A DNA stretch of 64,000 nucleotides. It comes from Paenibacillus silvisoli. GTDB lineage: Bacteria > Bacillota > Bacilli > Paenibacillales > Paenibacillaceae. The notes below the pieces were generated by a model. That model had not been told where the DNA came from. It did not search any database and was given only the letters and a program-made list of their open reading frames with translations. The stretch spans positions 2,896,001 through 2,960,000 of the forward strand of contig NZ_CP133017.1 of assembly GCF_030866765.1 (NCBI RefSeq), in the 5' to 3' direction. Position numbers and translations under genes: made by a program. Shown in pieces: positions 1 to 64,000 of the stretch; the first letter of the stretch is position 1, and the number at the start of each line of letters is the position of its first letter.

Positions 1-837
1 TACCACGTGGAAATGATGGACAGCGGCTCCGCGTCCGGCAACGCTTTCGATTATAACCTCTACTACAACTCCTCAGCCGCCGCTTACCGGATCAGCTCCG
101 GTATGAGCTATGCGACCTGGCAATCGACGTATGGCCAGGAAGCGCATGGACGTACGGGCGATCCGCTCTTCATTAATCCGGCCTACAGCAATTTGCGGGT
201 AGGCGGACTTAGTCCGGCACTCGGCGTCGCGGATGCGTCGGCAGCGCCAACTTACGATTATGACGGCAATTTGCGCGAGGCGCCTTACCACGACATGGGG
301 GCGTACGACTACAACTTGAACTATGACAACTTCGAGGGACAGTCGCCGAACGAAGGGCAGTATACGACGTTCGACGGAAGCTGGCGCAAAACGACGGACG
401 GCAGCACCGTCTATGAGCAATACGGCGCAACCGGTTATGGCATCAAAGCGCTGATCGGCGATCCGGCATGGACGAATTACGACGTACAGGCAAAGGTGAA
501 GGTCGTCGGCGGGTCGGGCAGCGGCGCGGCGGCAGGCGTGATCGGCAGAGCCACATCCACGTTATCCAGCTATTACGTCGCGATTATCCAGCCCTCTCAA
601 GTTGTGCTCTATAAGATCGTAAGCGGCAACTGGACCTTGCTCGGCAGCTATTCCGCATCTTATCCGGTCAGCACTTGGTATACGCTGAAGCTGACCTGCA
701 ACGGGAGCAATATCGCGGTCAGCGTGGACGGCACGCAGCGCATCAGCGTGACGGACAGCTCGATTGCAGCCGGCAAAGCCGGCTTCTACACCGAGTATTA
801 CGCCAGATGGGACGAATTCAAGGTCGCGCCGCGGTAA
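1..837 (+). CDS. Secreted beta-helix polysaccharide lyase with C-terminal lectin-like domain (5' end missing)
   Basis: The reading frame is already open at base 1, so only the last 278 residues are visible and the start and any signal peptide lie upstream. Residues 1-100 look like the final turns of a right-handed parallel beta-helix and end in the DPLF...SPALG...YDYDG..R...DMGAYDY pattern common at the end of pectate- or alginate-lyase-type helices. Residues 105-278 form a separate jelly-roll-like domain (start NFEG, end DEFKVAP) of the concanavalin/CBM66 or DUF1080 kind, which usually binds sugars. An importer begins 76 bases downstream, so the enzyme probably depolymerises the transported glycan outside the cell. 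The exact substrate cannot be read from this fragment. Confidence 0.75.
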   Translation, partial: YHVEMMDSGSASGNAFDYNLYYNSSAAAYRISSGMSYATWQSTYGQEAHGRTGDPLFINPAYSNLRVGGLSPALGVADASAAPTYDYDGNLREAPYHDMGAYDYNLNYDNFEGQSPNEGQYTTFDGSWRKTTDGSTVYEQYGATGYGIKALIGDPAWTNYDVQAKVKVVGGSGSGAAAGVIGRATSTLSSYYVAIIQPSQVVLYKIVSGNWTLLGSYSASYPVSTWYTLKLTCNGSNIAVSVDGTQRISVTDSSIAAGKAGFYTEYYARWDEFKVAPR

Positions 838-913
838 GGCACAGGCACCGGCAGCAAAGGGGAAGCAGACGAAAGAGCGAGAGACCATTTGGTTAAGGAG
901 GGTGTTTTTGCAT

Positions 914-2647
914 ATGAGAGCCGCTAATCATCGACGTAGCCTGTCCATATTCACCTCCATGATGCTGCTGCCCGTCATCCTGCTGTCCGCCTGCTCCGGA
1001 AACGGAAACAAAGCGGCAGATGCGTCTGCCGGCAACGGCGGGAATGAGAATGCGGCAGCGGCAGTCCAAACGAATAACGAACCGGCCGCAGCCGAAGAGC
1101 CGGCAGCTTCGAATAGCGAGCCGGCAGCCGAGGAAGCCGCGGAGCCTAAGCTGGACATGACGATGTTTTACGGCGATTCCGGACTGTCGTTTCCGCAAGG
1201 CGTCGATCCGAGCGACAATCCGTGGATCGACATTGTCGAGCAAGCGGCGAACGTCGATTTGAAAGTCGACGTGCCTTCTTCAGCGGATTTTGCCACGAAA
1301 TTCTCGTTGCTGCTTGCTTCCGGCAAGCTTCCGGATATCGTGCATACCTGGTTGCCGGGCGAAGCGGATAAAGCAGCAGCGCAGGGCGCATTCATCGATC
1401 TGAAAGCCTACTATGACAAATCGCCGATCATTCAGAAATACATTACGCCGGAAATGATGGAATACGCTAAGGCGCCGGACGGCCGTTACTATCGCATTCC
1501 GATGGCTTGGAACAAAGCGCCGCAAGGCAGCGGCCTGATCGCCAGATACGACCTTATCCAGAAGTACAACGATGGCAAATGGCCGGAATCGGTCGACGAA
1601 TGGGTCGCGCTTATGCGTAAAATCCATCAGGCGGAGCCGAAAAAAGCGGTGCTGACCAATGTCAACTGGGGCGATCCCGCGCTGTATAGCGGAGGCGTCG
1701 TCTTCTACAACATGTACGGCGCAACGCCGTACGGTACCCGGGTGCAGGAAGGCAACGTCATTCCGAACTTCATTCTGCCCGAATACCGGGAAGCGACCGT
1801 GCTCATGAAGCAGCTGTATGACGAGGGAATTCTAGATAAAGAGTTTGCGACGATGGATGAAGCAAAGGCCGCGCAGAAGGCTTATAACGGCAATGTGCTG
1901 CTAACGTATGACACGGCCGACCAGCTGGTGCCCGGCGCGCAAGCCAATAAGCAAGGCGGGGTTAATCCGGTAACGAAGGATTGGATGACCATGTTCGCGC
2001 CGCCTCTAAAAACCTATCCGAGCGTCCTGAAGGATCCGAAATACGCGCAGCCGTACAAAGGGTATCCGATCATCGACCATGGCCTTTATATTTCCAGCTC
2101 GACGAAGGACCCGGACCGCGCATGGAAAGTGATTGAAGCGTTCGCCTCCGACGATTTGTACAATGCGATCTTCTGGGGAAAAGAAGGCGACACGTACACC
2201 ACGACCGATGGCAAACGCGTCATCAATGCCGACAAGCTGTCTAGCCCGGACCGGTATTGGTCGCTGCATCTTGCCTTCATCTTCGGCTTCGCGTCCGGTC
2301 AGGACGTCAAGAAGGCATTGGCCGAGCAGATTCTCGGGCCCGACTACAGCGCGAAGGTCTACGATAGCCTGCAGATGGTTGCGGAGGAAGCGGAGAAGAA
2401 CGGATTTGCAGGCTTCCCGGGCATGGCGCTGTCGGAAGAAGCGACGAATAAGCTGGGCGAAGTGAACGCATTCATTTCGCAGGCGACGTTCGAAGCGATC
2501 ATGGGGAAGATCTCGATGGAGCAGTTCGATAAGAAGGTGGAGCAGTTCAAAGAGAAGTACGGCTTCATCTATGAGGAAGAAACGAAATATATGAACGAGC
2601 ACAAGGCAGAATTGCTTGCCAAAGGCGACCTTCAGGTGAACTGGTAG
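914..2647 (+). CDS. Extracellular solute-binding lipoprotein of a CUT1-type sugar importer
   Basis: This 577-residue lipoprotein has a basic N-terminus, a hydrophobic stretch and a lipobox ending LLSAC near residue 26, followed by a low-complexity Ala/Glu/Asn linker typical of Paenibacillus binding proteins. The body (DMTMFYGDSGLSFP..., PDIVHTW, MTMFAPPLKTYP) matches the large LplA/LipO group that delivers oligosaccharides to LplB/YtcP permeases. A strong AAGGAGGG lies at 895-902. ATG 914 is chosen, but TTG 908 is closer to that site and is also possible. Two permease genes follow directly, and no ATPase gene is present, so the system probably borrows a shared MsmX-type ATPase. Confidence 0.88.
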   Translation: MRAANHRRSLSIFTSMMLLPVILLSACSGNGNKAADASAGNGGNENAAAAVQTNNEPAAAEEPAASNSEPAAEEAAEPKLDMTMFYGDSGLSFPQGVDPSDNPWIDIVEQAANVDLKVDVPSSADFATKFSLLLASGKLPDIVHTWLPGEADKAAAQGAFIDLKAYYDKSPIIQKYITPEMMEYAKAPDGRYYRIPMAWNKAPQGSGLIARYDLIQKYNDGKWPESVDEWVALMRKIHQAEPKKAVLTNVNWGDPALYSGGVVFYNMYGATPYGTRVQEGNVIPNFILPEYREATVLMKQLYDEGILDKEFATMDEAKAAQKAYNGNVLLTYDTADQLVPGAQANKQGGVNPVTKDWMTMFAPPLKTYPSVLKDPKYAQPYKGYPIIDHGLYISSSTKDPDRAWKVIEAFASDDLYNAIFWGKEGDTYTTTDGKRVINADKLSSPDRYWSLHLAFIFGFASGQDVKKALAEQILGPDYSAKVYDSLQMVAEEAEKNGFAGFPGMALSEEATNKLGEVNAFISQATFEAIMGKISMEQFDKKVEQFKEKYGFIYEEETKYMNEHKAELLAKGDLQVNW

Positions 2648-2722
2648 CGTCGGCCGATCATCGGGCGGAAGAATGCCGTAAGGACTTTTTCCGTCTTGCT
2701 TCATCTGAGGAGGAAGGGAACT

Positions 2723-3721
2723 ATGCCCATACCGTCTGCAAGGGCTGAAGCCGGGATGAGCGCGGAGACTCGAACCGACGCGCATCCGGCCGCCAACGTC
2801 AAGGCGAAACGGTCGACTCGCCGGCCGGTGCCCAAGAGGACGCTCGTTTCTCTGTATGTGCTGCTGGCGCCAACGCTCATCCTGTTATTTATTTTTAATT
2901 ATGTGCCGATGTATGGCATCCTCATTGCGTTTCAGGATTTCTCCGTCTATCGCGGAGCGCTCCACAGCCCGTGGGCCGGCTTCAAGCATTTCGGTTATTT
3001 TCTGACCGACGATACATTCTGGCATGTGATGCGCAATACGTTCCTCCTGAATCTTTACGACCTGCTGTTCGGCTTCACCGCGCCGGTGCTGTTCGCGCTG
3101 CTGGCGAATGAGATCCGCCGCCCGGGCTTCAAACGGACGATGCAAACGATCTCCTATTTGCCGCATTTCCTTTCTTGGATTGTTGTATCCGGCATCATTT
3201 ATAGGCTGCTTTCGCCGGAAAACGGACTTGTGAACGGGATATTAGAGTCGGTGTTCGGCATGGGCCCGATAGACTTTATGACCAGCGAAGCCTATTTCAG
3301 GACAATCGCGGTCGCGGCGGATATTTGGAAAAGCGTCGGCTGGTCGGCTATCCTCTACTTCGCCACGATTGCCGGCATCGACAGCACGCTCTACGAAGCC
3401 GCGATGATCGACGGCGCAAACCGCTTCCGCCAAACGATCCATGTCACGCTGCCGGCGCTGGTTCCGCTGCTCGTGCTGCTGCTCTTGCTGCGCTTGTCGT
3501 CGATGTTCGGAATCGATTTCGAGCGTGTCTTCCTGCTGCAAAATCCGCTGGTCTACGATGTTTCGGACGTCATCAGCACCTATGTGTACCGCATGGGGCT
3601 TGAGAAGGCGCAATACAGCTTGACGACGGCGATCGGCCTTCTGCAAGGGCTGCTCGGCTTCGGACTTTTGCTCGGAGCTAACCGCCTGGCCAAGAGATGG
3701 GCCGGCATGGGGCTCTATTAA
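2723..3721 (+). CDS. Sugar ABC transporter permease, LplB type
   Basis: A 332-residue membrane permease that pairs with the next gene to form the transmembrane channel. The N-terminal 40 residues are polar and basic. About six membrane segments follow, the first near YVLLAPTLILLFIFNYVPMY. The EAA loop that contacts the ATPase is visible as YEAAMIDGANRF, and the conserved GILIAFQDF and GFKHF motifs of LplB proteins are present. The start ATG 2723 has AGGAGGAAGG 8-12 bases upstream. It follows the binding protein by 75 bases, with no terminator seen between them. Confidence 0.9.
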   Translation: MPIPSARAEAGMSAETRTDAHPAANVKAKRSTRRPVPKRTLVSLYVLLAPTLILLFIFNYVPMYGILIAFQDFSVYRGALHSPWAGFKHFGYFLTDDTFWHVMRNTFLLNLYDLLFGFTAPVLFALLANEIRRPGFKRTMQTISYLPHFLSWIVVSGIIYRLLSPENGLVNGILESVFGMGPIDFMTSEAYFRTIAVAADIWKSVGWSAILYFATIAGIDSTLYEAAMIDGANRFRQTIHVTLPALVPLLVLLLLLRLSSMFGIDFERVFLLQNPLVYDVSDVISTYVYRMGLEKAQYSLTTAIGLLQGLLGFGLLLGANRLAKRWAGMGLY

Positions 3722-3743
3722 TGCGCGGAAAGGAGCGCTGTCC

Positions 3744-4625
3744 ATGCATTACCGCACGGCTTCGGGCACGGCATTTCAAATTGTCAATTATACGCTGTTC
3801 ACGCTTTTCTGCGCATCGATTCTCGTGCCATTCTTGAACGCGATCGCGATTTCGCTCAGCAGTTATCAAGCCGTTGCGATGGGTCGGATCGGCATTTGGC
3901 CGGAAGGCTGGAATTTCGGGGCTTATTACGAGCTGACCCACAGCCTGCAGTTCTTCAGATCCTTCATGAATACCGCGATGCTCACGCTCGTCAATACGAC
4001 GCTTGTCATCCTGCTCGCGCTTGCCGCTGCTTACGCGCTGTCGCACAAGCATCTGATCGGCAAACGGATCGTATTCAGCTACCTGCTGATACCGATGTTT
4101 TTTAACGGAGGACTTATTCCGACCTACCTGCTGGTTAATCGGATTGGCTTGAATGACAGCTATTTAGCGCTTATTTTGCCGAGCATTTGCAGTATTTTCT
4201 ACATTATCGTATTCAAAAACGCGATCGACCAGCTTCCGAAGGAGCTGCAGGAATCCGCGGAAATCGACGGGTGCGGGGAAGGCAGGATGATGGTTCGGAT
4301 CATATTGCCGCTCGTCCTGCCGATGGCGATGGCCTTCACCGTATTTAGCGCGGTAGCCTATTGGAACGAATGGTTCGGCGTGCTGCTGTATATCCGGGAT
4401 AAATCAATGTGGACGCTTCAATATCAGCTGCGCGACATTCTGATCAGCTCGGAGCTGGTCGATTCGAAAACCCGCAACCTGCTGGCCGACCGGGCCGTGA
4501 AAGTGCATCCGGAAAATTTGAAAATGGCTGCGCTGATGATCACGATATTGCCTATCGTCGTCATCTACCCGTTCGTGCAAACGTATTTCATCCACGGCCA
4601 ATTCGTCGGCGCCGTTAAAGGCTGA
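3744..4625 (+). CDS. Sugar ABC transporter permease, YtcP/CUT1 type
   Basis: The second permease of the first importer, 293 residues with six predicted membrane helices. It has the MalG-like EAA loop (LQESAEIDGCGEGRMM) and the typical C-terminal tail GQFVGAVKG. The stretch FFNGGLIPTYLLVNRIGL is characteristic of the YtcP branch. The start has an AGGAG ribosome site, and the gene lies 22 bases behind the LplB-type partner, as expected for an operon. Confidence 0.9.
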   Translation: MHYRTASGTAFQIVNYTLFTLFCASILVPFLNAIAISLSSYQAVAMGRIGIWPEGWNFGAYYELTHSLQFFRSFMNTAMLTLVNTTLVILLALAAAYALSHKHLIGKRIVFSYLLIPMFFNGGLIPTYLLVNRIGLNDSYLALILPSICSIFYIIVFKNAIDQLPKELQESAEIDGCGEGRMMVRIILPLVLPMAMAFTVFSAVAYWNEWFGVLLYIRDKSMWTLQYQLRDILISSELVDSKTRNLLADRAVKVHPENLKMAALMITILPIVVIYPFVQTYFIHGQFVGAVKG

Positions 4626-4657
4626 CGGAGCTGCATGGCGTAAGGAGGGAGAATCGG

Positions 4658-5512
4658 ATGGCTGTGCTGCAAATGCCGACCGTCTATTACAAGCAGTTCG
4701 ATGCCGACCCGGCGCTGGAGTTTCCGGGCGAGAGCTTCGGCGGCTGGCAGAAGGAGATGCTGCCGCTGGACCTGTCCGCAACGGCCGTTGTCGTAATGCA
4801 CGCATGGGATTGCGGGAGCCGAACGGACTATCCGGGCTGGCACCGCGCGGTCGAGTATTTGTCCCGCGCGCGCGACATCTTGTCAAGCGTGTTCCCGCAG
4901 CTGCTGCAGGCTGTGCGCGAATCGGAGCTGAAGCTGTTTCATGTCGTCGGCTCCGGCGGTTATTACAAGCGGGACTCGGGGTATTTGGACGCGGTCCGTC
5001 TGGCGCGGCAATGGGGATTGGAGCAGCGGGTCGGATTAGCCGGGGAAGCTGGCAGCGATCGAATGCGCGCCGCGATAGAGGATCTGTCCGCGCAGCCGGT
5101 ATTGCGGCATTTGCGCGATTTCAAGGCGGGCAACGGGTATCCCGGCAAGCATAATATGCCGGATATCGGGCGCGGCTGCGCGGCGATCGATTATGCGGCC
5201 GAAGCGAGGCCGCTGCCCGGAGAAGGCGTTGCCGAGAACGGCAGCCAGCTGCTCGCGCTCTGTCTCGATGCGAACGTCAGCCATCTCATCTATGCGGGGT
5301 TTGCCGTGAATTGGTGCATGCTGCTCGAGCCCGGAGGAATGGCCGAAATGAGCCGGAACGGCCTGCTCTGCTCGGTCATTCCCGAGGCGGTGACGGCGGT
5401 GGAGAACCGCGAGTCGGTCCGCGTGGAGTGGGCGAAGAAGCTTGCGCTCTGGCGGGTCGCGCTGGCCTTCGGCTTCGTTTACGAGCTGGAGGATTTTCTG
5501 CGCTGCCTGTAG
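4658..5512 (+). CDS. Isochorismatase-like cysteine hydrolase
   Basis: A 284-residue protein of the isochorismatase-like (cysteine hydrolase) fold. The first strand ends in the usual catalytic aspartate (VVVMHAWD), and the nucleophile cysteine sits in YAGFAVNWCMLLEPGGM, the spot occupied by the active-site Cys in this superfamily. Members cleave amides, vinyl ethers or carbamoyl groups, and the substrate here is unknown. AAGGAGGG lies 9 bases before ATG. Its place between the importer and the heparinase-type lyase suggests removal of a nitrogen-containing substituent from the imported sugar, but that is inference. Confidence 0.75.
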   Translation: MAVLQMPTVYYKQFDADPALEFPGESFGGWQKEMLPLDLSATAVVVMHAWDCGSRTDYPGWHRAVEYLSRARDILSSVFPQLLQAVRESELKLFHVVGSGGYYKRDSGYLDAVRLARQWGLEQRVGLAGEAGSDRMRAAIEDLSAQPVLRHLRDFKAGNGYPGKHNMPDIGRGCAAIDYAAEARPLPGEGVAENGSQLLALCLDANVSHLIYAGFAVNWCMLLEPGGMAEMSRNGLLCSVIPEAVTAVENRESVRVEWAKKLALWRVALAFGFVYELEDFLRCL

Positions 5513-5550
5513 CATGCCGGCGGCGAATCGGTTGGCGGAGGCGAACCGCG

Positions 5551-8229
5551 ATGAGCGTTCGGCAGCGAAGCATGAAAACGGGCAGCGTCTTTCTGCCCCT
5601 TGAACGGATGGGAACCGTTCAGGCGACGATGGCGCGCGAACAATGGGCCGGGCAGCTCCGGGAGCGGCTGATCGCCGATGCGGCGCCATGGTCGTCGATG
5701 TCGGACGCCGAGCTTCGCGATTTGGTCGTCGGGCATACGCTGCCTCGTTCATGGTTTGTATGGTCGGCCGGCTATTGCCCTTCGTGTCTAGCGGATATGC
5801 CGATGTACGCCTGGGTAATCGACGCGACGGCGCATCCATGGAAGGTGAAATGCCCCCATTGCCTGGAGCTGTTTCCGAAAAACGATTTTTTCGCGTATTA
5901 CAGGTCGGGTTTGGATGAGGACGGTTTGTTTCAGCCGGAGCGCGCGGACAGGCGGCTGCTGCGGGGAACCCTCGAAGCGGAAGACGCGGGCGCGGCGATC
6001 GATGACGGATGGGGCTATATCGACGAGTCCGGGAATTGCTGGCGATTTGTCGGCTATTACCTGGTCGCGGGACAGTGGCGCGAGCTTGTACTCGGCGGGA
6101 TCCGCAAGCTGGCTCAGGCCTATGCGGCTACAGGAGACAAGGCGTTCGCGCGCCGTGCCGCAGTCCTGCTTGAACGGCTCGCCGAACGGTTTCCGGCCTA
6201 TGATTTTGCCAGCCAAGGGGTCATGTACGAGGGCGAGTATGTCCGTGAGGGCTATGTGACGTACAGCATCGACTCCTGTATCGAGGTCAGGGAGCTCGCG
6301 CTCTGCTATGACCTCGTCTTCGAGGGCGCCTTGAAGGACGACCGGCGGCGGGCGAGCCGGATCGAGCAAGGGATTTTCAGGGAAGCGCTCGGCCATCTCG
6401 TGAAGCTCGACTGCAATGCGCCGCAGACGGAATTTACGGTTCTTCTGCTGCGCGTGGTGCTGGAATGGCCGGTTTGCCGGAACGAGGTGTACGCCGAGCT
6501 ATGGTCGCTGTTGAATCGGATTACCGCCGTTGACGGCCTGACGGGAGAGAAGGGGTTGGCGGGCTATGCCGCTTGGTCGCCGCATACGGTAGCGGAGATG
6601 GCCGGCTGGTTCCTGCTGCTTGACCGATTCTTCCTGGAGGAAGCGCTTCTGCAATGTCCGACCCTTGTAAACGCGTTCCGGTTTCACTTGGATACCTGGT
6701 GCTTAGGGAGGTATTATCCGCAAATCGGAGACGTCGGCAGCTTCGCGCTTCCAATCGCGGAATACAAAGGGGCGGAGCTGCGCATTCCCGATTGCGTCGC
6801 TCCTTCCGCGTACGCGCTGTTTTGGCGGCTATTCGAGGTGACGGGCGACCCTGCGTTCGCGCAGCTGATGCATCGCGCGAACGGCAATCGTCATGAAGGC
6901 TTGCCGTACGATCTGCTGTGCGAGGAACCGGCGGCCGTGCAAGCTTCGATCGCCGAGCTGATCAAGCGTCGCGGCGCCGATCCTGCGCTTGGGAGCGTGC
7001 TCATGCGCGACTGGCATGTCGCCATCCTCCGCTCCGGCGCAGGACGGGATGCGAGAGCGCTCTGGATTGGCTTCGATACCGGCTTCGATCATGGGCATTT
7101 GGGCGGACTGAACGTCGGGTTATTCGCTAAAGGACTTGATTTGCTTCCGGATTTCGGGTATCCGCCCGTTCAGTACGGCAGCTGGGAGACGACGCGGGCG
7201 CTTTGGTACGGATCAACCGCCGCTCATCATACGGCATTGATCGACGGCGCGAACCACCTCCCCGACAAGTCGGGTTCAACCGTCCTATGGTCGCCAGGTT
7301 CCGTCATGCAAACGATTCGCGTCGAAGGCTCGGCCATGATCGCGGACGCCGGCGTCCGTTTCGAGCGGACGCTCGCCCTGATCGATGTGTCGGATACCGA
7401 TTTCTACGTATTGGATGTGATCAGGCTTGCAGGCGGCAGGCGGCACGAGAAATATGCGCACGGCACGTTCGGCTCGCTGGCCGTTGAAGGGGACCGGTTC
7501 GCCGCGTGCGAGCCCTTCGGTCATCCGGAGCTCATGCGGGGCTTTCGCGCGCGGAGCGCAAGCGAGCTGCCCTGGACGACGTACTGGGACGTAGAGGACC
7601 GGTACGGACTCGAACCGGATCGAAGCGGCATTCGCTTGAACTATCTCGAATATACCGAGGATGCGGCCGTTTGCTCCGCGGAAGGATGGGTGTCGGTCGG
7701 GGATTATAACAGCATGGAGGAGGCATGGATTCCCAGTCTGATGATTCGCCGCGAGCTTTCGGGCGAAGCGGCTTCGGCCGGCGAAACGCTTTGCTCGGCT
7801 TTCGTGAGCCTCCTGTCGCCGAGCTCGGATGGCGATCCCTGCTGCATCCGCAGCAGCGCCAGGCTGCGGCGAGCGGACGAAGCAGACCGGGAACCGGGCG
7901 GGGTCGCTCTGGAAATCGGGTCGTCATCGTTCGAAATCCGGGATTTGATCGTGCTGCCCGATCCCGAAGCGGCCGAACAAGGGATTGCCTATATGGACGC
8001 CATGAACGGACGAATCGTATTTGACGGCGAAGCCCTGCTCGTCCGGTTCCGCGGCGAATCGCTCGAAAGGATCATCATGTGCAGGGGAAGCCTGCTTCAG
8101 CTTCCTGGCTTGAACATCACGGCGATTGCACCGGCGGAGCGCGTGGAAATCGCGTTTTGCCACGGCGAACCGCAGGTCATAGCAGGCGATGAGAAGCAGC
8201 TATGCATCTCATGGGAGAAGGAGGGATAG
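5551..8229 (+). CDS. Heparinase II/III-family polysaccharide lyase with N-terminal CxxC pair
   Basis: An 892-residue protein. Roughly residues 120-520 read as an alpha/alpha-toroid, and the C-terminal half carries the heparinase II/III beta-sandwich features (GFDTGFDHGHLGGLNVGLFAKGL and a nearby STAAHHTALIDG). The family cleaves uronic-acid glycans such as heparin, alginate or oligoalginate by beta-elimination. Cysteines 76, 79, 101 and 104 form a zinc-ribbon-like CPSC/CPHC pair before the toroid. No signal peptide is seen, so it probably acts on imported oligosaccharides. ATG 5551 is preceded by GGAGG; the frame is open further upstream but overlaps the previous gene. Confidence 0.82.
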   Translation: MSVRQRSMKTGSVFLPLERMGTVQATMAREQWAGQLRERLIADAAPWSSMSDAELRDLVVGHTLPRSWFVWSAGYCPSCLADMPMYAWVIDATAHPWKVKCPHCLELFPKNDFFAYYRSGLDEDGLFQPERADRRLLRGTLEAEDAGAAIDDGWGYIDESGNCWRFVGYYLVAGQWRELVLGGIRKLAQAYAATGDKAFARRAAVLLERLAERFPAYDFASQGVMYEGEYVREGYVTYSIDSCIEVRELALCYDLVFEGALKDDRRRASRIEQGIFREALGHLVKLDCNAPQTEFTVLLLRVVLEWPVCRNEVYAELWSLLNRITAVDGLTGEKGLAGYAAWSPHTVAEMAGWFLLLDRFFLEEALLQCPTLVNAFRFHLDTWCLGRYYPQIGDVGSFALPIAEYKGAELRIPDCVAPSAYALFWRLFEVTGDPAFAQLMHRANGNRHEGLPYDLLCEEPAAVQASIAELIKRRGADPALGSVLMRDWHVAILRSGAGRDARALWIGFDTGFDHGHLGGLNVGLFAKGLDLLPDFGYPPVQYGSWETTRALWYGSTAAHHTALIDGANHLPDKSGSTVLWSPGSVMQTIRVEGSAMIADAGVRFERTLALIDVSDTDFYVLDVIRLAGGRRHEKYAHGTFGSLAVEGDRFAACEPFGHPELMRGFRARSASELPWTTYWDVEDRYGLEPDRSGIRLNYLEYTEDAAVCSAEGWVSVGDYNSMEEAWIPSLMIRRELSGEAASAGETLCSAFVSLLSPSSDGDPCCIRSSARLRRADEADREPGGVALEIGSSSFEIRDLIVLPDPEAAEQGIAYMDAMNGRIVFDGEALLVRFRGESLERIIMCRGSLLQLPGLNITAIAPAERVEIAFCHGEPQVIAGDEKQLCISWEKEG

Positions 8230-8230
8230 C

Positions 8231-9355
8231 GTGACGATCAAAGTCGGCATCGCCGGCCGAAGAGGCTTGAACTATTGGCTTGGCTTCCAGTCTGATCCTC
8301 GCTTCCGCGTCGAGGCGTTTTGCGAGCTGGACGAAGCGGTGCTGCAAGAGGACGCCGCAAAGTTCGGCATTCCCCGATCGTACAGGATCTACGAAGATAT
8401 GCTGCAATCCGACCTGGATGCGATCGTCGTCGCCACGCCGATGCAGCTCCACGTCAGCCAGACGATTGCCGCGCTCGATGCGGGGAAACACGTCCTGTGC
8501 GAGGTGACGGCAGGCGTGGCGATGGATGAGCTGTGGTGGCTGCAGGAAAGCGTGGAGCGCAGCGGCAAGGTGTACATGATGTCGGAGAACGCCTGCTATT
8601 TTCCGGAAAATCAAATCATCGCCGGCATGGTGAGGGACGGCCTCTTCGGCGAAGCGTATTTCGGAGAGGGAGAGTATTTGCACGATATTCGCCATCTCGG
8701 AAGGCTGCCCGGCGGCAAACCCTCTTGGCGCTCCTATTGGCAGCTCGGCAAACGCGGCGCCTTCTACCCAACCCACAGCCTCGGGCCGCTCATGAAATGG
8801 TTCGAAGGCGATGCCGTCCGATCCGTCTCGACGTTCGGAAGCGGCTGGCATGCCGCTCCCGAATACCGGCAGGAGGATACGACGCTGACAGTATGCCGGC
8901 TGGAGAGCGGCAAGCTGATCAAGCTGCGCATCGACTGCCTGTCCCCGCGGCCGAAGAATGCCTACTATTCGCTGCAAGGGACGAAGGGCTGTTACGAAGC
9001 GCCCCGCGGTCTCGGCGATACGCACAAGATTTGGCTGGAAGGCATGGATGCGAGCGCCGAGCAGGCGAACTGGCGTCCGCTGTCGGACTATATGCACTAT
9101 TTGCCCGAACGGTACCGGCTGGCCACGGAGGAGCAAAAGTCCGCGGGGCATTGGGGCTCCGATTTCTTCATCGTCCATGACTTCATCCAGGCGATTACGG
9201 CTGGAACGAAGCCGGAGATCGACGTCTACGATGCCTGCGAATGGACGGCCGTCGCGCTGCTTTCCGAGCTGTCCGCCATGAACGGCGGCAAGGAAATGAC
9301 GATGCCGAAGTTCCGCAAAGGCATGCCGAGAGCGGAGCAAATCATTCGAATATGA
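8231..9355 (+). CDS. Gfo/Idh/MocA-family protein, possibly GH109-like NAD-dependent glycosidase
   Basis: A 374-residue protein with an N-terminal Rossmann fold (VGIAGRRG, then ATPMQLHVSQTI and the lysine-box variant GKHVLCEVTAG, where the usual EKP is changed). The C-terminal half has YPTHSLGPLMKWF and GHWGSDFFIVHDFIQAI followed by DVYDACEW, which resemble GH109 NAD-dependent hexosaminidases more than plain sugar dehydrogenases. It starts at GTG 8231 behind AAGGAGGG, and its GTG overlaps the end of the lyase gene region by spacing of one base. A role in opening or oxidising lyase products is likely; the choice between dehydrogenase and glycosidase is open. Confidence 0.8.
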   Translation: MTIKVGIAGRRGLNYWLGFQSDPRFRVEAFCELDEAVLQEDAAKFGIPRSYRIYEDMLQSDLDAIVVATPMQLHVSQTIAALDAGKHVLCEVTAGVAMDELWWLQESVERSGKVYMMSENACYFPENQIIAGMVRDGLFGEAYFGEGEYLHDIRHLGRLPGGKPSWRSYWQLGKRGAFYPTHSLGPLMKWFEGDAVRSVSTFGSGWHAAPEYRQEDTTLTVCRLESGKLIKLRIDCLSPRPKNAYYSLQGTKGCYEAPRGLGDTHKIWLEGMDASAEQANWRPLSDYMHYLPERYRLATEEQKSAGHWGSDFFIVHDFIQAITAGTKPEIDVYDACEWTAVALLSELSAMNGGKEMTMPKFRKGMPRAEQIIRI

Positions 9356-9369
9356 CGAGGTGTGAATGA

Positions 9370-11064
9370 ATGGCGAGCGCGATTCCGCTTCTGATTACTT
9401 ATGCCGCGGCGCAGGATTATACGGTCTTTGAAGAAGTAGTGGCTCCATATTTCAAGCAATGGGGAATCGCATGCGACCGGTTGGAGGCGATCGAACCTGA
9501 GCAAGAGGCCGATTTATCGGCATGGCCGCTGATCGTGCTTGCGCATCCGGGCTGTCTCGCCGGCTCGGCGCCCTGGCTTGCTGCGCGCATTCAGCAAGCG
9601 GTCAAGGCCGGAACGGGGCTGATCAGCTTCGGCGAGCCGATCGAGCCCTACATGCGGGCCGACGGGGAGCTCCGGCACGCGAAGTCCATCGCGATCCGCG
9701 AAGCCGAGCACCCGATTTGCCGGCTGCATGGCAGGGGCGAGAAGAAGCTGCACTACGTGTTGAGCGGCAGCGGGATCAAGGGCACGGCCGCGCCGTCCGC
9801 GGGCGGCGGCTGCGAACACCTCGTTACCATGGACGGCCAGCCTTTGTTAAGCGTCAGGGATTGCGGTGCAGGAGGGCGGTTTGCAGGATGGTCGACCCTC
9901 GAGTGGGGAAGAAGGGATGCGCTCGGCCCGTTATACGGGCTCGATGACCTGCTGTGGCGTTCCATCGTGTGGGCGGCGCGCAAGCCGTTCGTCATGCGCT
10001 GCTTGCCGCCGTTCGTCACGATGCGGGTCGACGACGTTTCCGGATTCGGGCGCCGCTTCGGCGGTCCGAGTCCGTTCTTCTGGCTGCAGGATTGCGTGGA
10101 GCTTGGCTGGAAGCCGTGGCTCGGGCTGTTTCTGGACGATTTGCAAGGCGAAGCGATCGGCGAGCTTGAGCCGACGCTGCGGCGCAACGAGGCGACCGCT
10201 TGCCCGCATTCGTTCTCGTACTGGGATTTCATCTACTTCCGGCATTCGCCCAAGTATCCGGATGAAGGGTATTGGTCGGAGGCCGCCGTATGCGAGCCGT
10301 ATACGGAATCCGAAATAAGCGATCGCGCTCGCAGAGTCGACGATTGGTACGCGAAGCATCCCGAGGTTCCGGTTTCGCGCGTATTTACGCCTCATTACTA
10401 CGAGCTTTCGGCTGGCTTCATGCCGCATTTGCTGCGGTGGGGGGCGGAGTTCATCTGTTCGATGAATCCTGTCGGCGAGCCGTATGCCGGGATCATGTCC
10501 CGCGGAGAGCCGTATTTCGCGGCAACGAAGCCGTTGACGCCGACGACGCCGGTTTTTTACGCCGATTGGTTTCCCGCCGAAGATGAACAATATCGCCGCG
10601 CTTTGTTCGCCAGCGTCACCGAAATCCGCGACGAGAACGGGTATGAGTGGTCGCCAAACAACGACGTGGAAGCTTCTATTATGCACGGCGTCAACCAGCT
10701 GCTGCGCGCGCTGGACGCGAAGGTGCTGGCGCAGCTTTTCACGCACGAGTCCGGCTATATCCAGTACGTGAAGCCGGAGAATTGGCGCGCGATTATGAAT
10801 GGCGTTACGGAAGCGGTGAAGCGGGAAGGCGTAATCCATGCGACGCTGGACGATGCGATGGCTTATTTGCGCGACCTGCACGAAAGCCGGTTGATACAAG
10901 CGGAATGTTCGGCGGACGGGGCGCTGGTCGTAAGCTTCGAAGGCATAAGCAAAGGCGCGTCTAAGATCGCCGTCTACCGCGACGATGCGTTGATGCCGGA
11001 ATGGCATGATATCGAACCGTTCAACAGCGGAACGGTTTCGAGGATCCATAGCGGACAAGGATAA
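9370..11064 (+). CDS. Two-domain protein: ThuA/amidotransferase-like plus deacetylase-like barrel, function unknown
   Basis: A 564-residue protein that I cannot name with confidence. Residues 1-200 resemble a class-I amidotransferase-like or ThuA-like sheet (PLIVLAHPGCL, TGLISFGEP). Residues 210-500 resemble a divergent polysaccharide-deacetylase-type barrel, with a metal-motif-like RVDDVSG after a strand and histidines in FTPHYYE and FTHESGY. It is the last gene of the first block and is followed by a terminator. A distant look-alike (28,100-29,824) closes the third block in the same way, which suggests the two act on the same class of substrate. Confidence 0.55.
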   Translation: MASAIPLLITYAAAQDYTVFEEVVAPYFKQWGIACDRLEAIEPEQEADLSAWPLIVLAHPGCLAGSAPWLAARIQQAVKAGTGLISFGEPIEPYMRADGELRHAKSIAIREAEHPICRLHGRGEKKLHYVLSGSGIKGTAAPSAGGGCEHLVTMDGQPLLSVRDCGAGGRFAGWSTLEWGRRDALGPLYGLDDLLWRSIVWAARKPFVMRCLPPFVTMRVDDVSGFGRRFGGPSPFFWLQDCVELGWKPWLGLFLDDLQGEAIGELEPTLRRNEATACPHSFSYWDFIYFRHSPKYPDEGYWSEAAVCEPYTESEISDRARRVDDWYAKHPEVPVSRVFTPHYYELSAGFMPHLLRWGAEFICSMNPVGEPYAGIMSRGEPYFAATKPLTPTTPVFYADWFPAEDEQYRRALFASVTEIRDENGYEWSPNNDVEASIMHGVNQLLRALDAKVLAQLFTHESGYIQYVKPENWRAIMNGVTEAVKREGVIHATLDDAMAYLRDLHESRLIQAECSADGALVVSFEGISKGASKIAVYRDDALMPEWHDIEPFNSGTVSRIHSGQG

Positions 11065-11079
11065 ACATAGAAACGGCAG

Positions 11080-11126
11080 AAAGCCGTCCCGACAAGGCGA
11101 ACCATTGCCTTGCGGGACGGCTTTTC
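11080..11126 (+). terminator. Rho-independent terminator of block 1
   Basis: AAGCCGTCCCG and CGGGACGGCTT form a long GC-rich stem, extended by CAAGGC/GCCTTG, and end in TTTT. It closes the operon that ends at 11,064. Confidence 0.9.
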
Positions 11127-11237
11127 GCTGTGCCCGTATGCCGTTCTCTATAGGCGAGACCTGTATTCCGTGATAAAATGGGAGCAACTAACCGGACCGG
11201 ACATAGGCGCGAAATACATAGGAACGGGGCGAGCGGC

Positions 11238-12989
11238 ATGAATGTGTTGAAGTGGCTGTCGATCAAGACGCAGCTGTTCATTTTGGCAATCGTGACCGGA
11301 GTTGTCGTTCTCTCGATCCTCTTTATCATTTACTACCAGGTGACGAACGTCATCGCCAAGAACAACAATGTGTACACCGAAGAAATGACGTTCCAAATCA
11401 AAAAAGCGATTTCGAACAACACCGATTTATTGGACCGGATTTTGACGGGGGTTGCGTACAATTCGATCATTCAGGATTACATCATGGAGACGGATCCGTT
11501 AACGAAGGTGGACCTTTTCGGCAAAGTGAACAACTTCCTGCTCAACATGCAAGGGATGAACGAAGCGATTCGCGATATCGCGTTCGTCAGCGATGCGGGC
11601 AATTCGTATTTCATGAAAGGCCGCAACCGGGACGTCGAAGCCATTCTGCGGCAAGCGCCGGATCATGCCATCAACTACTACACCGGGTTGACCGTGCTGG
11701 ATTACGGCGGAACCAAGCGGAACAGCTTTATCGTCATCTCGTCCATCAACTCCATCGATCCGGTGCGGAAGACGGGACTCAAAATCGGCACCGCCGCCAT
11801 CGTGTTCGATGCGAATTACTTGGGGCTTGAAACGAACGCGCGGCTGAAGGACTCGCCGATCAGCTTCTATCTGCTGGACCGCGGCGGCGCGATCTACGGA
11901 GGGAACAACCCGGCGAAGCTGGGAGAGGAAGGGTTGGCGAGCTACTTCGGCGATGACTTTATCGTAAAGCGCAGCGACATCCCGGAGATCGGCGGCAAAA
12001 TCGTCAGCGTCATTCCGAAAGCGAGGCTCTTTCAGGATTTGGCCTGGATCCGGCATCTCGTCATCACGATGCTGATCTTCTTCGGGATCGTGCTGCTCGT
12101 GCTGTTTACCGTCATCATCAACAACATTTTATTCCCGCTCAAGAAGCTGATGGCGTTTATTTCGTCGGTCAAAGCCGCGAATCTGGAGGGTCTTAAACAG
12201 CGGATCAATCTCGGAGGCTACGAGGAGATGGGCATCGTGGCGGCCAGATTCAACGGCATGCTGGACGAAATCGACCGGCTGACGCAGGAGTTGGTCCGGA
12301 CAAGCACCCGGCTCTATGAAACCGAGCTCGGCAAGACGCAGTCCGAGCTGGCTTTTCTGCGGAGCCAAATCAATCCGCATTTTCTGTACAACACGCTGGA
12401 GTCGTTGAAGGGCGTTGCCTATGACGAAAGCGCGATGAAGACGATGGGGATGGCAAAGGCGCTTGGCCAGATTTTTCGCTACAGCATCAAGGGAGCGGAT
12501 TACGTATCGGTGCGGCAGGAGCTTGAGATCTTGAAAGGCTATGTCCATATTCAGCAAATCCGGTTCGGCGACCGCTTCGAGGCGGACTATTCATTTGTCG
12601 ACGAGGCCTTGTCGTGCATGATCCCGAAAATGCTGCTTCAGCCGATCGTCGAGAATGCGGTATGCCACGGTTTGGAGAGCAAGCTGCAGCAAGGCCATCT
12701 CGAAATCGGCGGCTCCATGACCGGTGACGCATTGCTCCTGCTATGGGTGAGAGATGACGGCGGCGGCATCGAAGAAGACACGCTGCGCGGCATTAAAGCC
12801 CAACTGGCGAGCGCGGAGCCCCGCTCCCGGATCGAGGTCAATAACAGGAGCAGCATCGGGCTCATCAATATTCACAACCAGCTCCGGATGATTTACGGCA
12901 AGGCGTACGGCATCGAAATTCATAGCGTTTACGGACAAGGCACCGAGGTTATCTGCAAACTTCCGGTCAGGAGGGATGTCCATGTATAA
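11238..12989 (+). CDS. YesM-type sensor histidine kinase
   Basis: A 583-residue membrane kinase. One helix near residues 10-33 and another near 270-298 flank an extracellular sensor region of about 240 residues. A HAMP segment follows, then the His-kinase motif QINPHFLYNTLESLKG (PF06580 type) and an ATPase domain with LLQPIVENAVCHG and DDGGGI. Such kinases sense extracellular sugars and phosphorylate AraC-type regulators. ATG 11,238 follows GGGGCGAGCGG; the frame is open 20 codons further upstream without a better site. It is cotranscribed with the overlapping regulator gene and lies between two importer operons, its likely targets. Confidence 0.9.
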   Translation: MNVLKWLSIKTQLFILAIVTGVVVLSILFIIYYQVTNVIAKNNNVYTEEMTFQIKKAISNNTDLLDRILTGVAYNSIIQDYIMETDPLTKVDLFGKVNNFLLNMQGMNEAIRDIAFVSDAGNSYFMKGRNRDVEAILRQAPDHAINYYTGLTVLDYGGTKRNSFIVISSINSIDPVRKTGLKIGTAAIVFDANYLGLETNARLKDSPISFYLLDRGGAIYGGNNPAKLGEEGLASYFGDDFIVKRSDIPEIGGKIVSVIPKARLFQDLAWIRHLVITMLIFFGIVLLVLFTVIINNILFPLKKLMAFISSVKAANLEGLKQRINLGGYEEMGIVAARFNGMLDEIDRLTQELVRTSTRLYETELGKTQSELAFLRSQINPHFLYNTLESLKGVAYDESAMKTMGMAKALGQIFRYSIKGADYVSVRQELEILKGYVHIQQIRFGDRFEADYSFVDEALSCMIPKMLLQPIVENAVCHGLESKLQQGHLEIGGSMTGDALLLLWVRDDGGGIEEDTLRGIKAQLASAEPRSRIEVNNRSSIGLINIHNQLRMIYGKAYGIEIHSVYGQGTEVICKLPVRRDVHV

Positions 12990-14397
12990 GGTGCTCATCG
13001 TGGATGATGAGAGCTATGTCATCAAGAGCTTGATCGCTTCGATCGATTGGCAGGCGCACGGCTTCGAAATTGCCGGCCAAGCAAGCAACGGCATCGAGGC
13101 GCTTGAGCTTATCGAGCAAGACCAGCCGGATCTGGTCTTCACCGATGTCAAGATGCCCGGAATGGGCGGGCTGGAGCTGATTAAGACGGCCGTTGACCGC
13201 GCTCTGCCGGCGATCTTCGTCGTCATCAGCGGCTATGCGGAATTCGCTTATGCCCAGAAGGCGATGAATTACGGCGCCTTCGGCTACTGTCTGAAGCCGT
13301 TCGAGGATAGCGAAATTACGAGCATTCTGACGAAAGCGAAGGCAAAGCTGGACGGCGGCTTGCACGCCTCGCAGCCAGATCTGCTGGAGCTGCTCGAGGA
13401 CCGCAGCGAGGAATGCGTTGCCCGCGTCAAAGGGATCTTCCGGTCTGCGGGACTGCCCGGCAAGGAGGACAGCAAGTTTCTGGTCCTGGTTGCCATCGGC
13501 GGCCAGAGCTTTCAGCTGCCAAGACCGATTCCAAGCCTGCAGCTCAAAATCGGCACGCACAAGTATGGCTGTCTCGTCGAGTATGATCAGCTCGACCGGG
13601 TTCGGGCTCATATCGGCCGCATGCTTCCGGATGCGGTCCGCAGCATAGGGATATGCACGCTGCCCGTGCCGATTGCGATGATCAAGCAAGCGCTGGAGGT
13701 TGCGCTCGTCGCGGCCCATCAGTTCTTCGTCATGGGGACAAGGGGCGCTTACGAAAGCGGGTCGCTAAGCCAAAACGAGTGGAATTCGACCATCGTACAG
13801 CTTGAACAGGCGATCGACGGGAAAGCCGCCCATGCGATCCGAAAGGTGCTGGAGCAAATCTCGCCGTCCGCAGACCGGCTGGATATTCGCCACGCGCTGC
13901 GCATCTACAACATGGTCATGTCCTTCGTGTACCGGATCAACCATACGCACTACGAAGACTACGTCTACAGCTACGATCAGCTCATCAATCTATTCGAGCG
14001 ATTCCCCAATATGCTCGCCTACCTGCAGGATCAGCTGGCAAAGCCGGCCCTGGCGGGACAAGCAGCTCCCGCCCAGGACATTCGCAATGAAACGTTTCGC
14101 AGCATTTTGCACTACGTCAACGAGCATTATTGCTCAGACATCACGATCCAAAGCCTCTCGCAGACGTTTCGCATCAATCCCAACTACATCAGCCAGCTGT
14201 TCAAGAAGGAGCTGGATACCCCCTTTACCGTTTACCTTACCAATATGCGCATGTCGTTTGCCTGCGGCCTGCTTCGGACGACGAATTTGACCGTGAACGA
14301 AATCGCGGAACGCTCGGGGTATGAGGAATACTACTACTTCACCCGCGTGTTCAAGAAGTCGATCGGCAAGACGCCTACCGAATACCGAAACGGCTGA
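12982..14397 (+). CDS. YesN-type response regulator with AraC DNA-binding domain
   Basis: A 471-residue regulator. The receiver domain (about 1-120) has the acidic pair in VDDE, the phosphoryl-acceptor Asp55 in FTDVKMPGMGG and the conserved Lys in CLKPFE. A middle region of about 230 residues follows, then two AraC-type helix-turn-helices (IQSLSQTFRINPNYISQLFKK and the second ending GYEEYYYFTRVFKK-type signature). The gene overlaps the kinase end by 8 bases. ATG 12,982 sits 6 bases after AGGAGGG; ATG 12,976 is too close to it. It probably activates the flanking transport operons when the kinase senses the inducing sugar. Confidence 0.9.
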   Translation: MYKVLIVDDESYVIKSLIASIDWQAHGFEIAGQASNGIEALELIEQDQPDLVFTDVKMPGMGGLELIKTAVDRALPAIFVVISGYAEFAYAQKAMNYGAFGYCLKPFEDSEITSILTKAKAKLDGGLHASQPDLLELLEDRSEECVARVKGIFRSAGLPGKEDSKFLVLVAIGGQSFQLPRPIPSLQLKIGTHKYGCLVEYDQLDRVRAHIGRMLPDAVRSIGICTLPVPIAMIKQALEVALVAAHQFFVMGTRGAYESGSLSQNEWNSTIVQLEQAIDGKAAHAIRKVLEQISPSADRLDIRHALRIYNMVMSFVYRINHTHYEDYVYSYDQLINLFERFPNMLAYLQDQLAKPALAGQAAPAQDIRNETFRSILHYVNEHYCSDITIQSLSQTFRINPNYISQLFKKELDTPFTVYLTNMRMSFACGLLRTTNLTVNEIAERSGYEEYYYFTRVFKKSIGKTPTEYRNG

Positions 14398-14475
14398 CCG
14401 TCAAAATATTAGGTTCCTATGGACTTTTGTTAGGCGCGAACCGTTTCCGAGCGCGGTAAGCGCATAACATTTTTC

Positions 14476-14503
14476 ATGACATTCCATAACGTGCACCTAT
14501 ACT
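14476..14503 (+). promoter_or_regulatory. Probable sigma-A promoter of block 3
   Basis: ATGACA (14,476-14,481) and TATACT (14,498-14,503) are separated by 16 bases, upstream of the second importer operon. A YesN-type activator site could lie in the preceding 70 bases, but I could not recognise one. Confidence 0.45.
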
Positions 14504-14526
14504 GCCTGCCTTGAAGGAGAGGTAGA

Positions 14527-14571
14527 ATGAAGCCAAGGTCGACGACGATTAAGGACGACGTGCGAAAGTAG
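14527..14571 (+). CDS. Possible 14-residue leader peptide
   Basis: A very short frame, MKPRSTTIKDDVRK, begins at ATG 14,527 directly behind a strong AAGGAGAGGT site and stops 12 bases before the first permease gene, whose own ribosome site is weak. It may be a leader whose translation couples to the permease, or simply a chance ORF with a good site. No conservation data are available here. Confidence 0.3.
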   Translation: MKPRSTTIKDDVRK

Positions 14572-14583
14572 AGTGAGCCAACG

Positions 14584-15555
14584 ATGAAAATCGATGCGAA
14601 CAAAGCAGCTCCGCTCGCGATGAAGGTGAAGCTGAAGCTGAAGCATCCGCTGATCAAGCGCATGCTCTATTACAAATATTTTTATATCCTCATCGCGCCC
14701 GCCATCGTGCTGTATATTCTTTTTTCGTATATTCCGCTCTACGGTACGATCCTGGCTTTCAAGGATTTCAATTTCGCCAAAGGCATTCTGCACAGTCCGT
14801 GGACCGGCAGGCACGGCTTCCAGCATTTCTACGATTTGCTGAGCGAGGATGGCTTCCGCAAAGCGTTCTGGAACACGATCGTCATCAGTCTCGGGCGCAT
14901 AATCTTCGAATTTCCCATTCCGATCGCGCTCGCCTTCCTCATCAACGAAATCCGAAGCAGCGTATTCAAGAAGATCGCCCAAACGCTGTTTACGTTCCCG
15001 CACTTCATCTCGTGGGTCGTCGTAGCAGGGATCTTCTTCAACCTCCTGGCCGATGCCGGCGTGCTCAACCAGATTATCGTCGCCCTCGGCGGAGAGAAAA
15101 TCAATCTGCTGACGCAGCCGGGCACGTTCCGCGGACTGTTGTTCGCCACTAACGCATGGAAAGAAGCGGGCTGGAGCACCATCATCTACTTGGCGGCCAT
15201 ATCCGGCGTTAACCCGCAGCTCTACGAAGCGGCGATCGTCGACGGCGCGAACCGGTTCCAGCTTATGCGCTATATCACTTGGCCGGCGCTTAAATCCGTC
15301 ATAGGCGTGCTCTTGATTCTCCAGATCGCGAACAGCTTCAGCTACGGCTTCGATCAAATTTTCAACCTGTACAACGCCGCGGTGTTCGACGTCTCCGATA
15401 CGATCGATACATATATCTACCGCCGAACCTTTATCTCGGGGCTCGATTTCGGCTCCTCGACCGCAATCGGATTGTTCAAAGCGCTCATTAGCTTGATTCT
15501 GATGTATATGGCGAACTTCTTCGTGACGAGAAGCACGGGCAAAGGGTTGTATTAA
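14584..15555 (+). CDS. Sugar ABC transporter permease, LplB type (second importer)
   Basis: A 323-residue permease with six predicted membrane helices, the first at FYILIAPAIVLYILFSYIPLYG. The LplB motifs GTILAFKDFNF and the EAA loop YEAAIVDGANRFQ are clear. It opens the third block, 186 bases after the regulator gene, and is followed 25 bases later by its partner permease. Its ribosome site (GAGTGAG) is poor, unlike most genes here. Confidence 0.9.
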   Translation: MKIDANKAAPLAMKVKLKLKHPLIKRMLYYKYFYILIAPAIVLYILFSYIPLYGTILAFKDFNFAKGILHSPWTGRHGFQHFYDLLSEDGFRKAFWNTIVISLGRIIFEFPIPIALAFLINEIRSSVFKKIAQTLFTFPHFISWVVVAGIFFNLLADAGVLNQIIVALGGEKINLLTQPGTFRGLLFATNAWKEAGWSTIIYLAAISGVNPQLYEAAIVDGANRFQLMRYITWPALKSVIGVLLILQIANSFSYGFDQIFNLYNAAVFDVSDTIDTYIYRRTFISGLDFGSSTAIGLFKALISLILMYMANFFVTRSTGKGLY

Positions 15556-15580
15556 CGTCATATGGACTGGTGGAGGGCGA

Positions 15581-16483
15581 ATGAAGAAGAATCCGATAGC
15601 AAGCCAAATGAAGGGCCGCAGCTTCGATGCCGCAAACCTCGCGTTCATGATCGTACTCGGTCTGCTGACGCTCTTCCCGTTCTACTACATGTTCATTATC
15701 TCCATTGCCGATTACGCGGATATTAGGCGGCAGCTCATTTACATCATTCCGACCTCGATCAATCTAAGCTCCTATGCCATCGTGTTCAAAACCCGTTACT
15801 TCCTCAACTCGTTCCTGATTTCCGTGCTCGTGACGGTGATCGGTACCATTTTCAGCATGCTCGTGACGACGCCGGCCGCTTATACGCTCTCCAAGAGGAG
15901 CATCCCGGGCTGGAAAATGATGTACACGCTCGCTATCATCCCGCTCGTCATCTCCGGCGGGCTGATTCCGTACTACCTCACCGTCAAGGCAGTCGGCCTG
16001 GTCAATTCCTTCTGGGTGCTTGTCATTCCCGCCGCGCTTGCTCCTTTCTATCTGATCATTCTGAAGAACTTTTTCGACGATCTCCCCGAAAGCTTGGAAG
16101 AATCCGCCAAGATCGACGGCGCGAACGATATTTACATTCTGTATCGCATCGTCCTGCCGGTGTCCGCTCCCGTCATCGCGACCATTTCGCTGTTCTACGC
16201 CGTTGACCGCTGGAACGATTATTACTCCGCCGTCCTGTTCGTTTCCAATCAGAAGCTCTATCCGCTTCAGATGGTGCTGCGGGAGGTGCTCCTGAATTTC
16301 GAGATGCTGAAGGGAAGCGCGGTAGGCGCTGCCATCGCCGAGCAGAATCGCACGTCCTACGTCTACTCCCAATCGCTCAAAATGGCCATCGTCGTCGTCG
16401 CTACGCTGCCGATTCTGCTGGTGTACCCGTTTTTGCAGAAGTATTTCACGAAAGGCATCATGATTGGAGCCGTCAAGGAATAA
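15581..16483 (+). CDS. Sugar ABC transporter permease, YtcP/CUT1 type (second importer)
   Basis: A 300-residue permease with about six membrane helices, the EAA loop LEESAKIDGANDIYI and the family tail KGIMIGAVKE. SGGLIPYYLTVKAVGLVNS is the usual YtcP signature. A GGTGGAGGG ribosome site precedes the ATG. With the preceding gene it forms the channel served by the lipoprotein that follows. Confidence 0.9.
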   Translation: MKKNPIASQMKGRSFDAANLAFMIVLGLLTLFPFYYMFIISIADYADIRRQLIYIIPTSINLSSYAIVFKTRYFLNSFLISVLVTVIGTIFSMLVTTPAAYTLSKRSIPGWKMMYTLAIIPLVISGGLIPYYLTVKAVGLVNSFWVLVIPAALAPFYLIILKNFFDDLPESLEESAKIDGANDIYILYRIVLPVSAPVIATISLFYAVDRWNDYYSAVLFVSNQKLYPLQMVLREVLLNFEMLKGSAVGAAIAEQNRTSYVYSQSLKMAIVVVATLPILLVYPFLQKYFTKGIMIGAVKE

Positions 16484-16558
16484 GCCGTCCCGATATGGAT
16501 CCGTTAATGACAGCGTAGCCTGTTATTATATGAAACTATGAAGAGGGAGACGAAGGAC

Positions 16559-18280
16559 ATGGAGAAGACAAAGAGAAAAGCAAGGCGTCTTGGAATGTTG
16601 ACGGTGGCGGTCTTATTGGTTGCGGCAGTCTTCTCAGGCTGCAGCTCGAACAACAACGGCAAGGAGGAGAACGGGAACGCGGCGGCGCAAACAGAGACGG
16701 ATACGCAGGCCGATTCGTCGAATACGACCGATACGACGAACACCTCAACAAACAAAGCGGAAACGGAAACGCCGGCGGATCCGCTGGCGGAGCACATGGA
16801 TATTTCGATCGCGATGTGGGGCATCGGCGATGCCTTGCCGGACGGAGTGGAAGACCCCGTGCTGGATGCGATCTCCAAGAAGCTGAATATTACGATCAAG
16901 CCCGTCAACGTGACATGGGACGACTACGCGCAAAAAATCCAAGTATGGGCGGCTTCCGATCAGCTGCCGGATTTGTTCGCCATCGACGCGGTCACGTCGC
17001 CGAACTTGACCAGCTGGGCGACGCAGGGCATTATCCACCAGCTTCCCGACGATCTAAGCGCTTATCCGACGCTGGCCAAAATGATGGAAGGGCCGGATTT
17101 CCAGGCGTATAAGTTCCCGCTCGGCGATCCGAACGGCAAATTTTTCTCCATCCCGCGCCCGAACTTCCGCGACGCCAACTTAAACGCGAACAGCCATGGC
17201 ATCATCATCCGCAAGGACTGGATGCAGAACGTAGGCATTGCGAAAGCGCCGGAAACGTTTGACGAGTTTATCGCCCTCATGAAAGCGTTCGCGGAGAAGG
17301 ATCCTGACCAGAACGGCAAGAAGGATACGGTCGGCCTGACCGCTTACAGTCCCGCTTGGCTGCCGTATTTGATGCAAGCGTACGAACCGGGCCTGATGGG
17401 CGGCGTAAGCACATGGATCAGGAACAATGGGCAGTGGATTCCGTCTTTTACGACGGATCGCGCGACGGAAGGCGTCAAAGCGATCAAGAAGCTTTACGAC
17501 GAAGGCGGTCTCGACAAAGACATCGCCACGATCAAAGGCAGCGAAGGCATCGATAAATTCGCTTCCGGCATAGCCGGCGCTTATGCGCACGATACCGTTC
17601 CGGGCACGCTGCTGCAAATCAAAACGAAATACGAGCAGCTCAACCCGGGCAAAAAGTTCGAGGACGCGTTCATGATCATGCCTCCGCTGAAGAACGTCGA
17701 CGGCAACTACTACCGCTTCTACGATACGGGCATCTGGTCGGAAAGCTATATTAATGCCAAAGCCGATGACGCGAAGGTTGACCGCATCTTGCGCCTGTTC
17801 GATTTCCTTCTGTCCGAAGAAGGCTTCAATCTGACGCATTTCGGGATTGAAGGCGTCGACTATGTGAAGCAAGGCGATAAAATCGTCATGGTCGATCAGA
17901 AGGACGACACCGGCAACGCGCTCGTGCTCAGCAGCAAATATCCGTTCATGAAGATAAACTACTTCGCGGAATGGAGCGGCACCAGCTCGGCGACGAATCC
18001 GACGCTTCCGCTGACGCTTCGCAATATGTCGAAGGAAAATCTAGATAATCTGCTGGCGAACGCGAAGACGGCCGACACCGACCTGCGCCTGAACTTCATC
18101 GACTACCCGTCCCGTGCCAAAGCGAACGAGAAGTTCGATGTGGACCTGATCAAGGTCATTCTCAGCAAGGATGCAGAGAAGACGTGGAAGGACATGACGC
18201 AGGCGTACTTAGCCGACAACTATGACACCATCATCAAAGAGTTCAACGCGAAAACGAAGGAGCTCGGCATTAATCCATAA
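16559..18280 (+). CDS. Extracellular solute-binding lipoprotein (second importer)
   Basis: A 573-residue binding protein. ATG 16,559 gives a clean lipoprotein signal, MEKTKRKARRLGML, a hydrophobic core and the lipobox VFSGC, followed by an Asn/Glu/Thr-rich linker. An in-frame ATG at 16,538 would add seven residues and is less well placed. The binding-protein body includes PDLFAIDAV and an EFIALMKAFAEKDPDQNGKKDT-type loop split over the lobe, as in the LipO group. Unlike block 1, the binding protein comes after its permeases. The family takes up oligosaccharides from the cell wall side. Confidence 0.88.
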   Translation: MEKTKRKARRLGMLTVAVLLVAAVFSGCSSNNNGKEENGNAAAQTETDTQADSSNTTDTTNTSTNKAETETPADPLAEHMDISIAMWGIGDALPDGVEDPVLDAISKKLNITIKPVNVTWDDYAQKIQVWAASDQLPDLFAIDAVTSPNLTSWATQGIIHQLPDDLSAYPTLAKMMEGPDFQAYKFPLGDPNGKFFSIPRPNFRDANLNANSHGIIIRKDWMQNVGIAKAPETFDEFIALMKAFAEKDPDQNGKKDTVGLTAYSPAWLPYLMQAYEPGLMGGVSTWIRNNGQWIPSFTTDRATEGVKAIKKLYDEGGLDKDIATIKGSEGIDKFASGIAGAYAHDTVPGTLLQIKTKYEQLNPGKKFEDAFMIMPPLKNVDGNYYRFYDTGIWSESYINAKADDAKVDRILRLFDFLLSEEGFNLTHFGIEGVDYVKQGDKIVMVDQKDDTGNALVLSSKYPFMKINYFAEWSGTSSATNPTLPLTLRNMSKENLDNLLANAKTADTDLRLNFIDYPSRAKANEKFDVDLIKVILSKDAEKTWKDMTQAYLADNYDTIIKEFNAKTKELGINP

Positions 18281-18368
18281 GCACCGCAATCCGGGCCCGT
18301 CTATCGCGATACGGTAGGCGGGCCGATTATGTAAGCCGATTTGCGAGTTAGCGGAGGAGAGGCTTGGG

Positions 18369-19805
18369 ATGAACGATGCGAATGACAGTGCGAGAACGGT
18401 CAATGTCGCGGACTTCGGAGCTGCCGGCAACGGATATGCCGATGACACGATGGCCGTGCAAATGGCGGTCGAGTCATTGGCGAAGGGAGGCACCGTGCGA
18501 TTCCCGGCCGGCAGGTATGTGCTGCGCAAACGGATTTTCGTCAATGCCGACGGCTTGACGCTCGTGGGAGAAGGCTCTAACTCGGAGCTTGTATACGACT
18601 ATGAACAGAAGGATAGCGACGATGAGCTGACCGCCAGCTTGTTCGTGTTTCGCGAAGGGATTCGCGGCGTAACCGTCCGCGGTATTAAGGTCATGTATAA
18701 GGGGCATTTCTTTCCTCGGTCCGGCGAGTCGTACGCGGGAAAAGTATCCGGCTTCTTCTTCCGGCAGTGCTTCGACGTGCGCATGGAGCATGTCGAGATC
18801 AGCGGGTTTAACGCCAGCGGCATTACGATCCAAACGTTCGATTCCGGCCGATATGCCGGCCGGGTGAGGGTGTTTCAATGCTACTTGCATCATAACCGCG
18901 TTGCCGGCGTTCTGTTCGGCAATGTGGACGGCATCAGCATCATCGACTGCGACCTGGTCTATAACGGTTCCGTACAAGACGGCGGCACCGGGTACGGCTG
19001 CGCCGGATTCAGCCGCGAGCTGCCGCGCAACATCCAGCTCATCGGCAACCGCGCCAATTATAACTACCGCAAGGGACTAGACCTTCATGCCGGGATCGGA
19101 GCCGTGATCGAAGGGAACCTCTGCCACGGCAATCGGCTGTACGGCATTTATGCCGAAGGCAGCAAGACCGGAAATATCGCGATTCGAGGGAATATCATTT
19201 CCGGGATGGGCCGCGATAAGCTCGATCTTCCCGAGCCGTATACGTGGATCATGGGCATCGATTTCGGCCCCTATGCGGAGTCGCTCGTGCCCGAGGGCTG
19301 TCACAACTATATCGTCGAGGGCAATCAAATCGTCGATTTCGGATTGGAGCAAGGCGACGCGTATCCGATTAATTGTTATTTCAATATGGCCTCGGGCAAT
19401 ATTCAAATTTGCCATAACGTCATCAAGGCGACCGCGATTACGCATGCAGTCCGCATGCGGAGCATCGTTCCAGAGAAGGAAAGTGGCGAGCGGCGGGTAC
19501 AAGTCAGCCTTTCTGGCAATCAGATCGCCGCGGATCGCTGCTCCGATGAGCTGCTGTATTTGCCGCATTGCGACCAGGCGATGATCGTCGGCAATCAAAT
19601 CAGCGTCGGGCAAGCGAAGCGGGGGCATGGATTCTTGAAGCTGCGCGAAGCCGGGTCCGTGGCGCTCACGTGCGGCGACAATCATCTTCGCTGCGCGGAT
19701 TGGACCGGGCTGGTTGAACCGCGCCGTTTGAGCCGTTTGAAGCACGAAGGGTCTGCATGCTGCCGGGGGAATTTCCTAAACGGGCGGCGCACGGCTGAGG
19801 TATAG
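18369..19805 (+). CDS. Pectate-lyase-3-like right-handed beta-helix protein, no signal peptide
   Basis: A 478-residue protein opening with VNVADFGAAGNGYADDT, the classical Pectate_lyase_3/GH28-like N-terminus in which short inputs are counted before the helix. Repeated strand-turn units with N-rich turns (HNRVAGVLFGN, GNRLYGIYAEGS, RGNIISGMG) cover residues 90-430. Such proteins are glycan lyases, hydrolases or epimerases. No export signal is present, so this one seems to act in the cytoplasm on imported oligosaccharides. AGCGGAGGAG lies 9 bases before ATG. Catalytic residues cannot be assigned by eye. Confidence 0.75.
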   Translation: MNDANDSARTVNVADFGAAGNGYADDTMAVQMAVESLAKGGTVRFPAGRYVLRKRIFVNADGLTLVGEGSNSELVYDYEQKDSDDELTASLFVFREGIRGVTVRGIKVMYKGHFFPRSGESYAGKVSGFFFRQCFDVRMEHVEISGFNASGITIQTFDSGRYAGRVRVFQCYLHHNRVAGVLFGNVDGISIIDCDLVYNGSVQDGGTGYGCAGFSRELPRNIQLIGNRANYNYRKGLDLHAGIGAVIEGNLCHGNRLYGIYAEGSKTGNIAIRGNIISGMGRDKLDLPEPYTWIMGIDFGPYAESLVPEGCHNYIVEGNQIVDFGLEQGDAYPINCYFNMASGNIQICHNVIKATAITHAVRMRSIVPEKESGERRVQVSLSGNQIAADRCSDELLYLPHCDQAMIVGNQISVGQAKRGHGFLKLREAGSVALTCGDNHLRCADWTGLVEPRRLSRLKHEGSACCRGNFLNGRRTAEV

Positions 19806-19880
19806 GCTGGAAACGGCGAACGGATACCGGATATCGGAGATTGGAGATTGGAATGGAATTTGGAGATCGGAGGACTATCG

Positions 19881-21773
19881 ATGCAATTTTCGTTCACAGG
19901 CGATATCGCCCGGCTTGAAGCGGGCATAGACGAGCTCAGCGGCCAGCTGGGGATATCGCGTTCGGAGACAGGAATGCCGGTTCGCGCGGTGCGGCACGAG
20001 GCGGACGAATTAATCGTCCGGCTAAGCGATGCGGGAGCGGTCATTGCCTATCGAAAGCCGGTTCATTTTTTCCGCGGTTTAGGTCTGTTGCTGGAAGCGG
20101 TCAGAGACGGAGCCGCGGATACCGAAATCCGCGAGCTTCCCCAATTCAGCATGAACGGACCGATGTTCGACGTGTCGCAAGGCAATGCCGTCATGCGGGC
20201 CGAGACGGTGAAACGGTTCCTGCGCATGATGGCGCTCATGGGTTTGGATATGATCATGCTGTACGCCGAGGACAGCTACGAGATCGACGGGCAGCCGTTC
20301 TTCGGGTACATGCGCGGCCGCTACACGCAAGGCGAGATCCGGGAGCTCGACCGGTATGCGCTTCAGTTCGGCATCGAGATGATTCCTTGCATCCAGACGT
20401 TGAGCCACCTGGAGGATGTGCTTAAATGGAAGAGCTTCGATCCGATCCGCGACGATGAGGAGACGCTGTTGGTCGGAGATGAAGCAACCTATGCCTTTAT
20501 CGAGCAGATGATCGTCGCCGCCTCCGCGCCCGTGACGAGCAAACGCATCCATATCGGGATGGACGAAGCCTGGAAGCTGGGACTTGGCCGATATTTGGCC
20601 CGAAACGGCTATCGAAGCAAATTCGAGCTGATGAACGAGCATCTGGAGCGAGTGCTCGCCATCACCCGCAAGCACGGCCTCGAGCCGATGATGTGGAGCG
20701 ACATGTATTTCCGCGCAGGCTCGAAGCGGGGGAGCTACTACGATGTCGAGAGTGTTATTCCGCCCGAGGTTATTGCAGGGATGCCGAAGGACGTCCAGTT
20801 CGTCTACTGGGATTACTACCATTACGATGAAGGCTTCTACGCGGAATGGATTCGCCGTCACAAGGCGTTCGGTTCGACACCCGTATTCGCCGGGGGCATA
20901 TGGAACTGGAAGGGATTCGCGCTCAATTACGGCGCGACGTTCGCGGCTACCGAATCGGCGCTGCGAGTCTGCAAGCGCGAAGGGGTTCGGGAGGTCATCG
21001 CCACTCTGTGGGGCGATGACGGAACGGAATGCGATTGGTTCTCGTCGCTGCTCGGCCTGCAGCTGTTCGCGGAGCACGGTTATGCCGCCGAGCCGTCGGA
21101 GGAGAAGCTGAGGAAGCGCTTCGCGTCTTGTACCGGCTGCTCGTATGACGACTTCGTCGCGATCAAATGGATTGACGAAATTCCAGGCATGAAAGCTGGC
21201 AATTTGGACAATTTCAATCCTTCGCGCTGCCTGCTGTGGCAAAACCCGCTGATGGGCTTGTTCGACCGAAATATCGCCGACGTGCATTTAGGCGACCATT
21301 ATAACGGTTTGGCCGCGCGAATGGCGGCTGCCCGCGAACGCCAGCCGGCGCATGGCGGCGTATTCGAGCTGCTGCATCGGCTGTGCGACGTGCTTGCGCT
21401 GAAGGCTGAGCTGGGCTTGCGAATTAAGGAAGCCTACCTGGCCAATGACCGGTCGAGCCTGCAGGCGCTTGCGGCCGAGACGATCCCGGAGCTGAGCGAG
21501 CGCGTCAAGCGGCTCTATGCCTTTCACAGGGAGCGGTGGATGGCGATCAACAAGCCGTTCGGCTGGGAGGTCATCGAATTCCGCTACGGTGGATTGCTGC
21601 TTAACCTGGATACGGCCGTCAAGCGCATTGCGGATTGGCTGAACGGTGATGTCGATCGGATCGAGGAGCTGGAGGAGCCGCGGCTTTATTTTCACGATAA
21701 GGAAGGGCCGCCGGAATCGTATTGGTACAAATTCATTCCGTCTGCTAGCCGGCTGCTGCAATACCAGCCGTAA
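19881..21773 (+). CDS. GH20-family beta-N-acetylhexosaminidase
   Basis: A 630-residue protein. The central TIM barrel is recognisable from residues 90-400, with LGLDMIMLYAEDSYE, EMIPCIQTLSHLEDVLKW and the catalytic Asp228-Glu229 pair in HIGMDEAW, the GH20 signature. These enzymes remove terminal beta-linked GlcNAc or GalNAc. No signal peptide is seen, so cytoplasmic trimming of imported oligosaccharides is likely. ATG 19,881 lies behind CGGAGGA; an earlier in-frame ATG at 19,848 has no ribosome site. Its presence beside two lyases indicates a substrate containing N-acetylhexosamine. Confidence 0.8.
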   Translation: MQFSFTGDIARLEAGIDELSGQLGISRSETGMPVRAVRHEADELIVRLSDAGAVIAYRKPVHFFRGLGLLLEAVRDGAADTEIRELPQFSMNGPMFDVSQGNAVMRAETVKRFLRMMALMGLDMIMLYAEDSYEIDGQPFFGYMRGRYTQGEIRELDRYALQFGIEMIPCIQTLSHLEDVLKWKSFDPIRDDEETLLVGDEATYAFIEQMIVAASAPVTSKRIHIGMDEAWKLGLGRYLARNGYRSKFELMNEHLERVLAITRKHGLEPMMWSDMYFRAGSKRGSYYDVESVIPPEVIAGMPKDVQFVYWDYYHYDEGFYAEWIRRHKAFGSTPVFAGGIWNWKGFALNYGATFAATESALRVCKREGVREVIATLWGDDGTECDWFSSLLGLQLFAEHGYAAEPSEEKLRKRFASCTGCSYDDFVAIKWIDEIPGMKAGNLDNFNPSRCLLWQNPLMGLFDRNIADVHLGDHYNGLAARMAAARERQPAHGGVFELLHRLCDVLALKAELGLRIKEAYLANDRSSLQALAAETIPELSERVKRLYAFHRERWMAINKPFGWEVIEFRYGGLLLNLDTAVKRIADWLNGDVDRIEELEEPRLYFHDKEGPPESYWYKFIPSASRLLQYQP

Positions 21774-21803
21774 CCGGTCTGCAAATTGAAGGAGGAGAAG
21801 CCA

Positions 21804-22892
21804 GTGCTGCAGGATTTAAACGTTGCTTACATCGGAACCGTCTACCCGCACCATGCAAGAGTCGATCTCGAAGAGATCAAGCGGATGGGCTGTACGTCCA
21901 TAAATCTGTGCATGAACGAAGCGGATTGGACCTACTACCGTTTCTCCAGGCACGAGATCCGCAAGACGGCGAAGGAGCTCGGCCTCAACGTCTATTTGAA
22001 TTTTCACGGCTTCGGGGCATTCGCCGCCACGTTCCCTGGCCATATGTACCAGATGGAGCATCCCGACGCGGTACAGGTCACGAATAAAGGCAACAAGGGC
22101 GAGTATGTATGCTGCCCGAACAATCAGGAGTTCGAGGGCTGGCTGCTTGGCATGACCGCCGAGATGATTCGCGACATCGAGCCCGAAGGCGTGTTCTGGG
22201 ATGAGCCCCGATTTGCGCCGGTTGCGGGCTATCCGGAGGAGTGGACCTGTTATTGCGGCCACTGCCGCGAAGCCTTCGAGCGGCAGCTCGGCTATGAGAT
22301 GCCGGATCAACTGAACGAAGATGTGATCGCGTTTCGGCAGAGTACGCTGCTCGGATTCGTGGACCGCTTGATGAACGCGGCCAAAGGGATCGATCCGGCG
22401 ATTGAAAATATATTGTGCCTCATGTCGTACGACCGCGACCAGGACGGCAATCATTCCGGCGGCTGGTACGGCGTCGTCGATTGGGAGCCGTTCGTCGCCT
22501 TGGAATCCGTCGACGTCTTCGCCGTCGACCCCTATTGGATTCATGAACGGGATCAAGCCTACTTCGAGCGGAACACGAAGGAGGCGATCGCTTTATCGCG
22601 CCGGTACGGAAAAGCCTGTCAAATCTGGGTGCAGTCGATATGGATCGTACCTGGCAAGGAGCGCCATATCGGAGAGACGATCCGGTGGGCGGAAGCGCTC
22701 GGCGCGGACCGGATCGCCGTCTGGGCGTTCCGCGGCGAGTCGGGCTCCCACTACCTGAACTGGGGCGCCGATCCGGAGGCCTGCTGGCAGCAGGTGGTCG
22801 ACGCCTATTCCGAGCTTTCCGCGCGCATGGGACATGACGCAGAGGCGGAAGCGGTAGAAGAGGAGGAGGAGGAGGCGTATGACAACCGATGA
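21804..22892 (+). CDS. Putative TIM-barrel glycoside hydrolase, family not recognised
   Basis: A 362-residue protein with the layout of a glycoside hydrolase barrel: strand motifs YIGTVYPHHARV, TSINLCMNEADW and EGVFWDEPRF, the last placing an acidic pair where retaining hydrolases keep their acid/base. A CYCGHC motif near residue 150 could hold a metal or disulfide. The protein ends in a run of glutamates (EAVEEEEEEAYDNR) whose codons double as the ribosome site of the next gene. GTG 21,804 is chosen because GGAGGAG lies 7 bases before it. The family and substrate are not known to me. Confidence 0.6.
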   Translation: MLQDLNVAYIGTVYPHHARVDLEEIKRMGCTSINLCMNEADWTYYRFSRHEIRKTAKELGLNVYLNFHGFGAFAATFPGHMYQMEHPDAVQVTNKGNKGEYVCCPNNQEFEGWLLGMTAEMIRDIEPEGVFWDEPRFAPVAGYPEEWTCYCGHCREAFERQLGYEMPDQLNEDVIAFRQSTLLGFVDRLMNAAKGIDPAIENILCLMSYDRDQDGNHSGGWYGVVDWEPFVALESVDVFAVDPYWIHERDQAYFERNTKEAIALSRRYGKACQIWVQSIWIVPGKERHIGETIRWAEALGADRIAVWAFRGESGSHYLNWGADPEACWQQVVDAYSELSARMGHDAEAEAVEEEEEEAYDNR

Positions 22893-24225
22893 GGCGATCC
22901 GCGGCTGGGTGGAGCGGAGCGGTCAGTCGGTCGTCGATCTAACCGCCGAGCTTGTCCGGTTCCGGACGGTGAACAAGGTGACGACCGGCACGGAGCTTGG
23001 GCTGCAGCGCTGGCTGGAAGCGCTGCTTCGCGAGGAACTCGGCTTGGAGACGGATCTCTTCTCGCCGGAGGACGTGGAAGGCTTGCATGCGCATCCCGGC
23101 TATTTTCCGGGTAAGGATTATACCGACCGGCCGAATGTGGTCGGCATCTGGCGAGGCGCCGGAAACGCCGGGGGACAATCGTTGCTCTTCTCCAGCCACG
23201 TCGACTCGGCTCCGGTCGCCATGGGCTGGGAGACGGACCCGTGGGATCCGGTGCAGCGGGACGGTCGGCTGTACGGCCTGGGCGCGTACGATATGAAAGG
23301 CGGTCTGGCCGCATCGATTATGGCGGTACGTTGCCTCCAGGAGCTGGGCATCCGTCTGAAAGGCGACGTCCTGATCGAATCCGTCGTCGACGAAGAATTC
23401 GGCGGCGCGAACGGCACGCTCGCCTGCCGGCTGCGCGGCTGCGATGCCGATGCGGCGATCGTTCCGGAGCCGACGAATATGGCGGTATGCCCGGCGACGC
23501 GAGGCGGCGCGCTTTGGCGGTTCACGTTTCGCGGAAGGTCGGGGATGTCGTTCGGCGGCGAGTCGTTTAGGAATCCCGTTATAGGCGCGGCTCGTTTCAT
23601 TTCGTTCCTCGAACAATTCGAAGGCCGAAGAAGCGAAGAGCCGGGACCGGCCCCTTGGTACGAGCATAATCGTTCGCTGCCGGTCATCGTGACGAGGGTG
23701 GAGGCTGGCGACATGAGCGCGCCGTTATGCGATTCCGGGCCAGCGGAATGCCATGTCGACGTCTGGGTGGAATGTTATCCCGATACGACGGAGGAGCAGC
23801 TGCTCGCGGAGGTGCTGACGCAATTCCGACGGTACGGGGAGCGTATCGGCAGCGGTCAACAGGACGAACCCGAAGCGCGGAAAATGATCCGGTTCCTGCC
23901 GGGAACTCAGCTTGATCCGGATTGCCCGCTGATTGCGCTGCTGGCCGAGGAAGTGGGCAACGTGCGAGGTGCGGAGGCCGAGGTGTTCGGAGCGCCTTTT
24001 GCCTGCGATGCCTTTATGTTCGGCCTTTATAGCAGAACGCCGGCGGTCATACTCGGACCATCCGGCGGCAACGCCCATGCGGCAGGCGAATATGTCGATA
24101 TCGCTTCTTTGCTGGAGCTCGTGCAGGTTTACGCCAGAACCATCATCAAATGGTGCGGGGCGATCGAAGAGGACGGCTCTTCTTCCGATGTTTCACGCCT
24201 GATCGAGAAGGAGGCAGGGAAATGA
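22879..24225 (+). CDS. M20-family metallo-deacylase/peptidase (ArgE/DapE type)
   Basis: A 448-residue M20 enzyme. Metal-site motifs are in order: SSHVDSAPV (His and Asp), GAYDMKGG (bridging Asp), VVDEEFGG (catalytic Glu), and a C-terminal GGNAHAAGEYV supplying the last His. These zinc enzymes remove N-acyl groups or cleave small peptides. The ATG lies 14 bases inside the previous gene. In this locus it could remove the N-acyl or amino-acyl group of a sugar released by the hexosaminidase or lyases, which is inference from position. Confidence 0.85.
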   Translation: MTTDEAIRGWVERSGQSVVDLTAELVRFRTVNKVTTGTELGLQRWLEALLREELGLETDLFSPEDVEGLHAHPGYFPGKDYTDRPNVVGIWRGAGNAGGQSLLFSSHVDSAPVAMGWETDPWDPVQRDGRLYGLGAYDMKGGLAASIMAVRCLQELGIRLKGDVLIESVVDEEFGGANGTLACRLRGCDADAAIVPEPTNMAVCPATRGGALWRFTFRGRSGMSFGGESFRNPVIGAARFISFLEQFEGRRSEEPGPAPWYEHNRSLPVIVTRVEAGDMSAPLCDSGPAECHVDVWVECYPDTTEEQLLAEVLTQFRRYGERIGSGQQDEPEARKMIRFLPGTQLDPDCPLIALLAEEVGNVRGAEAEVFGAPFACDAFMFGLYSRTPAVILGPSGGNAHAAGEYVDIASLLELVQVYARTIIKWCGAIEEDGSSSDVSRLIEKEAGK

Positions 24226-24620
24226 GAAAAGCAGTGCGGGCAGTAAAATCCTCGAAGGGCGACGGTCCTTATTCGCAGGCAATCGTATCGCGCGGTTTCG
24301 TTTATGTGTCCGGCCAAGGGCCGCTCGACCCGGAAACCGGGGCGATCGCCGGCGAAACGATCGAGGAGCAGGCGGAGCTGACGCTTCGAAATATTCAGCA
24401 TATCGTGGAAGCCGCTGGCGCTTCGCTGGCGAGCGTCGTAAAGGTGACCGTATTCCTGAGCTCCATGGATGACTTCGAGCGGTTTAACGTGGTGTACCGC
24501 CGATTCTTTCAGTCGCCTTATCCAGCCAGAACCTGCGTCGGGTGTCAGCTTGGCGCCATTATGGTGGAAGTGGATGCGATTGCCGAGCTGCCGGAGAAGC
24601 GTGAAGGGGCTGCCGAATGA
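24222..24620 (+). CDS. RidA-family imine/enamine deaminase
   Basis: A 132-residue RidA/YjgF protein with GPYSQAIVSRGFVYVSGQG at the start and the active-site arginine in PARTCVG. RidA hydrolyses reactive 2-imino acids formed by PLP enzymes. It starts at ATG 24,222, four bases inside the M20 gene, with AAGGAGG before it, so translation is coupled. The PLP enzyme two genes downstream is a plausible source of imines. Confidence 0.9.
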   Translation: MRKAVRAVKSSKGDGPYSQAIVSRGFVYVSGQGPLDPETGAIAGETIEEQAELTLRNIQHIVEAAGASLASVVKVTVFLSSMDDFERFNVVYRRFFQSPYPARTCVGCQLGAIMVEVDAIAELPEKREGAAE

Positions 24621-25369
24621 GGAGGTTCGAAGGTCAAGTCGTTGTCGTGACGGGAGCCGGGCGGGGAATCGGCCGGGCGACCGCCGAGCGGTTCGGCGCC
24701 GAAGGGGCGCAGCTCGCTCTCGTATCGGATCAGGCGGAAGACCTTGCGCAGGCCTCGGAAGCCATGCTGGCACAAGGCTTCGAGCTGCTTGCGATCCAAG
24801 CCGATATATCCGATCCGGCGCAGGTGGAGCGTGCGGTGGAACGGACGATGGAGCGCTTCGGTCGAATCGACGTGCTGGTGAATAACGCGGGGATCGCTTG
24901 GGAAGAGCCGTTCCTCGATATTGCGGACGCGAATTGGCAGCGCATTATTTCGGTTAATTTGAATGGCATGTTTTACATGGCGCAGCGCGTTTCAAGGCAT
25001 ATGGCCAAGCAGAGGAGCGGCTGCATCCTGAACATGGCATCGACGAACGGCCTCGTAGGCGAGGAGAAATACGCCCATTACAATGCCTCGAAAGGCGGAG
25101 TCGTGCTGCTCACGAAGACGATGGCGCTGGAGCTGGGGCGATATGGCATTCGCGTCAATGCGGTTTGTCCCGGCTATATTCAGACGCCGATGTCGGAAGC
25201 GATTGACGATCCGGAATTCGTCGCGGCTTATGCGAAAGATAAAATTCCGCTTGGCCGGGTTGGCAAAACGAAGGATGTTGCCGGTGTGTTCGCCTTCCTC
25301 GCAAGCGAGGATGCGGCCTTCATGACCGGCGAATGCCTCGTCGTAGACGGCGGGCAGTTGTCAAGCTGA
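24617..25369 (+). CDS. SDR-family NAD(P)-dependent dehydrogenase (FabG/KduD-like)
   Basis: A 250-residue short-chain dehydrogenase with the cofactor loop TGAGRGIG, NNAG at the end of strand 4, the active-site Tyr and Lys in HYNASKGG and a typical C-terminus GECLVVDGGQLSS. It overlaps RidA by the ATGA pattern. In uronate catabolism such enzymes reduce keto-deoxy acids (KduD), which would fit the lyases upstream, but family membership alone does not set the substrate. Confidence 0.88.
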   Translation: MRRFEGQVVVVTGAGRGIGRATAERFGAEGAQLALVSDQAEDLAQASEAMLAQGFELLAIQADISDPAQVERAVERTMERFGRIDVLVNNAGIAWEEPFLDIADANWQRIISVNLNGMFYMAQRVSRHMAKQRSGCILNMASTNGLVGEEKYAHYNASKGGVVLLTKTMALELGRYGIRVNAVCPGYIQTPMSEAIDDPEFVAAYAKDKIPLGRVGKTKDVAGVFAFLASEDAAFMTGECLVVDGGQLSS

Positions 25370-25384
25370 CGGGAGGGGAAGGTC

Positions 25385-26488
25385 TTGAAGAAGCAAGAGC
25401 TCGATACGCCGTTCGTCTTGATCGATCTTGACCGGACCGAGCGGAACATCGCGGCCATGCAGGCCATAGCCGATGCGGCTGGCGTTGCGCTCCGGCCGCA
25501 TGCGAAGACGCATAAGCTGCCAGTGCTGGCGCATAAACAGCTGCAAGCCGGAGCGGTCGGCCTGACCGTCGCCAAGCTCGGCGAAGCGGAGGTGCTTGCC
25601 GAAGGCGGCATCCGCGATCTGTTCATCGCTTATCCGATCGTCGGACGCCAGAAGATCGAACGGCTCATTCGGCTGTCGAAGCAGGTGAACGTAACGACCG
25701 CGGTGGACAGCTGGGAATCCGCATCGGCGATCGCGCAGGCGGCTGCGGAAGCCGGAACGACGATCGGCGCGCTCGTTGAAATCGACTGCGGCTTCGGGCG
25801 GGTAGGACTGCCGCCGGACGATGCCGCGCTTGCGCTTGCCGAGCGGATCGCGCAGCTTCCCGGAATCGAGCTTCGCGGCGTCTCTACCTTCGGCGGCCAT
25901 TCGTACGGCGCCGAAGAGGAAGGCTCGCTGCGCCGGATCGGGGAAGAGGAGGGAAGCTGCGCGGTCGAAATCGCCAAGCGCATGGCTGAACTGGGCATTC
26001 CGGCGGTGACGGTCAGCTGCGGCTCGACGCCATCCGCTCGGTATGCGGCCGGCGTAAGCGGCGTGACGGAAATAAGGCCGGGCACTTATATTTTCGGCGA
26101 TTTAATGCAGGTCGCGATCGGGTCTCATGCCCTGGAGCATTGCGCGCTCACCGTCAAAGTAACGGTCGTGAGCAGGCCGGAAGCGCACCGTGCCGTCATT
26201 GACGCCGGCACGAAGCTGTTTACGTCGGACGGCGCAGATTCGCCGATCGGGACTGGCCGGGGATATGCCGTGAACAGACCGGGCATTACGGTGGCTTGGC
26301 TGACGGAAGAGCACGGCATGCTGGAGCTCGATGAGGCAGAGCAAGATAGGCTAAAGATCGGCGATACGCTTGAAATCGTGCCGGTCCATTGCTGCGCCGT
26401 CATGAACATGGTAGACGAGGTCGCAGCCGTTCGAGGCGACCAAGTCGAGGCGATCTGGCAGGTACAGGGGCGAGGGAAGTCGAGATAA
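25385..26488 (+). CDS. D-threonine aldolase / D-serine dehydratase-like PLP enzyme (fold type III)
   Basis: A 367-residue protein of the alanine-racemase-like barrel group that includes D-threonine aldolase and D-serine dehydratase. The PLP lysine is in RPHAKTHK, and the C-terminal metal site of this group is suggested by VPVHCCAVMNMVDEV. It starts at TTG 25,385 behind GGGAGGGGAAGG, 15 bases after the SDR gene. These enzymes cleave or dehydrate D-beta-hydroxy-amino acids, so an amino-acid-like intermediate is expected in this pathway. Confidence 0.82.
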   Translation: MKKQELDTPFVLIDLDRTERNIAAMQAIADAAGVALRPHAKTHKLPVLAHKQLQAGAVGLTVAKLGEAEVLAEGGIRDLFIAYPIVGRQKIERLIRLSKQVNVTTAVDSWESASAIAQAAAEAGTTIGALVEIDCGFGRVGLPPDDAALALAERIAQLPGIELRGVSTFGGHSYGAEEEGSLRRIGEEEGSCAVEIAKRMAELGIPAVTVSCGSTPSARYAAGVSGVTEIRPGTYIFGDLMQVAIGSHALEHCALTVKVTVVSRPEAHRAVIDAGTKLFTSDGADSPIGTGRGYAVNRPGITVAWLTEEHGMLELDEAEQDRLKIGDTLEIVPVHCCAVMNMVDEVAAVRGDQVEAIWQVQGRGKSR

Positions 26489-26512
26489 CCTTATAAGGAG
26501 GCAACTCGCGAC

Positions 26513-27421
26513 ATGACGAAAACGACGAAGCTGCAAGGCAATATTCCCGTCATACCGACTCCGTTTCTTGACGGAGCGATCGAATTTGCCGGCTTTGACC
26601 GGCTGTTGGAGAAAACGGTGGATTACGTCGACGGGTACGTGGTCTGCGGCAGCACGGGCGAAGCGCCGGCCTTGTCGACGAAGGAGCGGATCGACGCGAT
26701 CCGTTACGTCGCGGGCAAGCTGCCCGCGGATAAAGCGGCGGTCGTTGGGCTTGGGCATACGAGCATCGAGGACGCCGCCGCGATCGGCTGCGCGGCCGCC
26801 GATGCAGGCGTACGGTCGGCGCTCCTGCCCAGCCCGTATTATTTTCCGAATTCGTTAGCCATGGTCATGGATTATGTCGGCCGGGTGGCGGAGCGAACCG
26901 GCCTTGATATCGTATTCTACGACAATCCGGTTACGACCAAAACCTATTTCACGGCAGACCAGCTCATTCAGCTCTCCGAGGCGGTACCGCAAGTGAACGC
27001 GATCAAGATGACCGACCACAACTTCGGAAAAATCCGCGAGCTCAAAAAGCTTACCGCCTTGACGGTGTTCGGCGGCGACGATATTATCTGCTTCCGATCA
27101 TTCGAAGCCGGCGTGGACGGCAGCATGATTATCGCGCCGATCATTTATCCTTCGGCATTCCGCGATTGCTGGGACGCGTATCGCGGCGGTCAGGTCGAGC
27201 TGAGCTTCCGGATCTATTGCGAAGTGCTGCTGCCGTTCATCAGCATGTTCGGACCGGGCGACGAAATTCCGACGACCAAGGCGCTCTTTAAGCATTTGGG
27301 CATTTTCGCCAGCGCCGAAACCCGCAGTCCGCTCCTGCCTTCCGACGCTGCGCGCGTGCAAGAGGTGCTGCTCGGCTACGAGCAGGTGTTCAAGAAAGGC
27401 TCGAAGTATGCGGTTTCTTGA
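26513..27421 (+). CDS. DapA/NanA-family Schiff-base aldolase or dehydratase
   Basis: A 302-residue member of the dihydrodipicolinate synthase/N-acetylneuraminate lyase family. GSTGEAPALSTKER gives the pyruvate-carboxylate site, YDNP replaces the common YNxP, and the Schiff-base lysine is in NAIKMTDHN. Family members add or remove pyruvate from sugar acids or dehydrate keto-deoxy sugar acids. AAGGAGG lies 13 bases before ATG. In this context a keto-deoxy sugar acid from lyase action is the likely substrate, rather than lysine synthesis. Confidence 0.85.
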   Translation: MTKTTKLQGNIPVIPTPFLDGAIEFAGFDRLLEKTVDYVDGYVVCGSTGEAPALSTKERIDAIRYVAGKLPADKAAVVGLGHTSIEDAAAIGCAAADAGVRSALLPSPYYFPNSLAMVMDYVGRVAERTGLDIVFYDNPVTTKTYFTADQLIQLSEAVPQVNAIKMTDHNFGKIRELKKLTALTVFGGDDIICFRSFEAGVDGSMIIAPIIYPSAFRDCWDAYRGGQVELSFRIYCEVLLPFISMFGPGDEIPTTKALFKHLGIFASAETRSPLLPSDAARVQEVLLGYEQVFKKGSKYAVS

Positions 27422-28073
27422 TATAACCGGTCCGATCCGGCAGGGGATGTGGTCGTATGGCGCGCCGCTGCCGCCCGTCGAGATCGAGCGGGTCGCCGAT
27501 TTGCGGCGCGAGGGCTGGAGCGGCCACAAGCTGCTGCTGAACACGCTGTCCGGCACGTATCTGGAAACGGCGGATCATTTGTTCGAAGGCCGCGAGCAAA
27601 TCGCGGACGTGCCGCCTGAGCGATTGATCAGCCGGGCGGTCGTTGCGCAGCTTCCGGACAAAGGCCCGCTTGAAACGATCACGGCCGCAGAGCTGTCGGA
27701 AGCCGTTCGCGGCCGGCTGCGCCCGGGCGATGCGCTTCTCGTGTCGACGGGGTGGGACCGCAACTGGGACGAGGAACGCTTTGTAACGGAATGCCCTTAT
27801 TTCGAGCCCGAGGCGATGGAGTGGGTCGTTAGACAGGACGTGTCGCTCCTGGGACTGGACGTTCCGTGCGTGCAAGACCCGCGCGATGACGACGGGAGCT
27901 TGAACCGGCTGTTTTTCCAGCGGGACCGACTGCTGCTTGCGCCGCTTACGGGCTTGCGCGCGGCGGGAGAGGCGCCAGCTCGGCTAATCGCGCTTCCGCT
28001 GCTCATTCCGGGCGTGTGCGGAACGCCTTGCCGCGCCATATTGGAGAGGCTCTCCGACCCGCAAGAGCCCTAG
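27408..28073 (+). CDS. Cyclase-family (kynurenine-formamidase-like) hydrolase with altered metal motif
   Basis: A 221-residue PF04199-type protein. The family metal motif HxGTHxDxPxH appears here as LSGTYLETADH: the first two His are Leu and Tyr, Asp is Glu, and only the last His remains. The substituted residues are a real difference from formamidases, so it may bind metal differently or have another activity. Its ATG lies 14 bases inside the aldolase gene with GAAAGG before it. Amide or lactone hydrolysis is a reasonable guess only. Confidence 0.75.
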   Translation: MRFLDITGPIRQGMWSYGAPLPPVEIERVADLRREGWSGHKLLLNTLSGTYLETADHLFEGREQIADVPPERLISRAVVAQLPDKGPLETITAAELSEAVRGRLRPGDALLVSTGWDRNWDEERFVTECPYFEPEAMEWVVRQDVSLLGLDVPCVQDPRDDDGSLNRLFFQRDRLLLAPLTGLRAAGEAPARLIALPLLIPGVCGTPCRAILERLSDPQEP

Positions 28074-28099
28074 TGATGTTAAGAAGAAGAGGTGATCGC

Positions 28100-29824
28100 A
28101 TGCAAATGGCGCGAGTCGGCGTGCTGCTGGATCGCCAATCGGCGGAGCGCCGATGGAAGGCCGAAATAAACGTGTTTGACGGCTACATCGTCGAGCTGTT
28201 ATCCGCCTTTCGGATCCCCTGCACGATGATGGAGGATATAGACGAACTGGATGGCAATAATCTTGATATTCTGATCGCCGGCCATACGGAGCATTCACGG
28301 CCTTTGATGACCAAGCTGCTCGATTTTGTCCGAGAAGGCGGGGTGCTCCTCTCCTACGGCGGGCTGAATCCGTTAGCCGGGCAGCTTGGCTTCCGCTGCG
28401 CGGCCAAATTGTCGTTCGGGTATGCGAAGCTGGGAGAATCGGACGCTGACGAGCTTCCGCTTCGATTCGCAAGCGCTACCCCGTGGGCGCAGGCCGATCC
28501 TTCGGCAGGAAGCGGGCAATCCGCCGTGCCGAGCGGCCAGCTTTCGGCGGGTTCACCCGAAGGACCGCAGTCCGGTCCGGCTGCTTGGACGATCCCGCTC
28601 GGCAGCGGCTTCATCGAACGATGGGCGATCGATATCGCCCAGTCGATCGTTACGTTCCAGCAAGGCACCGGTCCGGTCTGGGAGGATGGCATACCGGCCG
28701 GCGACGGGACCGGAGAGGTCAACGAAGGCATCCTGAAAGCCGATGACGCCATTGCGATGAATTGGCAATACGATCGGCAGCATACCGCAGGCGCAGGAGT
28801 TCCGTTCTTCGCTTATCCGTATGCCGATCTGTGGAAAGGGCATGTGGTCGGGCAACTGCTGCGATGGAGTTTGACGCTTGGGAAGACGCTGCCCTTCGCC
28901 GGCTTTTGGCCCATAGGCGTCAGCAGCATCGCTACGATTTCGCACGACAGCGACGTGAACGATGACATCCATGCCGGCAGCACGCTTGATCTGCTTGCCG
29001 AATGCGGCATCCGCACGACATGGTGCATGCTGGAGCCCGGCTATGGGGCCGATGTATACGAGCGCGTGAAGCTGGACGGACATGAGCTGGCATTTCACTA
29101 CAACGCGCTTGACGAAGACGGCGGCAAGTGGGGGCGCGAGGAGTTTCTCAGACAGCAGGAATGGTTGAAGAGCGCCGCTCATCTGGATCGGATTACGACG
29201 AACAAAAACCACTATACCCGTTTCGAGGGCTGGGGAGAGCTGTTCGAGTGGTGCGAGCAGGCGGGCATTTCGGCGGATCAGACGAGAGGACCGAGCAAGA
29301 GAGGGAATGTCGGCTTTCTCTTCGGTACTTGCCATCCGTACTTTCCGATGGCAAGCTTCTCAGACCGGAACAGGCTGTACGATGTGCTCGAAATCGGATT
29401 TTTAACGCAGGACGTCGGACATCCTCAAGTCGCCGATCCGAGCGTGATCGAGCCTTTTCTCGATCGGGTGGCGACCGTGCGCGGCGTCGCGCATTTTCTG
29501 TTCCATCAAATCCATATCCATGAGAGGGAGACCGTGCGCGATGCTCTGCGGACCGTGGTTAACGAAGCCAAGAGGAAAGGGTTCGCGTTCTGGACCTCTC
29601 GGCAAATTGACGATTGGGTCAGGTCCAGACGATCGGTTTCGGTCGCAGGCGTGGATGCCGCAGGCGTTCCGATTCTTCGGCATTCGCCTGAGCGCTCGCA
29701 AACTGCCGGGGAGATGGAATGGTTTATACCGGTCTTAAACGACCCTGCCGGGAGTGACCGCGAGCGTGCCTCATTAGTAAGCATGTTCGGAGTAAGCTGC
29801 TTGCGCTGGACGAGGCAGCCATAA
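28100..29824 (+). CDS. Two-domain protein: amidotransferase-like plus NodB-like deacetylase domain
   Basis: A 574-residue protein. Residues 1-110 form an alpha/beta domain (ARVGVLLDRQ, LDILIAGHTEHS, REGGVLLSYGG) like a glutamine-amidotransferase fold. From about residue 270 it reads like a divergent polysaccharide deacetylase: ISHDSDVNDDIHAGS replaces the usual TFDDG, HELAFHYNALDED follows, and a late HFLFHQIHIHE supplies further histidines. ATG 28,100 is chosen behind AGAAGAGGTG. A Ser/Ala/Gly-rich insert near residues 130-160 is probably a loop. It ends block 3, just before a long hairpin. Confidence 0.6.
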   Translation: MQMARVGVLLDRQSAERRWKAEINVFDGYIVELLSAFRIPCTMMEDIDELDGNNLDILIAGHTEHSRPLMTKLLDFVREGGVLLSYGGLNPLAGQLGFRCAAKLSFGYAKLGESDADELPLRFASATPWAQADPSAGSGQSAVPSGQLSAGSPEGPQSGPAAWTIPLGSGFIERWAIDIAQSIVTFQQGTGPVWEDGIPAGDGTGEVNEGILKADDAIAMNWQYDRQHTAGAGVPFFAYPYADLWKGHVVGQLLRWSLTLGKTLPFAGFWPIGVSSIATISHDSDVNDDIHAGSTLDLLAECGIRTTWCMLEPGYGADVYERVKLDGHELAFHYNALDEDGGKWGREEFLRQQEWLKSAAHLDRITTNKNHYTRFEGWGELFEWCEQAGISADQTRGPSKRGNVGFLFGTCHPYFPMASFSDRNRLYDVLEIGFLTQDVGHPQVADPSVIEPFLDRVATVRGVAHFLFHQIHIHERETVRDALRTVVNEAKRKGFAFWTSRQIDDWVRSRRSVSVAGVDAAGVPILRHSPERSQTAGEMEWFIPVLNDPAGSDRERASLVSMFGVSCLRWTRQP

Positions 29825-29825
29825 A

Positions 29826-29879
29826 CGTCAATAGCCTGTGCCCGCACGCCGCGGCACAGGCTATTGACGCTGGTAACGC
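29826..29879 (+). terminator. 17-bp hairpin terminator of block 3
   Basis: CGTCAATAGCCTGTGCC (29,826-29,842) pairs perfectly with 29,853-29,869 around a 10-base loop. The following CTTTT is short, but position and stem strength fit a terminator. Confidence 0.7.
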
Positions 29880-29951
29880 TTTTAAACGAAGCCATTATTG
29901 GGCATATTTGTAGCATTACAGGAAATGTTCTGCCCGTTTGGGGGTTATGCA

Positions 29952-30437
29952 GTGGTTACGATTGCGTTGCTTACGGTTTACTTTATGATCATCGTTACAT
30001 TCTTTGTAACCGAGAAAAGCCAGCATCCGCTCGTATTGATATTCGGCTGGCTGCTCGTCGTGATGCTTCATGACGCCTATTTCACTCTAATATCCTTGAA
30101 TTTGAAACTCGTTACGCCATCGACGGTTCTATCCGATTTTTACGTACGCCTCTTTGCCCAGAAATTCATCACGCCGACAATCGTCGTTTGGGCGGTAGAC
30201 AGGATAAACTCGGATCGCTCCGCCGTAAGTAAATGGAGCAGTTTCATTTTCTTCTCCGCCATATTGATCCTGCAGAACGTCGTGCTTCGTTATTTGGGCA
30301 TTTTATCGTTCGGTTCGGGCTGGGAGCCGTGGTTGTCGTATACGGAAGGCGTTCTGCTAATCGTGATCACGTGGCTGGGCATGCTGGCCTACCGCCGCAG
30401 ACTCAGGAAGGACGGAGCTTGGCATGGCATTCATTGA
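29952..30437 (+). CDS. Multi-pass membrane protein, unknown function
   Basis: About 161 residues with four to five hydrophobic segments (TIALLTVYFMIIVTFFV, VLIFGWLLVVML, FIFFSAILILQNVVL, GVLLIVITWLGML) and a basic C-terminus. GTG 29,952 is chosen because GGGGG lies 7 bases upstream; TTG 29,898 and ATG 29,925 are in frame but lack a well-spaced site. It overlaps the next membrane gene by 14 bases and seems part of a four-gene set. It may belong with the small CBO0543-type membrane proteins of spore formers, though I cannot confirm this. Confidence 0.6.
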   Translation: MVTIALLTVYFMIIVTFFVTEKSQHPLVLIFGWLLVVMLHDAYFTLISLNLKLVTPSTVLSDFYVRLFAQKFITPTIVVWAVDRINSDRSAVSKWSSFIFFSAILILQNVVLRYLGILSFGSGWEPWLSYTEGVLLIVITWLGMLAYRRRLRKDGAWHGIH

Positions 30438-30969
30438 GCTGTTACTGCAAAAGAATGTGCTGTTTTCTTTAGTCTGCATCCTTGTTTGCTATACGATCAT
30501 TTGGAGGCTTTGGAAGGCGCTACCAGCCTCGGTCAGTATTCTAATGATGCTATTCAGCACGGTTTTGGCGTTTGGTCTGGATAATACGCTGGGCGTGGAA
30601 CCGTTCGATTTTTACAATACGAATGTCGTTCCGACCTTCACCTTGCCCGATGCGTTTACATGGCTGCTGTACCCCGCGTTCGGCTTTTTGTTCACGTATT
30701 TCTATTACCGGTTCCGGATTGGCGGAGCCGCGATTACCGGCTATATTTTGCTTTGGTCCGGACTGGGGGTAGCCTTCGAAGCATTAAACGTCTATTTTGA
30801 CGTCTTTCAATACAAACAGTGGAAGCTCACGTATTCGTTCTACATCTATCTGCTTGTCCAAACGTTGTACGTCATCATGTTCAATGTCGTACGGAACGCG
30901 TTCGTCCAATCCAAATACGCCTATGCAAGGAGCACAAGCCGATGGCACGCAGGCCGCAAGCGTTACTAA
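30424..30969 (+). CDS. Multi-pass membrane protein, possibly CBO0543-like
   Basis: A 181-residue protein with about five hydrophobic helices. The order, FSLVCILVCYTIIWRLW first, then a D/N-rich loop (GVEPFDFYNTN), LYPAFGFLFTYFYYRF and IYLLVQTLYVIMF at the end, resembles CBO0543-type membrane proteins found in Bacilli. The C-terminal 25 residues are basic and poorly ordered and overlap the next gene. No catalytic residues are apparent. Confidence 0.65.
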   Translation: MAFIELLLQKNVLFSLVCILVCYTIIWRLWKALPASVSILMMLFSTVLAFGLDNTLGVEPFDFYNTNVVPTFTLPDAFTWLLYPAFGFLFTYFYYRFRIGGAAITGYILLWSGLGVAFEALNVYFDVFQYKQWKLTYSFYIYLLVQTLYVIMFNVVRNAFVQSKYAYARSTSRWHAGRKRY

Positions 30970-31718
30970 CTCAGGACGGATTATCCTGCCTGCGCTGGCA
31001 AGATCCCAAAATCATCATGTGGTGGTCCATCTCTTTTCCGGGCTTCGGCCATTTCCTGATGCACCAATTCATTCGCGGTTTTCTATTGTCCGCCTGGGAG
31101 GTCGGCATCAATACGCTCGCCCATGTAAACGAAGCGATCGCGTACTCGTTCAGCGGCCAATTTCAGAGGGCAATTGACGTGATGGAGCCGAAATGGGTGT
31201 TTGCGTATGCCATCGTATACTTATTCGCGATCTGGGACAGCTACGTCAAGGCAATCGAGTCGAATCGCATGTATCATCTGGCCAAATTGGAAAACGCCAG
31301 GTTTGCAACAGCGATAATTAAGCCTTGGACAATAACGAACCTCAGTCAGAAACGTCCGGTTGCGGCCATGGCCTGCTCGTTCTTCTTCCCCGGACTCGGC
31401 CAGCTTTATAACAATCGGATCGGGCTGGGCTTCTACGGCGTGTTCTGGTGGTTTATTTACATGGCGCTTTCCCATTCCCACGAATCCGTCTACTTGCTCT
31501 TAACGGGCAAGCTTTCCGAGGCGAATGCTATATTGGAGCCGCAATGGCTGCTGTTTATGCCGTCCGTCATCTTCGGGGCGATGTACGATGCGTACATGAC
31601 CGCGCGCGATCATAACCGGCTGTTCCGGCTGGAGCAGAAGCAGTTCCTGTCGGAGCGCTATCCGCATTACCGTCTACAATTGTTTGGAAGGGAGAAGGAA
31701 TCTATTGTTGATCATTAG
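30942..31718 (+). CDS. Membrane protein with two TM2-like repeats
   Basis: A 258-residue protein built from two similar halves. Each has a hydrophobic block opened by a glycine-rich turn, SISFPGFGHFLMHQFIRGF and SFFFPGLGQLYNNRIGLGF, about 135 residues apart, and each is followed by a long helix and a DxYxxA-type segment (WDSYVKAIESNRMYHL, MYDAYMTARDHNRLFRL). This is TM2-like and points to internal duplication. ATG 30,942 lies behind AAGGA and overlaps the upstream gene by 28 bases. Function is unknown. Confidence 0.7.
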   Translation: MARRPQALLTQDGLSCLRWQDPKIIMWWSISFPGFGHFLMHQFIRGFLLSAWEVGINTLAHVNEAIAYSFSGQFQRAIDVMEPKWVFAYAIVYLFAIWDSYVKAIESNRMYHLAKLENARFATAIIKPWTITNLSQKRPVAAMACSFFFPGLGQLYNNRIGLGFYGVFWWFIYMALSHSHESVYLLLTGKLSEANAILEPQWLLFMPSVIFGAMYDAYMTARDHNRLFRLEQKQFLSERYPHYRLQLFGREKESIVDH

Positions 31719-32166
31719 CACCTTTGAACATTCCATCGAAGTGGAGCAGGCGCTTGCCGTGCTGGAGACGATCGGCGTGGAGCGCTCGAAGATCATGACG
31801 GTCATGATGGACAACCACGATGAACGCATCGACAAAAGCGCAACCAGCCATCCGAACAAAAAAACGCTCGCGTTCGAGTACGCCATGGCGTCGGCAACGG
31901 CATGCAGCGTCGTCGGCATCAGCTTCGGCTTCATAACATATTGGGGGCCGATCATATGGGGCATCATCTCGGCAAATGCGGGCTTTATTGCGGGGTATAC
32001 AATCACGCGGCTCTTTCAATCCCGTTATTTCAAACACGTTTTTCGGGTAAAAGAACGGCTGCCGGAGCTTGCGGTCATTATCGATTGCGAGGACGGCCGG
32101 TTTCCCGACGTGCAGCGCGTGCTCTGGGAATACGAGGCGTTGTCGGTCGGTACGATCCATTCGTAA
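31705..32166 (+). CDS. Small membrane-spanning protein of unknown function
   Basis: A 153-residue protein with a soluble N-terminal domain (LLIISTFEHSIEVEQALAVLE), a glycine-rich hydrophobic segment (GIISANAGFIAGYTI) and a soluble tail with a conserved-looking LAVIIDCEDG. TTG 31,705 is chosen because AGGGAGAAGGA lies just upstream; it overlaps the previous gene by 14 bases, so the set is probably translated together. The glycine spacing could form a helix-helix zipper. No family is recognised. Confidence 0.6.
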   Translation: MLIISTFEHSIEVEQALAVLETIGVERSKIMTVMMDNHDERIDKSATSHPNKKTLAFEYAMASATACSVVGISFGFITYWGPIIWGIISANAGFIAGYTITRLFQSRYFKHVFRVKERLPELAVIIDCEDGRFPDVQRVLWEYEALSVGTIHS

Positions 32167-32174
32167 ATAAGCAG

Positions 32175-32208
32175 GGCACCTCTCCACAACCGGGAGAGGT
32201 GCCTTTTT
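32175..32208 (+). terminator. Rho-independent terminator after the membrane-protein set
   Basis: GGCACCTCTCC and GGAGAGGTGCC form an 11-bp stem with a short loop, followed by five T. It closes the + strand set, and the convergent small gene ends just beyond it. Confidence 0.92.
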
Positions 32209-32218
32209 CATGCATCCG

Positions 32219-32392
32219 TCAATCCTTCATCATCTTCAACAGCACCGTCAGCGGAGTGGACGCAGGCTCGATTTCCGTTATGCCGTACATATCGCTCCAG
32301 CTGTAAATGACTAGGAAGGGCAGCAGCCCGATCGCAAGGACAGCGAGTAAGAAACCGAACACTAAGAACCGAACTATTTTACCGGCATGCAT
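32219..32392 (-). CDS. 57-residue single-span membrane peptide
   Basis: Read on the minus strand, ATG at 32,392 opens MHAGKIVRFLVFGFLLAVLA and continues with IGLLPFLVIY, giving one membrane helix and a 27-residue tail that ends LLKMMKD and a TGA. An AAAAGGAG ribosome site lies 9 bases upstream on that strand, and the codon choice looks normal. It sits alone between the convergent membrane set and the divergent merR operon. No family is recognised, but the strong start and clean helix argue that it is real. Confidence 0.6.
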   Translation of the reverse strand: MHAGKIVRFLVFGFLLAVLAIGLLPFLVIYSWSDMYGITEIEPASTPLTVLLKMMKD

Positions 32393-32484
32393 AGGACGTT
32401 CATCTCCTTTTCCGGCTTGTCGATCATCCGCTCCTTCTATCTTTATGCTGCAGGATGGCAGAACCGGTTAATTTTTTGTTAAAA

Positions 32485-32516
32485 CTTACGTTAACGTAAG
32501 GAATTGATGATATAAT
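32485..32516 (+). promoter_or_regulatory. MerR-type promoter with 16-bp palindromic operator
   Basis: CTTACGTTAACGTAAG (32,485-32,500) is a perfect palindrome that begins just before the -35 (TTACGT, 32,486-32,491) and fills part of a 19-base spacer to TATAAT (32,511-32,516). The long spacer and palindrome inside it are the known MerR-activated promoter layout. The regulator gene starts 41 bases downstream. Confidence 0.8.
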
Positions 32517-32556
32517 CGATCGAGAAAAGGAAGGAAAGGGAGGCTGTGCAGCGCAG

Positions 32557-32991
32557 ATGGATGCAGTTCGCCACTATACGATGGAAGACATCACGGAGCG
32601 GCTTGGCGTAACGGCAAGAACGCTCCATTACTATGAGGAAATCGGTCTGCTCACATCCGTTTCGCGAACGGAGGGCAGGCATCGCGTTTACGATGAAGAG
32701 ATGGTCGCGCGCATCGAGCATATTTTGCGGCTGAAGCTGGCGCTCGGCGCGTCGCTGCAGGAGATTCGCGATATTTTGCAGGCGGAGGAAGAGCTTGATC
32801 GGCTGAGAGCCACGTTCTACGGGGATGCGATCACCGATGCGGAACGCGGACGTATTCTGGATGAAGCGACCGTGCGGCTGCAGGACATTATCGCCCATAT
32901 CGACGAACGAATGGGGAAGCTGAGCGTGCTCAGGCAAAGCTTTGCCGAGCGTCTTGAGCGCGCAAACGGGCTGAAGGGCGGTTCAGAGTAA
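32557..32991 (+). CDS. MerR-family transcriptional regulator
   Basis: A 144-residue regulator. Residues 1-72 are the winged HTH (YTMEDITERLGVTARTLHYYEEIGLLTSVSRTEG), followed by a coiled-coil dimer helix and a short C-terminus with no obvious metal cysteines. It starts at ATG 32,557 and is followed 31 bases later by a multidrug-type transporter. The family twists DNA at long-spacer promoters on ligand binding, and the operator upstream has that form, so autoregulation and control of the two efflux genes are likely. Confidence 0.9.
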   Translation: MDAVRHYTMEDITERLGVTARTLHYYEEIGLLTSVSRTEGRHRVYDEEMVARIEHILRLKLALGASLQEIRDILQAEEELDRLRATFYGDAITDAERGRILDEATVRLQDIIAHIDERMGKLSVLRQSFAERLERANGLKGGSE

Positions 32992-33022
32992 AGGATTTTG
33001 CTGGAGAGGGGAGAACGCCAAC

Positions 33023-34468
33023 ATGGATGAATCGCGAAAATGGTGGATATTATCCGTTACGAGTCTCGGCTCGTTATTATCCGCGCTTAACTTTAGTACG
33101 CTTATTATCGCGCTGCCGGATTTGCTGAAAGGACTTCATGCTTCGCTGCTGCAGGCAATGTGGGTCATGCTGGCTTACATGGTTGCGCAGACCGTCATGG
33201 TGCTGATGGCCGGCTCGCTGGCCGACCGGTTCGGGCGCAAGCGGGTTTATATTGCGGGCATGCTGCTGTTTACGGTCGTCTCGTTGGCCGCCGGCTTTGC
33301 CGATGACGCGCCGCTGCTGATCGTGCTCCGCATCCTGCAGGGCATCGGCGGCGCGATGGTCATGGCGAACAGCACGGCGATCGTCGCGGATGCTTTTCCC
33401 AGGGAGGAGCTTGGCAAGGCGCTGGGCATCAATATTATGGTCATCGCGGTCGGGCAAATTATCGGACCTGTGCTCGGCGGCTGGCTCACGACGGCTTTCG
33501 GCTGGGAATGGACCTTCTGGTTCAACGTGCCGTTCGGCGTCATCGGCGTACTGTGGGGGCTTGGCGTGATGGGGATGAAGGACGACAAGATCGCCGCTCC
33601 GAAGGCGGGCGGCCTCGATTTCGGCGGCGTCATCACGTACGTCATATCCGTAACGGCGCTGCTGATCGCGCTCACATGGGGGCCGATTCAAAGCTGGACG
33701 TCGCCGGTCGTCTGGATTTCCGGACTGTTCTTCGTCGTCTTGTTCCCGGTCTTCCTGCGGTTTGAGAAGCGGCATCCGAATGCGCTGCTGCATTTGCCGT
33801 TGTTTACGAACCGCATCTTCTCCTTCGGGATTATTTCGGCAACGTTAAACGCGATCGCCAGGATGGCGGTCATGTTCATGCTGATCTTCTATTTCCAAGG
33901 CGCGCTGGAGAAAGACGCGCTGGTTGCCGGCATTATGACCATTCCGCTTGCGGCCGGCATGCTTGTCGTGTCGCCGCTCGCAGGGAGCCTCGGCGATAAA
34001 TACGGGGAGACGACGCCGGCAACGGTCGGTCTCGCTTTAAGCATCTTCGGCCTCGCGGGGCTTGCGCTCGATACCGATTTGACGACGCCCTTCTGGCATC
34101 TTGCCGTCTATATGACGATTATTAGCATCGGCTCAGGGCTGTTCAACTCGCCGAACTCAAGCAGCATCATGAACGCGGCAGGGGCTAAGTTCCGCGGCGA
34201 AGCGTCCGGGATAAGGTCGCTCACGACGAATATGGGCATGATGCTCAGCATCGCGTTCTCGATGCCGATCGTGACGCACAGCATCCCGCACGAAGCGATG
34301 CTGGCGATCTTCTCGGGCACGCAGGTCGGCATGAGCGGCACCGAATCGTCGCTCGGGGGCTTTATTAGCGGCTTGCATGCCGTGTTCTGGTTTATGGCTG
34401 CTTTAATGGCGCTCGCAGCCTTCATGTCCTATTTAAGGGCGACTAAATCCGCGGTCAGCCGCGGGTAA
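33023..34468 (+). CDS. MFS drug transporter, DHA2 family (14 membrane helices)
   Basis: A 481-residue permease with about 14 hydrophobic helices, loop 2-3 motif ADRFGRKRVYIAG (motif A) and the motif-C-like GQIIGPVLGGWL of drug/proton antiporters. AGAGGGGAG precedes the ATG. It follows the merR gene and is followed 20 bases later by an EamA exporter, giving a compact efflux operon reminiscent of yfmP-yfmO in Bacillus, where a MerR regulator controls an MFS exporter. The substrate is unknown. Confidence 0.9.
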   Translation: MDESRKWWILSVTSLGSLLSALNFSTLIIALPDLLKGLHASLLQAMWVMLAYMVAQTVMVLMAGSLADRFGRKRVYIAGMLLFTVVSLAAGFADDAPLLIVLRILQGIGGAMVMANSTAIVADAFPREELGKALGINIMVIAVGQIIGPVLGGWLTTAFGWEWTFWFNVPFGVIGVLWGLGVMGMKDDKIAAPKAGGLDFGGVITYVISVTALLIALTWGPIQSWTSPVVWISGLFFVVLFPVFLRFEKRHPNALLHLPLFTNRIFSFGIISATLNAIARMAVMFMLIFYFQGALEKDALVAGIMTIPLAAGMLVVSPLAGSLGDKYGETTPATVGLALSIFGLAGLALDTDLTTPFWHLAVYMTIISIGSGLFNSPNSSSIMNAAGAKFRGEASGIRSLTTNMGMMLSIAFSMPIVTHSIPHEAMLAIFSGTQVGMSGTESSLGGFISGLHAVFWFMAALMALAAFMSYLRATKSAVSRG

Positions 34469-34488
34469 TCAAGGAGACTTTCATCATT

Positions 34489-35409
34489 ATGCAAGACCGG
34501 ACCGTATTGTTGAAATTATGGGGCGTATCGCTGCTGTGGGGAGGCAACTACGTTGCCAGCGCCTATATGCTGCGCGATTTCTCGCCGATCTATCTATCGT
34601 TTGCCAGACTTGTCGTCATGTCGCTCTTCTTACTTAGCGTGGCGTTCGTGGGTCAATCCGTCCGGCGTCCGAATATGCGGGAATTTGGTCTGCTGCTGCT
34701 GGCGGGCATTACCGGAACGCTGATTAACCAGCTGTTCTATTTCGCCGGCTTGCAGCATTCGACCGCAGGCAATGCGGCGCTTATCATTGCGCTGTCGCCG
34801 ATTGCGACGACATTGCTGTCGCGGATCTTCCTGAATGAAGCGATGTCGCTGCAGAAAGTGTCCGGGGCCATTGTCGCGCTGATCGGCGTCGTCTGCATCG
34901 TGCTATACGGCGGCAAGGAGATCGGCATCTCCAAGGGCGATATTTTTTTGCTGATGGCGATGCTCGGCATGTCGGTCAGCCTGCTCTTCATCCGCAAATT
35001 GACCGTTACGATGACCTCGTACGAGGTTACGATCTATGCCACCGTGCTCGGCACGATTCTAATGTCGCCGGCCGTTGCCGTCGAGGCGTGGAACGGCGAT
35101 TTGCACGGCAGTCACCGGCTGTTCGTGTGGGTACTCCTGATCGTCGTAGCCGTTATCGGCCAAGGCTTGGCAGGCTTCTGGTGGAACCAGGGCATCGCGG
35201 TCGTTGGCGCTTCGATGAGCGCCATGTTCATGAACATTCCGCCGTTCGTGGCCATCATCGTCAGCTATTTCGTGCTTGGCGATCCGATTCATGCGGCGCA
35301 AATCGGCGGCGGCATGCTAATACTGGCCGGCGTGGCCATAACGAATATGAAGCGCAGGCAGCCTCAGGCGGCGAGTACGGCTGGCTTGGATGCGAATGCG
35401 AACGTATAA
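34489..35409 (+). CDS. EamA/DMT-family exporter
   Basis: A 306-residue protein with ten hydrophobic helices in two EamA halves (LLWGGNYVASAYMLRDFSP in the first and the matching GFWWNQGIAVVGASMSAMFMN in the second). Such transporters export metabolites, amino acids or drugs. AAGGAG lies 12 bases before ATG. It is the last gene of the merR operon and ends 23 bases before a terminator. Confidence 0.88.
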   Translation: MQDRTVLLKLWGVSLLWGGNYVASAYMLRDFSPIYLSFARLVVMSLFLLSVAFVGQSVRRPNMREFGLLLLAGITGTLINQLFYFAGLQHSTAGNAALIIALSPIATTLLSRIFLNEAMSLQKVSGAIVALIGVVCIVLYGGKEIGISKGDIFLLMAMLGMSVSLLFIRKLTVTMTSYEVTIYATVLGTILMSPAVAVEAWNGDLHGSHRLFVWVLLIVVAVIGQGLAGFWWNQGIAVVGASMSAMFMNIPPFVAIIVSYFVLGDPIHAAQIGGGMLILAGVAITNMKRRQPQAASTAGLDANANV

Positions 35410-35432
35410 GTCGAGCACGTTAGCTGGATGCG

Positions 35433-35464
35433 ATCCGGTTCCTTTAGAGGGACCGGATTTTTTT
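35433..35464 (+). terminator. Rho-independent terminator of the merR-MFS-EamA operon
   Basis: ATCCGGTTCC pairs with GGGACCGGAT (one G-T wobble) across a 6-base loop, followed by a run of T. Confidence 0.92.
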
Positions 35465-35476
35465 GCGCTGCGGCGA

Positions 35477-35536
35477 TTGACAGGAAACCAAATGGTTGTA
35501 TATAATCGGATTCAGAAAGTGAAACCAAATGGTTTC
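35477..35536 (+). promoter_or_regulatory. Consensus sigma-A promoter with twin AACCA-N2-TGGTT operators
   Basis: TTGACA (35,477-35,482) and TATAAT (35,501-35,506) are 18 bases apart. One inverted repeat, AACCA-aa-TGGTT (35,486-35,497), lies in the spacer, and a longer copy, GAAACCA-aa-TGGTTTC (35,521-35,536), lies over the start of transcription, 37 bases centre to centre. Two matched sites on a perfect promoter imply tight repression, possibly by an ArsR-type dimer encoded elsewhere. Confidence 0.8.
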
Positions 35537-35574
35537 GTAATTATTAAACACTCGTCGAAGAGAGGTCATTTTTC

Positions 35575-36027
35575 ATGCTGTTGAACGAAATCAATTATGG
35601 AGCGGTTGCGGTAACGGGCATTCTATCCTTGGTGCTGGGCTTTCTGTGGATGGCCGTCATTTGGAAGAAGCCTTATCAGCGGGACATGTACGGCAAAGTA
35701 TACGGTTCGGCGGATGCGGACGGGCCAAGCAATGCGGAGAAGATGCAATCGTTCATCATTTACATTCTCGTCTCCTTCGTAACGTCGATCGCTTACGCGG
35801 TATGCTTGCAGCTGTGGCAAGCCGGCGGTCAAGCCTTCGGTTATGACGGCGATTCGCTGGCAGGGGCGTTCTGGTTCACGATGCTGCTGACCGCGGGCTA
35901 TACGCTGCCGTTCACGGTCGGCAAAAAGGTATGGCAGTTCAAAAGCTGGACCGTTGTCGCGGTCGACACGTCCTATGAAGTCGTTCGCTTTACGATGCTG
36001 CTGCTGATCTTCTGGTTCTGGAGCTAA
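35575..36027 (+). CDS. DUF1761 membrane protein
   Basis: A 150-residue protein with four membrane segments, starting MLLNEINYGAVAVTGILSLV and carrying FLWMAVIWKKPYQRDMYGK, typical of DUF1761 proteins. Function is unknown. AGAGAGGTCA lies just before ATG 35,575. It is a single-gene unit between a strong twin-operator promoter and its own terminator, so it is probably made only under one specific signal. Confidence 0.8.
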   Translation: MLLNEINYGAVAVTGILSLVLGFLWMAVIWKKPYQRDMYGKVYGSADADGPSNAEKMQSFIIYILVSFVTSIAYAVCLQLWQAGGQAFGYDGDSLAGAFWFTMLLTAGYTLPFTVGKKVWQFKSWTVVAVDTSYEVVRFTMLLLIFWFWS

Positions 36028-36050
36028 CGCGAGATAAGAGCATGCGATTC

Positions 36051-36090
36051 ACCCGGTCCCGCGTGCTTGTTCGCGCGGCCGGGTTTTTCT
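36051..36090 (+). terminator. Rho-independent terminator of the DUF1761 gene
   Basis: ACCCGG/CCGGGT with an inner CCGCG/CGCGG stem, followed by TTTTTCTTTT. Confidence 0.85.
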
Positions 36091-36168
36091 TTTCACCATA
36101 TTTAGGCATATCTGACATCGATCCGCATACGATTAGGCGAAGAATGCGGGGAGAGGGAGGATGCTGAC

Positions 36169-38667
36169 ATGGCCGCGAACGAACAGCAGCTGGCGCAAAT
36201 CGCCTTGGCAAATATGCCGAGCGGAGCCGAGCTGATGTTGATCAACCCGTCAGCCGCGTATGCGGCGGTATGCGCAGCGGATTTAAACGGCGACCGGCTG
36301 CAGGAAATCGCAGCGGTTTACCGGCTTGGCAGCCAGCTTCATCTCATGGTGCTGGAAGCGAGAAACGGTGTTTGGGAAAAGACAGCGGAAGCGAAAGGGC
36401 CGGGCTACGGCGTTTCCCGTCTGTCGGCAATGCCGGTGCTCAGAGCCGGCCGCAACAATTTGATCGTCGGCTGGCAGATCAACGAGCAGTGGTCGAAGCT
36501 GTCGGTTTACGAATGGACGCGCGAGGGACTTCGTGATGTCGCGCCGTCCGGCATGAGCTATAGCTATTTGGATGTACTTGATATGCCGGGGGACAATGGC
36601 CAGGACGGCAAATCGGAGCTCGCGCTTTGGCTGCAAAACAGCGGCGAGTCCTACCGGATTGAAGTGCTGCGGTGGCAGGGAGGCTCATTCGAGCCGGCGC
36701 CGGACGTATACAGCTACTATTATCCGCATGTCGTCCGGTATTACGAACGGCTCGTATGGCGGTATCCGCAATATCCGCTCTACTGGTACTGCCTAGCAGA
36801 CGCACAATATCGCGCAGGTTCGCCGCAGCCTGCGCTCGTGTCGGTTCATCAGGCGATGGCCTTCGCTCAGCCGACCAGGGAAACGCTGCTGGAGCTGGAG
36901 CAGAGCATTCGCGTTGCGCTGGAGCCGGTTCGTTCGCAGCGGCAGACCGGTCTATTCCCGGCTTCGGTCAAAACGATGGACGGCATGAAGTGGGGCTATA
37001 TCGACAGCAAAGGAAGCATGGCGGTGCCGCCTCGCTTCGACGATGCGAGCGATTTTCAGGCCAATGGCCTCGCCGTCGTGGCCGAGCGCGGGAAGTACGG
37101 CATCATCAATTCGTCCGTGCAATTCGTCGTGCCGCCGAAATACGATTCGATCGGCCAATTTTCCGAGCATCGCGCGGCCGTCATCGACAGCCAAGGCTTC
37201 AAGCTGATCAATGAAAGCGGAACGGTGCTGACGAATCGGGCTTATCCGTACATTGCCGATATGAAGGGCGGCAGAGCTTACTTTTACGACAATGTTAAAG
37301 ACAGCGGCGGCATGGATACGACGAAGTACGGCTACTTGGATTTGCAGGGCAATCCGGTAATCCCGGCGCGCTACGAGGAAGCGAACGATTTTCACAACAA
37401 TCAGGCGCTCGTGAAGGTGAAAGACAAGGAATATGCCCTGATCGATCCGAACGGGAGGACGCTCCATACGTACTCGCCTTATGTGTCCGTCGGCTCGCCT
37501 GGCGACGGGCTGCTCTCGTTCGTTAAAGAAGCGGGCGGCAAAGCCGGATACATGGATGAACGGGGCAATGTCGTCATTCAGCCGGCCTTTTACGTCGCGC
37601 TGCCGTTTGAAGACGGCCGGGCCATCGTCAACACCTCCGATACGTACCTGAACAATTACGGCGTCATCAACAAGCAGGGCACGTACATTGTGAAGCCGGA
37701 ATATAACGATATCCGGAATTTGGGCAGCGGCCGGTTTGCGATCGGGCGCGCGATCAATAAAGATCAGCCGTATTTGGGCTCGAACTTCGCGATCGCGGAT
37801 TGGGACGGCAGGCTGCTGACGGACTTCGTTTATACCGACGTGTCCGATTATAAGAACGGTCTCGCGTCGGTCACCGATGCGAAGCAGACCTTCTTCATCG
37901 ATACGAGCGGGAAGCCTGCGCCGGGCTATCCGCGCGTTGACGGCAGCGGATCGCTTACGCTTGAGGAAGGCGGGCTGATCAAAGCGTTCGTCGATCAGCG
38001 GCTCTCTTATTTGGACCGCGCAGGCCGCGTCGTTTGGCAGCAAAACACGGTCATTCCGCTGAAGCCGCCATACTTCGTGAAAGAGGAGAAATATAAGCCG
38101 AACCGCGATTATCTCGTCTATTATCCGCAGGTTGAAGGCATGGCGGACGAAGCAGCCAAACGGTCCGTCAACGAGAAGCTGCGCGAAATGTCGCAGGTGA
38201 AGCCGATCCCGCCGGATACGAAGCTCGAATACTCGTACACCGGCGATTTCGAGGTGGCTTTCTTCAAAAATCAGCTTCTTCAGCTGGAGCTCACCGGCTA
38301 TAACTATCCGTTCGGCGCGGCACACGGCATGCCGACGAGAGTTTACGCGAAAATCGATTTGGTGTCCGGCAAAATGTATGAGCTGAAGGATCTGTTCAAG
38401 CCGGGCAGCGATTACGTCAAGGTGCTGAGCGACATTGTCGGGAAGATGATCAAAGAGGATCCGCAATATTCCTACGTCTTCCCTGACACCTACAAAGGCA
38501 TTCGCCCCGATCAGCCGTTCTTCGTGACGGAGGATGCGCTGCATCTCTATTTCGAGCCGTACGAAATTGCGCCCTATGCGGCCGGGTTTCCGACATTCAC
38601 GATTCCATTTGCCGAAATTCGAAGCCTAATCGATACGAACGGCGCTTTTTGGAAGTCGTTCCATTAA
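36169..38667 (+). CDS. WG-repeat protein with C-terminal DUF4163/DUF3298 domains
   Basis: An 832-residue protein. Residues 35-170 contain integrin-like or VCBS-like stretches (AADLNGDRLQEIAAVY, MPGDNGQDGKSELALW), and residues 185-245 hold a short helical repeat. From 265 to 640 there are at least seven WG-type repeats (GYIDSKGSMAVPPRFDDA, GYLDLQGNPVIPARYEEA, GYMDERGNVVIQPAF and so on). The last 170 residues match DUF4163 and DUF3298 (FFVTEDALHLYFEPYEIAPYA). No signal peptide or anchor is seen, which is odd because related Paenibacillus proteins are exported. GGAGGATGCTGAC precedes ATG. Function unknown. Confidence 0.8.
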   Translation: MAANEQQLAQIALANMPSGAELMLINPSAAYAAVCAADLNGDRLQEIAAVYRLGSQLHLMVLEARNGVWEKTAEAKGPGYGVSRLSAMPVLRAGRNNLIVGWQINEQWSKLSVYEWTREGLRDVAPSGMSYSYLDVLDMPGDNGQDGKSELALWLQNSGESYRIEVLRWQGGSFEPAPDVYSYYYPHVVRYYERLVWRYPQYPLYWYCLADAQYRAGSPQPALVSVHQAMAFAQPTRETLLELEQSIRVALEPVRSQRQTGLFPASVKTMDGMKWGYIDSKGSMAVPPRFDDASDFQANGLAVVAERGKYGIINSSVQFVVPPKYDSIGQFSEHRAAVIDSQGFKLINESGTVLTNRAYPYIADMKGGRAYFYDNVKDSGGMDTTKYGYLDLQGNPVIPARYEEANDFHNNQALVKVKDKEYALIDPNGRTLHTYSPYVSVGSPGDGLLSFVKEAGGKAGYMDERGNVVIQPAFYVALPFEDGRAIVNTSDTYLNNYGVINKQGTYIVKPEYNDIRNLGSGRFAIGRAINKDQPYLGSNFAIADWDGRLLTDFVYTDVSDYKNGLASVTDAKQTFFIDTSGKPAPGYPRVDGSGSLTLEEGGLIKAFVDQRLSYLDRAGRVVWQQNTVIPLKPPYFVKEEKYKPNRDYLVYYPQVEGMADEAAKRSVNEKLREMSQVKPIPPDTKLEYSYTGDFEVAFFKNQLLQLELTGYNYPFGAAHGMPTRVYAKIDLVSGKMYELKDLFKPGSDYVKVLSDIVGKMIKEDPQYSYVFPDTYKGIRPDQPFFVTEDALHLYFEPYEIAPYAAGFPTFTIPFAEIRSLIDTNGAFWKSFH

Positions 38668-38677
38668 GTTCAGTTTG

Positions 38678-38708
38678 AAGGCCGCGTTGGTAGCGGCCTT
38701 TTTAGTTT
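38678..38708 (+). terminator. Rho-independent terminator of the WG-repeat gene
   Basis: AAGGCCGC/GCGGCCTT stem, 7-base loop, then TTTAGTTTT. Confidence 0.88.
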
Positions 38709-38741
38709 TGTATCCTCTGGGACTGGCTTGTCGCCAGCCTG

Positions 38742-38926
38742 CTAACGGTTGCCACAGCGCTTATTTGCTCAAAAACAGCTCTTTTTGACATCTAACGGTT
38801 GCCACAGCGCTTATTTGACCCAAATCGGCATGATTCGCTGCCCCAATCGCCAAATAACGTCGCTGGCAACCGTTAGAAATTCAAAAAGGCATTTTGAGGC
38901 GAAATAGCGCCGCTGGCAACCGTTAG
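38742..38926. repeat. 185-bp palindromic repeat element, copy 1
   Basis: Four copies of a 26-base unit that begins CTAACGGTTGCCA: forward at 38,742-38,767 and 38,792-38,817, then reversed at 38,851-38,876 and 38,901-38,926. The two forward copies start 50 bases apart, and so do the two reversed copies, with 33 bases between the halves. The spacers are also partly complementary. The same geometry occurs at 52,541. No ORF with a ribosome site is present. Confidence 0.9.
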
Positions 38927-38948
38927 AGAAAAGCCTCGCCGAACTCGG

Positions 38949-39045
38949 CGCGATCCCCGCCGCTGGCGGAAGGCCGCGATCCCCGCCGCTGGCGGAAGGC
39001 CGCGATCCCCGCCGCGGGCGGAAGGCCGCGATCCCCGCCGCCGGC
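38949..39045. repeat. 26-bp GC-rich tandem repeat, 3.7 copies
   Basis: A 26-base unit opening CGCGATCCCCGCCGCTGG starts at 38,949, 38,975 and 39,001, with a partial fourth at 39,027. Copies 1 and 2 are identical and copy 3 differs by one base. Recent slippage is likely, and the array runs straight into a terminator hairpin. Confidence 0.92.
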
Positions 39046-39071
39046 CGCGATGTTCGCGGCCTTTTTCTTTT
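39043..39071 (+). terminator. Orphan + strand terminator
   Basis: GGCCGCGA/TCGCGGCC with a 3-base loop and TTTTTCTTTT. The preceding gene already has its own terminator at 38,678, so this one ends an unknown transcript or is a relic copied with the tandem repeat. Confidence 0.75.
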
Positions 39072-39131
39072 GTTCCTCGGCGCTTTGTACTAGAATGAGA
39101 GCAAAAGGTACATCGCGAGGGAGGGATAGCC

Positions 39132-40034
39132 ATGACGCTGCAGCAATTGCGGTATGTGATCGAGGTGGCCAACCGAAGCTCCATTAACGAGGCGGCCAAG
39201 CGATTGTTCATCTCGCAGCCGAGTCTCTCGAACGCGATCAAGGAGCTGGAGGATGAAATCCAGATTACGATCTTCGAGCGGACGAACAAGGGCATTCTGC
39301 TCTCGAAGGCCGGCGCGGAGTTTCTAGGCTATGCGCGGCAGGTGGTGGAGCAGGCGGATTTGTTGGAAAGCCGGTACAAGAACGCCAAGCCGGCGCCGCA
39401 GCATTTTTCCGTCTCGACGCAGCACTACGCGTTTGCCGTCAATGCGTTCGTGAAGTTGGTCAACGAGCATGGACATGACGAATACGAGCTTGCGCTTCGC
39501 GAGACGAAGACGCATGAGATTATTGAGGACGTGCGGACGCAGCGCAGCGAGATCGGGATCTTGTACGTCAACGAGTTTAACAAGAACGTCATCAACCGGC
39601 TGCTGAAGAACGCGAATCTGATGTTCACGAGCCTCTTCACGGCCAAGGCGCATGTGTTCATCAGCGTCTATAATCCGCTCGCCAAGCAGAAGGTGATTAC
39701 GCTCGACCAGCTGCAGGATTACCCGTATTTGCATTTCGAGCAAGGCGAATACAATTCGTTTCATTTTGCCGAGGAGATTTTAAGCACGCTGTCCCATAAA
39801 AAAAGCATCCGGGTCAACGACCGCGCGACGCTGTTCAATCTGCTGATCGGTTTGAACGGGTATACGATTTCGACCGGTGTCTTGAGCGCGGACTTGAACG
39901 GCAACGAGATCATTCCCGTCCCGCTGGAAAGCGAGGAGACGATTCATGTCGGGTGGATTTGCCACCGGAATGCGGCATTGTCGAAGCTGGCGATGGAATA
40001 TGTGGAGGCGCTTCGGGCTGCGGTTGAGGCGTAG
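39132..40034 (+). CDS. LysR-family transcriptional regulator
   Basis: A 300-residue LysR regulator with an N-terminal winged HTH (LQQLRYVIEVANRSSINEAAKRLFISQPSLS split over helices 1-3) and a periplasmic-binding-like effector domain. GAGGGAGGG lies 8 bases before ATG. It sits 119 bases upstream of metE in the same direction with a MET-box-like palindrome between them. This suggests control of methionine or sulfur genes, like MtaR or CmbR in streptococci, but homology to those proteins was not tested. Confidence 0.88.
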   Translation: MTLQQLRYVIEVANRSSINEAAKRLFISQPSLSNAIKELEDEIQITIFERTNKGILLSKAGAEFLGYARQVVEQADLLESRYKNAKPAPQHFSVSTQHYAFAVNAFVKLVNEHGHDEYELALRETKTHEIIEDVRTQRSEIGILYVNEFNKNVINRLLKNANLMFTSLFTAKAHVFISVYNPLAKQKVITLDQLQDYPYLHFEQGEYNSFHFAEEILSTLSHKKSIRVNDRATLFNLLIGLNGYTISTGVLSADLNGNEIIPVPLESEETIHVGWICHRNAALSKLAMEYVEALRAAVEA

Positions 40035-40054
40035 TATTTTTTTCGGCGAAGCGA

Positions 40055-40071
40055 TATAGCTTTTTGCTATA
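40055..40071. promoter_or_regulatory. LysR-type palindrome upstream of metE
   Basis: TATAGC-TTTTT-GCTATA is a perfect inverted repeat with the T-N11-A core of LysR boxes, close in form to streptococcal MET-box TATAGTTT-type sites. Half-sites ATAGTTTATAG follow to 40,090. Confidence 0.6.
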
Positions 40072-40153
40072 ACCAGCAATAGTTTATAGGAGTTACCTTA
40101 TAGCGGCGCATGGATGGTATCTTTTCCTTATCAACGAACGAGGAGAGATAAGG

Positions 40154-42460
40154 ATGGTACATAGCGCTAATCTAGGGTATCCGCGCATCGGACGCGGCCG
40201 TGAATGGAAGAAAGCATTGGAGCAATTTTGGGCGGGGCAGTTGGGTGAGGACGAGCTGCATGCACAGCTAAAAACGATCCGGCTCGGACATCTGCGCAAG
40301 CAGCAGGAGGCCGGCATCGAGTCGATTCCGGTCGGCGACTTCACTTACTATGATCATGTGCTGGATACGGCGGTCATGTTCGGACTGATCCCGGAACGGT
40401 TCGGCGTGCATGACGGCGACGCTGCGGATCTATCGCTTTACTACGCATTGGCGCGTGGCAATCAAGCGGCTGCGGCATGCGAAATGACCAAATGGTTCAA
40501 CACGAACTACCACTACATCGTTCCGGAGCTGAACGAACTGACGCCTCGGTTGACCCGTAACCGGTTGACCGAAGCTTATCGGGAGGCGAAGGACGAGCTC
40601 GGAATCGATGGCCGTCCGGTACTGCTCGGGCTGTATACGTTTCTGAAGCTGTCGAAGGGCTACGCGGAATCGGAAACGGATCAGTGGATCGATGCGCTGC
40701 TGCCGCTTTATGCTCAGGTGCTGCGCGAGCTGGAAGCGGAAGGCGCGGATTGGGTGCAAATCGATGAGCCGGTTCTATGCACGACGCTGAGTGAGGCGGA
40801 CTATGGACGGCTTCAGCGGATCTATGGCGTGATTCGCCAAGAGGCGCCTGGCGTACGCATTCTGCTGCAAACGTACTTCGAAGCGGTCGACGGCTATGAG
40901 GCGGTTGCGGCGCTGCCGGTTCACGGCATTGGGCTGGATTTTGTCCACGATGGCGGCCGAAATTTGGAGGCGGTGTTGAAGTTCGGGTTTCCGGCGGATA
41001 AAGTGCTTGGCGCGGGAATCGTGGATGGACGCGGCATCTGGCGTTCCGACTTGGAAGGGAAGCTGGGAACGCTGGAGCGAATTTCCGAGCGCGTGGATGC
41101 CGATCGCTTGATCGTCCAGCCATCCTGCAGCCTGCTCCATGTGCCGGTGAGCGCGGAGCAGGAGACAGGGCTTGACGACGTGCTGCGCGGCGCGCTCGCG
41201 TTCGCCGATGAGAAGCTTGGCGAAGTGGCGCTGCTGGCTCGAGGGATCCGTGAACGCGGCTCGGAGTCGGAAGCGGTTCGCGAGGCACTGGAGGCGTCGC
41301 GCCGCAAGCGGCAGGCGCTGCAGCAGTCGCCGTCGCGTTCGCGCAGCGAGGCGCTTCAAGGCATCGCCGATCTTGCGACGCAGCCGTTCGCGCGGGCTAG
41401 CAGCTTTGCCTCGCGGCGCGAAACGCAGCAGGCGCGCTGGCAGCTGCCGCTGCTGCCGACGACGACGATCGGCAGCTTTCCGCAGACGGCCGAAGTGCGC
41501 AGCGCGCGGCATCAATGGCGCAAAGGGGCGCTGAGCGAGCAGCAATACGTCGGCTTTATCCAAGAGCAAATCAAGCGTTGGATCGATATTCAGACGGACT
41601 TGGGATTGGACGTTCTCGTGCATGGCGAGTTCGAGCGTACCGACATGGTCGAGTTTTTCGGCGAGAAGCTGGCCGGGTTCGCGTTCACGGCAAACGGCTG
41701 GGTGCAGTCGTACGGCTCGCGCTGCGTGAAGCCGCCGATCATCTTCGGCGATGTGGAGCTTGATACGCCGATGACCGTGGAAGAAACCGTTTATGCGCAG
41801 TCGTTGACGGAGCTGCCGGTGAAGGGGATGCTGACCGGTCCGATCACGATTCTGAACTGGTCGTTCGTTCGCGATGACCTGTCCCGCGAAGAAGTGGCGT
41901 ATCAGATCGCGCTGGCCTTGCGGAAGGAAGTTGAGGCGTTGGAGGCGGCCGGCATCGGCATGATTCAAGTCGATGAGCCGGCGATTCGCGAAGGCTTGCC
42001 GCTGAAACGGGAGCAATGGCCGCATTATTTGAATTGGGCGGTACGCGCCTTCCGTCTGGCGACGGCAACGGTGAAGGACGAAACGCAAATTCATACGCAT
42101 ATGTGCTATAGCGAGTTTAACGAAATCATCGATGCGATCAGCGCGCTCGACGCCGATGTCATCTCGATCGAAACGTCCCGCAGCCACGGGGAATTAATCG
42201 CGAGCTTCGAGAATAAGACGTATGACAAGGGCATCGGCTTAGGCGTGTACGATATTCATAGTCCGCGCATCCCGGCTGTGGGAGAGATGGAAGCGATGAT
42301 CGACCGCGCGCTGCGCGTGCTCGCGCCGGAGCAGTTCTGGATCAATCCGGACTGCGGCTTGAAGACGCGCAGGGAAGAAGAGACCGTGCTCGCGCTGCGG
42401 AATATGGTGGAAGCGACGAAGTCGGCGCGCGCGAAGTATGCCGTGCAAGCGAACGCTTAG
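40154..42460 (+). CDS. metE: Cobalamin-independent methionine synthase
   Basis: A 768-residue enzyme of the usual MetE length that transfers the methyl of 5-methyltetrahydropteroyl-triglutamate to homocysteine. The N-terminal barrel opens with ANLGYPRIGRGREWKKALE. The C-terminal catalytic barrel has PTTTIGSFPQTAEVR and the zinc ligands in THMCYSEF and INPDCGLKTR. The start has GAGGAGAG upstream. No SAM or cobalamin riboswitch is seen in the leader; the LysR palindrome at 40,055 is the likely control point. Confidence 0.95.
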   Translation: MVHSANLGYPRIGRGREWKKALEQFWAGQLGEDELHAQLKTIRLGHLRKQQEAGIESIPVGDFTYYDHVLDTAVMFGLIPERFGVHDGDAADLSLYYALARGNQAAAACEMTKWFNTNYHYIVPELNELTPRLTRNRLTEAYREAKDELGIDGRPVLLGLYTFLKLSKGYAESETDQWIDALLPLYAQVLRELEAEGADWVQIDEPVLCTTLSEADYGRLQRIYGVIRQEAPGVRILLQTYFEAVDGYEAVAALPVHGIGLDFVHDGGRNLEAVLKFGFPADKVLGAGIVDGRGIWRSDLEGKLGTLERISERVDADRLIVQPSCSLLHVPVSAEQETGLDDVLRGALAFADEKLGEVALLARGIRERGSESEAVREALEASRRKRQALQQSPSRSRSEALQGIADLATQPFARASSFASRRETQQARWQLPLLPTTTIGSFPQTAEVRSARHQWRKGALSEQQYVGFIQEQIKRWIDIQTDLGLDVLVHGEFERTDMVEFFGEKLAGFAFTANGWVQSYGSRCVKPPIIFGDVELDTPMTVEETVYAQSLTELPVKGMLTGPITILNWSFVRDDLSREEVAYQIALALRKEVEALEAAGIGMIQVDEPAIREGLPLKREQWPHYLNWAVRAFRLATATVKDETQIHTHMCYSEFNEIIDAISALDADVISIETSRSHGELIASFENKTYDKGIGLGVYDIHSPRIPAVGEMEAMIDRALRVLAPEQFWINPDCGLKTRREEETVLALRNMVEATKSARAKYAVQANA

Positions 42461-42509
42461 CCAGGTTTCAGGCGGGCAGTAAATTGATAAATAGGAATCG
42501 GTGATCGCT

Positions 42510-42743
42510 ATGATAAATGAAGATGTCCGGCTGCAAGAACAACAAGATAAGGCGAAGGTATGTCCCATTTGTCATAGCCGAAACGACTGCGAAGGGAGCC
42601 ATGCTTGCTGGTGCGCCGGCGAGCTGTTCCCGAGCGGGATTTTCGAGCTGGTTCCTGTTGAGCTGCGAGGGAAGGCATGCATTTGCATCGATTGCTTGAA
42701 TGAATTCATGATGGCGAATGGAGAGAAACGGCGGAACAAATAG
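42510..42743 (+). CDS. Cysteine-rich CWC-family protein
   Basis: A 77-residue protein with eight Cys in the pattern CPICHSRNDCEGSHACWCAG ... CICIDC, the signature of the small CWC family, probably a zinc-binding fold of unknown role. ATG 42,510 is chosen; GTG 42,501 is in frame and nearer to AGGAA, so three more residues are possible. It follows metE by 49 bases and is followed by the palindrome array. Confidence 0.85.
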   Translation: MINEDVRLQEQQDKAKVCPICHSRNDCEGSHACWCAGELFPSGIFELVPVELRGKACICIDCLNEFMMANGEKRRNK

Positions 42744-42785
42744 CGTAGTTCGTCCGTCCAAAAGTCGCCCATTCACGAATAATTT

Positions 42786-42957
42786 GTACGAAATTTCGTA
42801 CAAAAATCGTGGTTCGCACGATGAATCTGTTGATTATGTACGATATTTCGTACACTACGAGTAATTCGCTAGTCAAAACCTTCGAAGAAGTACGAATTAT
42901 CGTACAAAACGATAATCTCACCATCTGAAGCATTCGACTGCGTACGATTAATCATAC
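42786..42957. repeat. Array of four 16-bp palindromes with exact 52-bp period
   Basis: GTACGAAATTTCGTAC (42,786), GTACGATATTTCGTAC (42,838), GTACGAATTATCGTAC (42,890) and GTACGATTAATCATAC (42,942) all start 52 bases apart. The three 36-base spacers are unrelated in sequence. Fifty-two bases are about five helical turns, so all sites face the same side of the DNA. No CRISPR-type repeat or cas gene is present. Confidence 0.93.
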
Positions 42958-42964
42958 AAAAGTT

Positions 42965-43020
42965 AAGCTGAGCTCGAGTGGCATGCTGAATGCGGCCCCG
43001 TAGCTCAGTTTTTTTATTTT
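42965..43020 (+). terminator. Hairpin terminator after the palindrome array
   Basis: CTGAGCT (42,968) pairs with AGCTCAG (43,002), extended by A/T pairs, and is followed by seven T. The 27-base loop is long, so function is likely but not certain. Confidence 0.6.
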
Positions 43021-43094
43021 CACCCTCTAGCCAGCTGGAAAAATATTCTGTATTCTATTCAAGCTGCATCAATACGGTCGAGGAGGCGCTCATC

Positions 43095-43901
43095 ATCGCA
43101 ACATTTCCAGACATTAGAAAGCATCCGGATTTCGTTAGCCCGCAATCGAAGGCGTGGAATGAACAGCTTGCTGCCGAGACAGGCAAATACGAGTTTACAT
43201 GGAAGCAGGATTTCGAAGGCCCACCGGCTGAGGATGCGTTGACGGAGAAGCTGGCTGCCATCGTACACGGAAAAGTGCTCGACGTGGGATGCGGGCATGG
43301 CAGCTATATGAATCAATGGGCCGATCGGGCGGAGGAGGTCGTCGGATTCGATCTAACCGCCGGCTATCTGGAGACAGCCAACCGGTCCCGAAAGCCGAAT
43401 GTTCGATACGTGCAAGGCAATACGAAGGATGGAAAGCTCCCATTCCCCGATGATTATTTTGACATCGCGTATACGAAGAAAGGGCCGACGAGCTGGTACC
43501 GGGAGGGAAACCGGATCGTCCGTTCCGGCGGTACGCTGCTGCTCTATCATCCGGGTGACGGACACGGCGGGGAATTAAGCAGCTATTTTCCGGGATTGTT
43601 CGCGCCTTCGGGTAAAGGGGCTCCAACTCTGCTAGATTTGTACGAGGAGCGCCTCGAAGCGAGCGGACTGCAAATCGTTGAGCTGACGAAGCTGCAGGAG
43701 ACGATGTGGCTGCCAACAGCCGAAGATGTATTAAGCATGCTGTGCTTCGGTCAACGGGAGAGTTACAAGGCGTATGTGCGAGAAAGCTGCTACGCTCAGC
43801 TCGCACAGCGGTTTGAGAAGCATGCGACCGCCCGCGGGATCCGCACGACGGGCAGCTATTACCTCATTGAAGCGACCCCGGGAAGGCGGCAAATCGGTTA
43901 A
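43095..43901 (+). CDS. Class I SAM-dependent methyltransferase, apparent ATC start
   Basis: About 268 residues with SAM motif I KVLDVGCGHGSY, EEVVGFDLT (motif II acidic end) and PFPDDYFDIAYTKKG (post I/motif IV region). No ATG, GTG or TTG lies near the strong GAGGAGG site at 43,080-43,086; the in-frame codons are ATC at 43,092 and 43,095, the second with ideal spacing. An ATG at 42,990 lies inside the terminator hairpin, and TTG 43,239 would cut into the domain. A rare ATC start, or a sequence error, is implied. The acceptor substrate is unknown. Confidence 0.7.
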   Translation: MATFPDIRKHPDFVSPQSKAWNEQLAAETGKYEFTWKQDFEGPPAEDALTEKLAAIVHGKVLDVGCGHGSYMNQWADRAEEVVGFDLTAGYLETANRSRKPNVRYVQGNTKDGKLPFPDDYFDIAYTKKGPTSWYREGNRIVRSGGTLLLYHPGDGHGGELSSYFPGLFAPSGKGAPTLLDLYEERLEASGLQIVELTKLQETMWLPTAEDVLSMLCFGQRESYKAYVRESCYAQLAQRFEKHATARGIRTTGSYYLIEATPGRRQIG

Positions 43902-44097
43902 GCGCGACGCCAAATAAAAACAGCCCAATTGCTCCATACTGATGGAGGGCGATCGGACTGCGCTTATTTTCGGGTATTTACCCGTAAAGTGATGCATGAA
44001 CCGGAGAAAAAGTTTAGTATTTCGGGAATAAAAGTGCTACCTTTATAGAGGTACTGCCTGTCCCAAGCAAGAATCAATTTCGATGAGGTGAATGATC
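43902..44097. other. Gene-free stretch with small hairpins
   Basis: CTCCAT-actg-ATGGAG (43,932-43,947) and CGGGT-attt-ACCCG near 43,971 are the only structures seen. On the minus strand the first is followed by TTTTTATTT and could stop antisense transcription. The imperfect inverted repeat AGTGCTACCT...AGGTACT (44,033-44,056) may be a PhyH promoter element. Confidence 0.35.
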
Positions 44098-44934
44098 GTG
44101 AAAGTAAGTCAACATGAATTGGATACGCTTACTCTAAATGAAGAAACGATTCAGCTTGCTGTCAACCTGATTCGTGTCAACGGTTACGTAATTCTCGAAG
44201 GCGTCCTGCCTGAAGCGAAGGTTGTCGAGCTTCGCACCGCGTTCCAGGAAGCGATGGACTGGTTCATCGATAAGCATGGCAAAGAAATTTATTTGAATAA
44301 AACCGGCTTCAACGCGGGAACGAACCACCTTGGTATTTTCCTTCCGTTCCAAGCGCCGTTCAACGATCCGCTTGTTATCGAGCATCCGTTCGCGCTGTCG
44401 ATCATGGACCGTATCTTGGGCAAGGATTACTCCGTAACGCTGTTCTCGTCGAACACGTCGCTGCCAGGCGGCCAGAAAGCGCAGCCGGTTCACCCGGATT
44501 ACGGCGCTCGTTTCGGCGATCTGTGCAACACGCACCTGCCGATCACGGATCTCGTCTTCAACATTCCGCTCGTCGACGTTCACGACGGCAACGGCCCGAT
44601 GGAAATTTGGCCGGGCGGCACGCACCTGCTGCCTGACAACTACTACGGTCCGAACGGCCCGAATCCGGAAGAGCTGGCGCCGCACATGCACTCCATTAAA
44701 GTGCATATGCCTGCGGGCTCGATCCTGCTCCGCGACGTGCGCATGTGGCACCGCGGCACGCCGAACCGCGGCGATTCCATCCGTCCGAACCTGGCGCTTA
44801 TCTACAGCGCTATGGACCGCGACAATCGCGTTCAAATTCCGATCGAGACGTACGAGCAAATGTCGGACCGCGCGAAGCACCTGTTCCGCTGGCAGAAAAT
44901 CGGCTTCCCGGCAATCGAGCCGACCCACGAATAA
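44098..44934 (+). CDS. Phytanoyl-CoA dioxygenase (PhyH) family protein
   Basis: A 278-residue Fe(II)/2-oxoglutarate-type dioxygenase. The metal triad is suggested by HPDYG (His and Asp) and the distal His in MWHRGTPN, with an Arg nearby for the co-substrate. GTG 44,098 lies 7 bases after GAGGTG; the ATG at 44,092 is too close to it. A terminator follows. Substrates in the family include fatty acyl-CoA, small alkaloids and phosphonates, so none is proposed here. A related but frameshifted gene is at 51,544. Confidence 0.85.
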   Translation: MKVSQHELDTLTLNEETIQLAVNLIRVNGYVILEGVLPEAKVVELRTAFQEAMDWFIDKHGKEIYLNKTGFNAGTNHLGIFLPFQAPFNDPLVIEHPFALSIMDRILGKDYSVTLFSSNTSLPGGQKAQPVHPDYGARFGDLCNTHLPITDLVFNIPLVDVHDGNGPMEIWPGGTHLLPDNYYGPNGPNPEELAPHMHSIKVHMPAGSILLRDVRMWHRGTPNRGDSIRPNLALIYSAMDRDNRVQIPIETYEQMSDRAKHLFRWQKIGFPAIEPTHE

Positions 44935-44945
44935 TCCGATTGTAC

Positions 44946-44986
44946 AAGGACTCCAAAATCGTTATGATTTTGGTAGTCCTTTTTTA
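44946..44986 (+). terminator. Rho-independent terminator of the PhyH gene
   Basis: AAGGACTCCAAAATC pairs with GATTTTGGTAGTCCTT (one bulge), followed by T-rich sequence. Confidence 0.9.
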
Positions 44987-45015
44987 TCTATCATCTGCAG
45001 AAGGGAAGAGCGAAG

Positions 45016-45639
45016 ATGAAAGCAGCGGAGATCATCAATGAGGTACCATCGGCAGGCAAGCAGATCGCCATTACGTTCGACGACGGCCCGAATCCGGAGT
45101 GGACGCCGCAGTTTCTAGAGGTATTCAAGAAGCACGGCGCGAAGGCGACGTTCTACACCTTAGGTCCGAATATGGAAAAATACCCCGACGTCGCGAAGCG
45201 GATCGTCGAAGAAGGCCACGAGCTTGGCAATCACAGCTACTCGCATCCCCATATGCCCGAGCTCAGCAAGGAGGCGCAAACGGCCGAGCTGCTGCAGGCT
45301 GCGCAGCTGATCGCGGCCGTGACGGGGGGCAGCCCGAATACGTTCCGCCCGCCGTATTTGGACGTGAACAACGACCTGCTCGAAGCGGCCGGAGAGCTCG
45401 GCTACTACGTCATACATGGCGTGAATTTAGGCACGAATGATTGGGATATGCCGGGAACCGAGCATATTTTGGCCGAGACGCGTCCTACCGTACGAGACGG
45501 CAGCATCCTGCTTTTCCATGACGGGTTTGGCGACCGTTCGCAATCGCTCGCTGCGATTGCCATATTGGTGCCGGGGCTGATCGAGCAGGGGTACAAGCTT
45601 GTTACCGTTAGCGAGCTGCTAGGGCTGACGGCTTCTTAG
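45016..45639 (+). CDS. Polysaccharide deacetylase (NodB/PdaA-like), no signal peptide
   Basis: A 207-residue NodB-domain protein with all five family motifs: ITFDDGPNP, NHSYSHPHM, RPPYLD, NDWDMPG and LLFHDGFGD. These metal-dependent enzymes remove N-acetyl groups from peptidoglycan, chitin or related sugars. Unlike most spore or wall deacetylases, it has no secretion signal, so an intracellular role is likely. GAAGGGAAGAG precedes ATG. Its stop overlaps the stop of the convergent lysR gene by four bases. Confidence 0.9.
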   Translation: MKAAEIINEVPSAGKQIAITFDDGPNPEWTPQFLEVFKKHGAKATFYTLGPNMEKYPDVAKRIVEEGHELGNHSYSHPHMPELSKEAQTAELLQAAQLIAAVTGGSPNTFRPPYLDVNNDLLEAAGELGYYVIHGVNLGTNDWDMPGTEHILAETRPTVRDGSILLFHDGFGDRSQSLAAIAILVPGLIEQGYKLVTVSELLGLTAS

Positions 45640-46541
45640 TCCTGCTGATTTCCCTCTTCAGCTTCAGCCTCCACCATATGAACAAAACGCTCCGCCGCGA
45701 TGGAGAGCTGCCGTCCTTGCACGATGGCAAAGCCGATCCGTCGCGGCGGCAGCGGTACCTCCGTGTCCAGCGCGAGCAGGCTGCCGCCGCGCAAATCCTC
45801 CTCCACGAATGAACGGCTGATCAACGCCGCCCCATACCCTAGCTTCGCGAATTCCGCCAATAAATCCACGCTCCCAAGCTCGATATCCGGTTGAACCGAT
45901 ACGCCTTTAGAAGCAAACCACTGTTCAACGAAGTCCCGCGTACTGCTCCCGATCGAAAGCATCAGCAGCGGCAGCTCCGCCAGCTCTTGAAGCGTAAGCC
46001 TCCGGCTCGCAGCCTCCCGAAAAGCGTCCCCGACCACGAAGCAATCCGCAAGCGTAGCAATCGGCACGATATGAAGCTGTGGATCTTGGAGCGGCAAATG
46101 CACGATGGCGCAATCGATCTCGCCCTCCTTGAGCCGTTTGGCGAGATCCGGCGTTTTGCCATGCGATAAACGGATTCGGATGCCGGGGTAGGCGCGATGA
46201 TACGCATTCAGATGCGGCAGCAGCAAATGCTTGATGAGCGAATCGCTGGCCCCGATCTGAATTTCTCCGGCATGCAGCTGCTTGAGGTTATGCAGGTGCT
46301 TCTGCGCGGAATCGAGCGTGGAGAAGGACTGCTCGACGTAGGCGAGCAGCGCTTTGCCTTCCTCCGTAAGCTCAACCCCTTTGGATAACCGGCGAAACAG
46401 CTGCAGTTCAAGCGCGTCCTCCATCTGTTTGATCGCATAGCTGACCGAGGGCTGCGTAATATGCAGCTCCAGTGCCGCCTTCGTTAAATTCCGATGCCTG
46501 GCCGTGTAGAGGAATATGCGGTACCACTCCAGATTGATCAT
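45636..46541 (-). CDS. LysR-family regulator divergent from aroA
   Basis: A 301-residue LysR regulator on the minus strand (MINLEWYRIFLYTARHRNL, then AALELHITQPSVSYAIKQ for the HTH) with an effector domain of about 200 residues. It is divergent from aroA across 108 bases, the standard layout for LysR regulators that control the next gene. TGACA-type half-sites lie at 46,545, 46,563 and, reversed, 46,603. Its stop is shared with that of the convergent deacetylase. Confidence 0.88.
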   Translation of the reverse strand: MINLEWYRIFLYTARHRNLTKAALELHITQPSVSYAIKQMEDALELQLFRRLSKGVELTEEGKALLAYVEQSFSTLDSAQKHLHNLKQLHAGEIQIGASDSLIKHLLLPHLNAYHRAYPGIRIRLSHGKTPDLAKRLKEGEIDCAIVHLPLQDPQLHIVPIATLADCFVVGDAFREAASRRLTLQELAELPLLMLSIGSSTRDFVEQWFASKGVSVQPDIELGSVDLLAEFAKLGYGAALISRSFVEEDLRGGSLLALDTEVPLPPRRIGFAIVQGRQLSIAAERFVHMVEAEAEEGNQQD

Positions 46542-46607
46542 TTTGACATAGATCCCCTTTATGACAACGATTTAGAATTCCGATTTCATTTATTACAAGT
46601 ATGTCAT

Positions 46608-46613
46608 TATAAT
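46608..46613 (+). promoter_or_regulatory. Probable -10 of the aroA promoter
   Basis: TATAAT lies 36 bases before the aroA ATG within the divergent intergenic region. The -35 is weak (TTCATT, 46,585-46,590), which would fit an activated promoter. Confidence 0.5.
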
Positions 46614-46649
46614 CGGGATAGATCAAATCGCCATGAAGGAGTGAATGGG

Positions 46650-48023
46650 ATGGAAACGAAGCATATCGATTTAGAAGCGCGTTCGCCATGGTCAAGCCAC
46701 AATGACAAGAAGACGGTGAGCATCCGGCCCGCACAGTCGCCGATCCGCGGCACGGTTGCCGTTCCGGGCAGCAAAAGCCTCACGAACCGGGCGCTCATCA
46801 TCGCGGCGCTGGCAGAGGGACGTTCCGAGCTGCAAGGGATTCTGAGAAGCGACGATTCGTACTGGTGCATCGATGCGCTGACAAAGCTCGGGCTAAAGGT
46901 TTCCGTGGATGGGGACACCGCCTTCGTTGAAGGATGCGGCGGCGTCTGGCCGAACCGCGAGGCAGAGCTTTACGTTGGCGCGGCCGGCACGGTGGCGCGG
47001 TTTCTGCCCGGTGCGCTCGCAACGGGTCAAGGCGAATGGTCGCTGCGAGGCAGCAAGCGAATGAGCGAAAGACCGTTGGCGCCGCTGCTGAAATCGCTGA
47101 CCTCGCTCGGTGCCAGAATCGACTATGGTACTTCGGCGGCGCACAGCCTGCCGTTCACGCTTCACGCGGACGGACTTCGGGGCGGAGAGGTACGCATCTC
47201 CGGCAGTACGTCCAGCCAGTTCATTAGCGGTCTGCTTCTTGCAGCCCCTTATGCGAAAGAGCAGCTGACAGTACGCATTGAAGGCGAAGTGGTGCAGCGT
47301 GACTACGTGCAGATGACGCTCGATATGATGGCGGCATTCGGTATCGGCAACGAGGCTCAAGCGTCGCATGACGACGGTCAATCGATTACGGTGCCGAGCG
47401 GCCGTTACCAAGCGAGAGCCTATCGGCTGGAGCCGGACATTTCCACTTGCTGCTACTTCTGGGCTGCAGCCGCGTTAACCGGAGGCTGTGTCCGGACCGT
47501 CGGCGTTGACGCATCGCGCATTAGCCAGCCGGATATCGAAATGCTGGACGTATTGGAGCAGATGGGCTGCACGGTCGTCAAAGGAGATGACTTCGTTGAG
47601 GTGCAGGGCCCAGAGAAGCTGAACGGCGGATTTACGGCTATCATGAAAAAATGGTCCGATCAGACGCTGACCCTCGCGGCTTTGGCGGTATTTGCGGACG
47701 GACCGATCACGATGACGGACGCCGCGCATATCAGGCAGCATGAATGCGATCGAATCGCCGCTATTTGCGAGGAGCTCGGCAAGCTCGGCATCCGGGTTAC
47801 GGAGCGGGAGGACGGCTTAACCGTTTATCCGGGCGAGCCTGTGCCGACCTTGGTCGATTCCCATGACGATCATCGCATGGCGATGGCGCTATCGCTGATC
47901 GGGCTGAAAACACCGGCTATTCGGATCACCGATCCAGGCTGCGTGTCCAAAACATGCCCGGGCTTTTTCGAGATTCTGGCATCGCTTGGCGCTGGGGTCG
48001 AATTCGAAGCGGGGAGGGAGTAA
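46650..48023 (+). CDS. aroA: 3-phosphoshikimate 1-carboxyvinyltransferase (EPSP synthase)
   Basis: A 457-residue enzyme that joins PEP to shikimate-3-phosphate in chorismate synthesis. The glycine-rich PGSKSLTNRALI binds substrate, RGSKRMSERPL follows as the second signature, and DHRMAMALSLIGLK is the C-terminal one. ATG 46,650 lies 8 bases after AAGGAG; the open frame upstream has no site. It is cotranscribed with aroC two bases later. Regulation by the divergent LysR gene is probable from layout alone. Confidence 0.93.
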   Translation: METKHIDLEARSPWSSHNDKKTVSIRPAQSPIRGTVAVPGSKSLTNRALIIAALAEGRSELQGILRSDDSYWCIDALTKLGLKVSVDGDTAFVEGCGGVWPNREAELYVGAAGTVARFLPGALATGQGEWSLRGSKRMSERPLAPLLKSLTSLGARIDYGTSAAHSLPFTLHADGLRGGEVRISGSTSSQFISGLLLAAPYAKEQLTVRIEGEVVQRDYVQMTLDMMAAFGIGNEAQASHDDGQSITVPSGRYQARAYRLEPDISTCCYFWAAAALTGGCVRTVGVDASRISQPDIEMLDVLEQMGCTVVKGDDFVEVQGPEKLNGGFTAIMKKWSDQTLTLAALAVFADGPITMTDAAHIRQHECDRIAAICEELGKLGIRVTEREDGLTVYPGEPVPTLVDSHDDHRMAMALSLIGLKTPAIRITDPGCVSKTCPGFFEILASLGAGVEFEAGRE

Positions 48024-48025
48024 CA

Positions 48026-49081
48026 ATGGCAGGCAGTTCCTATGGCGAAGCGTTCAAAATAACGACCTACGGCGAATCGCACGGCGTGTCGGTCGGCGTT
48101 ATCGTCGAGGGCGTGACGCCGGGCGTGGAAATTGACGAGCGCTACATTCAGCGGCAGATGGACAGGCGCAAGCCGGGTCAATCCTCGGTCACTTCCCCTC
48201 GCAAAGAGTATGACACCATTCATATCGAGTCCGGCGTGTTCGAGGGACGGACGACGGGTACGCCGCTCTTCATCGTGCTGCGCAACCACGATATGCTGCC
48301 GGATGCATACAGCGATATTCAGCATTCGTATCGGCCCGGCCACGCGGACTTTACGTATTTGCAAAAATACGGCCTTCGCGATCATCGCGGCAGCGGAAGG
48401 GCGTCGGGCCGCGAAACGGCCGCCCGCGTAGCCGGAGGAGCCGTTGCCCGCAAAATGCTGGAGCGACGTGGCGTCGAGGTTGTTGCCTATACGCGGGCAA
48501 TCGGAGGGATCCAATGCCAATCCTTCGATGAAGCCGTCATCGAGCAAAATGCAGTCCGTGCCTGCGATGCCGAAGCGGCCGCGGAAATGATTCGGTACAT
48601 CGAGCAGCTGGCTGCGGACGGCGACAGCTGCGGCGGAATTGTCGAGTGCCGGATTCGCGGCGTCATGCCTGGGCTCGGCGAGCCCGTGTTCGATAAGCTC
48701 GACGCGGAGCTGGCGAAATCGATGTTGTCGATCGGCGCCGTCAAAGGCATCGAATTCGGCGCCGGCTTCGAGGCTGCGGCGATGCGCGGCAGCGAGCATA
48801 ACGACGGCATGAACGAGAGCGGATTTACGAGCAATCATGCTGGCGGCATTATTGGCGGCATCAGCACCGGGCAGGAAATCGTGTTCCGCATTAGCGTCAA
48901 GCCGACCTCCTCGATCTCGCTTCCTCAACAGACGGTCAACGTAAACGGAGAGGAGCAGCAGATCCAGACGATCGGCCGGCATGACCCGTGCATTTGCCCG
49001 CGAATCGTACCGGTCGTGGAAGCGATGGCCTGCTTAGTAGTCGAGGATATGTATAAGCGCCAAGCGGCTATGCATGGCTGA
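48026..49081 (+). CDS. aroC: Chorismate synthase
   Basis: A 351-residue flavin-dependent enzyme that makes chorismate. The family motifs are in place: GEAFKITTYGESHG, YRPGHADFTY, RGSGRASGRETAARV and DPCICPRIVPVVEAM. ATG 48,026 sits behind GGGGAGGGAG, two bases after the aroA stop, so the two are one unit. No further aromatic pathway genes follow in the window. Confidence 0.94.
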   Translation: MAGSSYGEAFKITTYGESHGVSVGVIVEGVTPGVEIDERYIQRQMDRRKPGQSSVTSPRKEYDTIHIESGVFEGRTTGTPLFIVLRNHDMLPDAYSDIQHSYRPGHADFTYLQKYGLRDHRGSGRASGRETAARVAGGAVARKMLERRGVEVVAYTRAIGGIQCQSFDEAVIEQNAVRACDAEAAAEMIRYIEQLAADGDSCGGIVECRIRGVMPGLGEPVFDKLDAELAKSMLSIGAVKGIEFGAGFEAAAMRGSEHNDGMNESGFTSNHAGGIIGGISTGQEIVFRISVKPTSSISLPQQTVNVNGEEQQIQTIGRHDPCICPRIVPVVEAMACLVVEDMYKRQAAMHG

Positions 49082-49124
49082 TTGGACATGGTAGAATATC
49101 CCTTAACCAAGGGAGGGGACCAAC

Positions 49125-49691
49125 GTGCAATCCTATATGTGGGCAGGCAGAAAAATCAGGCTGCGTCCGGCGCATCCCAGCGACTGGGCGCTCTTTCATG
49201 CGAACGATTTCGACTCCGAAAGCGCGCGGCTGTGCGATGTCATTTATTTTCCGCGTTCCGAGGACGGGACGCAGGAGTGGGCGGACGGGCAGGCTGCGCG
49301 GCCGACGGACGGCGATAACGCCTGGCTCGCGGTTGAGACGCTGGACGGCGAATTGGTCGGCAGCATTTGCACGAACGGCTGCAACTCGCGCAGCGGCACG
49401 TTCAAATACGGCATTGGCATCTTCCGCGCGCATTGGCGCAAAGGGTACGCATCGGAGGCGGTGAAGCTCATCCTTCGCTATTACTTCGAGGAGCTGCGCT
49501 ATAACAAAGCGAATGCCCACGTCTATGCGTTTAACGAGGGTTCCGCTGCCTTGCAGGAACGGCTCGGGTTCAAGCAGGAGGGACGCCTGCGGGATATGAT
49601 TTTCACGAATGGCCGGCATTACGATGAGCTTATTTACGGCATGACCAAGATCGATTACGATCGTCTAAAGGAAGAGAAGCCCTACACATAA
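49125..49691 (+). CDS. GNAT-family acetyltransferase (RimJ/RimL-like)
   Basis: A 188-residue GNAT protein with the acetyl-CoA loop FRAHWRKGYASEA, preceded by a beta-sheet block, and the C-terminal NEGSAALQERLGFKQEGRLRD typical of RimJ/RimL-like N-acetyltransferases. It starts at GTG 49,125, 7 bases after GGGAGGGG. The acceptor is unknown. The terminator stem overlaps its stop codon. Confidence 0.9.
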   Translation: MQSYMWAGRKIRLRPAHPSDWALFHANDFDSESARLCDVIYFPRSEDGTQEWADGQAARPTDGDNAWLAVETLDGELVGSICTNGCNSRSGTFKYGIGIFRAHWRKGYASEAVKLILRYYFEELRYNKANAHVYAFNEGSAALQERLGFKQEGRLRDMIFTNGRHYDELIYGMTKIDYDRLKEEKPYT

Positions 49692-49706
49692 GGGCTTCTC
49701 TTTTTT
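49672..49706 (+). terminator. Rho-independent terminator of the GNAT gene
   Basis: AAGAGAAGCCC pairs with GGGCTTCTCTT around a loop that includes the gene's TAA, then TTTT. Confidence 0.93.
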
Positions 49707-49819
49707 GCGATATCTGATCAATTTATTTGATCACTAGCATTAACGTTTCAAGATTCCATTTATTAGTGTTAGATGCTACACTTTGTATAAGACTTCACCA
49801 TTTGGAGGTGCGCCCGCCC

Positions 49820-50839
49820 GTGGAAACGTCCGTCCTTTCCGAGCAGTTTCGAAGATTCGCCGAACGGGAGTGCAAAGGCTCCAGCTTGCTTTATGAACAG
49901 CTCGCATCCCGCATCGCCTCCGATGAAGAGCTGCTAACGATGCTTAGCGCCAGCAGGGCCGGACAGCCGGTACCGAACTTGTTTCTGGCGGCCGTTCACT
50001 ATTTGCTGTTTCAAGGCAGGCAGCATGCGCTTCGGCAGTTCTACCCGAGCCTGGTGGAGCAGCCGCGTGCTGCTTCGGAAGCTTTTCCGGCGTTTAAAGC
50101 CTTCTGTCTGCTGCATCGGAACGACATTTCGCGCCTGCTCGCGACGAAGCTCGTTCAAACGAACGAAGTGCGCAGATGCGCCTACCTGTATCCGGTATTC
50201 TGTCATATCCATCAGCTGACAACCAAGCCGCTTGCTTTGGTCGAAATCGGAACCAGCGCCGGCCTTCAGCTGCTATGGGATCAATACAAGTACAGCTACA
50301 ATGGAATGGACGGCTGCTTTGGCAACCAGCAATCGGACTTTGTGATGGAAGCAACGATTCGGGGCACGAACAGACCGATCCTCTTGCGGGAAAGTCCGCC
50401 GGTCGCTTCGCGGCTGGGCATCGATTTGCACGTCAATCGCCTGCAAAACAAAGAAGACCGCATGTGGCTGAAGGCGTTAATTTGGCCGGAGCATACGCAG
50501 CGGCGCAATCATTTCAATGCGGCCGCGCGCCTGTTTCAGCAGCAGGACGTTCAGCTCATTCAAGGCGACGGCATTGCCTATCTCGATCAAATCGAAGCGG
50601 ATTCAGCGAACGCGCTATGTATTTTCCATACGCATGTTGCCAATCAATTAACGAAGGACGCGAAAAAACGGCTGTTCGACGGGATCCATCGGCTTGGTGA
50701 GACAAGGGACGTATTTCACCTGTACAATAATATGTGGGATGCGGAGCTCCATCTCGATTCATACATGGGCGGCAAGCATCGCAGCTTAACGCTCGCCGAA
50801 ACGGACGGACACGGCCGCTGGTTCAGCTGGAAGCTCTAA
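49820..50839 (+). CDS. DUF2332-family protein
   Basis: A 339-residue protein that resembles DUF2332 (FRRFAERECKGSSLLYEQLA at the start; LALVEIGTSAGLQLLWDQYKY and ALCIFHTHVANQL further on). The VEIGTSAGL stretch is like a SAM-binding motif I, so a methyltransferase-like fold is plausible. GTG 49,820 is chosen because GGAGGT lies 10 bases before it; 31 upstream in-frame codons have no site. Function is unknown. Confidence 0.72.
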   Translation: METSVLSEQFRRFAERECKGSSLLYEQLASRIASDEELLTMLSASRAGQPVPNLFLAAVHYLLFQGRQHALRQFYPSLVEQPRAASEAFPAFKAFCLLHRNDISRLLATKLVQTNEVRRCAYLYPVFCHIHQLTTKPLALVEIGTSAGLQLLWDQYKYSYNGMDGCFGNQQSDFVMEATIRGTNRPILLRESPPVASRLGIDLHVNRLQNKEDRMWLKALIWPEHTQRRNHFNAAARLFQQQDVQLIQGDGIAYLDQIEADSANALCIFHTHVANQLTKDAKKRLFDGIHRLGETRDVFHLYNNMWDAELHLDSYMGGKHRSLTLAETDGHGRWFSWKL

Positions 50840-50864
50840 TACGCGCATAGAAAGAAGTGATCGC

Positions 50865-51458
50865 ATGTTCAACGAGAGCGAATATTTTGACGAACATTTT
50901 ACCGATATCAAATTTTCCGGGGAAGAGCTTATTGGGATCAGCTTCTACGACTGCACGTTCACGAACTGCAGCTTCGGCGAGACGCTGTTCGACGAGTGCA
51001 AATTTTCCGGCTGTACGTTTATCCGCTGCGATCTGAATCTATGCAAAGTTACGGGAAGCAAGTTCTCGCAAGCGACGTTCGTGCAGTCCAAGCTGGTCGG
51101 CATCAATTGGACGGAGGCGGATTGGCCCCGGATTACGGTGCCGGGCATGCTCGCATTCGAGACATGCACGCTCAATCATTCCACCTTTATCGGACTTGCC
51201 CTGCCGCTGTGCAAGATGGAAGGCTGTTCGGCGAAGGACGTCGATTTCCGCGAGGCCAATCTATCGAAGGCGGTCTTGAAAGGGACGGATTTCAGCGAAA
51301 GCCTGTTTGACAGTACGAATTTGAGCGGCGCCGATTTCACCAATGCCGTTCATTACCGCATCGATCCGAGCCGGAATCAGATTGCCCAAGCCACCTTCGC
51401 GCTGCCGGAAGCGATGAATTTGCTGTATGGCATGGATATCAACCTGGTGGAGTCATAA
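50865..51458 (+). CDS. Pentapeptide-repeat protein (Qnr-like fold)
   Basis: A 197-residue protein made of A(D/N)LxX-type pentapeptides (YDCTF TNCSF GETLF DECKF SGCTF IRCDL and later FREANL SKAVL KGTDF SESLF), which fold as a right-handed quadrilateral helix. A break near residues 85-110 separates two helix halves, as in Qnr proteins that shield DNA gyrase. No functional claim follows from the fold alone. AAGAAGTGA lies 10 bases before ATG. Confidence 0.88.
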   Translation: MFNESEYFDEHFTDIKFSGEELIGISFYDCTFTNCSFGETLFDECKFSGCTFIRCDLNLCKVTGSKFSQATFVQSKLVGINWTEADWPRITVPGMLAFETCTLNHSTFIGLALPLCKMEGCSAKDVDFREANLSKAVLKGTDFSESLFDSTNLSGADFTNAVHYRIDPSRNQIAQATFALPEAMNLLYGMDINLVES

Positions 51459-51485
51459 AACCGTTAGTTCGGTCACGCTTCCATC

Positions 51486-51514
51486 TAAGACCGGTACATG
51501 GACGGTCTTATAAT
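51486..51514 (+). promoter_or_regulatory. Inverted repeat overlapping the -10 of the frameshifted PhyH gene
   Basis: TAAGACC (51,486-51,492) and GGTCTTA (51,504-51,510) flank an 11-base centre and run into TATAAT (51,509-51,514). This is an operator-like position. Confidence 0.5.
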
Positions 51515-51543
51515 AGACCTGAACCGTTTATTCGGTAAGGGAG

Positions 51544-52465
51544 ATGGAACAATTGAACAGGGTGTTGACTGCAGCGCAGGTGGAGCAGTTTATGGAGCTT
51601 GGCTGGGTCAAGGTTGATGAAGCTTTCCCGCGCGATCTTGCGCTTGAGTGCCAGCGTTTCTTGTGGGACCAGCTGCTTCGATATGGGATTGAACGGAATG
51701 AGAAGGAAACGTGGACGAAGCCGATTTTGTTTATGAAAGAGGATTTTCGCACGAAGGCATTCGACCGCTGCAATACAATGCGGTTAGGCGATGCGATCGA
51801 GGAGTTGGTCGGCTCGGGCCGCTGGACGCAGAAGGTGCTTTGGAACGGGGATCCAAGCCGGGACTATCCGCAATGGGGCTGGTGGCCGGTCAACTTCCAC
51901 CTCGGCGCGGACGAAGCCTGGAACGTGCCATCGACCGGGTGGCATTGGGACGGCTCGCATTTTCCGTCATTATGTGGATGCGCCTGAACAGGGGCTTCTC
52001 TGCCTGTGCATCTTTTCCGAGATTGGCCCGCAAGGCGGCGGAACGCTCGTTGCGGAAGGCTCGCATCAAGTCGTCGCGCGTTATTTGGCAGGCAAGCCAA
52101 ACGGCGTAGGCCCGCAAGAGGGGATCGATGAATGCAATTTGCAGCATCCATGGCTCGCGGCTTTGACGGGACAAGCCGATGATTCGTTCCTTCCCGGAGA
52201 GGATCGCGTCGAGAAATTCATGAAGCGCGCGTATGTGGATGAGCATGGAACGAAGCTGCGGGTCATCGAGACGACATCCTCGCCAGGGGACGTCATTTTG
52301 TGCCATCCGTTTCTCTACCATACCCCTTCGCAAAATCATAGCGGCGTAACGAGGTTTATGTGCAACCGGACAACACCGCTGAAAGATCGCATGCGCTTTG
52401 AGCGAACGGACAGCACCGCGTTCTCGCCGCTTGAGCTGAGCATCAAACGAGCTTTGAACCTTTAA
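51544..52465 (+). pseudogene. PhyH-family dioxygenase split by a one-base frameshift
   Basis: The first part (51,544-51,987) reads to HWDGSHF and then hits a stop; the second part (frame of 51,791-52,465) continues without a break as RHYVDAPEQGLL and ends ELSIKRALNL. Removing one T from the run at 51,960-51,963 gives a full protein of about 306 residues with the PhyH metal motif HWD and a distal His in LCHPFLYHTPSQNH. The remaining sequence shows no other damage, so the event is recent or a homopolymer sequencing error. ATG 51,544 abuts GGGAG; TTG 51,553 is better spaced. Confidence 0.85.
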
Positions 52466-52469
52466 TAGG

Positions 52470-52496
52470 AAGGCAGCCGATAGGGCTGCCTTTTTT
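52470..52496 (+). terminator. Rho-independent terminator of the frameshifted PhyH gene
   Basis: AAGGCAGCC/GGCTGCCTT stem with a 5-base loop and a run of T. Confidence 0.92.
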
Positions 52497-52540
52497 AATT
52501 ATAGCTGTTTCAGCGACGAATTCGTTGAGCCTCGCGTACG

Positions 52541-52725
52541 CTAACGGTTGCCACGCGCGCTATTTAGCCTGAAAAGGCCTTTTTAAATTTCTAGCGGTTG
52601 CCACGTACGCTATTTGGCGATTTAGACAGCGAAATAGGCCGATTCGCGCCAAATAACCTCTGTGGCAACCGTTAGAAGGAAAAAAGTGGTCTTATCGAGC
52701 AAATAAGCGCTGCTGCAACCGTTAG
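52541..52725. repeat. 185-bp palindromic repeat element, copy 2
   Basis: Forward units start at 52,541 and 52,591 (CTAACGGTTGCCAC, CTAGCGGTTGCCAC), reversed ones at 52,650-52,675 and 52,700-52,725 (ending CAACCGTTAG). Direct units are 50 bases apart, the halves 33 bases apart, and the total is 185 bases, exactly as in copy 1. The spacers differ from copy 1 but keep similar AAAA/TTTT blocks. Confidence 0.9.
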
Positions 52726-52793
52726 ATGATTTCGGCGCGCTCTTTCTCGGCCGCCAGCCGTTTCACCTATTTAATTGAGATGAAAAATAGCTA

Positions 52794-52840
52794 TTGTGAG
52801 TTTCGAAGCCCTCGTATATAATCAAATGTGCCCGGGCACA
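52794..52840 (+). promoter_or_regulatory. Sigma-A promoter and LacI-type operator of the moc-like operon
   Basis: TTGTGA (52,794-52,799), 17-base spacer and TATAAT (52,817-52,822) are followed by a perfect 14-bp palindrome, TGTGCCCGGGCACA (52,827-52,840), over the transcription start. That is a classical position for LacI-family repression. Confidence 0.85.
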
Positions 52841-52908
52841 GTAAAGCGCGTGAAACCGCTGACACCGTTTCCGGCGCTGAACCCACCATTCGATCGGAGG
52901 GAGAAATA

Positions 52909-53901
52909 ATGAGCAGATATACTGCTGAATGCCGCAAGCAGGATGGATTTACGATTGTGGCATTGACCGATTCCGCGAACGAAAGCGCAGCGGAACTGCT
53001 GCCGGAGATCGGCAACAATTTGTACCGCTTCACGACAGACGGCCGAGAAGTGATTCGAACATCGGTGTCGATGCAGACGCTTAAAGACGAGACTTTTGCC
53101 GCTTCGAAATACGGGACGCCGATTTTGTTCCCGCCAAACCGAATCCAGCAAGGACAATTCGAATTCCGCGGGCGCGGATACCAGTTCCCGATCAACGAAC
53201 CGCCTGATTATCATCTCCATGGCGAGCTGATCGTTCGCGCTTGGGAAGTGCTTGATTACGGCGCATCGGACGAGAACGGCGCATGGGTGACGAGCAGGCT
53301 GCGTTATGCGGATTACCCGGACATTCTGGCGTATTTTCCGCATGAACTCACTTTTACAATTACATATCGACTAGTGGACGGGAAGCTGTACATGGACAGC
53401 GTCATTCAAAATGACGGCGCCGATGAAGCCCCGTTCGCCTACGGCTTGCATCCGTATTTCTCACTGCCGTATGAAAGCGATAACGGCATCAAGCTGCAAG
53501 TTCCTGCGCGGGACGAATGGCCGATTACGAATTTATCGTTCGTTACCGGACAGCCTTCCCCAACGGAAACCAGCCGGCAAATCGCGCAAGCGGGCATTCC
53601 GCTCGGCACGTATCCGGAGCTTGGCTGTACACTGCTGACGCTTGATCCAGACGCGGAGCCGGTATGCCGGATCGCGCTTCCTCAGGCGGGCTACACGATC
53701 GCTTACCAGCTGGATCGCCAGTTCCCGTACGTGCTGCTGTTCCGTCCGAACTGGGATCAGGCTTTCTCGATTGAGCCGTACACCTATGTAACGGATGCCT
53801 TCAATCTGCCGTACGCGCATGAATTGACCGGCGTGCGCGGCATACAAGCAGGAGAACAATGCAAACTAACAACCGTATTGTGGGTTGAAAACGAAGGATA
53901 A
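52909..53901 (+). CDS. Aldose 1-epimerase (galactose mutarotase) family protein
   Basis: A 330-residue member of the aldose-1-epimerase fold. The sugar-binding sequence FPPNRIQQGQFEFRGRGYQFP, the first catalytic His in DYHLHGELI and ALHP-like YGLHPYFSL (second His) are present, and the C-terminal Glu is in AFSIEPYTYV. ATG 52,909 is preceded by CGGAGGGAG. It is first in an operon with a MocA-type dehydrogenase and a MocC/IolE-type isomerase, and the operator upstream matches that of the lacI gene. It probably interconverts anomers of the sugar used by the operon. Confidence 0.85.
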   Translation: MSRYTAECRKQDGFTIVALTDSANESAAELLPEIGNNLYRFTTDGREVIRTSVSMQTLKDETFAASKYGTPILFPPNRIQQGQFEFRGRGYQFPINEPPDYHLHGELIVRAWEVLDYGASDENGAWVTSRLRYADYPDILAYFPHELTFTITYRLVDGKLYMDSVIQNDGADEAPFAYGLHPYFSLPYESDNGIKLQVPARDEWPITNLSFVTGQPSPTETSRQIAQAGIPLGTYPELGCTLLTLDPDAEPVCRIALPQAGYTIAYQLDRQFPYVLLFRPNWDQAFSIEPYTYVTDAFNLPYAHELTGVRGIQAGEQCKLTTVLWVENEG

Positions 53902-53916
53902 AGGAGGACGCGCTAC

Positions 53917-55020
53917 ATGAATCAATTGGATTTTAACGCTGTAATTCGTCCCGAATTACCGAAAAGACTGGACTACCGCATAGGTTGCATCGGTTCCGGC
54001 TTCATTATGCGGGACTGCCATCTCGTCGCTTACCGCGACGCCGGCTTTAATCCGGTTGCGATTGCTTCGCGTACGTACGAAAATGCGAAGGAAGTAGCTG
54101 AGCTTCGTAACATTCCGAAGGTGCACCGCACGTGGGAAGAGCTTGTGTGCGATCCTGAAATCGAAATTCTCGATATCGCGTTCCCGCCGGACCGTCAGCT
54201 TGAAGTCGTGAAGCTCGCGGTTCAGCAGCCGCACATTAAGGGCATCCTTTGCCAGAAGCCGCTTGCGATGAACTCGCGCGAAGCGCACCAAATCGTAGAG
54301 CTGTGCGAGGCGGCCGGTAAAAAGCTTGCGGTGAACTCGAACATGCGGTACGACCAGTCGATCCGGGCGCTTAAAGCGATCCTCGATGGAGGCTACTTGG
54401 GCGAAACGGTGCTCGCGACGATTGAAATGCGCGCGATCCCGCACTGGCAGGCTTATCTCGAGAAGTACGATCAGATCGAGATTTTGAACATGGGCATCCA
54501 CCATATTGATACGTTCCGTTATCTGTTCGGCGACCCGGAGAAAATTACGGCGCTCACAAGAAGAGATCCGCGCACGAAGTTCAAGCACATTGACGGCATC
54601 ACGCAGTATACGTTCCATTACGAGAACGAGCTGATGGCGACTAGCTTGGACGATGTATGGGCTTGGCCGGGCGAAGGCACGGAGAAGGACATGTACATCA
54701 AGTGGCGCGTCGAAGGGCTTGACGGCATGGCAACCGGTACGATCGGCTGGCCGCGTTACCCGGAGCACTCGCCAAGCACGATCGCGTTCACGACGAAGCA
54801 GGCACCGAACGAATGGATTCGTCCGGAGTGGGATCTCGTTTGGTTCCCGGACGCATTCCAAGGCACGATGGCGCAGCTGCTGCGCGCCGTAGAATCCGAC
54901 ACCGAGCCGGAAATCGGCGGCCGCGACAACCTGCGCACGATCGCATGCGTTGACGCGTGCTACAAGTCGATCGCGGAAGAAAGAACGGTTACGTTCGCGG
55001 AAGTATTTAACCAAAAATAA
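53917..55020 (+). CDS. Gfo/Idh/MocA-family dehydrogenase (MocA-like)
   Basis: A 367-residue NAD(P)-dependent dehydrogenase. The cofactor loop is GCIGSGFIMRD, the active-site lysine is in CQKPLAMN (a QKP form of EKP), and NMGIHHIDTFRYLFGD carries the catalytic His/Asp. AAAGGAGGA lies 9 bases before ATG. It is cotranscribed with the epimerase and the isomerase. MocA of rhizobia is in the same family and oxidises an inosamine; here sugar or inositol oxidation is plausible. Confidence 0.88.
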   Translation: MNQLDFNAVIRPELPKRLDYRIGCIGSGFIMRDCHLVAYRDAGFNPVAIASRTYENAKEVAELRNIPKVHRTWEELVCDPEIEILDIAFPPDRQLEVVKLAVQQPHIKGILCQKPLAMNSREAHQIVELCEAAGKKLAVNSNMRYDQSIRALKAILDGGYLGETVLATIEMRAIPHWQAYLEKYDQIEILNMGIHHIDTFRYLFGDPEKITALTRRDPRTKFKHIDGITQYTFHYENELMATSLDDVWAWPGEGTEKDMYIKWRVEGLDGMATGTIGWPRYPEHSPSTIAFTTKQAPNEWIRPEWDLVWFPDAFQGTMAQLLRAVESDTEPEIGGRDNLRTIACVDACYKSIAEERTVTFAEVFNQK

Positions 55021-55040
55021 TCCATGTGGAGGTCATTGCC

Positions 55041-55943
55041 ATGCTATCAGTAGGTATTTTCAATGCATATTACCCGTATACGCTCGAAGAATCGATCCGC
55101 CGTATGAAGAAGGACGGCTTCTCCTGCGTCCAGCTCGACCTTGCGTTCAAAGACATGGATTTGTCGTACGACGCTTTGACGAAAGAGAAATGCCATACGA
55201 TCCGCAATGCGTTCCGTGACGCGAACCTTCCGATCGTCTGCGTTTCCGCGTACACGAACCTGATCCATCCGGACCCGGTTAAACGCCAGCAGAACGTAAA
55301 CAGCGTGAAGCAAGTCCTTCAATTCGCCCGCGATCTGGGCAGCCCGTATGTGGTCAGCGAAACAGGCACATACAATATCGAGAGCGACTGGGTATGGGAT
55401 CCGAAGAACGGTACGGAAGAAGCCTACGAAGAAGTCGTGAAAACGATCGAGGATCTGGCGAAATTCGCGTACGACAACGGCTCGATGTTCCTTGTCGAGA
55501 ACTACGTAAACAACGTTATCGGTTCGGTTGATCAAGTGGCGCGTCTGTTCTCCGACGTGAATCATCCGGGTCTTGGCCTGATGATGGACCCTACGAACTA
55601 TTTCACGGACAGCAACATCGATCATATCGATGCTACGCTAAACCAAATTTTCAACACGCTGGGCGACAAAGTCAAAATCGCTCACGCGAAGGATTGCATG
55701 CGTGCGGTCAACCTGGGCGAGAAGCATGCCGACATCGACGCTTCCGAATCCCATTCGTTCCGCGGCGCGGGCGCGGTCGAGCTTCCGGCGCCAGGCCTTG
55801 GCGACCTGAACTACGACTTGTATCTGTCCCGTCTAGCGAAGCTGCACCCGAACATTCCGATCATCATCGAGCATCTCGAGGAAGAGGATATCCCTCGCGC
55901 GAAGCGCTTCCTTGACGACAAGCTGAAAAAAGTCGGCGTGTAA
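55041..55943 (+). CDS. Sugar phosphate isomerase/epimerase, AP-endonuclease-2 barrel (MocC/IolE-like)
   Basis: A 300-residue TIM-barrel isomerase/epimerase or dehydratase. Metal ligands are expected in VSETGTYN, LVENY, GLMMDPTNY, IAHAKD and IIIEHL, in the usual order for this family. ATG 55,041 is 9 bases after GGAGG; GTG 55,026 overlaps that site. IolE and MocC belong here, and with the preceding dehydrogenase the pair resembles an inositol-type or keto-sugar pathway. No terminator is seen after it, but the lacI gene has its own promoter. Confidence 0.87.
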   Translation: MLSVGIFNAYYPYTLEESIRRMKKDGFSCVQLDLAFKDMDLSYDALTKEKCHTIRNAFRDANLPIVCVSAYTNLIHPDPVKRQQNVNSVKQVLQFARDLGSPYVVSETGTYNIESDWVWDPKNGTEEAYEEVVKTIEDLAKFAYDNGSMFLVENYVNNVIGSVDQVARLFSDVNHPGLGLMMDPTNYFTDSNIDHIDATLNQIFNTLGDKVKIAHAKDCMRAVNLGEKHADIDASESHSFRGAGAVELPAPGLGDLNYDLYLSRLAKLHPNIPIIIEHLEEEDIPRAKRFLDDKLKKVGV

Positions 55944-56007
55944 GTTTAGTTAAGCAGCTGGTTCCGATGCAGCGCGAAATCAACGTCTGCCTTGCAAGGA
56001 TTAACTC

Positions 56008-56056
56008 TTGTGAGATCGCGGCAATCGCACTATAATATTGAATGTGTCCGAGCACT
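56008..56056 (+). promoter_or_regulatory. Sigma-A promoter and LacI-type operator of the regulator gene
   Basis: TTGTGA (56,008-56,013), 17 bases and TATAAT (56,031-56,036) repeat the promoter seen at 52,794, and TGTGTCCGAGCACT (56,043-56,056) lies at the same place as the operator there. This implies autorepression. Confidence 0.8.
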
Positions 56057-56077
56057 TAAAAGGCATAGGAGCGAACT

Positions 56078-57106
56078 ATGACGGTTACCATTCGAGAAAT
56101 TGCCAAGCAGGCAGGCGTGTCGCGCGGCACGGTCGACCGGGTGCTGAATGACAGACCCGGCGTCAAACCGGAGGTCCGCGACCGGATATTAGCAATAGCG
56201 AACGAATTGAATTACATGCCCAACATCGCAGCCAAAGCGCTGGCGTATCAGAAAAAACCGTTTGTGTTCGGCATCGTGATGCCACCGAAGGACATTCAAT
56301 TTTTTGAATCCATTCGAAGCGGCATCGCCATCGCTGCCGAAGAGCTGAAAGATCTTGGCGTGCGCTTGGAATACCGATTCGTGGATAACCAGAAGCCGGA
56401 AGAAGGCGCTGCGGCGATTCGCGAGCTCGTCGGCGAAGGCGTCAGCGGCATCATGTTTTCGGTAATGGATGATGAGCTCATCCGCGAGAGCATCGATTAT
56501 GCCGCCGAACGCAATGTGCCGGTCGTCACGTTCAACTCGGACGTGGAAGGCAGCAAACGAATTTGCTTCATCGGTCAGGACCTGCACAAGAGCGGCTTGG
56601 TCGCGGCAGGCTTGATGAACCGGGTGTTACAAGCGGACGCGAAGGTGCTGATCGTGACGGGAAGTTTAAAGTTTCACGCTCACCGCTCGCGTGTGGAAGG
56701 CTTCAAGCATGGGCTGGCCCAGCATGGGAGCAGGCTTCATGTATTGCGGGTTATCGAAGCCTATGACCGTTATGCGGACACGTACGCGCAGCTCGATCAG
56801 GCATTGACGAATCATGCCGATGAGATCGACGGGATCTACATGGCGACAGGCGATATCCGCGCATGCGTGGATGTCATCAAGAAGCACAAGAAGGAAGGCT
56901 CGATTCGAGTCGTTTGCAACGATTTGATTCCGCCTGCCGAGCAAGGTCTGAAGGAGCGGATCATCGATTTTACGATCGTCCAAAATCCGGAGAGACAAGG
57001 CTACTTATCGCTTCGCATTTTGTTTGACCACGTTTTCGCGGGCAAACAGCCGGAAGCCGAGCATCACTACACGGAAACGCACATTTATATTCCCGAGAGC
57101 CTATAA
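56078..57106 (+). CDS. LacI-family transcriptional repressor
   Basis: A 342-residue LacI regulator with the HTH and hinge at the start (IREIAKQAGVSRGTVDRVLN) and a periplasmic-binding-like effector domain (FNSDVEGSKRICFIGQDLHKSG). The VDRVLNDRPGV pattern is typical of the PurR/RbsR branch that binds sugars. The palindromes at 52,827, 56,043 and perhaps 57,130 have the GTGC...GCAC form and lie at its own and neighbouring genes, so it is the likely owner of all three. The inducer is expected to be the operon's sugar or inositol compound. Confidence 0.92.
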   Translation: MTVTIREIAKQAGVSRGTVDRVLNDRPGVKPEVRDRILAIANELNYMPNIAAKALAYQKKPFVFGIVMPPKDIQFFESIRSGIAIAAEELKDLGVRLEYRFVDNQKPEEGAAAIRELVGEGVSGIMFSVMDDELIRESIDYAAERNVPVVTFNSDVEGSKRICFIGQDLHKSGLVAAGLMNRVLQADAKVLIVTGSLKFHAHRSRVEGFKHGLAQHGSRLHVLRVIEAYDRYADTYAQLDQALTNHADEIDGIYMATGDIRACVDVIKKHKKEGSIRVVCNDLIPPAEQGLKERIIDFTIVQNPERQGYLSLRILFDHVFAGKQPEAEHHYTETHIYIPESL

Positions 57107-57119
57107 GGCTTTCTTTTTT
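57098..57119 (+). terminator. Weak hairpin at the end of lacI
   Basis: AGCCT-ata-AGGCT spans the stop codon and is followed by TTCTTTTTT. The stem is only five pairs, so partial read-through into the desaturase gene is likely. Confidence 0.45.
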
Positions 57120-57129
57120 AAGGAATTTC

Positions 57130-57141
57130 GTGCCCGCGCAC
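57130..57141. promoter_or_regulatory. Third GTGC-type operator, before the desaturase
   Basis: GTGCCCGCGCAC fits the symmetry of the other two operators but lacks a clear -10 beside it. It may be an accessory site or a regulated promoter too weak to recognise. Confidence 0.5.
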
Positions 57142-57169
57142 GGACAAGACCATGAAGGAGGAGTTCATA

Positions 57170-58261
57170 ATGGCAATCGTAGTCCAACGCAGAGACTACA
57201 GCTTGTTGGGTGCGGAAAGCAAACGCGCCGAAGAGAAAGGCCTGGCATCCGGCGAATGGCATCAAACGCCGATTCCGCGCAAGACGATGAAGGAACTGAT
57301 GAAGAGGAAGGACGGTCCGGCGATCCGGGATACGCTGATTTGGTTCATCGGACTCATCGTTCTCGGCACGCTTGCTTACATGTCGTGGGGAACCTGGTGG
57401 GCGGTACCGGCATTTTTCTTATACGGGATCTTCTACGCGACGCCTGGCGACTCCAGATGGCATGAATGCGGTCACGGTACGGCATTTAAGACGCAATGGA
57501 TGAACGACGTCGTATACCACTTCGCTTGCTTCGTTATTTTGCGCTCGGCTACGCCATGGCGCTGGAGCCATTCCCGTCATCATACCGATACGATTATCGT
57601 TGGCCGCGACCCTGAGATCATTACAGCGAGACCACCGGTATGGAAAATCCTTTGGATGCAAATCATCCACCTGTATGGCGGACCGATCGAAATCAAACGT
57701 TTTATTTTGCATACGTTCGGCAAGCTGGAGGATCAGGAGAAAGAATATATCCCGGCTTCGGAGCATTACAAAGTGTTCCGCGAAGCTCGCATTTATATGT
57801 TGATTTTCCTGGCGGTTATCGCGGCATGCATGTTCACGGGCAGCATTTTGCCGGCCATGTTCATCATTCTTCCTACGTTCTACGGCTTCCTGCTCGTGCT
57901 CACGTTCGGAGTTACGCAGCATCTTGGCCTGTACGAGGACGTTTTGGATCACAGGCTGAATACTCGGACATTCTATACGAATCCGATCTTCCGTTTTCTG
58001 TACTGGAATATGAACTACCACACGGAGCATCACATGTTCCCGATGGTGCCTTTCCATGCTCTTCCTAAGCTGCATGAAGAGATGAAGCACGACTGCCCGG
58101 CGGCGCGTCCTAGCCTGGGAGCGGCACTGAAGGAAGTCATCGGCGCGCTGCGCAAGCAAAAGAACGATCCGTCCTATGTGGTCGTGAAGCCGCTGCCGGA
58201 AACGGCGATCCCTTACCGTTTCGGACCGAATGAGAGCAATCAATTGAGGAGTGAAGCATAA
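57170..58261 (+). CDS. MocD-like membrane desaturase/oxygenase
   Basis: A 363-residue integral membrane protein with the three histidine boxes of the fatty-acid-desaturase superfamily: H98-ECGH, H134-SRHH and H284-TEHH, which bind a di-iron centre. Hydrophobic segments flank the boxes (TLIWFIGLIVLGTLAY, MLIFLAVIAACMF). ATG 57,170 follows AAGGAGGAG. A Rieske ferredoxin follows directly, as for MocD-MocE, which oxidatively demethylate a rhizopine in rhizobia. A lipid desaturase is an alternative, but the ferredoxin partner and catabolic neighbours favour small-molecule oxidation. Confidence 0.82.
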   Translation: MAIVVQRRDYSLLGAESKRAEEKGLASGEWHQTPIPRKTMKELMKRKDGPAIRDTLIWFIGLIVLGTLAYMSWGTWWAVPAFFLYGIFYATPGDSRWHECGHGTAFKTQWMNDVVYHFACFVILRSATPWRWSHSRHHTDTIIVGRDPEIITARPPVWKILWMQIIHLYGGPIEIKRFILHTFGKLEDQEKEYIPASEHYKVFREARIYMLIFLAVIAACMFTGSILPAMFIILPTFYGFLLVLTFGVTQHLGLYEDVLDHRLNTRTFYTNPIFRFLYWNMNYHTEHHMFPMVPFHALPKLHEEMKHDCPAARPSLGAALKEVIGALRKQKNDPSYVVVKPLPETAIPYRFGPNESNQLRSEA

Positions 58262-58573
58262 ATGGCAGAATGGGTAGAAGTTTGCGACGAAGACGAAATC
58301 GATGTAGAGGATGTCATCCGCTTCGATGAAGGCGACCGTTCCTTCGCGGTTTACCGTACCGATAAAGGCGATTATCACGCTACGGACGGCTTCTGCACGC
58401 ACGGCAAATTCCATTTGTCCGAGGGGCTTGTCATGGGCAAGCAAATCGAGTGCCCGAAGCATAACGGCCGTTTCGATATCCCAAGCGGCGCGGCGGTTCG
58501 CGTACCGGCTTGCATCGATCTGCAGACGTATCCGGTCAAGGTCGAGGGCGGTATGGTTTATATTCAGATTTAA
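58262..58573 (+). CDS. MocE-like Rieske [2Fe-2S] ferredoxin
   Basis: A 103-residue Rieske ferredoxin with both cluster motifs, C45-T-H47 in CTHGKFHLSEG and C64-PK-H67 in CPKHNGRFD. It starts at the base after the desaturase stop, so the two are coupled, and would pass electrons to the di-iron centre. The usual reductase (MocF) is not in the window, and a host ferredoxin reductase would have to serve. A terminator follows. Confidence 0.92.
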   Translation: MAEWVEVCDEDEIDVEDVIRFDEGDRSFAVYRTDKGDYHATDGFCTHGKFHLSEGLVMGKQIECPKHNGRFDIPSGAAVRVPACIDLQTYPVKVEGGMVYIQI

Positions 58574-58579
58574 TTCGAA

Positions 58580-58608
58580 GCCTGGCGGGTACTCCGCCGG
58601 GCTTTTAT
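58580..58608 (+). terminator. Rho-independent terminator of the moc-like block
   Basis: GCCTGGCGG pairs with CCGCCGGGC (one G-T pair), loop of 5, then TTTTATT. Confidence 0.88.
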
Positions 58609-58740
58609 TATGGTTGGATGCGGATATGAATGCAGGGGCAATTTTGTGGTAGAACCTTCTTATAGATCCAATAAATATTTCATGATAAATTGATTGAGAA
58701 GCTTGAGTCGTTTTGGCACGTTCCTAGGGTAGGAAAGCGG

Positions 58741-58766
58741 ATTCGTTTCACGAATATTATTATAGA
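58741..58766 (+). promoter_or_regulatory. Palindrome and -10-like sequence before the KinB-like kinase
   Basis: ATTCGT-ttc-ACGAAT (58,741-58,755) is a perfect inverted repeat and runs into TATTAT/TATAGA. It could be a regulator site for the kinase promoter. The rest of 58,609-58,740 shows nothing I can assign. Confidence 0.4.
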
Positions 58767-58801
58767 CAAATAGAGTCATTTCATAGTTGAGGGTGGAGTA
58801 C

Positions 58802-60058
58802 ATGTTAGCTCAAAGCTTGCAAAGTATCATGGGAAATTTTATGTTTATCTGTATTCCATCCATATTATATTTTGTGCTATGGACGAAATATGGCGAGAAA
58901 ACGGGGAAAGTTTCGAAGATCGTATTGTTTCTATTTTTAAGCATAACCTTACTTTTATGCATGTCGTTCCCGTTTCAATATGAAGAACGCTATTTTTTAG
59001 ATTTCAGACTTATACCGCTTGTGCTGGGCATTTTATATGGCGGTCCATGGGTAGGGGCGGCGCTTCTTGCTATATTAATTACATACCGTTACATGATGGG
59101 TAGCGGAGACGGACTCTACTTCGCATCGATTGCGGCCGTTGTTGAATACGCAGGTCTTGTGGTCATCTCGATTAAATTTCGTTTGAACACCCTTAAGAAA
59201 ACATTTAAAGCACTCCTTATCTCAGTCGCACTAATTCCAATCGCATTGAAGTTGATCTGGCTCTGTTTAGACTACATAACCTTCAAGCAAACCGTTTATC
59301 TCGTTTCATTCAAGGTCATTGAGTTTTTCGCGATTTGTATTACGGTCTATCTCGTAGAGTTTGTAAGCAGTCATTTCAAAATTCAAATGGAACTTCAACA
59401 AATTGAAAAAATGAGGGTCATAAGCCAAATTGCGGCTAGTGTATCGCACGAAATCAGAAATCCTTTAACGACAGTCAAGGGGTTATTGCAATTATTTAGA
59501 GAGAAGGATCTTCCCTCCGATAAACGCGAGAATTTAACAGAGGTAGCATTGCATGAATTGAGTACGGCAATAAACATCATCTCCGATTATCTTACATTTG
59601 CAAAACCGCAAATCGCAAGGATGATCCCTCTTGAATTGACATCGGAGCTTCAGCAAGTCGTTAGCATGTTGACGCCTTATGCAAACATGCGACAAGTATC
59701 TTTAACGGTTGGTTTGGACACCGGCCTGTCGATTCTTGGTGACAGCCAGCAATTCCGTCAGAGCCTTATTAATCTGGTCAAAAATTGTATTGAAGCTTCA
59801 TCCAACGGAAGTGTCGATGTTACCGTCTTAATGAGGGGGAATGATGTGGTCATACGTATCCGGGATACAGGCTGCGGAATGACAGCGGATCAGATCCAAA
59901 GGCTCGGTACTCCTTACTATTCAACGAAGGAAAAAGGCACGGGCCTTGGTACAATGGTTGCCTTCAGCATCATTAAAGCGATGAATGGTACCGTACAAGT
60001 GAAAAGCGAAGTGAATAAGGGAAGTCTCTTTGAGATTACGTATCCAATAGCTACGTAA
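58802..60058 (+). CDS. KinB-like sporulation-type sensor histidine kinase
   Basis: A 418-residue kinase. The N-terminus has six or so hydrophobic segments including FRLIPLVLGILYGGPWVGAA, the mark of the 5TM receptor domain found in LytS and KinB. The cytoplasmic part has the phospho-His box SHEIRNPLTTVKGLL and a HATPase domain with NLVKNCIEA, DTGCGM and GTGLGTMVAF. AT content is visibly higher than in the neighbours. ATG 58,802 is chosen behind GGGTGGAG. In spore formers such kinases feed the Spo0 phosphorelay, and a Spo0E-like gene lies 750 bases away. Confidence 0.88.
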   Translation: MLAQSLQSIMGNFMFICIPSILYFVLWTKYGEKTGKVSKIVLFLFLSITLLLCMSFPFQYEERYFLDFRLIPLVLGILYGGPWVGAALLAILITYRYMMGSGDGLYFASIAAVVEYAGLVVISIKFRLNTLKKTFKALLISVALIPIALKLIWLCLDYITFKQTVYLVSFKVIEFFAICITVYLVEFVSSHFKIQMELQQIEKMRVISQIAASVSHEIRNPLTTVKGLLQLFREKDLPSDKRENLTEVALHELSTAINIISDYLTFAKPQIARMIPLELTSELQQVVSMLTPYANMRQVSLTVGLDTGLSILGDSQQFRQSLINLVKNCIEASSNGSVDVTVLMRGNDVVIRIRDTGCGMTADQIQRLGTPYYSTKEKGTGLGTMVAFSIIKAMNGTVQVKSEVNKGSLFEITYPIAT

Positions 60059-60093
60059 CGGAGCGGGCAGCCCAATATAATGTATTGGTTTTA

Positions 60094-60122
60094 GGCCCGG
60101 CGGGTTTCGCCGGGCTTTTTTT
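60094..60122 (+). terminator. Rho-independent terminator of the kinase gene
   Basis: GCCCGGCG/CGCCGGGC stem with a GGTTT loop, then a long T run. Confidence 0.92.
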
Positions 60123-60246
60123 CTGCTTTTGCCGATACGCCTTCTTTCGCTAAAAATAGGCTTGACCAGTTGTTTCACCCCTTTAAGGGGACGGTTAAGG
60201 TAAGGGAAACAGGGGAATCACTCCTGAAACGAAGAGGTGAATAACG

Positions 60247-60588
60247 ATGATGAATGCAATTCTGATAATCGTTGGTGTCACTATAATCTTGATTGTGGCC
60301 GTCTTACTAATCCGCAAAAGCCGCTGGAAAACAGTTCTGACCGCACCAGGCCATCAGGCGGAGGAATTACAGAATAAACACGCTTATTTACACGGAAGGG
60401 GCATCAGGTCCCGGATCCTCGAGCAGGACGGTCAGCCGGTGTCCGGCATTGCGGCCGGCACGATGCACTCCTCCGGCTATAATGTAGCCATGAAATTGCA
60501 GGTCCATAAGGATGATGTCCAGCGGGCCAAGGAAGCGCTTGAGGATTACACGCACGAGCTTCATACGTCACATTCTCCGCTATTATAG
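60247..60588 (+). CDS. Small membrane-anchored protein with DUF2007-like domain
   Basis: A 113-residue protein with one N-terminal membrane helix (AILIIVGVTIILIVAVLLI) and a soluble part with YNVAMKLQVHKDDVQRAKEALEDY, which resembles the DUF2007 (signal-transducing) fold. ATG 60,247 lies behind GAAGAGGTGAATAACG; 60,250 is an equal choice. Function unknown. Confidence 0.65.
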   Translation: MMNAILIIVGVTIILIVAVLLIRKSRWKTVLTAPGHQAEELQNKHAYLHGRGIRSRILEQDGQPVSGIAAGTMHSSGYNVAMKLQVHKDDVQRAKEALEDYTHELHTSHSPLL

Positions 60589-60614
60589 ATTCGAATAACA
60601 GTCGCATCACGAAC

Positions 60615-60655
60615 AGCCCTTCACTGCCCGAAAACGGGTCTTGAAGGGCTTTATC
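60615..60655 (+). terminator. Rho-independent terminator
   Basis: AGCCCTTCA pairs with TGAAGGGCT, with an inner CCCG-aaaa-CGGG, followed by TTTAT. Confidence 0.8.
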
Positions 60656-60809
60656 TGTAGTATGGCAGTTACAATGGATTCTATGAAAATATAACTAGGA
60701 CATTAAGCCTAATAATCTCCTTATATTTTCCTAATTTATCCGTGTTACTATGAGTGTGTAGTCGTCGCAAGTGCAATGCCCACTAAATTAAAGAACGGAG
60801 AATGGTGCA

Positions 60810-60989
60810 ATGGAATCTTATTTGCAAGAGAAAATTGAATCATTACGTTTCGAAATGAATGATCGGGCATGTAAACTTGGAAGTCTTACGCATGAAAATG
60901 TCGTTCTCGTCAGCCAGCAGTTGGACAGGTACATTTTTATTTATCAGAAGCTGCAGCGAAAGAGATATAAACGGAAGCAATCGTCGTAA
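60810..60989 (+). CDS. Spo0E-like aspartyl-phosphate phosphatase
   Basis: A 59-residue protein, too short for usual gene finders, starting MESYLQEKIESLRFEMND and containing the core SQQLDRYIFIYQKL. The SQxLD motif and the two-helix layout are those of Spo0E-type phosphatases, which remove phosphate from Spo0A and delay sporulation. ACGGAG lies 8 bases before ATG. The C-terminus is strongly basic (RKRYKRKQSS). The nearby KinB-like kinase supports a sporulation context. Confidence 0.82.
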   Translation: MESYLQEKIESLRFEMNDRACKLGSLTHENVVLVSQQLDRYIFIYQKLQRKRYKRKQSS

Positions 60990-61019
60990 TTCGCGACAAT
61001 CGATAAATAGCAAGGACTG

Positions 61020-61050
61020 AAACCCAAACGCGGCGGCGTTTGGGTTTTTC
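61020..61050 (+). terminator. Rho-independent terminator of the Spo0E-like gene
   Basis: AAACCCAAACGC/GCGTTTGGGTTT, 12 perfect pairs with a 4-base loop, then TTTC. Confidence 0.94.
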
Positions 61051-61122
61051 TTATGGGCTCTAGCATGTTAAACTAATCTTGTTATTTTTTAACAAATTGA
61101 TAGAGGTGGAAGGAGGAGCCGG

Positions 61123-61728
61123 ATGAAAAGCAAAACTAGTCTATTACGCACGGTGATCGTCGCAGCAGCAGTCATCTATTTATATTTCTGGATAGCCGGC
61201 TTTCCTTCGTCATGGACGACCGAAATGGCGGATATCGTAAACAACACATCCAAGTTCACCGATAAGCACGGCTACGACGTCCCCGGGGAATATTCCGTCT
61301 CCGTCGATTTGTCCGATCTGGAAAGCAATGTGGGCAAGGAGCTTTACAATGACGGTGCGCACCGCATCTATGTGATGTGGATGGATAACGTCGGCTTGCA
61401 GGGCGGCGGGTATCGGATCGGATTTCGGGCTGTCGGAACTTATTCGCGCGATGGCGCGTCTTTAATTTCAGGGCTGCATCACATTACGCTTGACGAGCAT
61501 CAGTTCACGTCGGAAATGACTGCGAAAATGACGGCGGCATATAAGGGCAAGGTGTATGAAAGCGCCACGTACGGCACCGCCGGCATAAATTTTAAGGATG
61601 GGGATGATTTTTCCTTCTATCTTTTTCCGAATGATGCGTATGAGAAGGATGAGGTGACGATGAATGAGAAGGGCATCGTCAAGCTGACGGTATCGGGACT
61701 TTATCAAAATTTGTGGTCTAAGAAATAG
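61123..61728 (+). CDS. Membrane-anchored or exported protein of unknown function
   Basis: A 201-residue protein with an N-terminal hydrophobic segment (VIVAAAVIYLYFWIAGF) that could anchor or export it. The rest is a beta-rich domain (GEYSVSVDLSDLESNVGKEL, GDDFSFYLFPND) with no recognised family. AAGGAGGAG lies 6 bases before ATG. It is followed 12 bases later by a coiled-coil gene, so the two form a unit. Confidence 0.7.
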   Translation: MKSKTSLLRTVIVAAAVIYLYFWIAGFPSSWTTEMADIVNNTSKFTDKHGYDVPGEYSVSVDLSDLESNVGKELYNDGAHRIYVMWMDNVGLQGGGYRIGFRAVGTYSRDGASLISGLHHITLDEHQFTSEMTAKMTAAYKGKVYESATYGTAGINFKDGDDFSFYLFPNDAYEKDEVTMNEKGIVKLTVSGLYQNLWSKK

Positions 61729-61740
61729 GAGGGATCGCGT

Positions 61741-62685
61741 ATGGGAGAAGATTTGAACGAGAAGCTAGCGGAAGCAAAGGAACGGGTTCACCGTTTGCAT
61801 AAGGCGCAGCGCAGAAGAGAAGAACTGACCAAGCGGCAATACGCGCAGGAACGGGCAATCGTCGAGTATGAGTTGCAGCTGGAAGCCGAGCAGGCCGACG
61901 TCGACAAGTTGACCGGCCTTACGCTGACCAATCTCTTTCATACGCTGCTGCGCAGCAAGGCCGAGCAGCTCGAAATGGAACGCCAGCAAGCCTTGTCCGC
62001 GGCGCTCCGGCTGCAGGAAGAGAAACAGAAGCTGGACGATACGAAAGCGGATTTGGTCCGTGTTGGCGATATTCTTGGCAGCTTGGCAGGTGCGGAGCAC
62101 GTGTATAATCAGCTGATGGCGACGAAGGAAGCGGCGCTGAGAAGCGGTGCGGCCTCCCAGGAGCTGGCGGCTATGGAAGAGCAGATCGCGGAGCAGAATC
62201 TGATAGCCAAAGAGATCCGGGAAGCGCTTCGCGCCGGGCAGACGGTCATGGCTTCGTTTGAGGATGCGTCTAACAGCTTGGAGAAAGCGGAAAATTGGGG
62301 CAAGTGGGATATGTGGACGGACAGCAGCCTGATTAATCATTTTAATAAACACGGGCATATCGATGACGCTAAAGGCTTTATTCATCAGGCGAACCATCAG
62401 CTGCAGGATTTCCGCGACGAGCTGAAGGATTTGAACCGCAGCATTCATGTCGAAATCGATATTAGCGGTACGCTCCGGATGGCCGATTTTTGGTTTGACG
62501 GGCTCATCACGGACTGGATTGTCCAGGGTCGTATCCAAAGCTCGCAGGAGCAAACGCTGGAAGCGATCCATAATGTTCGCACGGTCGTGAATAAGCTTAG
62601 CTCTGAGCTGAAGGCGGCGGAATCGGCGCTTCAGGCGCTGCGGAATAAGCGCCAGAACTGGATCGAAGAGACGAAGCCGGAATGA
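61741..62685 (+). CDS. Coiled-coil protein of unknown function
   Basis: A 314-residue protein that is mostly helical: two coiled-coil regions (about 1-125 and 250-310) rich in Glu, Lys, Gln and Leu flank a middle with a short conserved-looking segment (WGKWDMWTDSSLINHFNKHGHIDDA). No signal or membrane segment is present. GGAGGGATCGCGT lies before ATG. It could be a scaffold or cytoskeletal adaptor; no family can be named. Confidence 0.72.
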   Translation: MGEDLNEKLAEAKERVHRLHKAQRRREELTKRQYAQERAIVEYELQLEAEQADVDKLTGLTLTNLFHTLLRSKAEQLEMERQQALSAALRLQEEKQKLDDTKADLVRVGDILGSLAGAEHVYNQLMATKEAALRSGAASQELAAMEEQIAEQNLIAKEIREALRAGQTVMASFEDASNSLEKAENWGKWDMWTDSSLINHFNKHGHIDDAKGFIHQANHQLQDFRDELKDLNRSIHVEIDISGTLRMADFWFDGLITDWIVQGRIQSSQEQTLEAIHNVRTVVNKLSSELKAAESALQALRNKRQNWIEETKPE

Positions 62686-62708
62686 GTCTCAAAGCCTAAA
62701 TAGACAGC

Positions 62709-62752
62709 TCCTCGAATACAATAAAAGGAAATTATTCGAAATATTCGAGGAG
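62709..62752 (+). promoter_or_regulatory. Hairpin that could hide the ribosome site of the MBL gene
   Basis: CTCCTCGAATA (62,709-62,719) pairs with TATTCGAGGAG (62,742-62,752), 11 pairs across a 22-base loop. The right arm contains the GAGGAG ribosome site for GTG 62,763, so folding would block translation. Confidence 0.6.
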
Positions 62753-62762
62753 TTGGTCCACG

Positions 62763-63491
62763 GTGGCTCAAATCGACGAAATTGCACCGGAGGTTTACCG
62801 AATTTCGATTTATGTCCCGCAAATTGACATGCAGTTCAATCATTTTTTGATTCGCGATGACGAGCCGCTGCTGTACCATGCAGGCTTGCGGGCGATGTTT
62901 CCCGAGATGAAGGAGGCCGTGTCGAGGCTGCTTGATCCCTCGCTGCTGCGCTGGATCGGCTTCAGTCATTTCGAGTCGGATGAATGCGGCGCGTTGAATG
63001 AATGGCTGACTGCTGCGCCGAACGCGACTGCGGTCACCGGCTTGGTGGGCGCTCTCGTCAATGTGAACGATTTTGCGCTTCGACCGGCAAAGGCGCTGCA
63101 GGAAGGCGATATCCTCACTACCGGCAGCAAGAGATTCCGTCATATTCGGACGCCGCATGTTCCGCACGGTTGGGATGCCGGTCTTCTGTTCGAGGAAACG
63201 GGGAAGACGCTGTTTACATCGGATCTATTTCATCAGAATGGCGATGTTGAAGCGCTGACCGAAGCAAGCTTGGCGGATCGATGCCGTGATTTGCTGCGAG
63301 GCATGAATCAAGGACCGCTCGCGGATTACATACCTTATAGTACGGGAACCGAGCGTATACTTAACAACTTAGCCGCGCTTGGGCCAGCGACGCTTGCTAC
63401 GATGCACGGTTCTTCGTTCCGAGGGGATGGCCGAAAGGCGATTCAAGAGCTCGGGGAGATTTGGAAGGAAGAGTTGAGCCAGGATTCATAG
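62763..63491 (+). CDS. MBL-fold protein, flavodiiron/ODP-like, altered metal motif
   Basis: A 242-residue metallo-beta-lactamase-fold protein. The first metal motif is SHFESDECG, close to the HxExDH of diiron oxygen-reducing (ODP/flavodiiron) proteins but with Glu for the last His. TPHVPHGWDAG, TSDLFHQNGDV and MHGSSFRG supply further ligands. No flavodoxin domain follows, so it is the stand-alone form. GTG 62,763 follows GAGGAG at 10 bases. Oxygen sensing or reduction is possible; the ligand change makes this uncertain. Confidence 0.82.
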   Translation: MAQIDEIAPEVYRISIYVPQIDMQFNHFLIRDDEPLLYHAGLRAMFPEMKEAVSRLLDPSLLRWIGFSHFESDECGALNEWLTAAPNATAVTGLVGALVNVNDFALRPAKALQEGDILTTGSKRFRHIRTPHVPHGWDAGLLFEETGKTLFTSDLFHQNGDVEALTEASLADRCRDLLRGMNQGPLADYIPYSTGTERILNNLAALGPATLATMHGSSFRGDGRKAIQELGEIWKEELSQDS

Positions 63492-63501
63492 GATATATCG
63501 C

Positions 63502-63551
63502 TTATTTCATGCAAAAAGGCTGCCTTGTGGCAGCCTTTTTGCATGAAATAA
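63502..63551. terminator. Long 23-bp hairpin, bidirectional terminator
   Basis: Bases 63,502-63,524 pair perfectly with 63,529-63,551 around TTGT; the stem core is AAAAAGGCTGCC/GGCAGCCTTTTT. It can end transcripts from either side. Confidence 0.9.
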
Positions 63552-63587
63552 AGGTTATTAACATCGCTTTAAAGGAGGCAGAATGAT

Positions 63588-63851
63588 ATGAATCAGCTCA
63601 GGCATTTACTCCTGCGCAGTATTCAAGCCCGTTTGATGATGTTTATGTTTGTGGTGATCATTCTAACGATGGACCAGGTCCTCGACAATATCGAATTTCA
63701 TCTGAGAGATATGGAAAGCGTCGCAACCGACATCATTTTCAATTACAAGATAAACAGCAACCGATTGTTGGCCATTCCGACGCTGGTTATTGGCATCGTC
63801 TTCCAACGATTTATGATTACGGGCATGACCGCAGGCGCTGTCAAAGGATAG
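63588..63851 (+). pseudogene. Chimeric remnant: sensor-kinase N-terminus fused to permease C-terminus
   Basis: An 87-residue frame behind AAAGGAGG. Its first part (RSIQARLMMFMFVVIILT, then IEFHLRDMESVATDII) reads like the membrane entry and first sensor helix of a YesM-type kinase. Its last 25 residues (IPTLVIGIVFQRFMITGMTAGAVKG, split here as IPTLVIGIVFQRF and MITGMTAGAVKG) match the C-terminal end of MalG/YtcP-type sugar permeases. A deletion between a kinase gene and a permease gene would give this product. It may still be translated, so it could also be a genuine small protein. Confidence 0.5.
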
Positions 63852-63871
63852 TCCCAGTCACGTGAAGATTA

Positions 63872-63916
63872 GCTTTTCACCAGTTCATCTCGAATTGGTG
63901 AGAAGCCTGTTTATTT
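63872..63916 (+). terminator. Hairpin terminator after the chimeric ORF
   Basis: GCTTTTCACCA pairs with TGGTGAGAAGC (one G-T wobble), followed by TGTTTATTT. Confidence 0.65.
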
Positions 63917-63991
63917 ATGGGAAACATAAATGGCTGGAGTGATTTGAGAGCGAACATTTTGAATGAAAATTGTCTAATGTTGGAAGGAGTT

Positions 63992-64000
63992 ATGGGGAAG
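63992..64000 (+). CDS. Possible start of the next gene (truncated by the window)
   Basis: ATG at 63,992 follows GGAAGGAGTT, but the site is only two bases away, so the true start may lie beyond the window. Only three codons are visible. Confidence 0.25.

Follow-up and report, generated by a model that had tools for sequence, protein, structure and literature searches.

Interspersed palindromic repeats in bacteria are usually read as RNA hairpins or as transposon debris. The half-sites of integron attC sequences lie in an inverted arrangement. The REP/BIME (REPIN) families with RAYT (PMC3733652) are intergenic and palindromic, occur in tens of copies at gene ends, and are targets of IS110/IS1111-type insertion sequences (PMC1525189, PMC11187229). 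In E. coli, BIME-2 sequences are preferred sites of DNA gyrase, and the gyrase motif itself covers 130 bp, with two arms of 10.75-bp periodicity around a 36-bp centre (PMC6379681).

The 185-bp element that we describe here, from Paenibacillus silvisoli, has MITE-borne palindromic repeats as its nearest known kind, with a new architecture. It shares the listed properties of the REP/BIME families, but it has a rigid 50/59/50 geometry of four units that are not stem-loops, a 10-bp A/T ladder, and a host genome without a Y1 transposase. Like MITEs, it takes the form of short, discrete, non-coding units that end in imperfect inverted repeats, both in one genome of another genus (G047) and in a subset of P. 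silvisoli copies; unlike them, it conserves an internal core, while the ends vary as the arms do and differ by species, and neither a parental transposase (among G047 terminal-repeat matches) nor a clear target duplication was found. It resembles BIME-2 and the gyrase motif (PMC6379681) in being symmetric, more than 100 bp long, helically periodic in composition and located downstream of genes, but its period is 10.0 rather than 10.75 bp, its ladder runs through the centre, and its units conserve a specific 9-bp word. Integron attC sites are also struck by IS1111-type elements (PMC11187229), a resemblance that we treat only as a lead; the units of our element, in contrast, are 26 bp long and 50 bp apart.

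The window analyzed is a stretch of 64,000 nucleotides, bases 2,896,001-2,960,000 of the 6.73-Mb P. silvisoli chromosome (genome code G000), and it holds two copies in opposite orientations: copy 1 at 38742..38926 (plus, nhmmer 193 bits) and copy 2 at 52541..52725 (minus in family orientation, nhmmer 184 bits, also recovered by the geometry search). In both, the 26-bp units begin at exactly 0, 50, 109 and 159, two forward and then two reverse, so the coordinates and offsets of the initial annotation are exact. In copy 2 the forward units occupy 52541..52566 (TAACGGTTGCCAC...TATTT) and 52591..52616, and the reverse units 52650..52675 and 52700..52725. Between them lie a 24-bp spacer with an A-block and a T-block on the 10-bp ladder (52567..52590), a 33-bp centre that contains the dyad, with A/T blocks in phase (52617..52649), and a second 24-bp spacer that mirrors the first (52676..52699). 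The core is flanked by a species-specific arm remnant of the GAGGCTCGTACG type, common to a subset of copies (52512..52540, with similarity extending over ∼28 bp), and by a remnant of the other arm, of the CGCCTGAATCAT type (52726..52756, ∼31 bp). A hairpin resembling an intrinsic terminator of the upstream gene lies 43 bp before the core on the plus strand (52470..52497), in keeping with the genome-wide pattern described below, and a similar plus-strand hairpin lies upstream of copy 1 (38678..38704). The annotation had described a geometry that is kept while the sequence drifts. The geometry is indeed kept, but the drift is smaller than it looked: 107 of 185 bases match as written, and 152 of 185 (82%) once copy 2 is reverse-complemented. 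Copy 1 is directly trailed by a short G+C-rich tandem repeat (GCGATCCCCGCCGCTGGCGGAAGGCC, window 38936-39048). An aldose-1-epimerase-like gene adjoins copy 2 (window 52828-53901) and also a site in another genus considered below (L084 1700-2737), perhaps by chance.

The element is present in ∼80 copies all round the chromosome, just past gene ends. A profile search of stretches from G000 returned at least 76 near-full cores as well as partial ones, and whole-genome geometry searches gave 70 forward and 67 reverse matches, whereas the reversed control gave no match; exact occurrences of the unit core TAACGGTTGCCAC number 135, compared with 0 for its reversed control pattern. All near-full copies keep the 0/50/109/159 offsets to within a base or two. 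Beyond this genome, single units (at most one mismatch) were found in 22 of 395 sampled Paenibacillales genomes, covering 10 of 50 genera and three GTDB families, a count that is too low because several genomes of one genus (g18) hold ∼10-20 BLAST matches each. Exact matches in named records all belong to Paenibacillus: P. macerans, P. oralis, P. whitsoniae, P. lignilyticus and sp. CF384. In every lineage where four units can be read, the spacing stays at 50/59/50, give or take a base or two, with a spacer identity between lineages of ∼38%; one lineage has TAACGCTTG instead of TAACGGTTG in all arms. Searches with the element against plasmids, phages and IMG/VR viral contigs gave no match, nothing in Rfam came near the gathering score, and we did not find the element described in literature on the sequence or on Paenibacillus repeats. 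Tandem arrays of the core occur at L080 2155-2708, L241 342-880 (period 257 bp) and G278:C15 428355-429850, and suggest local amplification.

Averaged over copies, A/T content is high at positions 2, 12, 22 and so on to 182, in 10-bp steps about a dyad at 92. The in-phase period-10 amplitude, calculated from spacers only, is 0.30 in G000 and 0.27 in relatives, compared with 0±0.011 in shuffled sequence and about 0 in the flanking 185 bp on each side, and for the core as a whole the period fits best at 10.0-10.05 bp. The ladder is significant in each window copy taken singly (p = 0.0004 and 0/5000 permutations), and it persists in spacers whose sequence is unconserved. The initial annotation had noted that spacer A/T blocks are complementary between the halves. 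This is correct at the aligned register (51%, compared with 23-48% when slid), but complementarity is no higher within elements than between them (51% vs 59%; 48% vs 47% in relatives), and the complementary blocks are thus the ladder read across the mirror. The static curvature that a wedge model predicts for the core is not unusual; therefore any bending would need to be induced by a protein.

Covariation between the halves, which the annotation had proposed to compute across aligned copies, is absent. In a gap-free alignment of 36 copies, analyzed by mutual information and pair counts, the covariation score is 0.065 vs 0.068 in shuffles, and pairing is 72.0% vs 72.3%. This removes the hairpin reading of the layout and does not remove selection on it. 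The suggestion that the layout is under selection is supported: it is invariant over three Paenibacillales families while spacers have diverged, and the units of resident copies resist change. Between nearest pairs of copies in G000, unit bases 1-9 are 3.0% divergent, compared with 20.6% for the spacers. Among recent copies in G047, counted where they also match by terminal repeats and with unit 2 left out, we found 1 change in 459 unit positions, 81 in 1411 arm positions and 30 in 684 terminal-repeat positions (units vs arms, p = 3e-9, with singletons alike). We considered that unit conservation might be an artefact of the search, and rejected this after retests that omitted unit 2 in G047 and each copy's best unit in G000.

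Further constraint is seen in genus g18, where at least six genomes (G038, G169, G278, G128, G324 and G142) carry the core at one orthologous site, flanked by a TPR-type gene, as read from its translation, and an aldose-epimerase-like gene; in most of these genomes BLAST homology ends at or near the core edges. In four species compared there, identity is 333/336 (99.1%) in units (bases 1-9 and 20-24), 199/288 (69%) in spacers and 349/698 (50%) in flanks (60 bp either side), with the left gene 86% identical; the flanks are near the value for unrelated sequence, 41%. Only this multi-species site was analyzed closely, and the six species pairs that it provides are not independent. Turnover that escapes observation could mimic part of the constraint result in G000, but not that at the orthologous site. 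At a site that is orthologous between P. macerans and G406, the former has four units, and in the latter unit 4 has been lost by a 49-bp deletion (L235 709-851 vs L113 4611-4797).

The placement of the cores is distinctive. Their neighbours form 1 divergent, 28 convergent and 43 co-directional gene pairs, compared with 34, 6 and 36 for other gaps at the same loci (p = 3e-11 and 9e-6; genes called with a simple ORF caller), and the median distance from the core to the stop-codon side of the neighbouring gene is 93 bp. Relative to co-directional genes the orientation of the element is random (20:23), as expected for a function of duplex DNA. A terminator-like hairpin pointing at the core lies within 250 bp, mostly within 75 bp, for 43 of 76 copies, compared with 14% of random positions; hairpins pointing away from the core are equally common (55%), so the link to terminators rests on distance and gene context, not direction.

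A mobile past, considered in the annotation, is also supported. In G047, ∼25 copies of a recently amplified 319-bp unit have sharp ends formed by a 24-bp imperfect inverted repeat (CTWAG..TCC...AATAACC) with the core in the middle, and older core-only copies lie beside them. In G000, a subset of copies shares other arms of ∼120 and ∼105 bp, now decayed. Discrete ends with terminal inverted repeats are thus present in G047, while G000 has only this subset with decayed arms, and there are none generally at the core edge. In the extended G000 subfamily (left arms of L050, L039, L141, L064 and L034), a terminator-like hairpin (AAACCCGCCG...CGGCGGGTTTCTCTTTTG) lies near one end. The closest relative, G007, is missing both window copy 2 and the gene next to it, and carries a copy at a place that is empty in the window. 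Sites occupied identically in all relatives would have spoken against mobility; sites are not always shared, yet one is common to at least six species of another genus. At four sites that coincide between G000 and G007, element similarity is not raised and orientation, by our reading of the strands, is consistent in only one; these look like independent insertions. G007 copies at orthologous sites are no more alike than random pairs, so we do not count these coincidences as evidence of retention. No consistent target-site duplication was seen outside CTWAG in 14 G047 copies, and the empty-site flanks of G000 and G007 are too diverged for comparison. The terminal-repeat-pattern matches in G047 include no autonomous partner: a 6-kb pair on G047 C31, considered as an autonomous element, proved to consist of two distinct elements. 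For L077, a lone half element that was also considered as part of one, the locus contains no partner.

The units are themselves a target of insertion. All six copies of one IS110/IS1111-type element in G000 (PF02371 and PF01548) are inserted inside a unit, at CTA^ACGG: L061 2216-3695 (G000:C1, about 3,013,215-3,014,695), L032, L048, L056, L058 and L131. The right non-coding end of this element carries GTGCCGACCGTCGCTCGCTTATTTGC, which resembles the unit and may be a seekRNA/bridge-RNA target guide. In G047, what appears to be a different IS110-like element, assigned by eye, lies in unit 1 at about the same point, and its transposase frame is apparently broken (L209 1-1849, G047:C46).

How can a repeat with a mobile past show such constraint? 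One answer is that the element is a purely selfish miniature transposon, with the units as paired transposase sites at each end, their spacing that of the transpososome, and the transposase lost or unrecognized. The sharp-ended amplified units of G047, the sites not shared between G000 and G007, the tandem arrays in L080 and L241, the extended flanks of the G000 subset and the patchy taxonomy all suit this account. We nevertheless regard it as doubtful, because the units are set back ∼65-70 bp from either end of the 319-bp amplified unit, the terminal repeats vary as the arms do while the units do not, and G047 ends matching the terminal-repeat pattern include no autonomous partner. Moreover, selfish spread alone does not predict the unit constraint at the orthologous site; units are preserved there and between nearest resident copies, and units at orthologous sites in carriers without active or recent copies are partly seen. 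Movement of a REP or REPIN family by a RAYT (Y1) transposase, the mover that had been suggested, is the least credible explanation of all. The element is palindromic, intergenic and repeated, and is struck by IS110/IS1111-type insertion sequences as REPs are (PMC1525189, PMC11187229), but no Y1 transposase (PF01797) is present in G000, G007, G014, G003, G011, G047, G324, G406, G128 or G197, and two Y1 loci examined in other carriers have, respectively, no unit and a single two-mismatch site. The layout of four rigidly spaced 26-bp units also differs, and no unit is itself a palindrome: when we looked for a stem-loop of 20-40 bp, the unit proved to be a direct word, and the fold pairs the arms.

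Two further explanations assign the element a function at gene ends. A transcript of either strand would fold into one long hairpin, serving as a transcription terminator or as protection for the 3' ends of mRNA; the cores are indeed located at 3' ends, and the window copy folds strongly on both strands (z = -8.6 and -8.1), although such a fold is expected of any inverted repeat. The absence of compensatory base changes makes this improbable, as does the pattern of matches at unit positions 10-19, which is worse across the stem (units 1/4: 0.45) than within an arm (units 1/2: 0.69). Furthermore, an RNA function offers no reason for the 10-bp A/T ladder, and a terminator-like hairpin already follows the gene upstream of each window copy, ahead of the core. 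Alternatively, the element could be a strong DNA gyrase site like BIME-2, where gyrase docks downstream of genes and removes positive supercoils. Its location beyond the ends of genes and between convergent ones fits, and so do its symmetry, with A/T periodic to either side of the dyad as it is in the E. coli motif of 130 bp, and the preference of E. coli gyrase for BIME-2 (PMC6379681). We consider this quite unlikely: the difference between a 10.0-bp and a 10.75-bp period (PMC6379681) weakens it, the signal at 10.75 in the core being about 0; the ladder crosses the core centre, where the E. coli motif has 36 non-periodic bp; and a core enzyme leaves the absence of the element from most relatives unexplained.

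The explanation that we favour, and to which we give about an even chance, is that the element is dispersed and occasionally mobile, and that its core is a helically phased four-site platform for a putative protein, kept by selection. Fixed spacing, phased A/T content, constraint at the level of the duplex and random orientation are together compatible with a protein that, bound to four units on a single helical face, would bend or wrap the DNA. Four protein copies, or two dimers, would bind the units TAACGGTTG...TATTT (forward, forward, reverse, reverse). The 50, 59 and 50 bp spacing, with A/T-rich blocks every 10.0 bp, would align these sites along the same side of a helix that is bent or wrapped, and the bound core would form a single nucleoprotein particle ∼185 bp long. 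Copies past gene ends and terminators, often between convergent genes, would likely act as a topological or architectural boundary; the role may also be insulation or transposition. The core would spread occasionally at the centre of short non-autonomous units with species-dependent arms and ends, and each settled copy would then be retained by purifying selection on its units. The patchy taxonomic distribution counts against such a platform and suits an accessory or selfish element.

On this evidence evolution keeps the geometry and helical phasing of the element, not base pairing between its halves, and the constraint is apparent among resident copies as well as across species at one orthologous site. 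We propose, tentatively, that it could represent a kind of bacterial chromosome element not described before: a stretch of ∼185 bp, wrapped much as in a nucleosome, that combines four sequence-specific contacts with a 10.0-bp A/T ladder. Varying mobile carriers would have brought tens of copies to gene ends, where the host would retain them as architectural or topological boundaries. Whether dispersed repeats are recruited as sites of chromosome architecture thereby becomes directly testable with a defined 185-bp bait; the mutational prediction, that spacer length matters modulo 10, is clear, and nature provides a variant without one unit.
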